This document shows, one piece after another, positions 1-41,786 of a stretch of DNA of 41,786 nt. Source of the stretch: a virus. Within the stretch, counting starts at the first letter, position 1; each line of letters starts with the position of its first letter. A model generated the notes under the pieces. That model had not been told where the DNA came from, made no database searches, and saw nothing but the letters and a program-made list of their open reading frames with translations. Location of the stretch: positions 1 through 41,786 of the IMG/VR virus record IMGVR_UViG_3300048065_000502; one strand, given 5' to 3'. Made by a program: the position numbers and the translations under genes.

Positions 1-960
1 ATGGGTCAGCTAGACATCATCTCCTCTGAATTTGAAGGACCCAATGGTGAGGCTAAGATCCCAAGCTGGGCGCAAGGCACTGCGCGTAACGTAGCGCGTA
101 TTGCTGCGTTTAAAGGTATGACGGGTACAGCCGCAACAGCAGCTATGTCTACGGCCATAATGGAAGCTACCCTGCCTATAGCCCAAGAAGAGGCTAGGTT
201 CTTCCAGACAGTCACCCTAGAGAACTTAGACAACCGTCAAGAGTCCACTATTAACCGTGCTAATGTCTTAGCTAAAATGGACATGCTGAACCTTGACGCT
301 CGTATGACCACTGCGATTACCAACAGTAAAAACTTTATGGATATGGATCTCGCGAACCTATCCAATCGTCAGCAGACCTCCGTTATTAATACTCAAGCTC
401 GTGTGCAGTCTTTGTTGGAAGACGCCAAGATGGTAAACACACAGCGCATGTTTAATGCTGAGTCTGCCAATGACATGGAGAAGTTCTACGATCAGCTTGG
501 TGTTAACATTGCCCAGTTTAATGCCTCTCAACAAAATGAGATGGACATGTTCAACACTGGCGAAATCAACAACACAAACAGATTTAATGCTCAACTAGAA
601 TCTAGCAGAGAGCAGTTCTATAAAGAGATGCAGTACAACATCGATGTATCCAACTCTAAGTGGCGTCAAGAGGTTTCTTTAGCTGAAACTAAAATGCAAT
701 TTGAAGCTGCTGCACTAGACGTACAGAACCTGTTTAAGATAAGCTCTGAGGCACAAAACCAGCTATGGGACCGTGCTGACGCAATCTTAGATTACACATG
801 GAAATCTGGTGAGACAGCAGCAGAGCGTGAGAACCGTCTTGCGCTTGCTCGTATCGATGCAGAGGCTGCTAGGTACGCTGCTAAACAGCAGAAGAAAGGT
901 TCTATCTTTGGTGCAATAGGCTCTGTCGCAGGAGCGGCAATAGGGGTTATTGCCTTTTAA
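1..960 (+). CDS. Probable internal virion / ejection protein (gp14-like position)
   Basis: 319 residues with no enzyme motif. The body is rich in Asn, Gln, Met and Ala and reads as almost continuous amphipathic helix with recurring N-R-Q/N-x-F patterns. The last 20 or so residues are a glycine-zipper hydrophobic helix (GSIFGAIGSVAGAAIG). That layout is usual in small podovirus internal or ejection proteins that insert into the host envelope. It is the first of a + strand group that ends with two very large proteins, as T7 gp14-15-16 do, with a PAPS-reductase gene and two small genes in between. The function is inferred from layout and position, not from a recognised family. The ATG is the first base of the window, so nothing upstream can be judged. 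Confidence 0.5.
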   Translation: MGQLDIISSEFEGPNGEAKIPSWAQGTARNVARIAAFKGMTGTAATAAMSTAIMEATLPIAQEEARFFQTVTLENLDNRQESTINRANVLAKMDMLNLDARMTTAITNSKNFMDMDLANLSNRQQTSVINTQARVQSLLEDAKMVNTQRMFNAESANDMEKFYDQLGVNIAQFNASQQNEMDMFNTGEINNTNRFNAQLESSREQFYKEMQYNIDVSNSKWRQEVSLAETKMQFEAAALDVQNLFKISSEAQNQLWDRADAILDYTWKSGETAAERENRLALARIDAEAARYAAKQQKKGSIFGAIGSVAGAAIGVIAF

Positions 961-988
961 GACTTCGGGTGGGTCATCTGAGGTTTGA

Positions 989-1723
989 ATGGAATTTGAT
1001 AAGATCTTTAAGATGCATAAACGTATCGTGTTTATGTGTAGTGGCGGTAAGGACAGTATCGCTGCGCTGTACTACTTAAAACACTACTGGGATCAGATGG
1101 TAGTTGGCTGGGTAAACACTGGAGATCTAGCCCCAGAAGTTGAGCAGTTTATGCAGGATCTAAGTAAAAAGATCCCTAACTTTGTTGCTGTGTATTCTGA
1201 CTCCAATAAGTGGCGAGAAGAGAACGGTTGGCCCAGTCCTATAGTCCCAATAGATAAGACCGCGCTTGGCGAACTTTTGAGCGAGAAAAAAGAGTTTAAA
1301 GTCACTGCGTATACGGATTGTTGTAGGGCTAACATCTGGGTGCCATTGAAACAATTGGCGGATCATGTCGGCGCTACTGCGGTGTTGACGGGGCAAAGAA
1401 AAGAAGACGACGTTAAAGCCCCTACTAAAAATGGGGAGTGGAAAGAAGGTCTCCAGATGTTCTACCCAATCGATGACTGGAGTACCGATGATGTCATGGA
1501 GTACCTAGATCTTTTAGGTATTAGGGGCGCTCGTTTCTCTGCCGGGGACACATCCATAGATTGTTTAACATGTACGGGATACCCAAAATATACAGACCGG
1601 ACAGCGTACATAAAAAAGCACCACCCAAAATCATATAAAGAAGCTGCAAGACGGTGGGAGTTAATAGCTACAGCTTGTGAAGAAGAACACAATTACCTGC
1701 TCAACGCTTTGCACAGAGGTTAA
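989..1723 (+). CDS. Phosphoadenosine phosphosulfate (PAPS) reductase-family protein
   Basis: 244 residues. A PP-loop SGGKDS lies at residues 18-23 after a short beta strand, the nucleotide-binding signature of the PAPS reductase / ATP pyrophosphatase superfamily. Downstream are a TDCCR cysteine pair, a TGQRKEDD segment and a late DCLTC cysteine pair, all usual in phage members of this family. Cellular relatives reduce activated sulfate, and DndC-like relatives act in DNA phosphorothioation. Which of these applies here cannot be told from sequence. The start is supported by GAGG five bases upstream. The gene sits inside the virion gene cluster, not with replication genes, and is followed after one base by the next start. 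Family call is firm; substrate is unknown. Confidence 0.85.
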   Translation: MEFDKIFKMHKRIVFMCSGGKDSIAALYYLKHYWDQMVVGWVNTGDLAPEVEQFMQDLSKKIPNFVAVYSDSNKWREENGWPSPIVPIDKTALGELLSEKKEFKVTAYTDCCRANIWVPLKQLADHVGATAVLTGQRKEDDVKAPTKNGEWKEGLQMFYPIDDWSTDDVMEYLDLLGIRGARFSAGDTSIDCLTCTGYPKYTDRTAYIKKHHPKSYKEAARRWELIATACEEEHNYLLNALHRG

Positions 1724-1724
1724 C

Positions 1725-1976
1725 ATGAAATTTGAAGACGGTATTAGGCTCTCAATTAAGAACTTCCTTGATGGGAATATGCCCAAGGAATTAGCCGCCA
1801 CGAAAGAAGAGGGCCTGAAGTACACCCCTGAATGGTTCGATACTTTTGAGGAAACTTTTAAAGGTAGAGACTCAGAGATGGTGGAAGAAGAAGAGCCTAA
1901 GAAAAAATCTAAAAAGAAAAAGAAGTCTAAAGATACAGCGATGGATGATCTAAAGGGGCTTGGCTATGCAGAATGA
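1725..1976 (+). CDS. Small charged protein of unknown function
   Basis: 83 residues starting at ATG 1725, with AGAGG just upstream in the end of the preceding gene. The C-terminal half has an acidic patch (VEEEEP) followed by a lysine-serine tract (KKKSKKKKKSK), then an ordinary tail. The low-complexity charged tract suggests nucleic-acid or protein contact, but no family is recognised. It overlaps the next gene by 11 bases, so the two are probably translationally coupled. An upstream in-frame non-ATG start at 1677 would run into the PAPS-reductase gene and has no ribosome site. Confidence 0.6.
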   Translation: MKFEDGIRLSIKNFLDGNMPKELAATKEEGLKYTPEWFDTFEETFKGRDSEMVEEEEPKKKSKKKKKSKDTAMDDLKGLGYAE

Positions 1977-2508
1977 ACCCGTATTTGATGGTGCCATCCC
2001 CGGAGAGAACTTTACTTCTGATACAAGAAACTACCCTTGGCATCGCCCACCCGATCTTGTTGACTACGATGAGATCGTAGAAGACCTTCTGCTAAAGGTT
2101 TCATCCAGAGATGTACTGCCGGGCATGATGTCCTCTTTGTCTATGGGGACAAGTGTTGCCTTTCTTACAGACTATATGATCCTTTTCTACATTGGCGAAG
2201 GGCGGTTTTCCATTGATATGGGGTTACTGGCCGCAGGACCCTTGGCTCGTTACATCCAAATTATGGCTGATGAGTTTAACGTGGATTACGACATGGGCTT
2301 AGATGAAGAGGGTTTAGCCCTAGCCCCGGATTTAGTGAAGGCTATGAGAAAGCTTGAAAACTCCCCTGAGATAGAGGCTCCAGTAGTGTTAGAGCCTGTA
2401 GAGCAGGAAGGTTTTATGGCCCCAACAGATGCTGTCGCTCCTGACGAAGAACAGGAAGCAATGCTAGGTTTAGTTGACGAAGTTGAGGAAGAAAACAATG
2501 GCGAATAG
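1966..2508 (+). CDS. Conserved-looking acidic protein of unknown function
   Basis: 180 residues from ATG 1966, with AAGGGG about seven bases upstream. The central part (around residues 55-95) contains hydrophobic, glycine-rich helical segments; the last 50 residues are strongly acidic (DEEQE, DEVEEEN). No catalytic motif was found. It overlaps the preceding gene and the following large gene by 11 bases each, which ties it to the same late transcript. A small structural or assembly role is possible from context only. Confidence 0.55.
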   Translation: MQNEPVFDGAIPGENFTSDTRNYPWHRPPDLVDYDEIVEDLLLKVSSRDVLPGMMSSLSMGTSVAFLTDYMILFYIGEGRFSIDMGLLAAGPLARYIQIMADEFNVDYDMGLDEEGLALAPDLVKAMRKLENSPEIEAPVVLEPVEQEGFMAPTDAVAPDEEQEAMLGLVDEVEEENNGE

Positions 2509-5083
2509 CTGGGACTCATTTGCAGTCAATTTCACTAATTCTTTTAATAATGCTCAGAGACAGGCACAGGCTTACGAGGCCGAAATCCAGAACCCTTTCA
2601 TGAATAATTTGATGAAGGAGTTTGAATTAGCGAAGAAGCAGATACAAGCGTCTAATAATAAAGCCGCTGAGTACATGTCTGGCGGTCAGCAAATCGTTAA
2701 TGGTTTGGCCGGTATGCCTTCTGACTTTACGACTCAGGACTTAGTGACCTACACATCCACATTACTTGCGGCTAACGGTGGAGACATAGAGAAAGCTCAA
2801 AAAACGTTGGTGGAGCAGCTTAACTCTGGTGTTTTGGTTTCCAGAACAGACCTAGCAAAGAACACAGCAGAAAATGCTCAAACTATTATCAATCCTCCCG
2901 CCATCGGTGAAGACGCTTCCGTGGACACAACAGAGGCTGAAGCACAGACCCAAAGCATGCTTGAGGATGAAAGCAGTGACGCTGCCGACAATACCCCCGA
3001 TCCTGCGACTGCTTCAGCAGTTGGCTCTAAACCAAACCCTGGGATAAGACTTGGGCAGAATCTACCGGACCTTGACGTAGAAGACGTAACCATCGGTGAT
3101 AGGTATTCCTCTTTCTACGGCGGTTTATTTAGTGGGGACGATAGTTATGATGACGTTTTATTGCGGGACGCTCACACAAAGTTCCGCAATCTTCTGGAGA
3201 GTACTGGCCAGCTAGATACCTACAATAAGATCCGTACTGGAGAGTTAACTTACAAGCCGTTTAGTATGGAAAGCAACATTGTTTTGGACGTTAGCAAGGC
3301 AGGTCAATCGGATTTACCAGAGATCTCATCCCTTACTACTTTTGCAGCAGTTCAGGCCGCTCAAGCAGGAATTGATGCAGGTCTATACAGCGCTTCAGAC
3401 GCGCAACAGAAAGCCTTAACCTCACTTGCAAAGCAGTTCCAAGACACCATCCACTTTGGTCTTCCTGCGGATCTCGCAGAATTTAAAACCCAGTTACAAA
3501 TAGACGGCGCTCTAGCTCTGGTCAGGCAGGGAGAGTCCGAAGGACTGGTATTCCCTCCGGGGTATATTCAGGGCCTAAACGCTCTTGCTGGGGCCGTGGA
3601 TAGAACCTCTGGTTCGGTAACGACTAGCGGCTTACTAGACCAGCTAAATTCAGTATTTGAGCGTAGAGAAGATCAGACTGACGATGACTACGCAGAGAAT
3701 GTTGGGTTGTATTTGAACGGGGCAGGTTTTGCCACTGTATTGGACCAAATCGGCTTAACTAACGATAGGACTACTTCTAAGCTCACACAGGTGGCCACCG
3801 TTAGAAGTAATTTAATGGAGAAAAGGGAGGCTTATGCTAAAGCTACGGGAGCGGCTGTAGATGACAATACGGTAAAGACATTATTCGATCCCGCGTTCCA
3901 AAAAATTACAGACCGTGAGAACAGAATTAAAGCCGCTGAATACAACGGCAAGCACCCCCAAGGTGAAACAGAGACCATAGTTGTAAAAAACGACACTGGG
4001 TGGTCTACGATGTCTGTAAGGACCTCTCTAGACAGCAGTGGTCAGAGAGTTTATTCAACAACCGCTGGTGATGAGGTAGACCGTACTAAGATACTACCTA
4101 TTGCCAAAGAAGCATTAGACGCACGAGCCAAAATAGCCAACCAAAATCGTCAAGGTATTGAGGATTACAACGAGGCAGTTTTAGGCGTCACCTCGTATCT
4201 TACCTTACAGCAAGAGATGTTAATGCTTGTTGGTGAGAACCCCAGCTTGATAGAAGCGCCTCTTATGTCCAGTGTTGCCTCTGGCGTAAATCGTTTAGTT
4301 AACGAAACTCAAGCCACTTTATCATTGATTGATAGTCTCAAAGCGACCGACCAATTGAATGTATTTAAACAGGGCTTGGTAAAGGGTGCGGACGCCAGCG
4401 TGACGTATAAAAGGCCCGATGGCCAGACAGTCACCATTGATGCAAAAGTTTTAGCGCAGCAAACCGTTAAAACGCTTGAAGAAACTATTGCTGCGTCAAT
4501 GAAGGAGATAAATGAAAATCCTAGCGAACTTAGAAATCAAGCCGCCCAACTAGAGATGCTTAAAGCGAAGCAGCTTTTGGCTACTTTTAAGTTAGGTATT
4601 CTTGAGGGACAGTCTGGAACCGCTCTTTCTAATAGAGATTTTGAAAGACTATCTCAGATTCTAAGCACTAAAAATCGGGAATCCTTCTTTGAATTAACCC
4701 GCGAGTATGGCCGTGACACAATCAGGAACATGCAGCAGAGGCATAAAAGTCTTGTAGGCGCACCCGACATTGCGATGTGGGAAGAACAATATGGTACGCC
4801 AAATAATATTACTTTCTTTCCTGCCGGGGCAAGACCTACGTCTTTAGAAGAAAGATCCAAGCTGGACGCCAACGGAAATTCACTTTTAGGGAAAAAGGCT
4901 AGAGAGGCATACATGATGTTTATGTCTGATGATTTACCACAATCACAATCGAAACCTGCCTCTAAGCGCACCACACCTACTCTACAGGAGTTTTTAGATG
5001 CTGCTAGTGCCGCCCCTCAAAACAAAGGTGTCTCTACAGAAGACCTAATTGAGTTCTATAAGAATACTTACGGAGATCAATAA
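2498..5083 (+). CDS. Large internal virion protein (gp15-like position)
   Basis: 861 residues, mostly predicted helix with long stretches of Ala, Gln, Leu and Glu and few cysteines. There is a low-complexity acidic/Thr/Ala linker at about residues 135-190. No lysozyme, transglycosylase or protease motif was recognised. Size, composition and position directly before a still larger protein match the middle internal core protein of T7-like virions. The ATG at 2498 has GAGG upstream; the alternative TTG at 2474 has no ribosome site. The stop and the next start share TAATG, so translation is coupled. Role is inferred from synteny. Confidence 0.55.
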   Translation: MANSWDSFAVNFTNSFNNAQRQAQAYEAEIQNPFMNNLMKEFELAKKQIQASNNKAAEYMSGGQQIVNGLAGMPSDFTTQDLVTYTSTLLAANGGDIEKAQKTLVEQLNSGVLVSRTDLAKNTAENAQTIINPPAIGEDASVDTTEAEAQTQSMLEDESSDAADNTPDPATASAVGSKPNPGIRLGQNLPDLDVEDVTIGDRYSSFYGGLFSGDDSYDDVLLRDAHTKFRNLLESTGQLDTYNKIRTGELTYKPFSMESNIVLDVSKAGQSDLPEISSLTTFAAVQAAQAGIDAGLYSASDAQQKALTSLAKQFQDTIHFGLPADLAEFKTQLQIDGALALVRQGESEGLVFPPGYIQGLNALAGAVDRTSGSVTTSGLLDQLNSVFERREDQTDDDYAENVGLYLNGAGFATVLDQIGLTNDRTTSKLTQVATVRSNLMEKREAYAKATGAAVDDNTVKTLFDPAFQKITDRENRIKAAEYNGKHPQGETETIVVKNDTGWSTMSVRTSLDSSGQRVYSTTAGDEVDRTKILPIAKEALDARAKIANQNRQGIEDYNEAVLGVTSYLTLQQEMLMLVGENPSLIEAPLMSSVASGVNRLVNETQATLSLIDSLKATDQLNVFKQGLVKGADASVTYKRPDGQTVTIDAKVLAQQTVKTLEETIAASMKEINENPSELRNQAAQLEMLKAKQLLATFKLGILEGQSGTALSNRDFERLSQILSTKNRESFFELTREYGRDTIRNMQQRHKSLVGAPDIAMWEEQYGTPNNITFFPAGARPTSLEERSKLDANGNSLLGKKAREAYMMFMSDDLPQSQSKPASKRTTPTLQEFLDAASAAPQNKGVSTEDLIEFYKNTYGDQ

Positions 5084-8000
5084 TGGCGGATATTTTTGAC
5101 CCGTTTGCAGAATCAGCGGACACTGCTGCCCCACAAGCTGTCTACGATCCATTTGCTTCAGATGATGTAGAACCCGCTGCTGCGTCAGCCGCAGCACCGA
5201 CTCCAGAGCCGACTTCCCCAGATCTAGTGCCGCCTAACACCACTATGTTTGATTACATAGGGGACGCGAAGGAATTCTTAGACGTTGAAGATCAAAGGGC
5301 TTTATTGGAGTCTGAGCAGCAGCGGTACAAAGATGCGCCGGGATATGAGGACCGTAATGATTTCTTCCTTGGGGATAGTTATCTTGGCAACAGAATGCCG
5401 AGGTTTTACATTGATCCATTAGGGGACGTAGTAGTAGAAAATAGCGCCCTTGTAGAGGGTGTTAGGGACGCAGCAACCAATACCGCTATCACTGTGGCGG
5501 ATTTGACTGACATGGGCAGGAGTGCGCTTGGCACAGAAGTAACGAATGAAAACAGTTACGGGCAAGCCTTAGATGACTACTTCACAGAATACGACGAAAG
5601 ACGCCCTTTACAAGGATTTGCAGGGGAAGCCGCTGGACTTATAGGAACAGGTTTTGGCGCGGGTGCTTTTTTCAGAGGGCTTGCAAAACAGGTCACTAAA
5701 AAGTTTGGCAAAAGACAAGCGTCGAAGAAGATTGCTGAAGGTCTTGCCACAGGCGTAGGTCTTGAAGTTGGTGCGGTTGCAGGGGCGGACGGCGACTCTA
5801 GTGGTATCCTCTTAGGTAAAGACCCCTTGCTTAACTTCCAAGAAGACGTTCCTCTGCTTCGGGGCATAGAGCTAGATCCCGATAGTCCTGAGTACCAAGA
5901 ACGTCTGGCTAATAGAATGAACCTTCTTATGGAAGGTGGCGCTCTAGGTCTGGCCGCAGAGGCTGGGATCAACTTAACTGTAAGTTTAGGAAAGCTGGCC
6001 CTTGTCATGTCTGCAAACACAGTCACCAGTTTGCTTGGAAAGTCGAGTGTACCTAAAGCTCAACAAGACATGGTACGAGAAATATCTGATGCTCTGTACG
6101 CTGCGGAGAACGCGGCTACTCCTAGAGACCAAGAAACCTTTTTGATAGAACTTGCAGACGCGATAAGGAACAACGAACAGGTTGTTCTTTCTACAGCAGA
6201 TGATTTCTTAGGTCCTCTTACTGCTGATCAAAGCTCTATGAATGCCTTTTTGGTCGCATGGGAAAACGGAGACATAGCTGTTGCTTTAGAAACTCTAGAA
6301 CGGGCAAAGTCGTTACAATCTGGTACAACAGGTCAGCCGCTGGGTACTTCCACGGCCCTTGCATCGCAACAAACTGTCCGGGCCGCAGACGAAGGCTTTG
6401 AGAGAGCGCAAGACATATTGGATGGACCGGAGAATATCCCAAGGGTTACTGCGGACCAACAGGCGCGTGGTCTCGCTGAAGTGGGCGCAGCGAACCAAGT
6501 CGTAGCAGACTTAGATACTGAGATTGCTGCACTGGAAGAGGCGCTTGAGATAGACCCTAACTTTGAAAAAGTCTTAGCCTCAATCCAGAATAAGACGGGC
6601 ATAGAATTAAGCGCGGATACACTGGCCAGTAACGATGCTATGCGTGAGAACTTGGTTCTTGCGTACACCAAGATGACCAATACCCGGAATGAATTATACG
6701 GGGAAGTCACTGGTGGGTATTTAGACGTTACTGATATGGTATCTAAGCTGCGGGAGATCACTCCTGATAGGCTACAGATGGCTGCGTCTACGATGCCCAG
6801 CGGACCCATGAAAACGCTTCTTAATATGGCTGAACCGCCCCCCACAACTAAAATGGTGGACGGTGCTGAAATACCTAAGACCGATGAAGAAATTCTTGCG
6901 GATGAAGCCGCGATAGTAACCGCCATCACGGACGAACTCGCGAAGGTTGGCGTGGATGACTACGGAAGTTTCTTTAAGGTCATCCGCTCAGAATTAGCGC
7001 AAGTTAAACAATCCCTATTTGAGGCGGGTCAACAAGGTGCTGTTGCAGCTAGAGGCCCAGCGCGTGACTTTGAAAAATTCGTTAATTACATCGACGATGA
7101 CTTACTGAAGCTTGCGGATGAGGACGGTCTCTCAGACGCAGTAGAGGCCGCTAAGAAGTATGATAGAGAGGAATTTCTCGTCAACTGGCGTGGAGAAGGC
7201 CCTCTAGCGCGTATAGCCAAGAGTTACGACATTAATATGCGCTCTAAGGCCCCTCTTAACGCCCAGTCCGCAGATGAAATAGTAGAAGAAGGTGGACAGG
7301 TTGGGTTAGATTTTGATGGGGCTGTGGACGAATTTTCAGCACCTCCCATTAAGTCTAGCGCTGATGAGATTACCTTTGCACAGAATGTAGATGACACTAT
7401 AGCTGAGAACTTGCCTCAGTCCCGCTACGGGGCGCAACTAATCCAAGGTCTTCGCATGTCGGGTGTAGAAGGGGCTGAAGATGCTGCTTACGATTACATT
7501 CTGTCGGATGTTCTAGGTACTCTTGGTTCTAGGCAGAGAGGTGACGCAGGGTACTCACCAGAAGACATACGGATCGCTGTGGATGCTTTGTCTAAGTACG
7601 GGTCCGTATTACGGCAAGAGTTTCCCGAAGCAGCAGACAAATTGGTTGTCTTACAAAAAGACATCTTAAATGGTAAGAGGAGCCTGGAGTCCTTAGAGGC
7701 AGACCGCGCAGTAGCCTTTGCTGCCGCCGAAGAAGTTTCCAATGAGGTGTTTAAAGGTAAATTCAACGCCTTCTTCGATGCTAATAATGCTCCCATGAAT
7801 ACGGGGCAGAAAATTTGGGATCAAGTCTTTAAGCAATTTAGGGATGGCGATACGCTCACCCCTGAAAATATAGGAAAGTTTGACAAGCTTGTCTCTGCAA
7901 TTAGAGACACCAGTGACCCTGAGTTAATTAAGGGTGTTCAGGCCGCATACTTAGACACCATGCGCCGAAAGTTTTTCACCACTACAAAAACTAGCCTTGG

Positions 8001-8631
8001 CACAAAACAGATGTCTATGGCCACGATTGAAAACAACATGGAATTTGGTCGTTGGATGGAAGGACTTGAGATAGTCTTTAGAGAAGCTGACGGCACTGCT
8101 CCAGTGGCTGATATCTTTAAGACTCTTCTGGCTCGTGCAGGGAATGAACAAGCAGCAGCTACCCGCATCAAGTCTTTGGCTATTAATTCAACTACTTCGG
8201 ATAAACAAAGACAGGTACAGGCTCTGAATAGCATTGTTACTATGTTCTTTGGTCCGTTGAGTAGAAAAGGCGCAAGGATTGGGGCCGCAGGTAGAAGGCT
8301 TATTAATCAGCAAACAAACAAGGACATGTATGAGTCCGTTACTGATCAGGTCATGTCCAATCCTAAGTTGTTTGCGGACGTACTAGATCAAGTTATAAAA
8401 CAGGACTTTAGACAGCCTTACTTGATGTACTTGGCTTTCATTAAGGGTGTTAATAAAGCTGGAATGATAAGTGAAAACGACGAGAGGATTACTGACCCTC
8501 TTGATAAGAATCTCTTTGATGCAGCCCTAGAGACTGAGAGCATGCTGAATAATTCTTTGTACGAGGCTGAAGAAACAGGGAAGGGTTTTCTTGAGAGAGC
8601 GCAAGACCAAATGAGGGCGCTTTTCCAGTAG
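5083..8631 (+). CDS. Very large internal virion protein (gp16-like position)
   Basis: 1182 residues, the largest protein in the window. The N-terminus carries two copies of a short FDPFA / YDPFA motif in an Ala-Pro-rich acidic segment (residues 5-50). Around residues 165-245 there is a Gly/Ala-rich stretch that could contact membrane, followed by long helical regions. I see no transglycosylase signature, unlike T7 gp16. It ends the late group and is followed within 150 bases by terminators. The best reading is an ejection/internal core protein delivered with the DNA. Large phage polyvalent proteins can look similar, so an unrecognised enzyme domain is possible. Confidence 0.55.
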   Translation: MADIFDPFAESADTAAPQAVYDPFASDDVEPAAASAAAPTPEPTSPDLVPPNTTMFDYIGDAKEFLDVEDQRALLESEQQRYKDAPGYEDRNDFFLGDSYLGNRMPRFYIDPLGDVVVENSALVEGVRDAATNTAITVADLTDMGRSALGTEVTNENSYGQALDDYFTEYDERRPLQGFAGEAAGLIGTGFGAGAFFRGLAKQVTKKFGKRQASKKIAEGLATGVGLEVGAVAGADGDSSGILLGKDPLLNFQEDVPLLRGIELDPDSPEYQERLANRMNLLMEGGALGLAAEAGINLTVSLGKLALVMSANTVTSLLGKSSVPKAQQDMVREISDALYAAENAATPRDQETFLIELADAIRNNEQVVLSTADDFLGPLTADQSSMNAFLVAWENGDIAVALETLERAKSLQSGTTGQPLGTSTALASQQTVRAADEGFERAQDILDGPENIPRVTADQQARGLAEVGAANQVVADLDTEIAALEEALEIDPNFEKVLASIQNKTGIELSADTLASNDAMRENLVLAYTKMTNTRNELYGEVTGGYLDVTDMVSKLREITPDRLQMAASTMPSGPMKTLLNMAEPPPTTKMVDGAEIPKTDEEILADEAAIVTAITDELAKVGVDDYGSFFKVIRSELAQVKQSLFEAGQQGAVAARGPARDFEKFVNYIDDDLLKLADEDGLSDAVEAAKKYDREEFLVNWRGEGPLARIAKSYDINMRSKAPLNAQSADEIVEEGGQVGLDFDGAVDEFSAPPIKSSADEITFAQNVDDTIAENLPQSRYGAQLIQGLRMSGVEGAEDAAYDYILSDVLGTLGSRQRGDAGYSPEDIRIAVDALSKYGSVLRQEFPEAADKLVVLQKDILNGKRSLESLEADRAVAFAAAEEVSNEVFKGKFNAFFDANNAPMNTGQKIWDQVFKQFRDGDTLTPENIGKFDKLVSAIRDTSDPELIKGVQAAYLDTMRRKFFTTTKTSLGTKQMSMATIENNMEFGRWMEGLEIVFREADGTAPVADIFKTLLARAGNEQAAATRIKSLAINSTTSDKQRQVQALNSIVTMFFGPLSRKGARIGAAGRRLINQQTNKDMYESVTDQVMSNPKLFADVLDQVIKQDFRQPYLMYLAFIKGVNKAGMISENDERITDPLDKNLFDAALETESMLNNSLYEAEETGKGFLERAQDQMRALFQ

Positions 8632-8637
8632 ATAAAG

Positions 8638-8671
8638 TAAACCCCCAATAGATAGCTCTAAAGGGGGTTTA
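8638..8671. terminator. Inverted repeat, weak bidirectional terminator
   Basis: TAAACCCCC pairs with GGGGGTTTA across a 16-base loop. It begins six bases after the stop of the large virion gene. The T tract is short on both strands, so it may be a weak terminator or an RNA-stabilising 3' hairpin ahead of the stronger terminator at 8754. Confidence 0.45.
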
Positions 8672-8753
8672 AGACGAGAAAGTTACCAGCTTCCTCTAAT
8701 TCATTGCCAAAGGATGCAATGGCAAGAACTGGTTGAAGTATACGATTTTAGAG

Positions 8754-8784
8754 GGCTGCAAGTCAATCGACTGCGGCCTTTTTT
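8754..8784 (+). terminator. Rho-independent terminator of the late transcript
   Basis: A ten-pair stem with one bulged A (GGCTGC-A-AGTC against GACT-GCGGCC, loop AATC) is followed by six T residues. It ends rightward transcription of the virion genes just before the convergent leftward early arm. Confidence 0.8.
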
Positions 8785-8789
8785 GTGCT

Positions 8790-8972
8790 TTATTCTTCAG
8801 GGTTTGTGAAGAAATCATGGGCTATTAAATACACTGTATACAGGGGCCAAATCAACGCCATAACAAGCAATTTGTGGCTTGCTCGTGGGTCTTCAGGCAT
8901 GAACACTGTGAGTATGAAAAGGACGCCCAGAAGATACAGTATCATAGCCGCCATATAGGGCGTATCTATCAT
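8790..8972 (-). CDS. Small membrane protein, two predicted TM helices
   Basis: 60 residues with two hydrophobic segments (about residues 8-25 and 35-52) separated by a short polar loop (MPEDPRASHK). A GGAG site lies about eight bases before ATG 8972. It is the last gene of the leftward early arm and converges on the late genes. No family is recognised; it could affect the host membrane or act in superinfection control, but nothing in the sequence proves it. Confidence 0.6.
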   Translation of the reverse strand: MIDTPYMAAMILYLLGVLFILTVFMPEDPRASHKLLVMALIWPLYTVYLIAHDFFTNPEE

Positions 8973-8982
8973 AACCTAGCTC

Positions 8983-9261
8983 CTATTGCTCTACGCCATC
9001 AGGCACAGCAACAATACCGTAGATTGTAGACACCCAGTCTTTGGGGATAGTTATTTCTCCATCCCCTTGCTCTGGCTTATTATCATCGTTCAGTAGAACG
9101 TGAGGGCAGATGACAAGACTAAAATCATCGTCCCTGATTAGGTAGCCTACAGAGACCGCTTCCCCTGTAGGACTATCTTTAATTTCACTAAGATCTCGCC
9201 ATCCCATAAGTGATCCTCCAGAGGCGTCCTTCCATTTGACACAAACTAATTCACCTAACAT
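8983..9261 (-). CDS. Small conserved-type protein of unknown function
   Basis: 92 residues, chosen from ATG 9261, which has GGGGTG upstream and overlaps the end of nrdB (ATGTTAG). The ATG at 9273 adds four residues but has no ribosome site. The sequence looks like a small beta fold (a VKWKDA strand, then SVGYLIRDDD, then a Gly/Asp turn region). No function is assigned. Coupling to nrdB is suggested by the overlap. Confidence 0.6.
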   Translation of the reverse strand: MLGELVCVKWKDASGGSLMGWRDLSEIKDSPTGEAVSVGYLIRDDDFSLVICPHVLLNDDNKPEQGDGEITIPKDWVSTIYGIVAVPDGVEQ

Positions 9262-10229
9262 GCAGCACCCCATACGTCAGACCAATCGCCTGTTGTCGCT
9301 CCTTTCGCGTAATCAACAACCTTGTTTTCAAAGAAGTTGGTGTGCGTCACACCCAGCATACCGTCTACCCAGCTTAGTGGGTTCTTCTTCACCTTAAATA
9401 TACCTTTCATACCCAAGGCGATGAGGCGTCTATCAGCGATATAGCGGATGTACTTCCTAACCTCTTCTTTGGTTAGACGCTCCATGTCATTTACGCCGAA
9501 TGCCAGATCTATGAACTTGTCTTCCATCTCCACCATCTTCTCTGCAATGGTATAGATCCTGCTCTTAGTCTCATCAGTCCACTCGCTGCGGTTCTCTCTG
9601 ATGTACTCACGAAACAATTTGATCATGCTCTCTGTGTGCAGGGTCTCATCAGCAATTGACCAAGCAATGATCTGGCCCATCCCCTTCATCTTCCCATTAC
9701 GAGCGAAATTAAGCAGCATCACGAAAGAAGAGAATAACTGCATGCCCTCAGTAAATGCTGAGAAGGCTGCAATCTGAGCCGGGGTATCACTGCTCTTCTG
9801 TAGCTCTTGAAAGTAGTCGTGCTTCTCAGCCATCTCCGCGTATTGCAGAAACTCATTGTAAGTGCTGTCAGGCATGCCCAAGGTTTCAATCAGATGCGAG
9901 TACGCCGCCACATGGATGGCCTCTCGCGCTGCAAATGAGGACAGCATCATACGGATCTCAGGCGGCGGGAACTTAGGCAGGTAGTTACTGACGTATGCCC
10001 CAGACACATCAATGTCGCCCTGAGTAAAGAAGCGGAAGATCTTTGTTAAGAAGTCCTTCTCTGCATGCGACAGCTTCTTCTGCCAGTCTTTCAGGTCATC
10101 ATGCATAGGCACTTCAGTCCACAGCCAGTGCATCTGCTCAGACGCTTTAAACGCATCAAAAGCCCAAGGGTACTGGAACGGTTTATAGTAGTCCCGGCTG
10201 TCAGTTAGCTTTAATCTAGGTTTAACCAT
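9255..10229 (-). CDS. nrdB: Ribonucleoside-diphosphate reductase, beta subunit (class I)
   Basis: 324 residues, a normal length for NrdB/R2. The ferritin-like metal ligands are visible: an acidic residue in FFTQGDIDVSGAY, the E-x-x-H motif REAIH, and the second E-x-x-H in ADETLHTES. The tyrosine four residues after the first ligand His (EAIHVAAY) is in the radical-Tyr position of E. coli R2. The protein makes the radical used by NrdA to reduce ribonucleotides for phage DNA synthesis. GAGGA precedes the ATG, and the gene follows a 74-residue ORF in the nrdA-nrdB operon with no spacing. Confidence 0.93.
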   Translation of the reverse strand: MVKPRLKLTDSRDYYKPFQYPWAFDAFKASEQMHWLWTEVPMHDDLKDWQKKLSHAEKDFLTKIFRFFTQGDIDVSGAYVSNYLPKFPPPEIRMMLSSFAAREAIHVAAYSHLIETLGMPDSTYNEFLQYAEMAEKHDYFQELQKSSDTPAQIAAFSAFTEGMQLFSSFVMLLNFARNGKMKGMGQIIAWSIADETLHTESMIKLFREYIRENRSEWTDETKSRIYTIAEKMVEMEDKFIDLAFGVNDMERLTKEEVRKYIRYIADRRLIALGMKGIFKVKKNPLSWVDGMLGVTHTNFFENKVVDYAKGATTGDWSDVWGAAC

Positions 10230-10454
10230 TTAAAATTCCTCTGCGGGTTGAAAGTGGTCTTCAAGACGCTCCAGTTTTTCTGCTGCGGCGCAGTAGATGC
10301 TCATTAACTCATCCATTGAAGCAATAAGGTCCGGGTGTTCAGCAATAGCTATGGACCTAGATAGGTACGCATCCAAGTTTACCATCGCTACTGCTTTCTC
10401 TGCCTCGTATTTCTTGTGCAGAGCGTCCCATAGTTTTTGATTTAATCCATCCAT
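10230..10454 (-). CDS. Small helical protein between nrdA and nrdB
   Basis: 74 residues from ATG 10454, preceded by GAGGGG seven bases away in the end of nrdA. An upstream in-frame start at 10496 would overlap nrdA more and lacks a ribosome site. The protein is almost all helix (LWDALHKKYEAEKAVAMVNL), without cysteines in a glutaredoxin pattern, so it is not a glutaredoxin. Function unknown; its place in the operon suggests a link to nucleotide reduction. Confidence 0.6.
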   Translation of the reverse strand: MDGLNQKLWDALHKKYEAEKAVAMVNLDAYLSRSIAIAEHPDLIASMDELMSIYCAAAEKLERLEDHFQPAEEF

Positions 10455-10458
10455 TACC

Positions 10459-12231
10459 TTACCCCTCGCATGCCAAACACATATCGCCGTCAGCAACGGC
10501 AGCTAAGTCCAACTCGTCCTCAAGCCGTTTACGCTCCACCCTGATCCCTACCTTGTCCGCCTTACGGAGTTTGTCGGAGCGACAATAGTACAGGGACTTC
10601 AGTCCCAGCTTCCACGCAAGGAAGTGGATGGCGTGTAGGTATTTGATACTGGTATCGGGGAGGAAAAAGACGTTAAGAGACTGGCCTTGATCAATGAATT
10701 GCTGGCGATCTGCCGCTAATTCAATTAACCACCGCTGATCAATCTCCACAGCCGTCTTAAAAACTGCTTTTAAATCGTCTGGTATGTCGAGGTGTTGTAC
10801 GGAGCCATCGTTGGCAATAACAGAGGCCCAGGTGTCATCTGTGTTTAAACCAAGCTCCTCTAACTGTTGTATCAAAAACTTGTTCTTATGTACATAGGCC
10901 CCCGACATGGTGTCCTGCCTGTACACATTGGCTCTGTACGGCTCAATGCTAGGGGAAGTGTTCCCCATAATGAGACTAGATGAGGCGTTTGGAGCGATTG
11001 CTGTCCAGTGACTGAACCGTCTAGCCACCCCTTGCTCTGCCGCATCAGCGCATGCACCACGAAGCTCCATCAAGCTCTTGTCCGCCGCAGCGCACTCAGT
11101 ATGGATATGCTCAAAGATCTTCTTATTCCAGACCTTAGACATCACGCTATCAAACGGGATTAACTTCCTCTGTAAGAACGCATGCCAGCCCAGCGCACCC
11201 AGCCCTATACTTCTCTCCCGCATGGCACTGAACCGGGCGCGGGAGATGGTGTCTGGCGCGTTGTCGATGAAGTAATTCAGGACGTTGTCCAGCATCTCAA
11301 GAGTATCGCGGATGAATAACTTGGAGTTTTTCCAGTCATCGAAGTACTCTAAGTTAACTGACGATAAGCAGCACACAGCAGTACGGTCTTTATTCGTGGG
11401 AAGGAAGATCTCAGTGCAAAGGTTAGACCCATTGATCTGATGACCTGCATCCTTCAACCACTGTGGCATAGCGTTGTTAGCTGTGTCCTTGAAGATTAGG
11501 TAGGGTTCACCTGTCTGCATCCTCAAGTCTAATAACTTCTGCCACAATTCTCGCGCAGAGACTGTGTTCACAACCTCATCATTACTAGGATTAACTAACG
11601 CCCAAGAGTCATCGAAGTCCGGGTCCTTCATGCTGTTTTCGATAACCCGCATAAACTTATCACTGAGGTTAACGCCATGATGCAGGTTCAACGTCCGATA
11701 ATTTTGATCCCCAGTCGGCTTCCTCATTTCAATAAACGACACAATGTCTGGGTGGCTGATGTCTAAGAAGGCTGCGTAAGAGCCTCTACGGGTTCTTCCC
11801 TGACGATACGCAAGGCATGAGCTATCATATACGCGGAGATGGGGCATTACGCCCACTGACTTCTCGTCTACGCCCCGTATGCCAACATGCAGCCCTACAC
11901 CGCCCCCTAGCATACTGAGCCAGTTAACTTCGCTCAGAGTGTCTACAAGCCCTTCAGCGCTGTCATGCAGATACGACAGAAAGCAGGATATTGGGAGACC
12001 CCGTTTACCCCGGCCAAAAGACAATATGGGTGTAGACAGAGATAGCCAGTGCTTAGAAGTGTAATCATACAGGCGCTGGGCATGCTCTGGGTTAGATGCG
12101 AACTGCTGACACACAAAAGCAAAGCGTTCTTGAGGACTGATCTCCTCTTCCCGCATGTAGGACTCTCTAAGTCTCGCTATACCTAATTCGTCAAACAAAC
12201 TATCACGCGATAAATCTAACTGCACACTCAT
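10459..12231 (-). CDS. nrdA: Ribonucleoside-diphosphate reductase, alpha subunit (class I)
   Basis: 590 residues. Catalytic cysteines are in SCFLS (N-terminal redox Cys), NLCTEI (radical Cys) and CCLSSVNL (second redox Cys). The C-terminus ends in a CLACEG tail, the mobile CxxC that is re-reduced by thioredoxin or glutaredoxin. A typical cellular NrdA is about 750 residues and begins with an ATP-cone. Here the protein starts directly with the catalytic region, so allosteric activity control by ATP/dATP is probably missing. The start overlaps the mazG-like stop (ATGA). Works with the NrdB encoded downstream. Confidence 0.93.
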   Translation of the reverse strand: MSVQLDLSRDSLFDELGIARLRESYMREEEISPQERFAFVCQQFASNPEHAQRLYDYTSKHWLSLSTPILSFGRGKRGLPISCFLSYLHDSAEGLVDTLSEVNWLSMLGGGVGLHVGIRGVDEKSVGVMPHLRVYDSSCLAYRQGRTRRGSYAAFLDISHPDIVSFIEMRKPTGDQNYRTLNLHHGVNLSDKFMRVIENSMKDPDFDDSWALVNPSNDEVVNTVSARELWQKLLDLRMQTGEPYLIFKDTANNAMPQWLKDAGHQINGSNLCTEIFLPTNKDRTAVCCLSSVNLEYFDDWKNSKLFIRDTLEMLDNVLNYFIDNAPDTISRARFSAMRERSIGLGALGWHAFLQRKLIPFDSVMSKVWNKKIFEHIHTECAAADKSLMELRGACADAAEQGVARRFSHWTAIAPNASSSLIMGNTSPSIEPYRANVYRQDTMSGAYVHKNKFLIQQLEELGLNTDDTWASVIANDGSVQHLDIPDDLKAVFKTAVEIDQRWLIELAADRQQFIDQGQSLNVFFLPDTSIKYLHAIHFLAWKLGLKSLYYCRSDKLRKADKVGIRVERKRLEDELDLAAVADGDMCLACEG

Positions 12232-12572
12232 CGATCATCCCCGCTACCACTAAGAACATCCCTTTCTTTTCGGGATCGAAGCTTATTAAGGTTTTTATTT
12301 GCTATGAGAGACATCGGTGTACCTAAATCTTCGCAAAGTGCCGCTATGTACCAAAGCACATCACCCACCTCATCACCGATTTTTATGCGCTGCTCTACCG
12401 TGAAGTCCCCGTTGCTGTCGCGCAGAACTTTTTTAACTTTGCCTAATACTTCGCCAGCTTCATTTGCCAACCCCATTGCTGGGTACATAATCGAATACCG
12501 GGTAGGATAAATAGAGGTTTCAGCAGCCTCTTTTTGGTACTCATCAAAATTTAAATCTACAATATTATCCAT
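12228..12572 (-). CDS. mazG: MazG-like nucleotide pyrophosphohydrolase
   Basis: 114 residues, a single MazG domain. The metal-binding E-x-x-E (NEAGEV, E38 and E41) and the E-x-x-D (DEVGDVLWYI, E68 and D71) are both present. Such enzymes cleave nucleoside triphosphates to monophosphates; marine phage copies are proposed to tune nucleotide pools or (p)ppGpp, which is not settled. The start shares TAATG with the preceding stop, and the stop overlaps the nrdA start, so it is part of a tightly coupled nucleotide-metabolism operon. Confidence 0.85.
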   Translation of the reverse strand: MDNIVDLNFDEYQKEAAETSIYPTRYSIMYPAMGLANEAGEVLGKVKKVLRDSNGDFTVEQRIKIGDEVGDVLWYIAALCEDLGTPMSLIANKNLNKLRSRKERDVLSGSGDDR

Positions 12573-12901
12573 TATAGGCGCTCCCCGCGTTCATGCATTT
12601 CAATGAGATCTTCGATGAAGAATTTCATCTTCTTCAGGTCGTACAGGGCGTCTACTCCTTGCTTCTCTCCCATGCGGTAACAAGCTTTGAAGATATCGCC
12701 GCGGGCCTTAGACATGCCTTTGTGGCTGATCAGGTGGCGAAGCTCCGTTGCATGGTCTGGGAGGACATAATATGAAGTTGATCCGCCATCAGAGGCTTGT
12801 TTAACCCGGTCCAGAGTAGCGTAGTCTGTGTCCGCGACCTTTTGCATCTGCTCACTAATATCATCCACCGTATCAAAAGGAGGCGTGTGTGCTGTAATCA
12901 T
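12572..12901 (-). CDS. DUF3310-like (SaV-type) protein
   Basis: 109 residues. The C-terminal two thirds read as the DUF3310 pattern: YYxLP, an ARGDIFKACYRMGEK helix and a final LYDLKKMKFFIEDLIE helix. DUF3310 proteins are widespread in phages and are sometimes labelled nucleotide kinases, but no kinase motif is visible here. A GAGGA ribosome site lies about seven bases before ATG 12901. It heads the MazG-NrdA-NrdB segment, which fits a nucleotide-related role by context only. Confidence 0.65.
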   Translation of the reverse strand: MITAHTPPFDTVDDISEQMQKVADTDYATLDRVKQASDGGSTSYYVLPDHATELRHLISHKGMSKARGDIFKACYRMGEKQGVDALYDLKKMKFFIEDLIEMHERGERL

Positions 12902-12910
12902 AATTTTTCC

Positions 12911-13360
12911 TCAATTCATTTTTTTAAGTAAGTTTAGGGATTTGCGGTTAGGCTTTTCAGAGAGCCATTCCACTGGGATTTCCTTGTCCGCGTAGGGAAT
13001 CTCCAACTTCTCACAAACGTCTTTGTAGCGAGACTTCGCGCCCTTTCGGATACGGGAATTGGAGTTTGAGAACACCATTCTCAGGTCCAGGTTGGGGTAT
13101 TGCTCCTTTAACAGAGCTATCTTCTTGCGGTCCTCTAAAACCCACCGACCTTTAGTCTCAATCACAATGCCATTCTCCAAGACAAAGTCTGGGGTATAAT
13201 TATGATTAGACAGGGGAACCTCGTAGGGTATCTTGAACGGTTCGTACTGGGCCTTGCACCCAGCATCATCCAACTGCTCTTGAATTCGCTGCTCTAGTCC
13301 GCTCCGGTATCCCGCTAGAATAGCCCGTTGTGTTGCTGCACTTGGTTTCTTAAAGCCCAT
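12911..13360 (-). CDS. Holliday-junction resolvase, T7 endonuclease I family
   Basis: 149 residues from ATG 13360, exactly the length of T7 gp3. The PD-(D/E)xK core is at E23, D58 (YTPDF), E68 and K70 (IETKGRW), which corresponds to T7 E20, D55, E65 and K67 with a constant offset of three. The later VFSNSNSRIRKGAKS and CEKLEIPYADKEIPVEW also follow T7. The enzyme cuts branched DNA and in T7 helps degrade host DNA and resolve junctions before packaging. A longer reading frame to 13441 has no ribosome site and overlaps the upstream gene heavily, so the shorter start is preferred. Confidence 0.9.
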   Translation of the reverse strand: MGFKKPSAATQRAILAGYRSGLEQRIQEQLDDAGCKAQYEPFKIPYEVPLSNHNYTPDFVLENGIVIETKGRWVLEDRKKIALLKEQYPNLDLRMVFSNSNSRIRKGAKSRYKDVCEKLEIPYADKEIPVEWLSEKPNRKSLNLLKKMN

Positions 13361-13943
13361 GATTGTAGAGTTTTCCGAAGCTAGTGTTTTTATAAATGTC
13401 CCCCTTTCTCGCAACTTTAGGCAAATGGTCCTGCCAAACATTCACAACGAATGCTTTTCTGTAGCCAGAGTAGACCTTCGTTACCCTGTGGTAAGAAGAG
13501 GGGTCAAAAATGATCAGGCGATTAGGCTTGGCTTCAAAACGCTCAATTCTGTCAAAATCATCTTCAAGCGCAACCTCTAAGAACCCGCCTTCAAAGGGGT
13601 CATTAAACGGATAGTAGATAGCCCCGACTTTGGGGCATATTACCTTGCCAGATGAGTCATAAACGTCCTCATCTTTGTCTTTATGCCAACCCAGAACTTC
13701 TCCCTGTGCAATATCATTGCCCCAGTACTCGTAGCCTAGTGGCGACACTGAAGAGGAACCTTCAGAGAAATGGAGAGACCAAATATTTGCAGCCAAAGTC
13801 TCCCAAACATTAGTGAGTGTCTTAGCTGCGGTTGGATAATTCATCCAAGCGGTTTCGTTTGCTGGAAGAAGGTCCCACGCATGTTGCAAAGCATACCGGA
13901 CCTCTTCACTAGAAATAAAATCATCAAGAATCTGCATTTTCAT
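13350..13943 (-). CDS. 2-oxoglutarate/Fe(II)-dependent oxygenase (prolyl-4-hydroxylase-like)
   Basis: 197 residues. The iron triad is readable as H87-x-D89 (LGWHKDKDE) and H152 (SSYHRV), and R162 (YSGYRKAF) is the 2-oxoglutarate-binding Arg ten residues later. The GGFLEV strand between them is typical of the double-stranded beta helix. The substrate is unknown: protein, nucleobase or small molecule are all possible. It overlaps the exonuclease gene by 20 bases and the endonuclease I gene by 11, which places it in the DNA-processing part of the early arm. A second, different 2OG oxygenase is at 34875. Confidence 0.85.
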   Translation of the reverse strand: MKMQILDDFISSEEVRYALQHAWDLLPANETAWMNYPTAAKTLTNVWETLAANIWSLHFSEGSSSVSPLGYEYWGNDIAQGEVLGWHKDKDEDVYDSSGKVICPKVGAIYYPFNDPFEGGFLEVALEDDFDRIERFEAKPNRLIIFDPSSYHRVTKVYSGYRKAFVVNVWQDHLPKVARKGDIYKNTSFGKLYNHGL

Positions 13944-14799
13944 GAAACTCCGCGTACCAGTAGTGCCGTGGGTTCTGCGCCTTGCTCATGGCTTGGGGCT
14001 TGTAGACGCTGTCTGGCCAGCAAGTAGCTTTATAGTCACAAAAGCCACAATTCATGGGAAGTCGCTTGTTCCCTGTTGGCTTACGATTGAAGAACTCGTC
14101 TTCTGGTTCAAAGCACCTCTCAAATGGTGCGTCCGATTCAACTTTTGTAATGGTTTTTTCCAATCCTGCTTTAATTTCTTGTTGTTCGTATAAGCTTGGC
14201 TCTGCCTCTACGAATGAAACCTCACCAGAACTCTTATCAACGACTATCCAGCCGCCCATGTCCTTGCCTTGGCCCGTAGCGTAGCCATACAACTGGCCTA
14301 CATAACCAAAGTCATCAGAATCTCTCAGACCTGCCCAGCCTTTGGACCACTTGTTCTTGTAGGCCCAGGGACTACAGGACTTTACGTCCCAAACTGCATC
14401 ATCCAGATCGATATCAGACTCGCCCTTAATCGTGGTCCCTGCGATATCAAATTCGACCTTATCCTTGCCGCCAGTAATGTTGGCATTCGCTAGGCGAAGA
14501 ATAAGTGTGGTGTAGATTTCTACTGCGTCACCAATCATCATCCGAATTATGTGATTAGGTGGGCGTCTTTCTGCGGTAGCACCCGACTTCTGCATTTGAA
14601 GCTGACAAACCGGACGGCCTATGTTGCTCATACGCAAACGGAATGCTTCGTTAGGGTCTCTGCGAAGTTGCTTTACGAGACACTCCCTAAACTCCTCGAC
14701 GGCCTTGTCTATAAGCTCATCAGAAACTTCTAGGGGGTCACTGTTACTGAGTTTTTCCATTACGGACTGCATCTGTGCAGCCAAAACTGAGATAGTCAT
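13924..14799 (-). CDS. PD-(D/E)xK exonuclease, Cas4/RecB-like, probable Fe-S cluster
   Basis: 291 residues from ATG 14799, which has GGAG five bases upstream. The nuclease core shows GDAVE (residues 90-94), then D129 in GESDID, then D138-x-K140 (WDVKSC), followed by a Q-x-x-x-Y segment (GQLYGYA). A C-terminal C-x2-C-x5-C (C251, C254, C260) plus an N-terminal Cys (C65) matches the four-cysteine Fe-S arrangement of Cas4/AddB nucleases. It is likely the phage recombination or host-DNA-degrading exonuclease, in the place where T7 has gp6. A strong terminator lies just upstream of the gene. Confidence 0.8.
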   Translation of the reverse strand: MTISVLAAQMQSVMEKLSNSDPLEVSDELIDKAVEEFRECLVKQLRRDPNEAFRLRMSNIGRPVCQLQMQKSGATAERRPPNHIIRMMIGDAVEIYTTLILRLANANITGGKDKVEFDIAGTTIKGESDIDLDDAVWDVKSCSPWAYKNKWSKGWAGLRDSDDFGYVGQLYGYATGQGKDMGGWIVVDKSSGEVSFVEAEPSLYEQQEIKAGLEKTITKVESDAPFERCFEPEDEFFNRKPTGNKRLPMNCGFCDYKATCWPDSVYKPQAMSKAQNPRHYWYAEFHENADS

Positions 14800-14820
14800 A
14801 AGATCTCCAAAATTAGTGAG

Positions 14821-14848
14821 AAAAAAAGGGGCTTTCGCCCCCTTCATG
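14821..14848 (-). terminator. Rho-independent terminator inside the early arm
   Basis: On the - strand GGGGC-GAAA-GCCCC (GNRA tetraloop) is followed by seven T residues. It comes 12-40 bases after the stop of the 275-residue gene and before the exonuclease gene. Genes beyond it need read-through, antitermination or a new promoter. Confidence 0.85.
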
Positions 14849-14860
14849 TTTGGAGAATAG

Positions 14861-15688
14861 TTAAACGAAGTCAGCTTCTAGATCCGTACCATCCATCGCG
14901 TTCTGTGCAGCGTCCATAGACTGGCGCTCCCAAGATGCATTCTTGTACGCTTCTTCGATACGCTCGTTCTCGGTCTTGGCCATCTCAAAGAAGACCTTCA
15001 AGGTCTCAACAGTGTCGGTGTCCATAACTGCTTCTTGCTTATGGTCGATAGCAAAGTTGATGAGGAATGCCTTACCAGACTTAGATGTAGTCAAGTCTGC
15101 CCACACATCATGTAGCTGCTTGCTGCCGGGTAGAGCCTTAATGACCTGATCCTCAAAGGGCATAAAATTCATTCCTTTGAGAAACATCTGAAAGGGTTGG
15201 TTCTCCAGATTAACTACGTCACCGTCCGCCGTCTTGCCCTGACCACTTACGATTCCACGCACAATGCGGAAAGCTTTTACGTTAGCCCTCCAAGTACCCT
15301 GCTCCTCTTCAGATAACGTCTTGAGCGTCTTGCCATCAGGGCGACCACAACGAATCGTACCCTTCATGTCACGCGGCTCTCGCTTACGCATATCGTCCAT
15401 TAGGATAGACTTATTGACGATCTTGTAAGTCTGCGGATCTGACTGACGATACTGGAAGTGCTGGGCCAAAACCCGAATCTTCAAAGTGTCTGCGTAAATT
15501 GGCTCGTCCATGTCCGACAAAGTCAGACTGCCGCGCTTAACATCACGCCCCTGTGCATCGTCGTTATCATACTGCACCTTCAAAAAAGGTACTTTAATGA
15601 CATCGTCTGAACTGCCTCCTCCGTTCAATGCATTTAACAGGCTGTTTACTTCATTTTGATCTACCGCTGATAATGCTGTGCTGCTCAT
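14861..15688 (-). CDS. Candidate single-stranded DNA-binding protein
   Basis: 275 residues with no named family recognised. It lies between the polymerase and the exonuclease, where T7 has its replication-recombination genes. The C-terminus is acidic and ends D-L-E-A-D-F-V, like the acidic aromatic tails of phage ssDNA-binding proteins. The middle contains beta-rich segments (IKVPFLKVQYD, DTLKIRVLAQHFQYR). The ribosome site AGGA is eight bases before ATG 15688. The ssDNA-binding call is inference from tail and position; a generic replication accessory protein is the alternative. Confidence 0.45.
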   Translation of the reverse strand: MSSTALSAVDQNEVNSLLNALNGGGSSDDVIKVPFLKVQYDNDDAQGRDVKRGSLTLSDMDEPIYADTLKIRVLAQHFQYRQSDPQTYKIVNKSILMDDMRKREPRDMKGTIRCGRPDGKTLKTLSEEEQGTWRANVKAFRIVRGIVSGQGKTADGDVVNLENQPFQMFLKGMNFMPFEDQVIKALPGSKQLHDVWADLTTSKSGKAFLINFAIDHKQEAVMDTDTVETLKVFFEMAKTENERIEEAYKNASWERQSMDAAQNAMDGTDLEADFV

Positions 15689-15744
15689 AATAGTTTTCCT
15701 ATAGGTCTCTCAATGGACCTTAACAATACAGTTATAAAAAACCC

Positions 15745-17940
15745 CTAGTCAAGGGCTATCTCTACTACATCCATCCAATTTGACCCTACGGCAATTTCTA
15801 TGTCGAGGGGTAGAACGAATTCATAATTCCAGCGCTGCTTGGCTTCGCCAACTACGCCGACCATAGCTTCCTTCAGAAGCTCTTTTATTAGACCTGTCTC
15901 TTCAGGCGACACATCCACAACGATAGAGTCATGGACGCTAAGTATAAGTCTTGACTTAACTTTATTCTTCTTGAAAAGTTTGTGAGCGCGTATGCAACTT
16001 AGCGGGACTAAGTCTCCCGTGGCGAATCCTTGCACAGGGTAATTGACCACTGCGGTTGCATTGGTTACCCGTCCGCCAGCTATTCTCTCTGCATTCGGGA
16101 AGTGGTATTCACGCCCTGAAGGGACCGTAACTAGACCATTATCTAAGACCCCTTTAAAGAGAGTCTTGTGCCATTCAGCCAGCCCTTCATAGATGTTGAA
16201 GTACTCATCGAAGTACCGCTTAACGTGTGGTTCCTCCATCGCCCCTCGTCCGCCATACAACGGCCCAAAGGTGTACGCCTTGGCTTTTTTACGGAGGTCC
16301 TTGTCAACGTCTGCTTCATCACATTGATTAATAATTGACGCTGTCTGAACGTGAACGTCCTTGCCCGTCAAAATGTCTTCTATGATCTGCCCGTCTTTGG
16401 ACAACTCTCCAGCCACCCTGAACTCCAGGCCGCTGTAATCTGCTTCCCAGATCTGACCATTGGGGAAGCGACTGACCACAGCTTTCCTCACAGGGAACTT
16501 GCCACCAGAGGGTTGGTTCTGAAAGTTTGGTTGTGAACTGGATAGACGGCCAGTCCTCGTAATCGTCTGATTAAACTGAGCGTGTAGGAACCCAGTGCTG
16601 CGGGTCCATGTAGAGATGCCCGTGACAAAACTATCCAGATAGGTGTTGATGGCGTTGAGGCGCATCATAGACCCAAGGAACTCCACCGCAACCTCGTTGC
16701 CCTTATTAGAAGCCTGTTTCATCAGTCTGGCCAGTGTGACCTTGTCTGTCTTGAAACCATGCACAGAGGCATCCATCGGACCTTCCGGTATCAGCTTTAA
16801 CCCAGCCGTCTTATCAGTGGGAATGTACAGCGCACCAGCCTTGCCACATTTCTTACAGGGGCTTGGGTTCTTCCACGGGGTCCCGTCTTTCTTGGTCTTT
16901 CGGATAGTACCAAAGCCACGGCAATCCGGGCATTGATGCGCGACAGTCTGCTTAACAACCTTCGTCAGAGTGCGTACCCAGCCAGTGAACTTAGTAGGCT
17001 TCATACGGGGCGGGTAGAGGGACTTACCCCTAGCGTCCGTACCGATGTTCATTACATCTTTCCAACGGGCCTTGTCAGTCAGAGCGCGGGAGTAAACAAC
17101 GGCACATAGATCAGGGCCTGAGTTTAAATTGATGGGCGTGTCTCCCATAACATCCGAAACAATTTCTTCCAGACGGCGAATGAGTTCTATCTTTTCGTTT
17201 TGGTACTCTACGCGAACCTCTTCCAATACTTCCCGGTCAATGCAAATGCCATTGCTCTCAATCTCCACAAGGAAAAATAGCATCTCGTTCATCAACTTAA
17301 ATGTGGGGAGTAGCCCGGTGTTCTTACGCTCAGTCAGATCGGTAAGCTGCTGAACCAAAATCTCCGCACAACTCTGTACATCAGCCTCGGCATACTCCAC
17401 CACCTTATCTAGATCTATTTGGTAGAACTCTTTCCCCGCCTTGAACTCCGCATCAATTAAGTCAGACTTCTTCCGCGTAACGTCCCGTCTTTCAGCAGTG
17501 GCCTTCAGAGACTTCTCTACCGGAGTACCCCGTGCAAAGATATACTCACCAATCATCGTACACCAACCTGACTCAGGGGCTTCTAGCCCAACGCTTCTAA
17601 GCCAATTAGCATCAAACTTTAGGTTGTGCGCTGCGTAACATTCGGTAGCTGCCAAAGCGTCCAAGAACTCCTGCGGCATCTGGTTGCGCTGATCTTCTGG
17701 GTGTTGCTCGTGATATACCACATGTGTGTTGACGGGCTTTAGTATGTCCGCCTCCAGTGTTGCCGGGTCCTTGATGTTGGTCAGAGTCTTCCAGTGGATA
17801 GACACCAACATGTTTTGGGGGTTGAAGGGGCTGTTATCCCTAATCTCGTTCTCGCCCACCCTGCTGGTTCCAGTCTCCAGATCGAAGACTAGGCAACTGT
17901 TAAACCACAAGTCTGTTGGTACAGTAAAATTAGACAACAT
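15745..17940 (-). CDS. polA: Family-A DNA polymerase with DnaJ-type zinc finger insertion
   Basis: 731 residues. The 3'-5' exonuclease motifs are FDLETG (Exo I, ~19), AHNLKFD (Exo II, ~104) and YAEADV (Exo III, ~183). Polymerase motifs are DYSGLEFR (A, 501), RKKAKAYTFGPLYG (B, 550) and SVHDSIVVD (C, 668). At the start of the polymerase region, before motif A, are C-x2-C-x-G-x-G (C337, C340) and C-x2-C-x3-G (C362, C365), half of a DnaJ zinc-binding domain. From memory this partial DnaJ domain was described for the SAR116 phage HMO-2011. The position equivalent to E. coli F762 is Phe. The start overlaps the helicase stop by 11 bases. A short hairpin with six T residues sits at its stop codon. 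Confidence 0.95.
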   Translation of the reverse strand: MLSNFTVPTDLWFNSCLVFDLETGTSRVGENEIRDNSPFNPQNMLVSIHWKTLTNIKDPATLEADILKPVNTHVVYHEQHPEDQRNQMPQEFLDALAATECYAAHNLKFDANWLRSVGLEAPESGWCTMIGEYIFARGTPVEKSLKATAERRDVTRKKSDLIDAEFKAGKEFYQIDLDKVVEYAEADVQSCAEILVQQLTDLTERKNTGLLPTFKLMNEMLFFLVEIESNGICIDREVLEEVRVEYQNEKIELIRRLEEIVSDVMGDTPINLNSGPDLCAVVYSRALTDKARWKDVMNIGTDARGKSLYPPRMKPTKFTGWVRTLTKVVKQTVAHQCPDCRGFGTIRKTKKDGTPWKNPSPCKKCGKAGALYIPTDKTAGLKLIPEGPMDASVHGFKTDKVTLARLMKQASNKGNEVAVEFLGSMMRLNAINTYLDSFVTGISTWTRSTGFLHAQFNQTITRTGRLSSSQPNFQNQPSGGKFPVRKAVVSRFPNGQIWEADYSGLEFRVAGELSKDGQIIEDILTGKDVHVQTASIINQCDEADVDKDLRKKAKAYTFGPLYGGRGAMEEPHVKRYFDEYFNIYEGLAEWHKTLFKGVLDNGLVTVPSGREYHFPNAERIAGGRVTNATAVVNYPVQGFATGDLVPLSCIRAHKLFKKNKVKSRLILSVHDSIVVDVSPEETGLIKELLKEAMVGVVGEAKQRWNYEFVLPLDIEIAVGSNWMDVVEIALD

Positions 17941-19222
17941 AACGGCTGATCCCCGCTTCTAAAAAGCAAGTCACTTGGCCATGCCACCCGTTCAACTTGT
18001 TCTTACCCACCGTCAGGTATCGGGTGTAGTCTGGTTCACTGTTCTGAACACCCTCCTGTTCGACAGCACCAATACCTATAATCAGATCAAGCTCCGCGCT
18101 CTTACCGATCTTAGAGCCTTCCATCTCAAAGGGTGTTATGCGGGTCTTTCCTCTGGCCTCATTACTGGCCTGTGACATAGCAAACACAGCCGCGTTATGT
18201 CTCTTGGCGTACTCGCGTAAGCTCCTGTACAACTCCCGCAACCTCTCATGCGAGGCCCCGAAGTTTCCTTTGATGTTCAGCTTATCCGCTTGGTCGATGA
18301 CTACGATGTCTGGCTGAACAAACTTAGTGAGGTCATCTAGCTGCTGAATTGACCACTCGTGGATGTCCATCATGAAGACGTTATCGTCTATGTCAGACCA
18401 AGCCTGTCGGCATCTTCGCGGGTCAAGCTCTACATCAGCCGCTGACATACCAGAGCGAGACATCTGTGATCGAAGCTTAGTCTTTTGAGACTTCTCCTCG
18501 TTGATCACATAGAGGACCCTTGCACCTTGATCAGAAAAGCCTCCCGGAGCAAAACACAGTGTGACCATGAAAGCTGTCTTACCAGCATTCGGCACGGCAA
18601 ACACAGAAGCAAACTCCGCTGGCCCAATGCCATAGACTTTATCGTGGAGAGGGGGGAGATTAAACTTCCATCGACTAGCGTTACTCGCCGTCTTTAGAAG
18701 CTCCTCTGTATCTGAGGTAGTAAAATCGTACTGCTCTGTGGGAGCAAACCCGGACTTGTAAGATTCAATTTGGTTAATGAGGCTATCGAAAGACTCCAAC
18801 TTGCCTTCTGATATCTCCAGCCCAAGGTTAGCTATTTTTGTTCCTGCCTGACGTTGCCATAAACCCTGGATGGTATCTAAGGCGATGTCTCCAGAGATTA
18901 CCGGGGCGTCTTGAACTGAGTCGATGACCTCATTCAGGGAAGCCTTATAAGCTTCTGTGGCCACGGGGTGGTCATTAGAGTAAAGAACCTTAACCTCTTC
19001 GACAGTCAGGTCTCTTTGATATTTTTCGTGTGCGGAAACAATGGTTTTGTAGATCTCACGGCATTCGGCGTCGAATAGGTTTTCGTTTAGCCTCTTGCTG
19101 TTTTCTGTGAAGAACTCGTGAGAGAGAAGTGTTCGTAAAATTAAATGGTCCAACTTAAAACCCCTTACTAGCATCCTTTGGTGGGGGTTACTGTACCGTA
19201 AAAACTTTTTACGATCAAACAC
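17930..19222 (-). CDS. Replicative DNA helicase, DnaB/RecA-type
   Basis: 430 residues. The N-terminal 100 residues form an alpha-helical DnaB-N-like region (LILRTLLSHEFF). The motor has a Walker A variant AVPNAGKT (209-216) and Walker B DIVVIDQAD (305-313), then AVFAMSQASNEARG as the Q/S-containing motif 3. It unwinds DNA ahead of the polymerase encoded next. The first codon is GTG at 19222 with AGG about ten bases before it. An ATG at 19174 is possible but its AGG is directly adjacent. Primase is a separate upstream gene, unlike fused T7 gp4. A terminator at 19.27 kb precedes it. Confidence 0.88.
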   Translation of the reverse strand: MFDRKKFLRYSNPHQRMLVRGFKLDHLILRTLLSHEFFTENSKRLNENLFDAECREIYKTIVSAHEKYQRDLTVEEVKVLYSNDHPVATEAYKASLNEVIDSVQDAPVISGDIALDTIQGLWQRQAGTKIANLGLEISEGKLESFDSLINQIESYKSGFAPTEQYDFTTSDTEELLKTASNASRWKFNLPPLHDKVYGIGPAEFASVFAVPNAGKTAFMVTLCFAPGGFSDQGARVLYVINEEKSQKTKLRSQMSRSGMSAADVELDPRRCRQAWSDIDDNVFMMDIHEWSIQQLDDLTKFVQPDIVVIDQADKLNIKGNFGASHERLRELYRSLREYAKRHNAAVFAMSQASNEARGKTRITPFEMEGSKIGKSAELDLIIGIGAVEQEGVQNSEPDYTRYLTVGKNKLNGWHGQVTCFLEAGISRYVV

Positions 19223-19264
19223 TATTGTTCGACCTGTACTTTAATACTACAGATTAGCGGGTCC

Positions 19265-19292
19265 ATAAAAAAACCCCCGGTTAAGGGGGCTT
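19265..19292 (-). terminator. Rho-independent terminator before the helicase gene
   Basis: On the - strand CCCCC-TTAACC-GGGGG is followed by seven T residues. It sits just after the stop of the 68-residue gene and before helicase. It is the middle one of three intrinsic terminators inside the leftward arm. Confidence 0.8.
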
Positions 19293-19296
19293 TTGG

Positions 19297-19503
19297 TTAC
19301 TTTGCTGTTTTGAGCTTCATCTTGGACAAGTCAGGTAGGCCACTGCCTCGCCTCTCTTTGATGTCCATCGTCGTAGCAACTACGCATGTATTTTGTTTAG
19401 CGAACCCATTAAGGCATTGCTCTAACTTTTCTTGTTCAGCAGCCACTTCTTTGAAGCTTCCTTCAATATCCATGTCAACAAGAATAATTGCTCTAACTTT
19501 CAT
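19297..19503 (-). CDS. Small protein of unknown function after primase
   Basis: 68 residues. The first strand (VRAIILVDMDIEG) followed by a helix (FKEVAAEQEKLEQCL) and a second strand (TCVVATTMDIKERR) resembles a ferredoxin-like alpha-beta fold. AAGGA lies upstream of ATG 19503. It overlaps the primase stop by 11 bases, so it is coupled to primase, and may be a replisome accessory factor. Not recognised further. Confidence 0.6.
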   Translation of the reverse strand: MKVRAIILVDMDIEGSFKEVAAEQEKLEQCLNGFAKQNTCVVATTMDIKERRGSGLPDLSKMKLKTAK

Positions 19504-20272
19504 GTGAAATGATCCTTCTTACATCCTTCGCAGAAAGATACTTCAAATCCCTTTCTAGGAATTTTACTGAGGTGTCGGTCACCCCCCGTAACTCTCCACA
19601 CATTCGTAATGCTTTTTTTGAGGCGTCCTTGTCAAGGGCGATTATGATTTTACTGAAGCCCCTAATTAGTTTCTTTTGCTTTAAAGATAAATTAGTACCC
19701 AATAAAGCGACTCCAGTGTACTGTCTCGTGGCATAGACTGAGCAAGCACTCGCAGCGTCCTCTACTAATACCGCCACATCATGGTCCCCTACTTGGAACA
19801 AAGAGGACAATTCTCCGTAGACTTTCCATTTAGGGCGCACCTTCTTTAAAGCTCTACCCACAGCCCCTTCTTGACCGCTAGTGTAGAACAGGACTCTGTC
19901 GGAAGCGGGGCAGTACCGTATCTTCACTGCCTTGTCCTCATAAGCAGCTAGACAGTGGTTGTCTGCTAAGTATTGCATCACTCGCGGGTGACGCTGGCAG
20001 TCCGAAGTTAAGCTAGGAATAAAGTTTCTAGGGAGTGACTTGTTCTGCCCACTTTTAAGATGAGACCTTATTTCAGCCGCTGTCCTTCCTAAGTCTTTAG
20101 CACCTCTAACGGCACAGTTTGCGTGAAAGCAATGCCAAAGTAGCGTCCCGTCCTTCTTTGTGATGCTAAGAGTTTTTCTCCCACCACAAAAAACGCAATC
20201 AATCCGCGTAGAAGTCCCAGATACTGGGAGTTGCGGAACTAGTTCTTCAATTTGTTGAAACCCCAAAGTCAT
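19493..20272 (-). CDS. DNA primase, zinc-finger plus Toprim
   Basis: 259 residues. The N-terminal zinc-binding motif is C26-x2-C29 and C48 with H50/C53 (WHCFHANC), as in T7 gp4 primase. The Toprim catalytic acid is in VLVEDAASA (E171) and the D-x-D in IIALDKDAS (D214, D216). It makes the RNA primers for lagging-strand synthesis, and acts with the DnaB-like helicase encoded two genes on. The length is near that of the T7 primase half, so helicase and primase are split here. AGGGG lies very close to ATG 20272, an unusually short spacing. Confidence 0.88.
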   Translation of the reverse strand: MTLGFQQIEELVPQLPVSGTSTRIDCVFCGGRKTLSITKKDGTLLWHCFHANCAVRGAKDLGRTAAEIRSHLKSGQNKSLPRNFIPSLTSDCQRHPRVMQYLADNHCLAAYEDKAVKIRYCPASDRVLFYTSGQEGAVGRALKKVRPKWKVYGELSSLFQVGDHDVAVLVEDAASACSVYATRQYTGVALLGTNLSLKQKKLIRGFSKIIIALDKDASKKALRMCGELRGVTDTSVKFLERDLKYLSAKDVRRIISHES

Positions 20273-20352
20273 ACCCCTGTCTATTTACACAGTTATGGGT
20301 CTTTTCTCCCGATTGTCCACTAAGATACTGAAACTTATACATTCTACCAGAC

Positions 20353-20390
20353 CCTGAAGGTCGTAGGTTCAAATCCTACTCCCGCAACCA
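20353..20390 (+). repeat. attP: Putative attP core: 3' part of a tRNA gene
   Basis: A T arm (GTAGG-TTCAAAT-CCTAC, 20363-20379), a 3' acceptor strand TCCCGCA and a discriminator A with CCA (ending 20390) are intact, preceded by CCTGA-AGGTC, which fits an anticodon-stem 3' strand and variable loop. The 5' half of a tRNA is absent. The A72-A73-CCA end and AAGGTCGTAGGTTC best match initiator tRNA-fMet, from memory. It lies just past the 3' end of the integrase gene. This is how a phage restores a tRNA gene on integration. Confidence 0.8.
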
Positions 20391-20449
20391 AAGTACTGAT
20401 AGAAAACAATAAATTTTTATCAGGACCCCCATAAACGAGGGCCGGGGAC

Positions 20450-20473
20450 AAAAAGGGACAAAATACCCTTTTA
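20450..20473 (-). terminator. Rho-independent terminator after the integrase gene
   Basis: On the - strand AAAAGGG pairs with CCCTTTT across an eight-base loop and is followed by T and then GTCCCC. It lies 9 bases after the integrase stop. The motif GGGACAAAA occurs twice in tandem here (20445-20463) and could also serve as an integrase arm site. Confidence 0.55.
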
Positions 20474-20481
20474 AATCCATC

Positions 20482-21552
20482 CTATCCGAATCTTTTGGAC
20501 ATGGCATTCGTGGCTGCATTCTCATCTAAGACTAAGTAAATGCCTAACACATCCCTAGTCTTGTGACCCGTAACAGAGCGCATCTCATCATCCGTGCAGC
20601 CACTGTTAGCCATCTCGGTGGCCCCAGTCCTACGCAAGTCCGACAGCTTTAGCTCGTCATCAAGGTTAGCCGCCTCACGGATATTCTTAACGTGATCATT
20701 ATACAGGCGTCTGTCATAAGGTTTGCCCGTCTTACCATAAAAGACAATGCAATCTGTCGAGGGTGAGCGTTTAATGCTCTGGAGGCGCTCTGCTATTAAT
20801 GGGGTGACCGGAATAGACATAGGACTACCCGTCTTTTCCTGATCAAAGCGCAGAATGCCGTCCACATAGTTGCCCCACGTTAACTGGCGCATATCTCCAG
20901 GTCTCTGACACATATGCCAGCACAACAGAGCCATAGTTCCGATGCCTTCATAGCCCATCTTATCAGCTTGACGCACAAATATGGTTATTTCTTCCTCAGA
21001 CCAGCGTTTTTGACGCCTCTTGAGAGATTTAATGCCCATTTTAAAAAAAGGATTGTTGGTGTGGACCTTCTCATGCCGCATTCCAACGTACCAAACCCTG
21101 CGAAGGCACTTGAGAGCGTGAACGGCGCGATGCTCCGACACATTTTCAATGAGTTTCTGCTTGAGTTTGTCCGCTTGAGCCATCGTGACGTACTTATGCA
21201 TCAACTTACCAAACGGTTTTGAGTTTGTGTCAAGGCAAGTGTCACACGCAGTCTTTAAGACCAGTCGATAATGCTCTTTGGAGTTAAACTTGAGGTCTTT
21301 AAACTCGCTGGTGGTGTAGTAGTAAGCGATTAGGCCATCTACAGTACTTTCATCGATGGTAATCTTCTTACTATCTCGACGTTTCCACTCTTCGTAGGCC
21401 ACTTGGACAGTGTTAGAGTGCCTACTTGCCTCACTTTCAGTGGAAAAAGACTCTCCGGTGATGCCTAGAGCCAGTCTAACGTGCTTCTTAGGCTTAAAGC
21501 GCCATACTCTTTTGCCTTTAGAGAGGCCGATCTCAATGTACTTAGCTGTCAT
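20482..21552 (-). CDS. int: Tyrosine-recombinase integrase
   Basis: 356 residues from ATG 21552, with AAGGATG eight bases upstream; the longer frame to 21693 would read across its own promoter and has no ribosome site. The C-terminal catalytic domain shows the first Arg in CQRPGDMRQLTW, the LRRTGATEM box II, the VTGHKTRD His and the nucleophile Tyr in LGIYLV. The usual His of H-x-x-R is Ser (LSDLRRT), a substitution that I believe also occurs in related integrases. The enzyme inserts the phage at the host tRNA gene using attP at 20353. A TTGACA/TAATGT promoter is directly upstream and a terminator follows. Confidence 0.92.
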   Translation of the reverse strand: MTAKYIEIGLSKGKRVWRFKPKKHVRLALGITGESFSTESEASRHSNTVQVAYEEWKRRDSKKITIDESTVDGLIAYYYTTSEFKDLKFNSKEHYRLVLKTACDTCLDTNSKPFGKLMHKYVTMAQADKLKQKLIENVSEHRAVHALKCLRRVWYVGMRHEKVHTNNPFFKMGIKSLKRRQKRWSEEEITIFVRQADKMGYEGIGTMALLCWHMCQRPGDMRQLTWGNYVDGILRFDQEKTGSPMSIPVTPLIAERLQSIKRSPSTDCIVFYGKTGKPYDRRLYNDHVKNIREAANLDDELKLSDLRRTGATEMANSGCTDDEMRSVTGHKTRDVLGIYLVLDENAATNAMSKRFG

Positions 21553-21586
21553 AGCTGCATCCTTGTGTTGGTTGGTAAACAAGGAC

Positions 21587-21615
21587 ACATTAACTAGGGG
21601 TTCTTGTTGTGTCAA
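21587..21615 (-). promoter_or_regulatory. Integrase promoter
   Basis: On the - strand TTGACA (21615-21610), a 17-base spacer and TAATGT (21592-21587) lie 28 or so bases before the integrase ATG. Its -35 box forms a back-to-back dyad (TGTCAA-GGTG-TTGACA) with the -35 box of a divergent + strand promoter. Confidence 0.6.
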
Positions 21616-21619
21616 GGTG

Positions 21620-21648
21620 TTGACAGAACTGTGTGGGGTCTTTATAGT
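21620..21648 (+). promoter_or_regulatory. Strong consensus promoter divergent from int
   Basis: TTGACA (21620-21625), exactly 17 bases, then TATAGT (21643-21648). No protein gene follows on the + strand; a terminator ends at 21769. The product would be a short untranslated RNA. Confidence 0.7.
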
Positions 21649-21654
21649 ACCCCC

Positions 21655-21769
21655 TGCAAGATAGGTAACTGACCCACCCGCCTTCTTGTACACTCCCTAA
21701 AGTCGGGGTTTATACGTTTGCCCGACACCTTTGCCTCCTTCCAACATGACTGGAAGGGGGCTTTTTTTT
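21655..21769 (+). ncRNA. Candidate ~115-nt small RNA
   Basis: The span runs from the expected start site of the consensus promoter at 21620 to the T tract of a strong terminator. It contains an internal hairpin (GTCGGG 21702-21707 with CCCGAC 21721-21726) and the terminator hairpin. There is no credible ORF. It is not antisense to the integrase ORF if int starts at 21552, but would overlap the leader if int starts at 21693. Inferred from signals only. Confidence 0.5.
21733..21769 (+). terminator. Strong rho-independent terminator
   Basis: GCCTCCTTCCA pairs with TGGAAGGGGGC over eleven pairs (one G-T) around the loop ACATGAC, followed by eight T residues. It faces rightward although all neighbouring protein genes run leftward, which supports a separate + strand transcript. 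Confidence 0.88.
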
Positions 21770-21774
21770 CATTT

Positions 21775-21789
21775 TTACTTGCGCGTCAA
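21775..21789. repeat. 15-bp repeat TTACTTGCGCGTCAA, copy 1
   Basis: First of three exact copies found between 21.8 and 23.1 kb. It contains the imperfect dyad TTG-CGCGT-CAA. It lies between the small-RNA terminator and the end of the 65-residue gene. Operator or initiator role is possible. Confidence 0.6.
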
Positions 21790-21811
21790 TCTAATTATGA
21801 GAGTGACCAAT

Positions 21812-22009
21812 CTATGGATCGTAGACTATTGAAGTCTCTTCGTCATCGACACAGTCGCCATTAAGCATCGGGGAGGCAACAAAGGTGTATCCCTTGTCCA
21901 GCGTCAGCATTGTGATGTCACATCGCTCCCCTCGCTCAACGACTTCTGTAAGGGTATGTATTAGATCGATTAAATCGGGTGTGTTGAAGATAAGTGCTGG
22001 GTTAGACAT
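21812..22009 (-). CDS. Small acidic protein of unknown function
   Basis: 65 residues with GAGGA upstream of ATG 22009. The N-terminal segment (LIDLIHTLTEVVERG) is an amphipathic helix, followed by a short beta-type region and an acidic end (DCVDDEETSIVYD). No DNA-binding motif is seen. It lies between two copies of the 15-bp repeat and upstream of int, a place where excisionases or regulators often occur. This protein is too acidic to be a convincing excisionase. Confidence 0.55.
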   Translation of the reverse strand: MSNPALIFNTPDLIDLIHTLTEVVERGERCDITMLTLDKGYTFVASPMLNGDCVDDEETSIVYDP

Positions 22010-22211
22010 GAATTTCCTCGCTTAACTTGGGTTTTTTTTCTGAAATTAGCTTTCGGGATGCGCGGAAAACTACAAAGAGCGTTAGACTCGTAAGATGAAG
22101 GTAGGAAGAATTACTTGCGCGTCAACCTTTTTAAAGACGCTGTTAGTTTAGTTTTGATACTTTGGGGTGATTCTACTGTTAAAACCCCTACTTGAACCCC
22201 TCTGATAAGCC
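22010..22211. other. Gene-free stretch with repeat copy 2
   Basis: About 200 bases without a credible ORF. It carries the second exact 15-bp repeat (22111-22125) and T/A-rich runs. No strong promoter was found by eye, although transcription of the 65-residue gene must come from here or from read-through. Confidence 0.6.
22111..22125. repeat. 15-bp repeat TTACTTGCGCGTCAA, copy 2
   Basis: Exact copy in the same orientation as copies 1 and 3, in noncoding DNA upstream of the 65-residue gene. A preceding A extends the match with copy 3 to 16 bases. Confidence 0.65.
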
Positions 22212-22239
22212 AAAAAAAACCCCGACACAAGGCCGGGGC
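22212..22239 (-). terminator. Rho-independent terminator in the early arm
   Basis: On the - strand CCCCGGC pairs with GTCGGGG (one G-T) around CTTGT and is followed by eight T residues. It lies seven bases after the stop of the 85-residue gene and is the first terminator met by leftward transcription. Confidence 0.85.
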
Positions 22240-22245
22240 TGAGTT

Positions 22246-22503
22246 TTACCAACCGAAGCTTACTGAACAGGTCTCGCACACTTCGTAATCATCAAGTGGT
22301 AGCCCCGCAGCTTCCAAAGCGTCTAAACCGTCTTGCTCGGTTTTAAACTTTGTATCGCCACCCCGCTTAAAATGCTCTTTAAGCTTGGCGTACATTGCTT
22401 TTCGCTCTTTTGCTGCGATCCGCACCCCAGTTTCATAATTACCCCCACGGTAATAGCTGGGGCTGATGGTGTAGAACGGCTTAGAGTGTCGAAGGGTAGT
22501 CAT
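22246..22503 (-). CDS. Small basic protein with C-terminal CxxC
   Basis: 85 residues. The N-terminal half is basic and aromatic (RHSKPFYTISPSYYRGG), followed by a Lys/Arg-rich helix. The C-terminus has CETC, which could bind a metal if dimeric. It starts at ATGA overlapping the stop of the preceding gene, so translation is coupled. It is closely followed by a terminator. Function unknown; early position suggests a host take-over or regulatory role. Confidence 0.55.
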   Translation of the reverse strand: MTTLRHSKPFYTISPSYYRGGNYETGVRIAAKERKAMYAKLKEHFKRGGDTKFKTEQDGLDALEAAGLPLDDYEVCETCSVSFGW

Positions 22504-22865
22504 TGCTGTTCCCCCGTAGCACTGTCAGCTTTAATCGCATCGATAGCATCATCCGCCAATGAGTCTAGATAGGTATCTAGCATGTCATTGGGGTGACTCC
22601 CCAAGATCTCTTTGCCAGCGCTAACCTTGAGATCCGTTAAAGGTTCAAGGGTATCGAAATTTGGTACTAGCGCGTCAATGTCGTTCTTAGACAGCAGCTT
22701 GGCAATTGGGAACATGCCGCCATCATCGTCAACAAGGCAGAGAATGAGGGTGTCATCTCCGTAGGCAAATTGATCTTCACATAGGATCAACGAAAACTGC
22801 TCGTTGCGCTCCAAGAGTAAAGTCTTTTCAACGGCCTTTTGGAAAAACGATTTTTGCTTAGTCAT
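22500..22865 (-). CDS. First gene of the leftward early arm, acidic protein of unknown function
   Basis: 121 residues, strongly acidic. It starts with a basic helix (TKQKSFFQKAVEKTLLLERN), then beta-type segments (FSLILCEDQF, DTLILCLVDDDGG) and an Asp/Ala-rich helical tail. AAGGATGC precedes ATG 22865; this motif recurs in front of several genes in the region. A degenerate copy of the 15-bp repeat lies inside the gene. It is the first protein made from the promoter-boxA leader and so is the best place to look for an early regulator, but no known antiterminator family is recognised. Confidence 0.6.
   Translation of the reverse strand: MTKQKSFFQKAVEKTLLLERNEQFSLILCEDQFAYGDDTLILCLVDDDGGMFPIAKLLSKNDIDALVPNFDTLEPLTDLKVSAGKEILGSHPNDMLDTYLDSLADDAIDAIKADSATGEQQ
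22664..22678. repeat. Degenerate copy of the 15-bp repeat, within a gene
   Basis: GTACTAGCGCGTCAA matches 13 of 15 bases of the repeat and has the same orientation, but lies inside the 121-residue gene. It may be chance or a genuine fourth site. Confidence 0.35.
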
Positions 22866-22948
22866 AGTAATGCATCCTTTGAAATTGGTTTAGGTTAAAG
22901 GTTGCCACCCCATCGTCATTATCGCGTCAGGGTATGACTGTTCCGAAT

Positions 22949-22960
22949 TGTTAAAGAGCA
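22949..22960 (-). promoter_or_regulatory. boxA antitermination site
   Basis: On the - strand TGCTCTTTAACA is identical over 12 of 12 bases to the E. coli rRNA-operon boxA, which binds NusB-S10 and makes RNA polymerase resist termination. It lies about 21 bases after the predicted start site and about 85 bases before the first gene of the leftward arm. Confidence 0.72.
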
Positions 22961-22987
22961 AGCGGTCCAGCTAGTGGGCGCAGGAAT

Positions 22988-22995
22988 ATTTTACC
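22988..22995 (-). promoter_or_regulatory. Extended -10 promoter of the leftward early arm
   Basis: On the - strand TG-G-TAAAAT has its hexamer at 22993-22988. No good -35 box is present at the right distance, as expected for an extended -10 promoter. The start site would be near 22981, just before boxA. Confidence 0.45.
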
Positions 22996-23120
22996 ACACG
23001 GGTTTTTGAGATTTGCTGAAAACGCCCTGTTTCAGGGGTGTTGCTCCCCGCTAGGCCGCATGGTTGCTAGGGTGAAAAAAAAGCTTGACACGGGTTGGGG
23101 TGATCAGAGCCTGGGACTAA

Positions 23121-23135
23121 TTACTTGCGCGTCAA
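23121..23135. repeat. 15-bp repeat TTACTTGCGCGTCAA, copy 3
   Basis: Exact copy about 130 bases upstream of the early-arm promoter, in noncoding DNA, same orientation as the others. It sits at the left edge of the compositionally different block. Confidence 0.65.
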
Positions 23136-23326
23136 ACACCATAAAGGGGGCATAAAACCACCCCATATATATACATGCACATTTTTATATAGCCCCCCCT
23201 TTTTTCCCGAAAAAATAAAAAAATCGGGACCCTAGCAAAAACCCCTTGCAATAACCCTCAATGGGATTACCCTATAGCGGCGGGAATTACCAACCCGCTT
23301 CACTTAACTTTATAGGATGCTAAAAA

Positions 23327-24049
23327 ATGAAACTATTAGACACCAACGGCGGCAATACTAAACTCGCCAAAAATGCCAGCGCTGAAAATATCCGGTTCGC
23401 TGGTTTGTCTCTTTTCCCAAATGACACACTTTGCCCAATGCGCCATATAGCGGCATGCGCTGAACCTTGCCTGATTTCGTCGGGCCGGGGGGCATTCGAT
23501 AACGTGGCCAATGGTCGCCAGAATAAAACCGATTTTTTCCTAAATGATCGCGCCGGGTTTTTGCAGCAATTGCGCCGGGAGTTAACCAATTTTCAAAAGC
23601 TTTGCGAAAAGACCGGGTCCACGCCTTGGGTCCGGTTAAATGTAATCAGTGACATACAATGGGAGCGGGACGCCTTCGGGGCTATTCCGCAAAGCTTCCC
23701 CGGTTTAAATTTTCTGGACTATACGAAAATCGCAAAGCGTTTAGATAATACCCCGGCTAATTATTCGCTAATGTTTTCCTATAGCAAGGCCCCCGCGTAC
23801 CAGTCGCAAGTCAAACAAGCGCTGAAAACCGGGGTCCCCGTTAGCGCTGTTTTTTTGGGTCCTATGCCTGAAACCTTTTTAGGGCGTCCGGTGTTTAATG
23901 GGGACAAATCCGACCTGCTAAACGTCAAAAAGCGCGGTCATGTTATCGGGCTAAAATACAAGCCAGCGAAGGGCAAGGGGATAAACCCGGCAGATCAGGT
24001 TTTTGTAATCGATACCCGCGACCAAATCCCCGCGCTTATGGTGGCGTGA
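23327..24049 (+). CDS. gp88-like protein (mycobacteriophage gp88 / DUF7227 type)
   Basis: 240 residues. The pattern fits the gp88 family as I remember it: an N-terminal LDTNGGNTKLAK, a Cys-rich CPMRHIAACAEPCLISSGRG, an RLNVISDIQWE core strand, FLDYTKIAKR and a late ETFLGRPVFNGDKSDLL. The family is common in phages and plasmids; no reaction is established. The codon style (CGG, GGG, CCG) differs from the flanking phage genes. The leader ATAGGATGCTAAAAAATG is repeated exactly in front of the DUF932 gene. Confidence 0.72.
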   Translation: MKLLDTNGGNTKLAKNASAENIRFAGLSLFPNDTLCPMRHIAACAEPCLISSGRGAFDNVANGRQNKTDFFLNDRAGFLQQLRRELTNFQKLCEKTGSTPWVRLNVISDIQWERDAFGAIPQSFPGLNFLDYTKIAKRLDNTPANYSLMFSYSKAPAYQSQVKQALKTGVPVSAVFLGPMPETFLGRPVFNGDKSDLLNVKKRGHVIGLKYKPAKGKGINPADQVFVIDTRDQIPALMVA

Positions 24050-24137
24050 TGTGCGCTTCATTTATATGGCGGTCGGTTACTTTTATTTTTGGTGGCACGT
24101 TTTAAACTTCGCCGCTTCCCTCTTTTAACCCCTTATC

Positions 24138-24165
24138 AGCCCCCCTTAATTGGGGGGTTTTATTA
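24138..24165 (+). terminator. Rho-independent terminator after the gp88-like gene
   Basis: CCCCCC-TTAATT-GGGGGG is followed by TTTTATTATT. It separates the gp88-like gene from the DUF932 gene, which therefore probably has its own promoter. Confidence 0.82.
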
Positions 24166-24178
24166 TTACCCCAGCCGG

Positions 24179-24186
24179 TGTATTAT
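24179..24186 (+). promoter_or_regulatory. Possible promoter of the DUF932 gene
   Basis: A TATTAT hexamer (24181-24186) directly preceded by TG lies about 50 bases before the DUF932 start, with only a weak TTTTAT at -35. Just downstream, GTGGA-ATTTA-TCCAC forms a small dyad that includes TTATCCACG (24200-24208), one base off the DnaA box TTATCCACA. Confidence 0.35.
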
Positions 24187-24235
24187 CCGGGTGTGGAATT
24201 TATCCACGCTAACCAATTAAATAGGATGCTAAAAA

Positions 24236-25192
24236 ATGAACGTACAAAATAACCCAGTTGCACAATTCAAAGTTAATTCCGACACCGTAAACGGCGGAAC
24301 CTTTTTAACCCGGTTGCACAATACCGAACTCCCCCAGCTAACCAGCACCACCAATTTTAACGCGGTTGCTGAACCCGTTTACATGCGGAACCATGAGACC
24401 GGGACCGCGTCACAAATCCAAAATCACCGCGTTATTAGGCGGGACGATACCGGGAACGCTTTAGGCATTGTCGGGCGACGTTATGGCATCGCGCAAAATG
24501 CAGAGTTATACGAAATGCTAACCAGCGCGGCGCGGGATACCTTGCCCCCTTCGGCGCTTAAAGGCGCTGAGTTAAAAGAAGTGGCCTCGCATGGTGGCGC
24601 GTATACCCGTTTCGAGTTGGCTTTTCCTGAGATGCGAACCCCAATCCGCCAGCGTAACAGCGAAACGGAATTAAAATTTCGGGTAGGCATTTCAAACACG
24701 TTTGACGGTAACGGCGCGGTGCGCGTATTCGCTGGGGCTTATGATCTGGTGTGCGAAAACGGGATGACCATCGGGGAAGCTGTTAAACAATATGCGCGGC
24801 ATACTTCAGGTTTTACCCCTAGCAAGTTTTCCGAATTCCTATCAAATGAAATGGCGCGGTATCTGGAAAAGGCGCGGGAGTGGCAACGCTGGGCGGATCT
24901 GAATATCTCCCCGGATCAGGCTGAAACGGTCTTAAAAGATAGCGGGTTATCTGAGCGCCGCGTTACCGCAATGGTGGATCAATTCCACACTGAAACGATG
25001 GCGCGGGGGTCTAGTGTATGGGCGCTATATTCCGCGCTTACTTTTTACGCCTCGCACAATTCAGAACGGTTTGCGGTCCGCAATTCAGCAAACGCGGATA
25101 ACACCGGGGCAACCCTTGAAACCCGCGAACGTGAAGTGACCAAAATTATCACGGGTAAAGCGTGGTCTAACCTAATCGCGGAGGCAGCTTAA
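24236..25192 (+). CDS. DUF932 phage/plasmid-like protein
   Basis: 318 residues. Diagnostic segments are NHRVIRRDDTGNALGIVGRRYGIAQNAEL near residue 60-90 and the later YDLVCENGMTIGEAV, both typical of DUF932 (TIGR03299, 'phage/plasmid-like protein'). The molecular function is unknown. It is found on plasmids and in large phages, often beside small unknown genes, as here. It shares its leader motif with the gp88-like gene and is followed with no gap by a 145-residue ORF. Composition differs from the phage arms. Confidence 0.85.
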   Translation: MNVQNNPVAQFKVNSDTVNGGTFLTRLHNTELPQLTSTTNFNAVAEPVYMRNHETGTASQIQNHRVIRRDDTGNALGIVGRRYGIAQNAELYEMLTSAARDTLPPSALKGAELKEVASHGGAYTRFELAFPEMRTPIRQRNSETELKFRVGISNTFDGNGAVRVFAGAYDLVCENGMTIGEAVKQYARHTSGFTPSKFSEFLSNEMARYLEKAREWQRWADLNISPDQAETVLKDSGLSERRVTAMVDQFHTETMARGSSVWALYSALTFYASHNSERFAVRNSANADNTGATLETREREVTKIITGKAWSNLIAEAA

Positions 25193-25630
25193 ATGTTAGA
25201 TTTTCCAAACACTACACCGGGCGCGGACCTTGAAACGCTGACCCGTGAATTAATCCAGTCGCTACAGATCCAGCATCAAACCGGGGTTATTCAGTTAACC
25301 CCCACCATGCTGAATAAGTCGATTATTGACGCCAATAAAAGCGTTATTGATACCGCGCTTGCCGGGGGGGTAGATTATGCCGCCCTAGCACCGGGGGACC
25401 GGGTAACACTGGAAGGCGTACACCATGCCACCGGGGAAGCTTGCCGGGTGACGTTTTACCGCGCCGGGGGCCGGGGTGATAAGCGTGTCAGTATTAGCGC
25501 GTTAAAATCGCATGCGGGACCGGGTGACACTATCGCGCTCACTTACAAAGCGCCGGGGGTGTTAGTGATTAATGTTTCTGGACATGCTGCCGAAATCGTC
25601 ATGACAAAAGCAACGGGGGGTGATCAGTGA
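25193..25630 (+). CDS. Unknown protein coupled to DUF932
   Basis: 145 residues starting directly after the DUF932 stop, with GGAGG eight bases upstream. The N-terminal half is helical; the C-terminal half has a beta-rich layout with repeated Gly (GDRVTLEGVHHATGE, VTFYRAGGRGDK). No family recognised. It ends at TGA overlapping the GTG start of a small membrane protein. Confidence 0.6.
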   Translation: MLDFPNTTPGADLETLTRELIQSLQIQHQTGVIQLTPTMLNKSIIDANKSVIDTALAGGVDYAALAPGDRVTLEGVHHATGEACRVTFYRAGGRGDKRVSISALKSHAGPGDTIALTYKAPGVLVINVSGHAAEIVMTKATGGDQ

Positions 25631-25800
25631 ATTCTAAAATTTCGGAAATACTTTTAGGCGTGGCCACCATGATTTTATTCGCGGTTATGTTTAATTTTTT
25701 AATAGTCAATTGGGCGCTGGGATGCGGGGAGACAATCTACACCGCGACCGGGTCGCATCCGGGGGAGTGTGTCGGATTGCTGGATCTATTCCGGTATTAG
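25627..25800 (+). CDS. Small single-pass membrane protein (GTG start)
   Basis: 57 residues beginning at GTG 25627, overlapping the preceding stop (GTGA), with GGGGGG six bases upstream. One strong transmembrane helix (about residues 8-30: ILLGVATMILFAVMFNFLIV) is followed by a short Cys-containing tail (GCGE, GEC). The codon style matches the cassette. A terminator follows 28 bases later. Holin or spanin-like roles cannot be argued from this; function unknown. Confidence 0.55.
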   Translation: MNSKISEILLGVATMILFAVMFNFLIVNWALGCGETIYTATGSHPGECVGLLDLFRY

Positions 25801-25828
25801 ATACCCGGCCCCCTGTAACGCTTCAGAA

Positions 25829-25848
25829 CCCCCGCAAGGGGGTTTTTT
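25829..25848 (+). terminator. Rho-independent terminator of the rightward cassette operon
   Basis: CCCCC-GCAA-GGGGG followed by six T residues, 28 bases after the small membrane-protein gene. Confidence 0.88.
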
Positions 25849-25877
25849 GTGTCTACCCCATACAAACCCCCCGGACA

Positions 25878-25901
25878 TAAAAAAACGCCCCGTAGGGCGT
25901 T
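25878..25901 (-). terminator. Rho-independent terminator of the leftward cassette operon
   Basis: On the - strand ACGCCC-TACG-GGGCGT is followed by seven T residues, 23 bases after the stop of the 89-residue gene. With the + strand terminator at 25829 it forms a convergent pair. Confidence 0.85.
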
Positions 25902-25923
25902 GTGGTGGATCCTATCGCGGGGG

Positions 25924-26193
25924 TTAACCCGTTAGAAAATATTCCCGGCTAACATCGGTCGAAAAATCCCCGGCGTCATTTTTAAAACACTCGTAAACAA
26001 TCGCCACAAATTTACCGTCTAGCCAATAAAAGCAAAAATCAAAAACGCGGGATCCAATCTCAAACCCGGCCCAATAATTGTTACTTTCGGATTTGTCCGC
26101 GCCCGTTTCAAATTCCCCAAATTCCGGGGTGCTAATCGCGTTGTAATATTCCCCAACAATTGCGCGGCGTTCTGTCACTGATAATTTAAGCAT
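25924..26193 (-). CDS. Unknown protein, last gene of the leftward cassette operon
   Basis: 89 residues, acidic and rich in aromatic residues (FEIGSRVFDFCFYWLDGKFVAIVYE), probably a small alpha-beta fold. GGAG lies eight bases before ATG 26193, in the end of the preceding gene. Four small genes (26846 to 25924) form one operon with minimal spacing and a clear terminator. Function not recognised. Confidence 0.55.
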   Translation of the reverse strand: MLKLSVTERRAIVGEYYNAISTPEFGEFETGADKSESNNYWAGFEIGSRVFDFCFYWLDGKFVAIVYECFKNDAGDFSTDVSREYFLTG

Positions 26194-26195
26194 AG

Positions 26196-26399
26196 TTAAA
26201 ACTCCGCGTTGAGGTTTTCAGCTTGGCCAAATTCCCGCGCCAGTCTGCAAACGATAGAATTTTCGCGCTTGATAATTTCGCGGGTGGGTAGATCGCATTT
26301 CGATACTGCGCTGTGGATCCTATCCGCGGCCATTGCAATCGTTAAAGATGTTTCAGCACTGATACCAGCGGCGCGGAGTTTGTTTCGGTAGTTATTCAT
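26196..26399 (-). CDS. Small helical protein of unknown function
   Basis: 67 residues, mainly helix (NKLRAAGISAETSLTIAMAADRI then LPTREIIKRENSIVCRLAREF). The start ATG shares TAATG with the stop of the gene before it, and GGGGGG lies upstream. The pattern could be a small helix bundle. Part of the four-gene operon. Confidence 0.55.
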   Translation of the reverse strand: MNNYRNKLRAAGISAETSLTIAMAADRIHSAVSKCDLPTREIIKRENSIVCRLAREFGQAENLNAEF

Positions 26400-26641
26400 T
26401 ACGCGCCCCCCTTGCCAGTAAAGGCTAATGTGGCCGCGTTAAATTGCGCGACAGTATCGCGCCCGGTCCCCTGCCAATGGGTAACCCAAATAGAACCCGA
26501 AGGGCGAACCCCAACAAACCTGCAACGCTTGCCAGTTGACCCACACCGCAACCACTGGCCGCGCTGTAATTTAATTTGGCCGCGCTCAATAGCTTCCTGA
26601 ATACCCGCGCCCCACAAATCTAGTGTGCTGATAAATTTCAT
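26399..26641 (-). CDS. Small basic protein of unknown function
   Basis: 80 residues from ATG 26641, preceded by a long G tract (GGGGGGG) that serves as ribosome site; the same leader type is seen at 26399. The longer frame to 26674 overlaps the previous gene without a ribosome site. The middle is basic with two Cys (WLRCGSTGKRCRFVGVRPSG), like a small beta-barrel or zinc-free nucleic-acid binder. Function unknown. Confidence 0.5.
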   Translation of the reverse strand: MKFISTLDLWGAGIQEAIERGQIKLQRGQWLRCGSTGKRCRFVGVRPSGSIWVTHWQGTGRDTVAQFNAATLAFTGKGGA

Positions 26642-26654
26642 TACGCGCCCCCCC

Positions 26655-26846
26655 TTAAAATTCAAAGTCAACAAAAACGGTGGTGCTACCCTTCAGGTAT
26701 ACCGCCCGGCTTATGTCATCCCAATCGTCACAAGTGAAACGCTTTTCCGCCCGGTCATATTCGCCGCGAGTGTAGACTTTTTTCGCGTCGGGTTTGCGCT
26801 TGATAAACTCGCCTTTTTTAACGTCTTTTAAAAGTATTGATTGCAT
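26655..26846 (-). CDS. Conserved small phage/plasmid protein (KDVKKGEF type)
   Basis: 63 residues. The motif order KDVKKGEFIKRK, VYTRGEYDRAEKRF and a final hydrophobic VFVDFEF is one I recall from many short uncharacterised proteins of phages and mobile elements; none has a known function. AAGGATGCTAAATC precedes the ATG, the same leader motif as the gp88-like and DUF932 genes. A well-formed promoter lies 50-80 bases upstream. Confidence 0.6.
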   Translation of the reverse strand: MQSILLKDVKKGEFIKRKPDAKKVYTRGEYDRAEKRFTCDDWDDISRAVYLKGSTTVFVDFEF

Positions 26847-26900
26847 GATTTAGCATCCTTAATTTGTTTAGGTAATGTGGCGTGTATCACCACACCGCAA

Positions 26901-26929
26901 ATATAACCCGGCGCGGGTAACCCTTGCAA
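26901..26929 (-). promoter_or_regulatory. Promoter of the leftward cassette operon
   Basis: On the - strand TTGCAA (26929-26924), a 17-base spacer and TTATAT (26906-26901). The start would be near 26894, about 48 bases before the first gene. Confidence 0.6.
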
Positions 26930-27456
26930 GCTTTCCGGGGGGTTATTTCAGGGGGTCTTTAGAGTGCATCCGCAAGGCATGCCCCACCCCTTTTTAAATT
27001 CGTAAACTGTAGCGCAGGAAATCCCCCGGACCTTTGGCGCTGATACTCTTTAGTTATGGGCGCGGGTTCTCTTTAACGCAGTACCTGCAACGCTTTAAAA
27101 CTTTTATGGGGACAAATTCCGGGGACCGCGTGACAGATCCCCCGAAGCAATCCAGCGCGAACCCTAGCAATACCGGGGGTTTGAGTTAACCCGGCTGGAT
27201 AACAAGCAATGACGGGGGGCAACCGCCACCGGGGGGTGGGTGCGTTAGCGTATACAAGCTCTGCACAATTTTAGGAAAATGGGACTGTCAACTAGAAGGC
27301 CCCCTATGGACCCATTGTAAAGACCCAAGACTTGTATATGGGCTAAATGGGGGATGCTTGACAGAAAACTGTCTACCAATGTCCCTTTGCGTCCATCTAT
27401 AAAACTCCTCTATAGAACTGGATCACATAAAACCCCTACATAAGGGGTACAGAAGT

Positions 27457-27485
27457 TTGACAGTACCCCAAATATAGTGTATCTA
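27457..27485 (+). promoter_or_regulatory. Probable promoter of the rightward (late) arm
   Basis: TTGACA (27457-27462) with TATCTA at 17 bases (27480-27485) or TCTAAT at 19. The -35 box lies inside the inverted repeat GGGGTAC/GTACCCC (27444-27469), so a repressor bound there would block it. The first gene starts about 45 bases downstream with a strong AGGAGG. Confidence 0.5.
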
Positions 27486-27534
27486 ATACCCATCTTGAGT
27501 GGTTTTGTTTGGGTGGTCTTAATTAGGAGGCCCA

Positions 27535-27882
27535 ATGACTTGTAGTACAAGCGATAAGATTAACTTCACACTTAACATAGACGTAGAACATGACTTAGAA
27601 GTAGATCCTGAGTCAGTGTTGTCTATCGTGTCTTATATCTACACAGATGCTGACGAAGAACCCTTTGAGGTCCGTCATAGCTTAGAAGAACTAGCTGAAG
27701 GTATCGTCGAATATTATGGAGAGGACCTATCTAGGAATGGATACGGTCAGATGTACATTGTTGGGCATGAGCTACGGCGTATTGCTGAACAAATACTGAA
27801 TGCAGCAGAACTCCATGAAGATTGCATCAACGGTGACGGGATCACTGGGATGTCTGGCCAGGAAGACGATCAATATATTTAA
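27535..27882 (+). CDS. Acidic protein of unknown function
   Basis: 115 residues, strongly acidic throughout (VDPESVLSIVSYIYTDADEEP; LHEDCINGDG). It has a near-perfect AGGAGG ribosome site four bases before the ATG. It is the first gene of the rightward arm and is coupled (TAATG) to the HNH gene. Composition suggests a soluble helical protein, possibly a DNA-mimic or inhibitor, but that is only a guess from charge. Confidence 0.55.
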   Translation: MTCSTSDKINFTLNIDVEHDLEVDPESVLSIVSYIYTDADEEPFEVRHSLEELAEGIVEYYGEDLSRNGYGQMYIVGHELRRIAEQILNAAELHEDCINGDGITGMSGQEDDQYI

Positions 27883-28289
27883 TGTATACAGATAAAGAGC
27901 TAGACAGCTTCTCTCTCCCTGAAGTTATGGAAGAGTACATCCGCCTTAGACTTACTCAGACGTACAGTGTGATCAAGTACAAGTGTGATAAGAACTCTGT
28001 GCCGTTTGACTTCTGCTTAGACGATCTTGCACCTTTCCCCCTACAGTGTCCTGTATTAGATATCGATATCGATTACTTTAAGAAGGGGCAGGGGGGGTCT
28101 AATCATAGCCCGTCCATTGACAGACTCGTGCCTTCTAAAGGGTATGTTACAGGTAATGTCAGGATCATTAGCCAGAAAGCTAATCGTTTGAAGCAGGACG
28201 CTTCTGTAGAGGAACAAGTGCAGCTACTTGCGTACAGTTCTGGTGTGTCAGCTAAGAAGCTTCAACAGGCAATAAAAAAAGGCCCTTGA
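27882..28289 (+). CDS. HNH endonuclease
   Basis: 135 residues. The core reads H75-SPSIDRLVPSKGYVTGNVRIIS with N92, then N101 in the KANRLK helix, a pattern common in phage HNH nucleases. The N-terminal part supplies a CPVLDIDID segment with one Cys rather than the two CxxC zinc knuckles of some relatives. It may nick DNA near packaging or be a homing-type enzyme; HNH genes often stand beside terminase in phages, and here terminase lies 2.4 kb downstream. It ends within a hairpin. Confidence 0.82.
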   Translation: MYTDKELDSFSLPEVMEEYIRLRLTQTYSVIKYKCDKNSVPFDFCLDDLAPFPLQCPVLDIDIDYFKKGQGGSNHSPSIDRLVPSKGYVTGNVRIISQKANRLKQDASVEEQVQLLAYSSGVSAKKLQQAIKKGP

Positions 28290-28300
28290 ACGGGCCTCTA
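28277..28300 (-). terminator. Hairpin acting as terminator on the - strand
   Basis: GGCCC-TTGAAC-GGGCC overlaps the HNH stop codon. On the - strand it is followed by seven T residues; on the + strand the tract is only TCTAT. It would stop leftward transcripts entering the HNH gene. Confidence 0.5.
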
Positions 28301-28408
28301 TAAATAGGCAATTCGGGGTATCTCTATATATATATCCCCCTAGCCGACAAGGGCATCTTAGCATGGAAATGACCCTTTGCATAGCCCCCTTGTTAATTTT
28401 TTTGTAGA

Positions 28409-28438
28409 TTGACTACAACTCCACACACATGGTATAAC
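28409..28438 (+). promoter_or_regulatory. Extended -10 promoter before the 87-residue gene
   Basis: TTGACT (28409-28414), an 18-base spacer, and TATAAC (28433-28438) preceded by TGG. The start would be near 28445, only about seven bases before the ATG at 28452, so the mRNA would be almost leaderless. Confidence 0.6.
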
Positions 28439-28451
28439 ACTTAGTAGCTGT

Positions 28452-28715
28452 ATGGCACTCCCGACACGAACGACCACAATCAATCTCCACTACATTCGCG
28501 CAGCAATTGAAGCGAACACGGGGATTAGGCTATCCTTAGAAAAGACCCGGCAGTACTTAGTCGAGGAGAAGCTTATTTCTCCGCAGGAAGCTAAGAAACA
28601 TGCCCACATCTTTTCGGGGTACGGCGATTTTTACAGTACTGATGTCTCATCCAGAAACTCTGAAGACATCAAGGACGCCAAAGAGCTTGCTTACCAACTT
28701 CAGACTTACAGGTGA
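28452..28715 (+). CDS. Small protein of unknown function, near-leaderless
   Basis: 87 residues. The central part (LSLEKTRQYLVEEKLISPQEAKKHAHIF) may form a helix-turn-helix-like helical hairpin, but the DNA-binding pattern is not clear. No ribosome site precedes the ATG; a promoter lies so close that translation may start from the very 5' end. Followed by a cluster of small basic proteins. Confidence 0.5.
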   Translation: MALPTRTTTINLHYIRAAIEANTGIRLSLEKTRQYLVEEKLISPQEAKKHAHIFSGYGDFYSTDVSSRNSEDIKDAKELAYQLQTYR

Positions 28716-28718
28716 TTT

Positions 28719-28889
28719 ATGAAATATAAAGCCGCGAAGACTAAGAAGGCCAATTGTGGTGCTTCTGTTAAAGCCGCTGGCGGTGGGTACATGGCCGTGA
28801 ACGGTAATGGGATCGATGTGTCTAAAATTAAGACCCCTAAAGCTGGATACAGTAAAGGCGGGACTCCCTCTAAGGGCAAGAAAAAGTAG
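28719..28889 (+). CDS. Tiny lysine-rich protein
   Basis: 56 residues: a basic N-terminus (KYKAAKTKKANCG), a glycine-rich middle (AAGGGYMAVNGNG) and a basic C-terminus (GGTPSKGKKK). It starts three bases after the preceding stop, with AGGTG upstream. It is the first of four short basic proteins in this segment. Charge suggests DNA or RNA contact; no family named. Confidence 0.55.
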   Translation: MKYKAAKTKKANCGASVKAAGGGYMAVNGNGIDVSKIKTPKAGYSKGGTPSKGKKK

Positions 28890-28972
28890 TGATAGTTAGT
28901 CCCGTAAACGGGGTGAAGTGTGATAGGGTAGTACCCCAACGACACTAATGTCGGGATACTAAGGAAACTTTT

Positions 28973-29314
28973 ATGAAAGCTTTACCAGTTTTTGCAGCCG
29001 TTTTTTTCCTCTCCGTCTTCGTAGCTCACGCTCAAGTAATAATTTACGATGACGGTTCGCAGTACACGCTTTTGAATGGCGAGAAGATTTATGTCTCGTA
29101 CAACGAACTTTTTCAAAAACAGACGTATGCTAATAATGGCAGGTTAGTGTTTACTCCCCTCGTGCCTTGGCCCAAGCGGGATTATCAGCCTGACGTTCAG
29201 CCCTATGACGGTTTGACACCGGGTGGGCCTGAGTGGTGCGCGGTGTATGTTCCATTTCAAAATGGCTACACTTTTGAAGATCAAGTTTTTCAGAAAAATT
29301 GTCGCGGGGCGTAA
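28973..29314 (+). CDS. Secreted/periplasmic protein with signal peptide
   Basis: 113 residues. A classic signal peptide: MKALPVFAAVFFLSVFVAHA with a likely cleavage after AHA. The mature part is small with two Cys (EWCAVYV and QKNC) that could form a disulfide in the periplasm, and Tyr/Asp-rich strands. AAGGA precedes the ATG. The hairpin CGACA-CTAA-TGTCG (28940-28953) lies just upstream. A lysis, envelope or superinfection-exclusion role is possible but not shown. Confidence 0.6.
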   Translation: MKALPVFAAVFFLSVFVAHAQVIIYDDGSQYTLLNGEKIYVSYNELFQKQTYANNGRLVFTPLVPWPKRDYQPDVQPYDGLTPGGPEWCAVYVPFQNGYTFEDQVFQKNCRGA

Positions 29315-29338
29315 TGCCCCCATAGGGGAGTCTTGCTC

Positions 29339-29584
29339 ATGGCGGGTAAACTCGACAAGTCCAAAATGAAGTGCAACAAGCCACGCCGCACTCCAGACGG
29401 GCCTAAGAAATTTGTGGTCAAAGCATGTCAAGACGGCACAGAAAAGATTGTGCGGTTTGGTGACCCCAATATGCGGATCAAGAAGTCCAACCCTAAAAGA
29501 AGGGCTTCTTTCCGCGCTCGCCATAAGTGTGAAACGGCTAAGGATAAGCTCACAGCGCGTTATTGGTCGTGTAAAAAATGGTAG
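29339..29584 (+). CDS. Small basic conserved phage protein
   Basis: 81 residues from ATG 29339, with GGGGAG eight bases upstream; the TTG at 29333 is not needed. The sequence GKLDKSKMKCNKPRRTP ... KACQDGTEKIVRFGDP ... RASFRARHKCE ... ARYWSCKKW matches, from memory, a small protein seen in many marine phages without known function. Basic with four Cys. Overlaps the next gene by seven bases. Confidence 0.6.
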   Translation: MAGKLDKSKMKCNKPRRTPDGPKKFVVKACQDGTEKIVRFGDPNMRIKKSNPKRRASFRARHKCETAKDKLTARYWSCKKW

Positions 29585-29751
29585 CTAAGAAGAAGGCTAC
29601 TAAGAAAGCCACAAAGAAGGACGCCTGTTACAAGAAGGTGTCTAAGGCTATGCCTGAGAACAGCGCATACCGATCTGGTCACATGGTGCGCTGCCGTAAG
29701 GTTGGAGCCAAGAACTACAACATTGGTAAGAAAAGTGGCAAAAAAAAGTAG
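29578..29751 (+). CDS. Tiny lysine-rich protein with KKATKK repeats
   Basis: 57 residues: an N-terminal KKKATKKATKKDACYKK, a middle ENSAYRSGHMVRCRKVGAKN with conserved-looking Cys, and a final KKSGKKK. It overlaps the genes on both sides (7 and 17 bases), so all three are coupled. Similar YxxG-x-V-x-CRKVGA-type short proteins occur in marine phages. The KKATKK style resembles histone-tail-like DNA-binding sequence, an inference only. Confidence 0.55.
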   Translation: MVAKKKATKKATKKDACYKKVSKAMPENSAYRSGHMVRCRKVGAKNYNIGKKSGKKK

Positions 29752-29962
29752 TGGTGATTTAAAAAAGTGGTTCAGCCAAAACAAGGGTAAAGGCTGGGTT
29801 AACTGCAAGACAGGGGGTCCCTGTGGACGTAAGTCAAAATCCAGTGGGGGATCTTACCCTGCGTGTCGCCCAACAATGGCGCAATGCAAAACCAAGGCTG
29901 GCAAAGCAGCTACAAAGAAAAAGAACTCATCTAGCCGAGTCTCTTGGTCCAAGAAGAAATAA
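29735..29962 (+). CDS. Small basic Cys-containing protein (GTG start)
   Basis: 75 residues from GTG 29735, inside the end of the preceding gene. The pattern LKKWFSQNKGKGWVNCKTGGPCGRKS ... YPACRP ... C is one I associate with short phage proteins of the DUF5872 kind; the label is from memory and unverified. Four Cys and a KKKNSSSRVSWSKKK tail. The alternative start at 29702 lies deeper in the preceding gene and has no ribosome site. Confidence 0.55.
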   Translation: MAKKSSGDLKKWFSQNKGKGWVNCKTGGPCGRKSKSSGGSYPACRPTMAQCKTKAGKAATKKKNSSSRVSWSKKK

Positions 29963-30035
29963 CGTGGCAATCACCCCAACAATGGCCCGTGGTACATTTT
30001 GGGAAAACTCAAATAGATTTAAAGGGTCATGGTCA

Positions 30036-30323
30036 ATGTCGGACGAGCAGCAGCGTCTATCTCGTATAGAGGCGAAGCTAGATAAATTAGCAGAAACAGT
30101 AGTCCAGTTAGCCCGTGTAGAAGAGCGACTGGTAACGGTGTTTAATAGAGTAGATCTAGCTGCTGGTGAGATACGAGCGCTTGAAGTCAAAGTGGACGAA
30201 CTGGAAGAAGTGTCTCAGGGAAGAAGTCACTTTTATAGCATTATAGAAAGACTAACCTGGATCACTGCTACCGCGTTCATTGGTGCTTTGTTCTACATGT
30301 GGAAAATAGGTGCGCCGTCATGA
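30036..30323 (+). CDS. Holin-like / XhlA-like coiled-coil membrane protein
   Basis: 95 residues from ATG 30036. Residues 1-65 form a heptad coiled coil (RLSRIEAKLDKLAETVVQLARVEERL). A C-terminal transmembrane helix follows (LTWITATAFIGALFYMW). This layout is found in phage XhlA-type holin-associated proteins and similar membrane anchors. It directly precedes, and overlaps by ATGA, the terminase small subunit, a place where lysis genes are often found. No endolysin is seen in the window. A longer frame to 29823 overlaps the previous gene and lacks a ribosome site. Confidence 0.55.
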   Translation: MSDEQQRLSRIEAKLDKLAETVVQLARVEERLVTVFNRVDLAAGEIRALEVKVDELEEVSQGRSHFYSIIERLTWITATAFIGALFYMWKIGAPS

Positions 30324-30715
30324 CTGACAAAAAAGAGCTTACGGAAATGCAGCAAGCGTTTCTAGAGGCACTGCTTGGTCCTGCTAGAGGTGACATTAGG
30401 GCTGCGATGACAGCGGCTGGGTACTCTTCTAACACTCGCGTGGGCGAAGTTGCTGGGCCATTAAAAGAAGAAATTATTGAACGTAGTTCGCAGTTGCTGG
30501 CGCTTAATGCACCTAAAGCTGCGTTTGGCGTTATCGGAGTGTTAGACGATCCATCGGCTATGGGTGCTAGAAACGCTGTGTCAGCAGCGCGAGAAATTCT
30601 AGACCGCACGGGCTTGGTGAAGCGTGAAAAACTTGAGGTTACGGGTCCAGAAGGTGGTATATTTATCATGCCACCCAAGAGGGATACTGATGACTCAAGC
30701 ACTATGGCCGAATAA
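30320..30715 (+). CDS. terS: Terminase small subunit
   Basis: 131 residues. The N-terminal half has a helix-turn-helix-type helical pattern (EMQQAFLEALLGPARGDIRAAMTAAGYSSNTR) typical of small terminase subunits that recognise packaging sites. The rest (DPSAMGARNAVSAAREILDRTGLVKREKLEV) is the usual oligomerisation tail seen in such subunits. It overlaps the preceding gene (ATGA) and the large subunit by 26 bases. Position before TerL supports the call. Confidence 0.8.
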   Translation: MTDKKELTEMQQAFLEALLGPARGDIRAAMTAAGYSSNTRVGEVAGPLKEEIIERSSQLLALNAPKAAFGVIGVLDDPSAMGARNAVSAAREILDRTGLVKREKLEVTGPEGGIFIMPPKRDTDDSSTMAE

Positions 30716-32555
30716 GTCCCGGCCTAACAAAACAGCGCGTGTAGCTTTTGGCTACATGCCTAGCGAAGAAGACCCCTTAGTACTGGTAGCGGACCCAACG
30801 GTTACTCCTTTACTAGAGCAAGCCTTTGCATATCTTGATGAGGGCAATTCCCTTCGCAAGACGGCTGAGTGGTTGATTGATAAGTCTGGGCGCAAGATAT
30901 CCCACCAAGGTCTGTCTAAGATCTGGAAGGAAAAGCGCCAAGGATCTGACGCCACAGATAGGGTGAAGGCCCTCGCTAAGACGAACAAGAAACGAAAGCC
31001 TAAAACTAAGGCTGAGAAACAAGAAGCGGAGATCCGCAAGAAGATTGCCGGGGCCAAGAGAAGCCTGACAGTTGCGGAGAAGAAAATTAAGAAAGTCTCG
31101 CCTGAACCACAGACTGAGAACTTTTCTGCTTCATTAGACTTTGATGCTTCTCCGATAGAACGAGAAGTAGTGTTCAAGCCCAACGAAGGTCCTCAGACGG
31201 ATTTCTTGGCAGCTAGTGAACGTGAGGTGCTTTATGGGGGCGCGGCAGGAGGAGGGAAGACTCTAGCGTTAATCGCTGACCCCATGAGGTACTTCCATAA
31301 CGGCAACTTTAACGGGCTGTTATTGCGTAGAACCAATGACGAGTTGCGGGAGATAATTTTTAAAACCCAAGAAATGTATCCAAAAGCATTTCCGGGGTCA
31401 AAGTGGCAAGAGCGTAAGTCTCAATGGGTGTTCCCCAGCGGGGCGCGACTTTGGCTTACTTACCTAGATAGAGATGAAGACGTACTGCGGTATCAGGGAC
31501 AAGCTTTTAGCTATGTAGCATTTGACGAGCTAACCCAACACCCGACAGATTTTGCGTTTTCTTACATGCGTTCACGACTGAGGACTACAGACCCGTCCTT
31601 ACCATTGTGCATGAGAGCCACTACAAACCCCGGAGGACCGGGGCATCAGTGGGTCAAACAGATGTTTATTGATCCTGCCCCGCCAAACAGTCAGTTTGCG
31701 GCGACAGACTTAGAAACTGGGGACCCACTGGTTTACCCAGAATCTTCTGACAAGGCAGGACAACCATTGTTTTACCGCAGGTTTATTCCTGCATCTTTGT
31801 ACGATAACCCGTATTTAAGTTCAGACGGGGCGTATGAGGCAAACCTTCTTTCTCTCCCAGAGATGCAAAGAAGGCAGTTACTTGAAGGGGACTGGGGCAT
31901 TGCAGAGGGTGCAGCGTTCCCTGAGTTTAGACAAGGGATACATGTTACCGAACCCTTCTCTATACCACATGATTGGCGCAGGTTTAGATCTTGCGACTAC
32001 GGATACTCAAGCTTTAGTGCGGTTCACTGGTACGCAGTTGACCCAAGTTTTGAGACTCTGATAGTATATAGGGAGCTTTACGTCACTAAGCACACGGGCA
32101 AAGCATTGGCAAAAGCCGTGTTAGACGCTGAACGTGGTGAACGTATAGACTATGGCGTGTTGGATAGCTCTTGTTGGCATGTACGCGGACAATTAGGTCC
32201 TAGCATTGCTGAAGAGATGATCCGGTTGGGTTGTCGATGGAGACCCTCTGATAGAAGCGCTGGGTCACGAGTGGCAGGTAAGAACCGCCTTCACGAGCTA
32301 CTTAAAGTAGATGAAGAAGTTGAGAAGCCGGGGATAGTGTTTTTTAACAACTGCCGACAAATTATTGCAGATCTACCAGTGATCCCAAGCTGCCCTAAAG
32401 GGTCAGATGACATCGACGCACGATATAAAAGTGACCATGCTTTTGACTCTATCCGGTATGGCATACAATCACGCTACCGAGGGTTCAGCCCTTGGGATGC
32501 TATGTCTGAAGAACGGGCCAGTTACACCCCCTCAGACTCAACTTTCGGGTATTAA
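30690..32555 (+). CDS. terL: Terminase large subunit with N-terminal HTH-like extension
   Basis: 621 residues from ATG 30690 (GAGG seven bases upstream). The ATPase has Walker A GGAAGGGKT (183-191) and Walker B YVAFDE (275-280), then the TTNPGGPGH coupling motif. The nuclease domain has acidic positions in RSCDYGY, DSSCW and HAFDSIRYG. It packages DNA into proheads through the portal. About 150 residues precede the ATPase: residues 40-82 (FAYLDEGNSLRKTAEWLIDK) look like the HTH region of large serine recombinases, followed by a Lys-rich helix, so it may contact DNA itself. Confidence 0.93.
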   Translation: MTQALWPNKSRPNKTARVAFGYMPSEEDPLVLVADPTVTPLLEQAFAYLDEGNSLRKTAEWLIDKSGRKISHQGLSKIWKEKRQGSDATDRVKALAKTNKKRKPKTKAEKQEAEIRKKIAGAKRSLTVAEKKIKKVSPEPQTENFSASLDFDASPIEREVVFKPNEGPQTDFLAASEREVLYGGAAGGGKTLALIADPMRYFHNGNFNGLLLRRTNDELREIIFKTQEMYPKAFPGSKWQERKSQWVFPSGARLWLTYLDRDEDVLRYQGQAFSYVAFDELTQHPTDFAFSYMRSRLRTTDPSLPLCMRATTNPGGPGHQWVKQMFIDPAPPNSQFAATDLETGDPLVYPESSDKAGQPLFYRRFIPASLYDNPYLSSDGAYEANLLSLPEMQRRQLLEGDWGIAEGAAFPEFRQGIHVTEPFSIPHDWRRFRSCDYGYSSFSAVHWYAVDPSFETLIVYRELYVTKHTGKALAKAVLDAERGERIDYGVLDSSCWHVRGQLGPSIAEEMIRLGCRWRPSDRSAGSRVAGKNRLHELLKVDEEVEKPGIVFFNNCRQIIADLPVIPSCPKGSDDIDARYKSDHAFDSIRYGIQSRYRGFSPWDAMSEERASYTPSDSTFGY

Positions 32556-32558
32556 AAT

Positions 32559-34652
32559 ATGGCATTAGGCACACCAGAGACAATTGATTTAGATGCAACC
32601 TCACAGCCTGTGCGCTTTGTTGATGAGGGGTCCGATGTCTCTTCTGAGAACCGAGAGTTATCTGAGCTTGTAAGTTATGTCGAAGGACGGTTTTCTCGCG
32701 CTAAACAGGCACGGGACGAAGATGAAGAAAGGTGGTTAACAAATTATCGAAATTATCGTGGTATCTATGGCCCTGATGTCCAATTTTCTGAGAAAGAAAA
32801 AAGCAAAGCTTTTGTCAAAATTACAAAGACTAAAGTCCTTGCTGCTTACGCACAAATCACAGATGTTCTATTTGCTGGTGGTAAGTTCCCTATTGGTGTT
32901 GAGCCTACCCCTATTGCTACAGGTGGTGTTAACTCTGTCCACGTTGATTTAAACGCCCCAGAAGATATTGAACCCCCCAAGAAGACCGCCACTAAGCGGA
33001 AAGATTTACTAGAGCTTGTTGGTCCCTTTAAAGACGAATTGGAGCCTGTAAAAGATAAGCTACAAGAAGGCGACTCTGGAGCGCAAGGTGCGCTTGTATA
33101 TGAGCCAGCGAGAGAAGCTGCCAGACGCATGGAAAAGCTCATCCACGATCAGTTGGAAGAGTGTGAAGCTTCTAAGCATCTACGCTCAATGGCGTTTGAA
33201 ATGGCTCTGTTTGGTACAGGGGTAATTAAAGGCCCTTTTGCGTATGACAAAGAGTACCCCCGTTGGAATTCAGACGGCGATTACGAACCAGAATTTTCTA
33301 CTATTGCGAAAGTAGAGCATTGCTCAGTTTGGGACTTTTACCCCGATCCAGAAGCCCGTTCTATGAGCGAGGCTGAGTACGCGGTTCACCGTCACAGAAT
33401 GAGCAGGTCTCAGGTACGGGCATTAAAAAATCGCCCCATGTTCCGAGAGGAGTCAATTGAAGAAGCTCTGTCTCTAGGACCAAATTACGAACCTGAGTAT
33501 TGGGAACAAGTCTTAGAAGATACGTCTTCACGCGGCTCCTCTGAGCGGTACGAAGTTTTAGAGTTCTGGGGATACTTAGACACAGAGATTGCTGAAGAAG
33601 CTGGCCTCGACATACCAGATGAGTTTATTGATAACGACCAGATACAGGTCAATGCATGGATCTGTAATGGACAGACCCTGCGCCTAGTTATCAACCCCTT
33701 TACCCCTAGTCGTATTCCCTACCACGCATCACCTTATGAGGCTAACCCGTACTCTTTCTTTGGTGTAGGTATTGCTGAAAATATGGCAGATACCCAGCTA
33801 ATCATGAATGGCATGATGCGGATGGCGATTGATAACGCTGCGTTGTCTGGGAACCTTCTTATTGAGATCGATGAGACCAACCTGACACCCGGTCAGTCAA
33901 TGGATGTATATCCTGGGAAAGTATTCCGCCGTCAGGCGGGAGCGCCGGGACAGGCTATCTTTGGTACTAAGTTCCCCAATGTGTCTAATGAACTGCTGAT
34001 GATGTTCGATAAAGCTAGGCAGTTAGCGGACGAGTCTACTGGATTACCCAGCTACTCTCACGGCAGCACAGGTGTTATGAGTACTGGACGTACAGCCAGT
34101 GGTATGTCGATGCTTATGGGCGCTGCTGCGGGTAACATCAAAGCGGTGGTCAAAAACATTGATGACTATTTGCTTGGACCATTAGGACGAGCGCTATTCA
34201 GCTTTAACATGCAGTTCCGCTTCAGCGAAGACTTACTAGGCGATTTAGAGGTTGTCAGTAAAGGTACTGAAAGCCTGATGCGGAATGAAGTACGCAGCCA
34301 GAGACTGCTGCAATTTATGCAGATGGCAGCTAACCCAGTTATGGCCCCGTTTGTGCGGTTTGATTATATTCTTCGTGAACTTGCAACAAGTATGGATCTA
34401 GACGAAGATAAGATTCTTAATGACGCTAGAGAAGCGGCCATCCAAGCCAGTTTTATGGCTGAATTACAGGCCGCGATGCCTCAACCCCCACCTCAAGCTC
34501 CGGGCGGACCTGCAAGCCCAGATGACCCCACAGGTAATGGTGGTGGTACTGTAGTACCGGGCGCAGCCCCAGAACCGGGCGCAGCGGGTTTTACAGGTGA
34601 AGGTGGTGGCGACAATGGTGGTACGCCTCCTCCGCCCTCTCCGTTAGCGTAG
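32559..34652 (+). CDS. Portal protein
   Basis: 697 residues, a normal size for podovirus portals. N-terminal FSRAKQARDEDEERWLTNYRNYRG, the central VKITKTKVLAAYAQITDVLF and the C-terminal DESTGLPSYSHGSTG helix-loop are typical of marine podovirus portals. The last 60 residues are Pro/Gly-rich and likely disordered. The gene follows terL after three bases and precedes scaffold and capsid genes, the classic packaging-to-head order. No clear ribosome site precedes the ATG. Confidence 0.88.
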   Translation: MALGTPETIDLDATSQPVRFVDEGSDVSSENRELSELVSYVEGRFSRAKQARDEDEERWLTNYRNYRGIYGPDVQFSEKEKSKAFVKITKTKVLAAYAQITDVLFAGGKFPIGVEPTPIATGGVNSVHVDLNAPEDIEPPKKTATKRKDLLELVGPFKDELEPVKDKLQEGDSGAQGALVYEPAREAARRMEKLIHDQLEECEASKHLRSMAFEMALFGTGVIKGPFAYDKEYPRWNSDGDYEPEFSTIAKVEHCSVWDFYPDPEARSMSEAEYAVHRHRMSRSQVRALKNRPMFREESIEEALSLGPNYEPEYWEQVLEDTSSRGSSERYEVLEFWGYLDTEIAEEAGLDIPDEFIDNDQIQVNAWICNGQTLRLVINPFTPSRIPYHASPYEANPYSFFGVGIAENMADTQLIMNGMMRMAIDNAALSGNLLIEIDETNLTPGQSMDVYPGKVFRRQAGAPGQAIFGTKFPNVSNELLMMFDKARQLADESTGLPSYSHGSTGVMSTGRTASGMSMLMGAAAGNIKAVVKNIDDYLLGPLGRALFSFNMQFRFSEDLLGDLEVVSKGTESLMRNEVRSQRLLQFMQMAANPVMAPFVRFDYILRELATSMDLDEDKILNDAREAAIQASFMAELQAAMPQPPPQAPGGPASPDDPTGNGGGTVVPGAAPEPGAAGFTGEGGGDNGGTPPPPSPLA

Positions 34653-34662
34653 GACGAGGTTT

Positions 34663-34878
34663 ATGGATCAAAAGTTAGCGCGATACCTGTTGCTGTTGGT
34701 AAATGACAAAGAAACGTATGATCGTTTCCAAGCGTTAGTGCATCACAAAATTGAAAGTCATCTCAAGCATTTAGAGACAACTAAAGACACCGCCAGAATA
34801 TTTGAAATACAAGGTGCAATAGCGGAACTTCGTAGGTTTGAACATATACGAGCAGAGATAATTGAGGCCGCTGGATGA
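34663..34878 (+). CDS. Small helical head-region protein
   Basis: 71 residues, all helical and highly charged (LARYLLLLVNDKETYDRFQALVHHKIESHLKHLE). AGG precedes ATG 34663. It lies between portal and the 2OG oxygenase and ends at ATGA overlapping the next gene. Similar short proteins occur at this place in marine podoviruses; function unknown, a connector or scaffold helper is possible. Confidence 0.6.
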   Translation: MDQKLARYLLLLVNDKETYDRFQALVHHKIESHLKHLETTKDTARIFEIQGAIAELRRFEHIRAEIIEAAG

Positions 34879-35576
34879 CAGGTAAGTTTAATCATTTTTT
34901 CCCTGTCACCACTTACTCCGTTAAAGCTGGATTAACTGCCGAGCAACGTCAGGCGATGATTGATCATACAGACGCTTGCGTAATGGAAACGGGGTATGAT
35001 ACAACTGATACTAGTTGGACTGGAGACTTTTTTGGTCATCACAGGGTTCACGATCTAGAACAATACGCTCCAATAGTCTCCGTATTACACACTGCATTTA
35101 ATAATTTTATTGTTGGGTTAGGGGTAACCCCTGACATATACGATTTTTGGATAACTCGTAGTTGGCCCGTAAAACAAGTGGACCAAAAGAGTGTTGCTTT
35201 TCATCGTCATCAAATGGCCCACTTAGTGGCCGTGTATTATCCCAAAGCACCGGAAGGCTCTGGGAAGTTTCAGATAGCAACTGAAGCTCATCAGAATGAA
35301 TTGTTTCCGGGCATGTTTGACGAGGCGCAGTACAACAAAGGAATAATCTCTAGTTCAAGTGCGTACACTAGTTCGCGGATCGATCTATCAGTGGAAGATG
35401 ACTTGCTATTCATTTTTCCCGCAAAATTAGCGCATCAAACTTTAAGCAACGCTGAAGGAGTAGCTCGTTACAGCGTGACTTTTGACGCGGTGATGTCTTT
35501 GAAAGATCCAACAAACTTAGAGATGGGGCATCCCCCCGTTGACCAATGGCGAAAATTGGACCGAGTAAAGTTCTAA
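34875..35576 (+). CDS. 2-oxoglutarate/Fe(II)-dependent oxygenase (type 5-like)
   Basis: 233 residues. The metal site reads H110-R-H112 (FHRHQMAH), a histidine instead of the Asp of the usual H-x-D, followed by AVYYPKAPEGSGKFQI. The third ligand is H187 (KLAHQTL) and the 2OG Arg is R198 (VARYSV). This is the layout of PF13759-type phage oxygenases. It sits in the head gene cluster between portal and scaffold, so a virion-protein or DNA target is conceivable; no substrate can be named. It is not closely similar by eye to the enzyme at 13350. Confidence 0.78.
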   Translation: MTGKFNHFFPVTTYSVKAGLTAEQRQAMIDHTDACVMETGYDTTDTSWTGDFFGHHRVHDLEQYAPIVSVLHTAFNNFIVGLGVTPDIYDFWITRSWPVKQVDQKSVAFHRHQMAHLVAVYYPKAPEGSGKFQIATEAHQNELFPGMFDEAQYNKGIISSSSAYTSSRIDLSVEDDLLFIFPAKLAHQTLSNAEGVARYSVTFDAVMSLKDPTNLEMGHPPVDQWRKLDRVKF

Positions 35577-37462
35577 TGGACGATCCAAATAAAATAGATC
35601 CCGCCTTAGATGAGCAGACAGAATCTTTGTTGGCTACTGCTGTTGATGTGGGTACAGATTTTATACCTGTAGTAGGTGAAGCAAAAGGTATCTACGACAC
35701 CTATAATTCTGTAAGCGAAGGCGATTACGTTGGGGCTGGAATAAATGCTGCGGCTACTCTGCTAGGAGTTGTCCCAGTAGTTGGAGACACTGCGGCACGA
35801 GCGCTTAAAACAGCGACTTCAGGACTTAGAAAATCTCCAGTGAATGCTCAGATGTCGAGGGCAGAGTATGATGCTACTTGGAAACAGTTTGATGAAGCTG
35901 AGTCTCCAGAAGAGTGGCAGAAACAAGTTAAGAGCTACGTTAAAAATGATAGAACGGTTGACCCGGTAGTCAGGACTCCCGAACTAGAAGAGTCAGCTAA
36001 AAAGCTGGTGAACGGGGATATTACTCGTCAAGAACACCTCGCCAATATTGAGCAGTACAAACCAGTGACAGCATGGGATTCTCTGCCAAGGGAGCCGTCT
36101 GATAAAAGTTTAATATTTTCTCTTAAACCTAACCAAAGAGCAGACGGCAATTTCGTCGTAGATACATCTACTGCTAAATCTTTTGGCGTTTCAGAGTCTG
36201 CTCTTTCTAAAGGTGACAAGTTTAATGGCAGATTAGATATCCCTGCCTACAAGGACTACGACACTTGGATAGTCGCGGGTACGTCGAAAGCTGACAAAGG
36301 CACGACTTACGCCAAAGCGGTTCACTACGAAGGTAAAGACGGCAAGCCCGTTAAGTTTTTGGCATCGCAAAAAATGGGCGAAAGAATTGGCCAAGGCATA
36401 GCCGATAAGACGGGCTACGCTACGGTGTCGGGCTGGGTAAAAAACTTAGACGCTGACTCCATACGCAAGAGTGCAGGGGAGCTAGTTGACTCACCAGATT
36501 GGATACAAGTGGGGTTTGACCCGCGCCGTCAGGGAGCTTTCTACACTCGTAGCGGAGATAACGTGGGCGCGGCAGTAAAAGAGGCGGACGAAGTCATCCA
36601 AGTCGGCCCCCTAATTTATGCAAAAGAAGCGAAAATAGACCCTGATTACAGTGGGTTTTCTAACGGAGGGTTTATGACTAACTACAACCGAGGCGGTATT
36701 GTTGATAAAATTGACCGCGAAGAAAAAGTCCAAGCAGAAGCTTCTGTCGAGGATAAGCGAGTAGAGCAAGAAGTCGAAGATGAAATGACGAGTATTATTA
36801 ATACTCCACAACAAGCTTCTGGCCCTGATGACGAGCGATCAACTAAAGTTCCTGAACAAGAAGAAGAGGAAATTCTTGAGGGGGACCCGAAGAGACCTGC
36901 TATGATTTCTATGTTTCACGGCGGTCTTGCTCTCCCAGACAACATCATCGGCTTCGATCCTGTAAGCGGAAATCCAATTCCAGTAGGTTCTTCCCCCGAA
37001 AATGTAAGGGATGACATCCCTGCTGCACTTTCCGTTGGTGAATACGTTGTACCCAACGATGTTGTTCGGTGGCACGGCCTACGAACTTACATGGAAATGC
37101 ATGAAGAGGCCAAAATGGGTCTCATGATGATGCAATCTATAGATCAAATTAAGAATGCACCTGGAGATGGATATGACGATTACGCTGAAGGTTGCGGCGA
37201 CCCAAATTGCCCAGTCTGCTCAATGGACATGGGATGCGGCCAAGAAGACTGCGAAACGTGTGGCGGAGACTGCCAATCAGACTCTCAAGAAATGTCAGAA
37301 ATGGTGGACTACCCAGAACACACCGTAGTCGAAGAAGAATATCAAATGGACGAAGAGCCATCTGAGGGAGTGGAAGAGTACGAAACTGAGACTGTGGGTC
37401 AAGACAAACTAACGGATCATGAAGTTATGATGATTTTCGGAAACGGAAGGAATCTGCACTGA
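35576..37462 (+). CDS. Mosaic protein: pretoxin-like N-terminus, phage polyvalent middle, Cys-rich C-terminus
   Basis: 628 residues from ATG 35576 (TAATG with the preceding stop); an ATG at 35546 would add 10 residues without a ribosome site. Residues 25-80 (DFIPVVGEAKGIYDTY ... GVVPVVGDTAARALK) read like the pretoxin segment of polymorphic toxins. Residues around 165-360 include WIQVGFDPRRQGAFYTR and VIQVGPLIYAKEAK, patterns I recall from phage large polyvalent proteins. Then comes a conserved marine-podovirus segment (ENVRDDIPAALSVGEYVVPNDVVRWHG). Seven Cys fall in 27 residues (540-566). The end is acidic. It lies between portal and scaffold. Confidence 0.55.
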   Translation: MDDPNKIDPALDEQTESLLATAVDVGTDFIPVVGEAKGIYDTYNSVSEGDYVGAGINAAATLLGVVPVVGDTAARALKTATSGLRKSPVNAQMSRAEYDATWKQFDEAESPEEWQKQVKSYVKNDRTVDPVVRTPELEESAKKLVNGDITRQEHLANIEQYKPVTAWDSLPREPSDKSLIFSLKPNQRADGNFVVDTSTAKSFGVSESALSKGDKFNGRLDIPAYKDYDTWIVAGTSKADKGTTYAKAVHYEGKDGKPVKFLASQKMGERIGQGIADKTGYATVSGWVKNLDADSIRKSAGELVDSPDWIQVGFDPRRQGAFYTRSGDNVGAAVKEADEVIQVGPLIYAKEAKIDPDYSGFSNGGFMTNYNRGGIVDKIDREEKVQAEASVEDKRVEQEVEDEMTSIINTPQQASGPDDERSTKVPEQEEEEILEGDPKRPAMISMFHGGLALPDNIIGFDPVSGNPIPVGSSPENVRDDIPAALSVGEYVVPNDVVRWHGLRTYMEMHEEAKMGLMMMQSIDQIKNAPGDGYDDYAEGCGDPNCPVCSMDMGCGQEDCETCGGDCQSDSQEMSEMVDYPEHTVVEEEYQMDEEPSEGVEEYETETVGQDKLTDHEVMMIFGNGRNLH

Positions 37463-37508
37463 TTTGATCTCATTGGGCTACCCTAAATGGCCCCCAAGGA
37501 GAAAATAA

Positions 37509-38282
37509 ATGGCTAAGTACCAAAACACCCAAGTTGAACAGTTGGAAAACGAACTTAACGCCCCAACACAACAGCCTGAACCACAAGCAGCCCCAACAAG
37601 CGCAGACGATGAATCGTTTAAAAAACGATACGGCGATTTACGCCGCCATCTTGCTACGGTGCAGGGCCAAAAAGACGAAGAAATTGAAAATCTGCGAGAT
37701 CAGTTAGAGCAAGCAGCCAAAGGTCAGATCAAGTTCCCAAAGACGGATGAGGAAATTGACCAATGGTCCAAGAAGTACCCACAAGTAGCTGAAATTGTCG
37801 ATACGATAGCTTCTAAGAGAGCTAATGAAGCTCTAGAAAAAGGAGAGAAGCGGCTAGAAAAAATGGAGCGTTTAGAAGCTAAACTTACTAAGCAGTCTGC
37901 TGAAAAAGAGCTTCAAAGACTACATCCAGACTTCACTCAAATCAGAGAGAGCCGTGCTTTTCATGATTGGGTTGGTCTTCAGCCACAATGGATTCAAGAC
38001 TCTCTGTATAAAAACACGACAGATGCGATGGCCGCTAGTAGGGCCATTGACCTTTATAAAGTTGATAAAGGCATGAGAAAGCGGCCAGCCAGTAGTGCTG
38101 GTGCTGCTGCTTCCGTACCACGAACAGCACAGTCTTCTCCCGCTGGAACGGCTCAAGGTCGTTTCACTGAAAGCCAAGTTGAGAAGATGTCCTCTCAAGA
38201 GTACGAAAAAAATGAATCGGCTATATTAGAAGCTATGCAAAAAGGAATGTTTTTATACGACATTTCTGGCGCTGCCCGATAA
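37509..38282 (+). CDS. Scaffolding protein
   Basis: 257 residues, highly charged and mainly helical. A coiled coil (KDEEIENLRDQLEQAAKG, EKGEKRLEKMERLEAKL) is followed by an Ala/Ser-rich linker and a short C-terminal helical domain (SQEYEKNESAILEAMQKGMF), as in T7-like scaffolds where the C-terminal helix binds coat protein. AGGAG lies eight bases before the ATG. The major capsid gene is next, 306 bases downstream, as expected. Confidence 0.82.
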   Translation: MAKYQNTQVEQLENELNAPTQQPEPQAAPTSADDESFKKRYGDLRRHLATVQGQKDEEIENLRDQLEQAAKGQIKFPKTDEEIDQWSKKYPQVAEIVDTIASKRANEALEKGEKRLEKMERLEAKLTKQSAEKELQRLHPDFTQIRESRAFHDWVGLQPQWIQDSLYKNTTDAMAASRAIDLYKVDKGMRKRPASSAGAAASVPRTAQSSPAGTAQGRFTESQVEKMSSQEYEKNESAILEAMQKGMFLYDISGAAR

Positions 38283-38290
38283 TATAAGTC

Positions 38291-38319
38291 TTTACCCAAT
38301 CCGGTGTAGATGCTATAAT
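38291..38319 (+). promoter_or_regulatory. Capsid-gene promoter with perfect -10 inside a dyad
   Basis: TTTACC (38291-38296), 17 bases, then TATAAT (38314-38319) preceded by TGC (extended -10). The perfect repeat GTGTAGA (38304-38310) / TCTACAC (38320-38326) flanks the -10 box. Confidence 0.7.
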
Positions 38320-38334
38320 TCTACACATAGATAC

Positions 38335-38351
38335 GCCCCTTAATTAGGGGC
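38335..38351 (+). terminator. Hairpin just downstream of the capsid promoter
   Basis: GCCCCT-TAATT-AGGGGC, six pairs, followed by CTTTCG and not a T tract. It could be a 5' stabilising hairpin or an attenuator for the capsid transcript. Confidence 0.4.
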
Positions 38352-38588
38352 CTTTCGCGTAAGCGACCTGACAAGACCGCGCAAGCCTACTCTTGTCACC
38401 CAAACCCACAGAAGAAATGTGACGCAATTCGGCCACCAGAGTTCATTTGGCCCGTACTCAAGTACCTTGTTCTTTCGTTACTTACAGTACGCACCCAAGT
38501 CGAAAATCTGCCCCTCATGGTGACACCTTCTGGTTTTAGCACGGCTCATTCCGAGCCTCGTTTGTTCTAGCCACTAGGAGAATTAATC

Positions 38589-39638
38589 ATGGCTTTTCCA
38601 AAAGCATCGGGGTATTCCAACCTCCCCAACGGGAATTTCAGCCCCGTAATTTATAGTAAAAAAGTACAATTGGCCCTTCGTAAGGAGTCAATTGTTGAAG
38701 CTATTACAAATAGCGACTACTTTGGTGAAATTAGCTCAATGGGTGACTCTGTAAAGATCATCAAAGAGCCTACAATCACCATTTCTGACTACAAGCGCGG
38801 CACAGCAATGGCTTCGCAGGACTTGTCGGACGTTGACTTCTCTCTGGTCATTGACCAAGCGAATGCGTTCCAATTCCAAGTTGATGATATTGAGACTCAA
38901 CACTCTCATGTTAACTTCATCGATTTAGCGACAGACAATGCAGCGTACAAGCTGAAGGACGCTTTCGACCAGAACGTACTGGGTTATTTATCTGGTTACG
39001 ACTGGAGTGGCTCTGCATGGGCGGCTCGTACTGCTCCTGCTGGCGACAAAGCTGACGCGGCTGCTGGTGCTGACGAACTGCTGGCTGCTAACAAGATCGA
39101 CGCAGCTACCTTCGGTGGAACTGCTGGTAACTCTCTGCCTTTGGCAGCGGGTGGCGGTGCTGGTGCAATCACATCTCCACTGGCTATGCTTAACCGCATC
39201 GCTCGTCAGATGGACCAAGCTAACGTAGCAACTGAAGATCGTTGGTTCGTAGCCGATCCTGTGTTCTATGAGCTTCTCATGGACGAGAACAGCAAGTTGA
39301 TCAACAACGACTTCGCTGGTGGTCAGGATGCAGGTGACGTTCTCCGTAATGGCCGAGTTGTTTCTGGTCTGATCCGGGGCTTCAAAGTCTACAAGTCTAA
39401 CAACCTACCATACGCTGGTACTGGTGCTGGTACTGCTGACGCAGACGGCTCTGATGCTAACTTTGGTGTTGTTGTAGCGGGTCACCAGTCTTGTGTTGCC
39501 ACAGCGCAGCAGATCTCTAAGACTGAGAGCTTCCGCTCACCTGATACCTTCGCAGACGTAGTTCGCGGAATGAATCTTTTCGGGCGCAAGATCCTTCGCC
39601 CAGAAGCTTTGTTCACTGCGGAATACAACGTAGCGTAA
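38589..39638 (+). CDS. Major capsid protein
   Basis: 349 residues. The pattern fits a podovirus HK97-fold coat: N-terminal VIYSKKVQLALRKESIVEAITNSDYFGEI, a region of beta strands (GDSVKIIKEPTITISDY), an Ala/Gly-rich insertion around residues 145-190 and the C-terminal DVVRGMNLFGRKILRPEALF. Strong AGGAG ribosome site, its own promoter and a following UUCG terminator suit a highly expressed gene. The Ala/Gly-rich insertion is GCT/GGT-rich, as in well-expressed phage genes. Confidence 0.9.
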   Translation: MAFPKASGYSNLPNGNFSPVIYSKKVQLALRKESIVEAITNSDYFGEISSMGDSVKIIKEPTITISDYKRGTAMASQDLSDVDFSLVIDQANAFQFQVDDIETQHSHVNFIDLATDNAAYKLKDAFDQNVLGYLSGYDWSGSAWAARTAPAGDKADAAAGADELLAANKIDAATFGGTAGNSLPLAAGGGAGAITSPLAMLNRIARQMDQANVATEDRWFVADPVFYELLMDENSKLINNDFAGGQDAGDVLRNGRVVSGLIRGFKVYKSNNLPYAGTGAGTADADGSDANFGVVVAGHQSCVATAQQISKTESFRSPDTFADVVRGMNLFGRKILRPEALFTAEYNVA

Positions 39639-39649
39639 GTGTCCATAGA

Positions 39650-39674
39650 GGGGACCCTTCGGGGTCCCTTTCTT
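39650..39674 (+). terminator. Rho-independent terminator after the capsid gene
   Basis: GGGACCC-TTCG-GGGTCCC (UUCG tetraloop) followed by TTTCTT. It lies 12 bases after the capsid stop and would reduce downstream tail-gene expression relative to capsid. Confidence 0.85.
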
Positions 39675-39693
39675 CCTCTTACTTGAGGGTTTT

Positions 39694-40383
39694 ATGCCAG
39701 CCACATTCTTAGATCTTAGCAATAGAGTCTTGCGGCGTTTGAATGAAGTTGAAATGACTTCTTCAGATTTCCCAACCGTGCGCGGTGTCCAAGCACTTTG
39801 TAAAGATTCTGTGAAGGCAGCAATTGCTAATATAAATCAGTCAGAGTTTGAGTGGCCTTTTAACGCAGCGGAACATACTGAAACCCTCGTTGTTGGTCGC
39901 GAAGAGTATGATTGGCCTACTTACTTCAAAGTAGTTGACTGGAATAGCTTCCAACTTTTTAAGAATTTTGGCGGCTCTAACGAATTTACGAAACTGCACT
40001 TTATTCATAGGGACGAGTACTATGAAAAGTACAGAGATGCTGACAGTAATGCAGGGTCATTGGGTATAGAACAGCCCCGTTATGTTTTCCCTAGTCACGG
40101 GAATGGGTACGGCGTAACACCCAGCCCTGACGAAGAATACAGTGTTAGGTTTCGATACTTTTTAAATTATGCAGATCTCAATCTGTATGATGATGAAACA
40201 CGAGTTCCAGAGAGCTTCTCCAGCGTAATCGTTGATGGCGCTCTCATGCACATGTACATGTTCAAAGATAACGTAGAGGCGGCGCAGGTTTCTCAAGCTC
40301 TCTTTATGCAAGGCTTAAAGAACTTACAAACTCTGTACATCAACAATTACGAGTACATAACAGATCACAGAGTGAACTTCTAA
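39694..40383 (+). CDS. Tail tubular protein A (gp11-like)
   Basis: 229 residues. The opening PATFLDLSNRVLRRLNEVEMTSSDF, the INQSEFEWPFN stretch and the following YDWPTYFKVVDWNSFQL are the pattern of T7 gp11-type gatekeeper/adaptor proteins of podoviruses. It forms the ring between portal and tail tube B. GAGG lies five bases before the ATG. Followed directly by the tail tubular B-like gene. Confidence 0.87.
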   Translation: MPATFLDLSNRVLRRLNEVEMTSSDFPTVRGVQALCKDSVKAAIANINQSEFEWPFNAAEHTETLVVGREEYDWPTYFKVVDWNSFQLFKNFGGSNEFTKLHFIHRDEYYEKYRDADSNAGSLGIEQPRYVFPSHGNGYGVTPSPDEEYSVRFRYFLNYADLNLYDDETRVPESFSSVIVDGALMHMYMFKDNVEAAQVSQALFMQGLKNLQTLYINNYEYITDHRVNF

Positions 40384-41786
40384 ATGGCTGATAGAATTCA
40401 GTCATACAAGGTGATTAGTGCTGGTGGCCTGAACAGCAATGAGAACCATCTGGACCTTGCGGAGAATGCTCCGGGTTCAGCTACACGACTTGTTAATTAT
40501 GAGGCCAGTCTGTTTGGTGGCTACCGCAGGGTTAGCGGATTTATGCCTCTTGACTCCGCTTCTGAATTTGTCCCCGGAGAGGGCCGAGTTCTTTGTGTGG
40601 CTCTGTATACAGATCCCACCTATGGCAAAGAAGTTATCTTAGCCGCTAGAAAAGATGTTGGAACAGACACATACAGTTTTTATAGGCATGTTGCTTACTC
40701 TGGTTGGGTTCCATATTCTACTGGGGTAACACGGGCGACATCAGCAAATTCTGGTCTTAATGTTGTAAAGAAAATCCGGTTTACCACTTTCAATTTTGGT
40801 TTCGGAAATCACATCTGTTTTGTTGACGGGGTTAACCCGCCGATTGTTTATGATGGCAGCACATGGAGAGAATTAACTCCATCCGCAGCAGGGGGCGTAT
40901 CTGCACCTGGAGGTAATCAACTTCTAAGCACTCCTTCTTTTGTAGATGTCTTTGAAAATCATTTATTTTTTACAGGTGATAAGACTTACGCGGCTGTTAT
41001 CTGCCATAGTGCGCCACAAGACCCGTACACTTTTACCGCTGCTGCTGGCGGGGGCCAAATAAACACTGGGTTTGACGTTATTAACTTTAAGCCCTTTAGA
41101 GAAAATTTGTTCGTCTTCGGAACTAACTCCATTAAAAGAATTAGTACCGACTTAACTGCTGGATTTGTCATAGATCAAGTAACGGCCAACGTAGGCTGTA
41201 TTGCAGCAGATAGCGTTTTAGAAATTGGTGGTGATCTTGTCTTTTTAGCCCCAGACGGCATCCGACCTGTAGCAGGTACAAGTCGTATTGGTGACGTAGA
41301 ACTGGAGACTATTTCTAAAAGTATCCAGTCTTTGCTAATTGATCTTCCGGTGGACTACGATCTGGACACCGTTCTTAGCGGGGTAGTTGTTAGAACAAAA
41401 TCCCAGTTACGGTACTTTGTTGGTGATGACAGCATCAATGTCTCAGATAGTAAGGGGGTCGTTGGAGGTCTACGAACAGCAGACCAACAATTGGGCTGGG
41501 AATTTGGGGAGCTACTAGGAATTAGAGCTTCTTGCGCTGTTTCAGGTTATATTGGACGAACTGAGTACGTTCTCCACGGAGATTACAACGGCGGGGTTTA
41601 TAGGCAAGAACAAGGCGAGGATTTTAACGGTGACGGTATCATCGGCATCTACTCTACTCCTTACTTTGATTTTGGAGACACAGAAGTCCGAAAAATACTT
41701 CGCAAAGTAAATACTTTTATCCGGTCTGAAGGCCCCTTGGAAATGAATATTTCCGTATCCTATGACTGGGATGACACAAAAACAGC
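40384..41786 (+). CDS. Tail tubular protein B-like (gp12-like), truncated by the window end
   Basis: The frame opens at ATG 40384 directly after the preceding stop and runs without a stop to the end of the window (at least 467 codons). The N-terminus reads MADRIQSYKVISAGGLNSNE, followed by GSATRLVNYEASLFGGYRR, a motif usual in podovirus tail tube B proteins. Later FVDGVNPPIVYDG and FTGDKTYAAVI are beta-propeller-like segments. The protein forms the tail nozzle with gp11. The missing 3' part is outside the window. Confidence 0.85.
   Translation, partial: MADRIQSYKVISAGGLNSNENHLDLAENAPGSATRLVNYEASLFGGYRRVSGFMPLDSASEFVPGEGRVLCVALYTDPTYGKEVILAARKDVGTDTYSFYRHVAYSGWVPYSTGVTRATSANSGLNVVKKIRFTTFNFGFGNHICFVDGVNPPIVYDGSTWRELTPSAAGGVSAPGGNQLLSTPSFVDVFENHLFFTGDKTYAAVICHSAPQDPYTFTAAAGGGQINTGFDVINFKPFRENLFVFGTNSIKRISTDLTAGFVIDQVTANVGCIAADSVLEIGGDLVFLAPDGIRPVAGTSRIGDVELETISKSIQSLLIDLPVDYDLDTVLSGVVVRTKSQLRYFVGDDSINVSDSKGVVGGLRTADQQLGWEFGELLGIRASCAVSGYIGRTEYVLHGDYNGGVYRQEQGEDFNGDGIIGIYSTPYFDFGDTEVRKILRKVNTFIRSEGPLEMNISVSYDWDDTKT

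Follow-up and report, generated by a model that had tools for sequence, protein, structure and literature searches.

A probable mobile early-gene cassette with an rRNA-type boxA leader in a temperate marine phage

Our analysis of the window, the whole 41,786-nt stretch of IMGVR_UViG_3300048065_000502, identified a boxA, TGCTCTTTAACA, at 22949-22960 on the - strand, with no other exact copy in the window. We favor, at slightly better than even confidence, the reading that this is a functional rRNA-type boxA in the Nus-dependent leader of a mobile early-gene cassette, where it would support Rho-resistant transcription of the cargo. The parts of this reading differ in strength. From its sequence the unit is very probably a self-contained, horizontally exchanged early-gene cassette; recruitment of Nus factors by the leader boxA is likely; and a net positive effect against Rho is about an even call. 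What the sequences themselves show is the anatomy of the unit, the recurrence of its leader with other cargo in other phages, its absence from core relatives, the conservation of boxA in diverged surroundings, and an apparent independence from the terminators of the early arm.

The window phage is temperate and of the HMO-2011/CRP-3 type, as judged from its primase-DnaB-PolA-endonuclease I core and a TerL related to those of CRP phages. Its - strand carries the genes for integrase, primase, DnaB-like helicase, family A DNA polymerase, endonuclease, and ribonucleotide reductase, and its + strand those for terminase and portal. Between integrase and primase, at about 20347-20391, lies a 45-nt tRNA-Met 3' end, the probable attP, which is identical in CRP-235 and has related counterparts in CRP-3 and CRP-212. 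Among 385 genomes from the class to which the Acidocella record belongs (Alphaproteobacteria), 11 contain the 29-nt core of this site; among 369 from the class represented by a gammaproteobacterial MAG, none does. The core corresponded to a tRNA-Met gene wherever ARAGORN called one. Since the core occurs in alphaproteobacterial genomes, the host is probably alphaproteobacterial. In the two attB-bearing alphaproteobacterial genomes in which the rRNA boxA was recognizable, it reads TGCTCTTTGA and differs from the phage boxA by one base, which, with a host that is probably alphaproteobacterial, counts against the favored reading.

The boxA core of the window fits GYTCTTTAANA, the gammaproteobacterial consensus. 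Under a second-order Markov model, about 0.009 copies of the 12-mer are expected in the window; an earlier note on this DNA had put a chance match below one percent by simple count. The match is longer than that note stated: the extended boxA TGCTCTTTAACAATTCGGAA, a 20-mer at 22941-22960 (-) for which about 1e-7 chance copies are expected in the window, is identical to the boxA of the Thiomonas 16S-23S spacer. In a bacterial genome collection we found exact TGCTCTTTAACAATTCGGAA in six contigs. Four of these carry it in rRNA operons just before 23S: two are from Thiomonas, one is from a betaproteobacterial MAG, and the fourth, which bears the label Acidocella, has a spacer almost identical to that of Thiomonas. 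Of the other two contigs, one carries it directly before a CRISPR array, and one is without explanation. The exact 23-mer that includes CAG had no match among the genome contigs. In the CRISPR case (L059, position 3391, a gammaproteobacterial MAG) the window's exact 20-mer abuts the array, which fits the reported CRISPR-leader boxA. Upstream of the window's boxA, an extended -10, TGTGGTAAAAT (22988-22998, -), predicts a transcription start at about 22981, which places boxA about 21 nt past the expected start, as the note had it. This promoter scores under the threshold of a consensus promoter scan; its placement is supported by the recurrence of its 21-nt neighborhood, AAAAACCCGTGTGGTAAAATA, in L135 and L152.

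Promoter and boxA belong to a cassette of about 1 kb, all of it on the - strand, in which a conserved block, TGTCAAGCTTTTTTTT (23075-23090), precedes the promoter and boxA, and two small ORFs with an intrinsic terminator follow. Between boxA and the first gene lie a hairpin region (22904-22938) with a conserved GACGCGA at 22922-22928 and a conserved GTGGCAAC (RTGGCAAC, 22901-22908), possibly an alternative start or part of an RNA element. The first gene, orf121 (22500-22865), is followed by the cargo gene orf85 (22246-22503) and by a strong terminator at 22212-22238 that closes the cassette. Two copies of a 15-mer, TTGACGCGCAAGTAA, flank the unit, and the window holds three copies on the same strand: copy A at 23121-23135 upstream of the boxA cassette, which is extra with respect to core relatives; copy B at 22111-22125, ahead of orf65, a conserved promoter-like site at which the core early arm begins; and copy C at 21775-21789, after orf65. 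Relatives usually have two copies of the element around the orf65 homologue, and the stretch from the extra copy to the next one is exactly the boxA unit. With its own promoter and terminator, its absence from core relatives, and a cargo that varies in the same slot, the unit has the features of a mobile cassette. The TTGACGCGCAAGTAA-type sites are candidates for a phage-specific promoter/operator or a stoperator-like site. A co-varying pair of such elements surrounds the first small early ORF in CRP-3 (TTGACGTGCCAGT), CRP-235 (CTGACGTGCGAGT), CRP-212, L002, and L006. On the opposite strand the block offers a TTGACA; we considered whether this could be a divergent -35, and discarded the idea because no -10 was seen by eye at the right spacing. 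Elsewhere in the scanned region, the best sigma70 match (TTGACA-17-TATAGT) lies on the + strand within 21620-21768 and is followed by a strong + terminator at 21733-21761. Together they may specify a small RNA of about 110 nt, which would face the beginning of the integrase gene from the opposite strand; CRP-3, CRP-235, CRP-212, L002, and L006 likewise have a hairpin on that strand upstream of int.

The leader of this cassette is not confined to the window. A search with the block and the boxA core at the window's spacing retrieved the block-promoter-boxA arrangement from 33 other viral contigs, with about 3-4 expected by chance if 50 Gb are taken as searched. The exact block in these 33 matches is partly built into the search, and the unbiased support comes from loci retrieved by another query, orf85, where a boxA follows the block at a distance of 114-125 nt in nine of nine copies. 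Moreover, 24 of 26 distinct leaders (window included) fit GYTCTTTAANA at positions that the search did not fix, and 24 of 26 have a -10 hexamer at most 45 nt upstream of boxA; the two leaders that depart from the boxA consensus are AT-rich and resemble chance matches. When otherwise diverged leaders were aligned with the window, the islands kept were TGTCAAGCTTTTTTTT, the -10 region, boxA, GACGCGA, and TGGCAAC. The expected copy number, the recurrence in 33 viral contigs, and the fit at unselected positions led us to reject boxA as a chance match. The leader lies directly 5' of orf85 in nine contigs (L115-L120, L123, L154, and L155), and in other phages leader and orf85 form a closed unit with a terminator that adjoins different genes. 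In the long-type leaders and the window, the start codon lies 94-95 nt past the first base of boxA; in short-type leaders (L125, L126, L132, L137, L148, and L153), boxA stands close before the Shine-Dalgarno sequence and the cargo is different. Against the favored reading, two orf85 homologues, L121 and L157, had neither the block nor a consensus boxA. In the G001 record (57.8 kb, a group X relative) the boxA consensus occurs once, at the leader, and the control gave 0.

Exact identity to an rRNA spacer boxA, within a cassette that is mobile and recombining, might also suggest that a fragment of a host rRNA leader or spacer was captured together with a promoter and has been kept as a recombination or promoter module that binds no Nus factors. 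Among representatives of the leader types, however, the spacer before boxA is near shuffled identity and boxA is identical at 10-11 of 11 positions. This preservation of boxA while neighboring spacers were randomized makes passive carriage very improbable.

Further placements of boxA were observed in viral contigs. In L137, a marine phage, two small ORFs led by boxA stand in tandem at about 5224-5480, the second boxA lying just past the hairpin that closes the first ORF. L074, the contig with the nearest orf240 relative, has boxA in another position, again with the same -10 words: at 953 (-), TAAAATATTCC and then TGCTCTTTAACAATT lie antisense at the end of orf240 and read antisense through it, with a CCGCG...CGCGG hairpin after them. 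L045 and L046, which are unrelated viral contigs, have the window's layout without homology, namely boxA and a 118-124 aa ORF that starts 34-46 nt past the first base of boxA, with recombination-type genes next and, in L046, a terminator after the ORF.

The earlier note saw no clear boxB hairpin, which is correct for the window alone: its hairpin is imperfect and no more stable than those of shuffled sequences, and minimum-energy folding of single leaders was in general not significant. The family comparison gave a different result. Twelve distinct long-type leaders have a hairpin after boxA in which three of four outer-stem pairs change on both sides, one of these compensated pairs being changed in the window too, and an inner stem that would present a GCGA tetraloop also has one compensatory change; GCG/CGC may form the inner stem in its place. 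Short-type leaders are without the hairpin and leave no room for boxB, which indicates that it is not essential to the leader class. The layout resembles boxA-boxB, and we regard the hairpin as a lead: in long-type leaders it may add a second, boxB-like contact or shape translation.

The note had further located intrinsic terminators in the early arm at 22.2, 19.3, and 14.8 kb, all of which are real; an additional, weaker one lies at 15.74 kb. It had proposed that boxA, alone or with a phage protein, brings about processive antitermination along the entire early arm, past its intrinsic terminators, had advised a search of relatives for the same word at the same place, and had named lack of conservation there as a refutation. 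For the early arm this refutation applies, since core relatives have no boxA there: boxA, orf121, and orf85 are all absent between the divergent + strand genes and the integrase in those DNA-polymerase relatives (at most 69% identity) that cover the region, namely L002, L006, L035, L040, and L042, and at the same place in isolates CRP-3, CRP-212, CRP-235, and CRP-738. Further matches to the boxA consensus exist (CRP-235 38446, G766, G768, and G771), and total counts equal expectation; the two that were inspected (CRP-235 13889 and CRP-212 11525) lie inside annotated genes and look like chance. In L002, L006, CRP-3, CRP-212, and CRP-235, the early arm starts at a TTGACG-type element, and a 60-65 aa ORF and then a repeat of the element follow. 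The terminator ahead of dnaB has a counterpart at the homologous position in nearly all relatives examined, and that before the cas4-like gene is kept in close relatives; the relatives with those terminators have an early leader without boxA wherever it is covered. That relatives without boxA keep the terminators speaks against a dependence on boxA for crossing them; passage past them, or local re-initiation after them, probably works without it.

At the orf68-dnaB junction, a conserved intrinsic terminator is followed by a promoter-like GGTTCTAATAAGTAATTACGTCTGATAT in L002, L003, and L005, and the promoter-like sequence of L006 is one base off GGTTCTAATAAGTAATTACGTCTGATAT; this combination suggests local re-initiation before the helicase gene.

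Antitermination across the early arm is favored by the closeness of a genuine boxA to a promoter, by the covarying, boxB-like hairpin of related leaders, and by terminators that do exist downstream. Besides the relatives that keep the same terminators without boxA, several observations oppose it: the unit is mobile and closed by its own terminator, the core early genes restart at the conserved element at 22111-22125, which is present in relatives without boxA, and the short-type leaders have no space for boxB. In addition, without lambda N the Nus factors were found to act on and prevent Rho-dependent termination, suppression of intrinsic terminators requiring N (PMC5725501). No N-like protein was found when orf121 and orf85 were searched against Pfam, PHROGs, and PADLOC. 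We consider antitermination across the whole early arm improbable, and reject it as the main reading on the ground that core relatives without boxA share the terminators. What remains of the earlier interpretation is a true boxA, a real promoter, and the 121-aa and 85-aa genes as a unit, the boxA probably being used with host Nus factors.

As to the cargo, orf85 has 12 homologous loci in other viral contigs, at 74-85% identity, and orf121 has no relatives in viral contigs, phages, or plasmids. In one phage group, about 20 contigs that share genes for the terminase small subunit, phrog_1362, phrog_1617, and TerL, at least four unrelated small proteins alternate in one slot, which is bounded by the same leader on one side and by a near-identical terminator on the other; in most members this terminator reads ACCCCGCTTCGGCGGGGTTTTTT. 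The slot holds orf85, members of a 132-135 aa or a 104-aa family, or a 98-aa protein, and the TerL of the group is nearest to those of Pelagibacter phages HTVC027P/HTVC023P and others. None of ten cargo proteins (two from the window and eight from relatives) hit a significant Pfam, PHROGs, or PADLOC family at 0.001, and the predicted structure of orf85 (pLDDT 69.5) had no Foldseek match; the orf121 prediction (pLDDT 49.5) was left out of the structural search. In T7 a boxA leader precedes gene 0.3, and in other phages such leaders precede ocr-like genes and a T5-like pre-early region; by this analogy, the cargo probably comprises takeover or anti-defense proteins.

boxA binds NusB-S10. In the mechanism that we favor, host RNA polymerase would start at about 22981, and NusB-S10 would bind boxA in the nascent RNA to form a Nus-modified, Rho-resistant elongation complex. 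Small accessory genes would thus be transcribed efficiently at the start of infection, up to the cassette's own terminator, and the effect would be confined to the cassette. In its favor, an inserted boxA increases the transcript levels of long CRISPR arrays roughly 10-fold (PMC7862264). Against the anti-Rho part of this mechanism, the cargo transcript is short and translated, a setting in which Rho is a modest threat. The sign of the boxA effect is also uncertain, because boxA and Nus factors repress suhB and CKO_00699 (ParE-like), and at suhB steric closeness to the Shine-Dalgarno sequence was not enough to explain this (PMC5725501). In the same manner, boxA with NusB-S10 and other Nus factors might lower translation of the cargo, whose synthesis would then be restricted to a short burst or to times of limiting Nus factor supply. 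Repression is the known effect of boxA in single-gene leaders (PMC5725501), and the short-type leaders, like suhB, have boxA just before the Shine-Dalgarno sequence. In long-type leaders and the window, by contrast, boxA begins 94-95 nt upstream of the start codon; phages, moreover, usually need rapid expression of their early genes, and boxA at CRISPR arrays increases expression (PMC7862264). We hold Nus-mediated repression, the main rival, to be unlikely, and retain the Rho-resistant leader as the preferred reading.

Similar leaders were observed in other phages. The exact rRNA-type 20-mer (TTTGGAA form) is present in 14 viral contigs, in which a scan for rRNA markers found none; in one of them, L056, the site is a contig end beside tRNA-like sequence. 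With the E-value limit set permissively at 10, short extended-boxA queries matched about 1,330-1,360 of 50,697 phage records. Among the cases inspected, T7 carries CGCTCTTTAACAATCTGG between promoter A3 and gene 0.3, and boxA precedes ocr-like genes in Klebsiella KP32_196 and in Escherichia Ec-G9, where three such leaders follow one another. Ghunavirus Pf1-ERZ shares 19 nt with the window, Vibrio phage BD1 has three boxA leaders, and in the pre-early region of a T5-like phage boxA precedes a small gene, behind which lie A2 and A1. BLAST of the whole leader against isolate phages returned boxA-sized matches only. Our literature search found no paper on boxA before T7-type early genes; older T7 literature may exist beyond the papers searched. 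A short and abundant transcript with an rRNA-type boxA would bind NusB-S10, and the first-expressed leaders of T7-like phages carry boxA too, which could point to a decoy that titrates NusB-S10 and depresses host rRNA synthesis during takeover. The element is, however, linked to a translated gene, and in some phages three separate boxA leaders are each tied to an ORF, which looks cis-acting; we regard a decoy as highly improbable. Tentatively, and with less than even confidence, we suggest that rRNA-type boxA leaders are a general, N-independent and Nus-dependent device by which unrelated phages (T7-like, SP6/K1-like, T5-like, Vibrio, and marine temperate) express their first takeover or anti-defense genes, and that in marine phages the device has become an exchangeable package.

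boxA is usually regarded as an element of rRNA operons and lambdoid nut sites. A cassette family that joins a promoter and an rRNA-type boxA to swapped small genes would extend it to ordinary phage genes. The leader thereby offers a searchable signature for accessory early genes, candidate anti-defense proteins, in marine phages, and, if boxA leaders are a general phage device, the exchangeable marine leader would be a marker for new anti-defense genes. The question whether Nus factors help or restrain phage takeover, that of T7 included, becomes directly testable.

In comparison with known systems, the cassette is closest in sequence to the rRNA operon boxA, with which it shares the 12-mer, the 20-mer, and a short distance past the promoter; in the window, however, cargo ORFs and a terminator follow, not rRNA (no Rfam match). 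With lambda nut (boxA plus boxB, and N) it has in common a phage leader, a boxA, and, in long-type leaders, a covarying hairpin about 15 nt past boxA with a possible GNRA loop. It differs in that no N-like gene was found in the searches with orf121 and orf85, the hairpin is missing from short-type leaders and weak in the window, and the unit ends at its own terminator. As in suhB and CKO_00699, boxA stands in the leader of a single protein-coding gene, and there it represses; the limit of about 50 nt between boxA and start codon, used there as a search criterion, is exceeded in the window, where boxA ends 83 nt away, and short-type relatives lie within it (PMC5725501). The CRISPR-leader boxA is likewise a non-rRNA boxA acting in cis, the CRISPR transcripts being long and untranslated (PMC7862264, citing Stringer et al.). 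Like the cassette, the early leaders of T7, Przondovirus, and Vectrevirus carry an rRNA-type boxA, which lies there after the early promoter and ahead of the first takeover gene (0.3, ocr); these are different phage families, and BLAST similarity is limited to boxA. Finally, the mobile regulatory cassettes of T4-type phages (PeSL) and phage morons are promoter-leader-gene-terminator units that shuffle between phages, and to this plan the marine cassettes add a boxA and the TGTCAAGCTTTTTTTT block.
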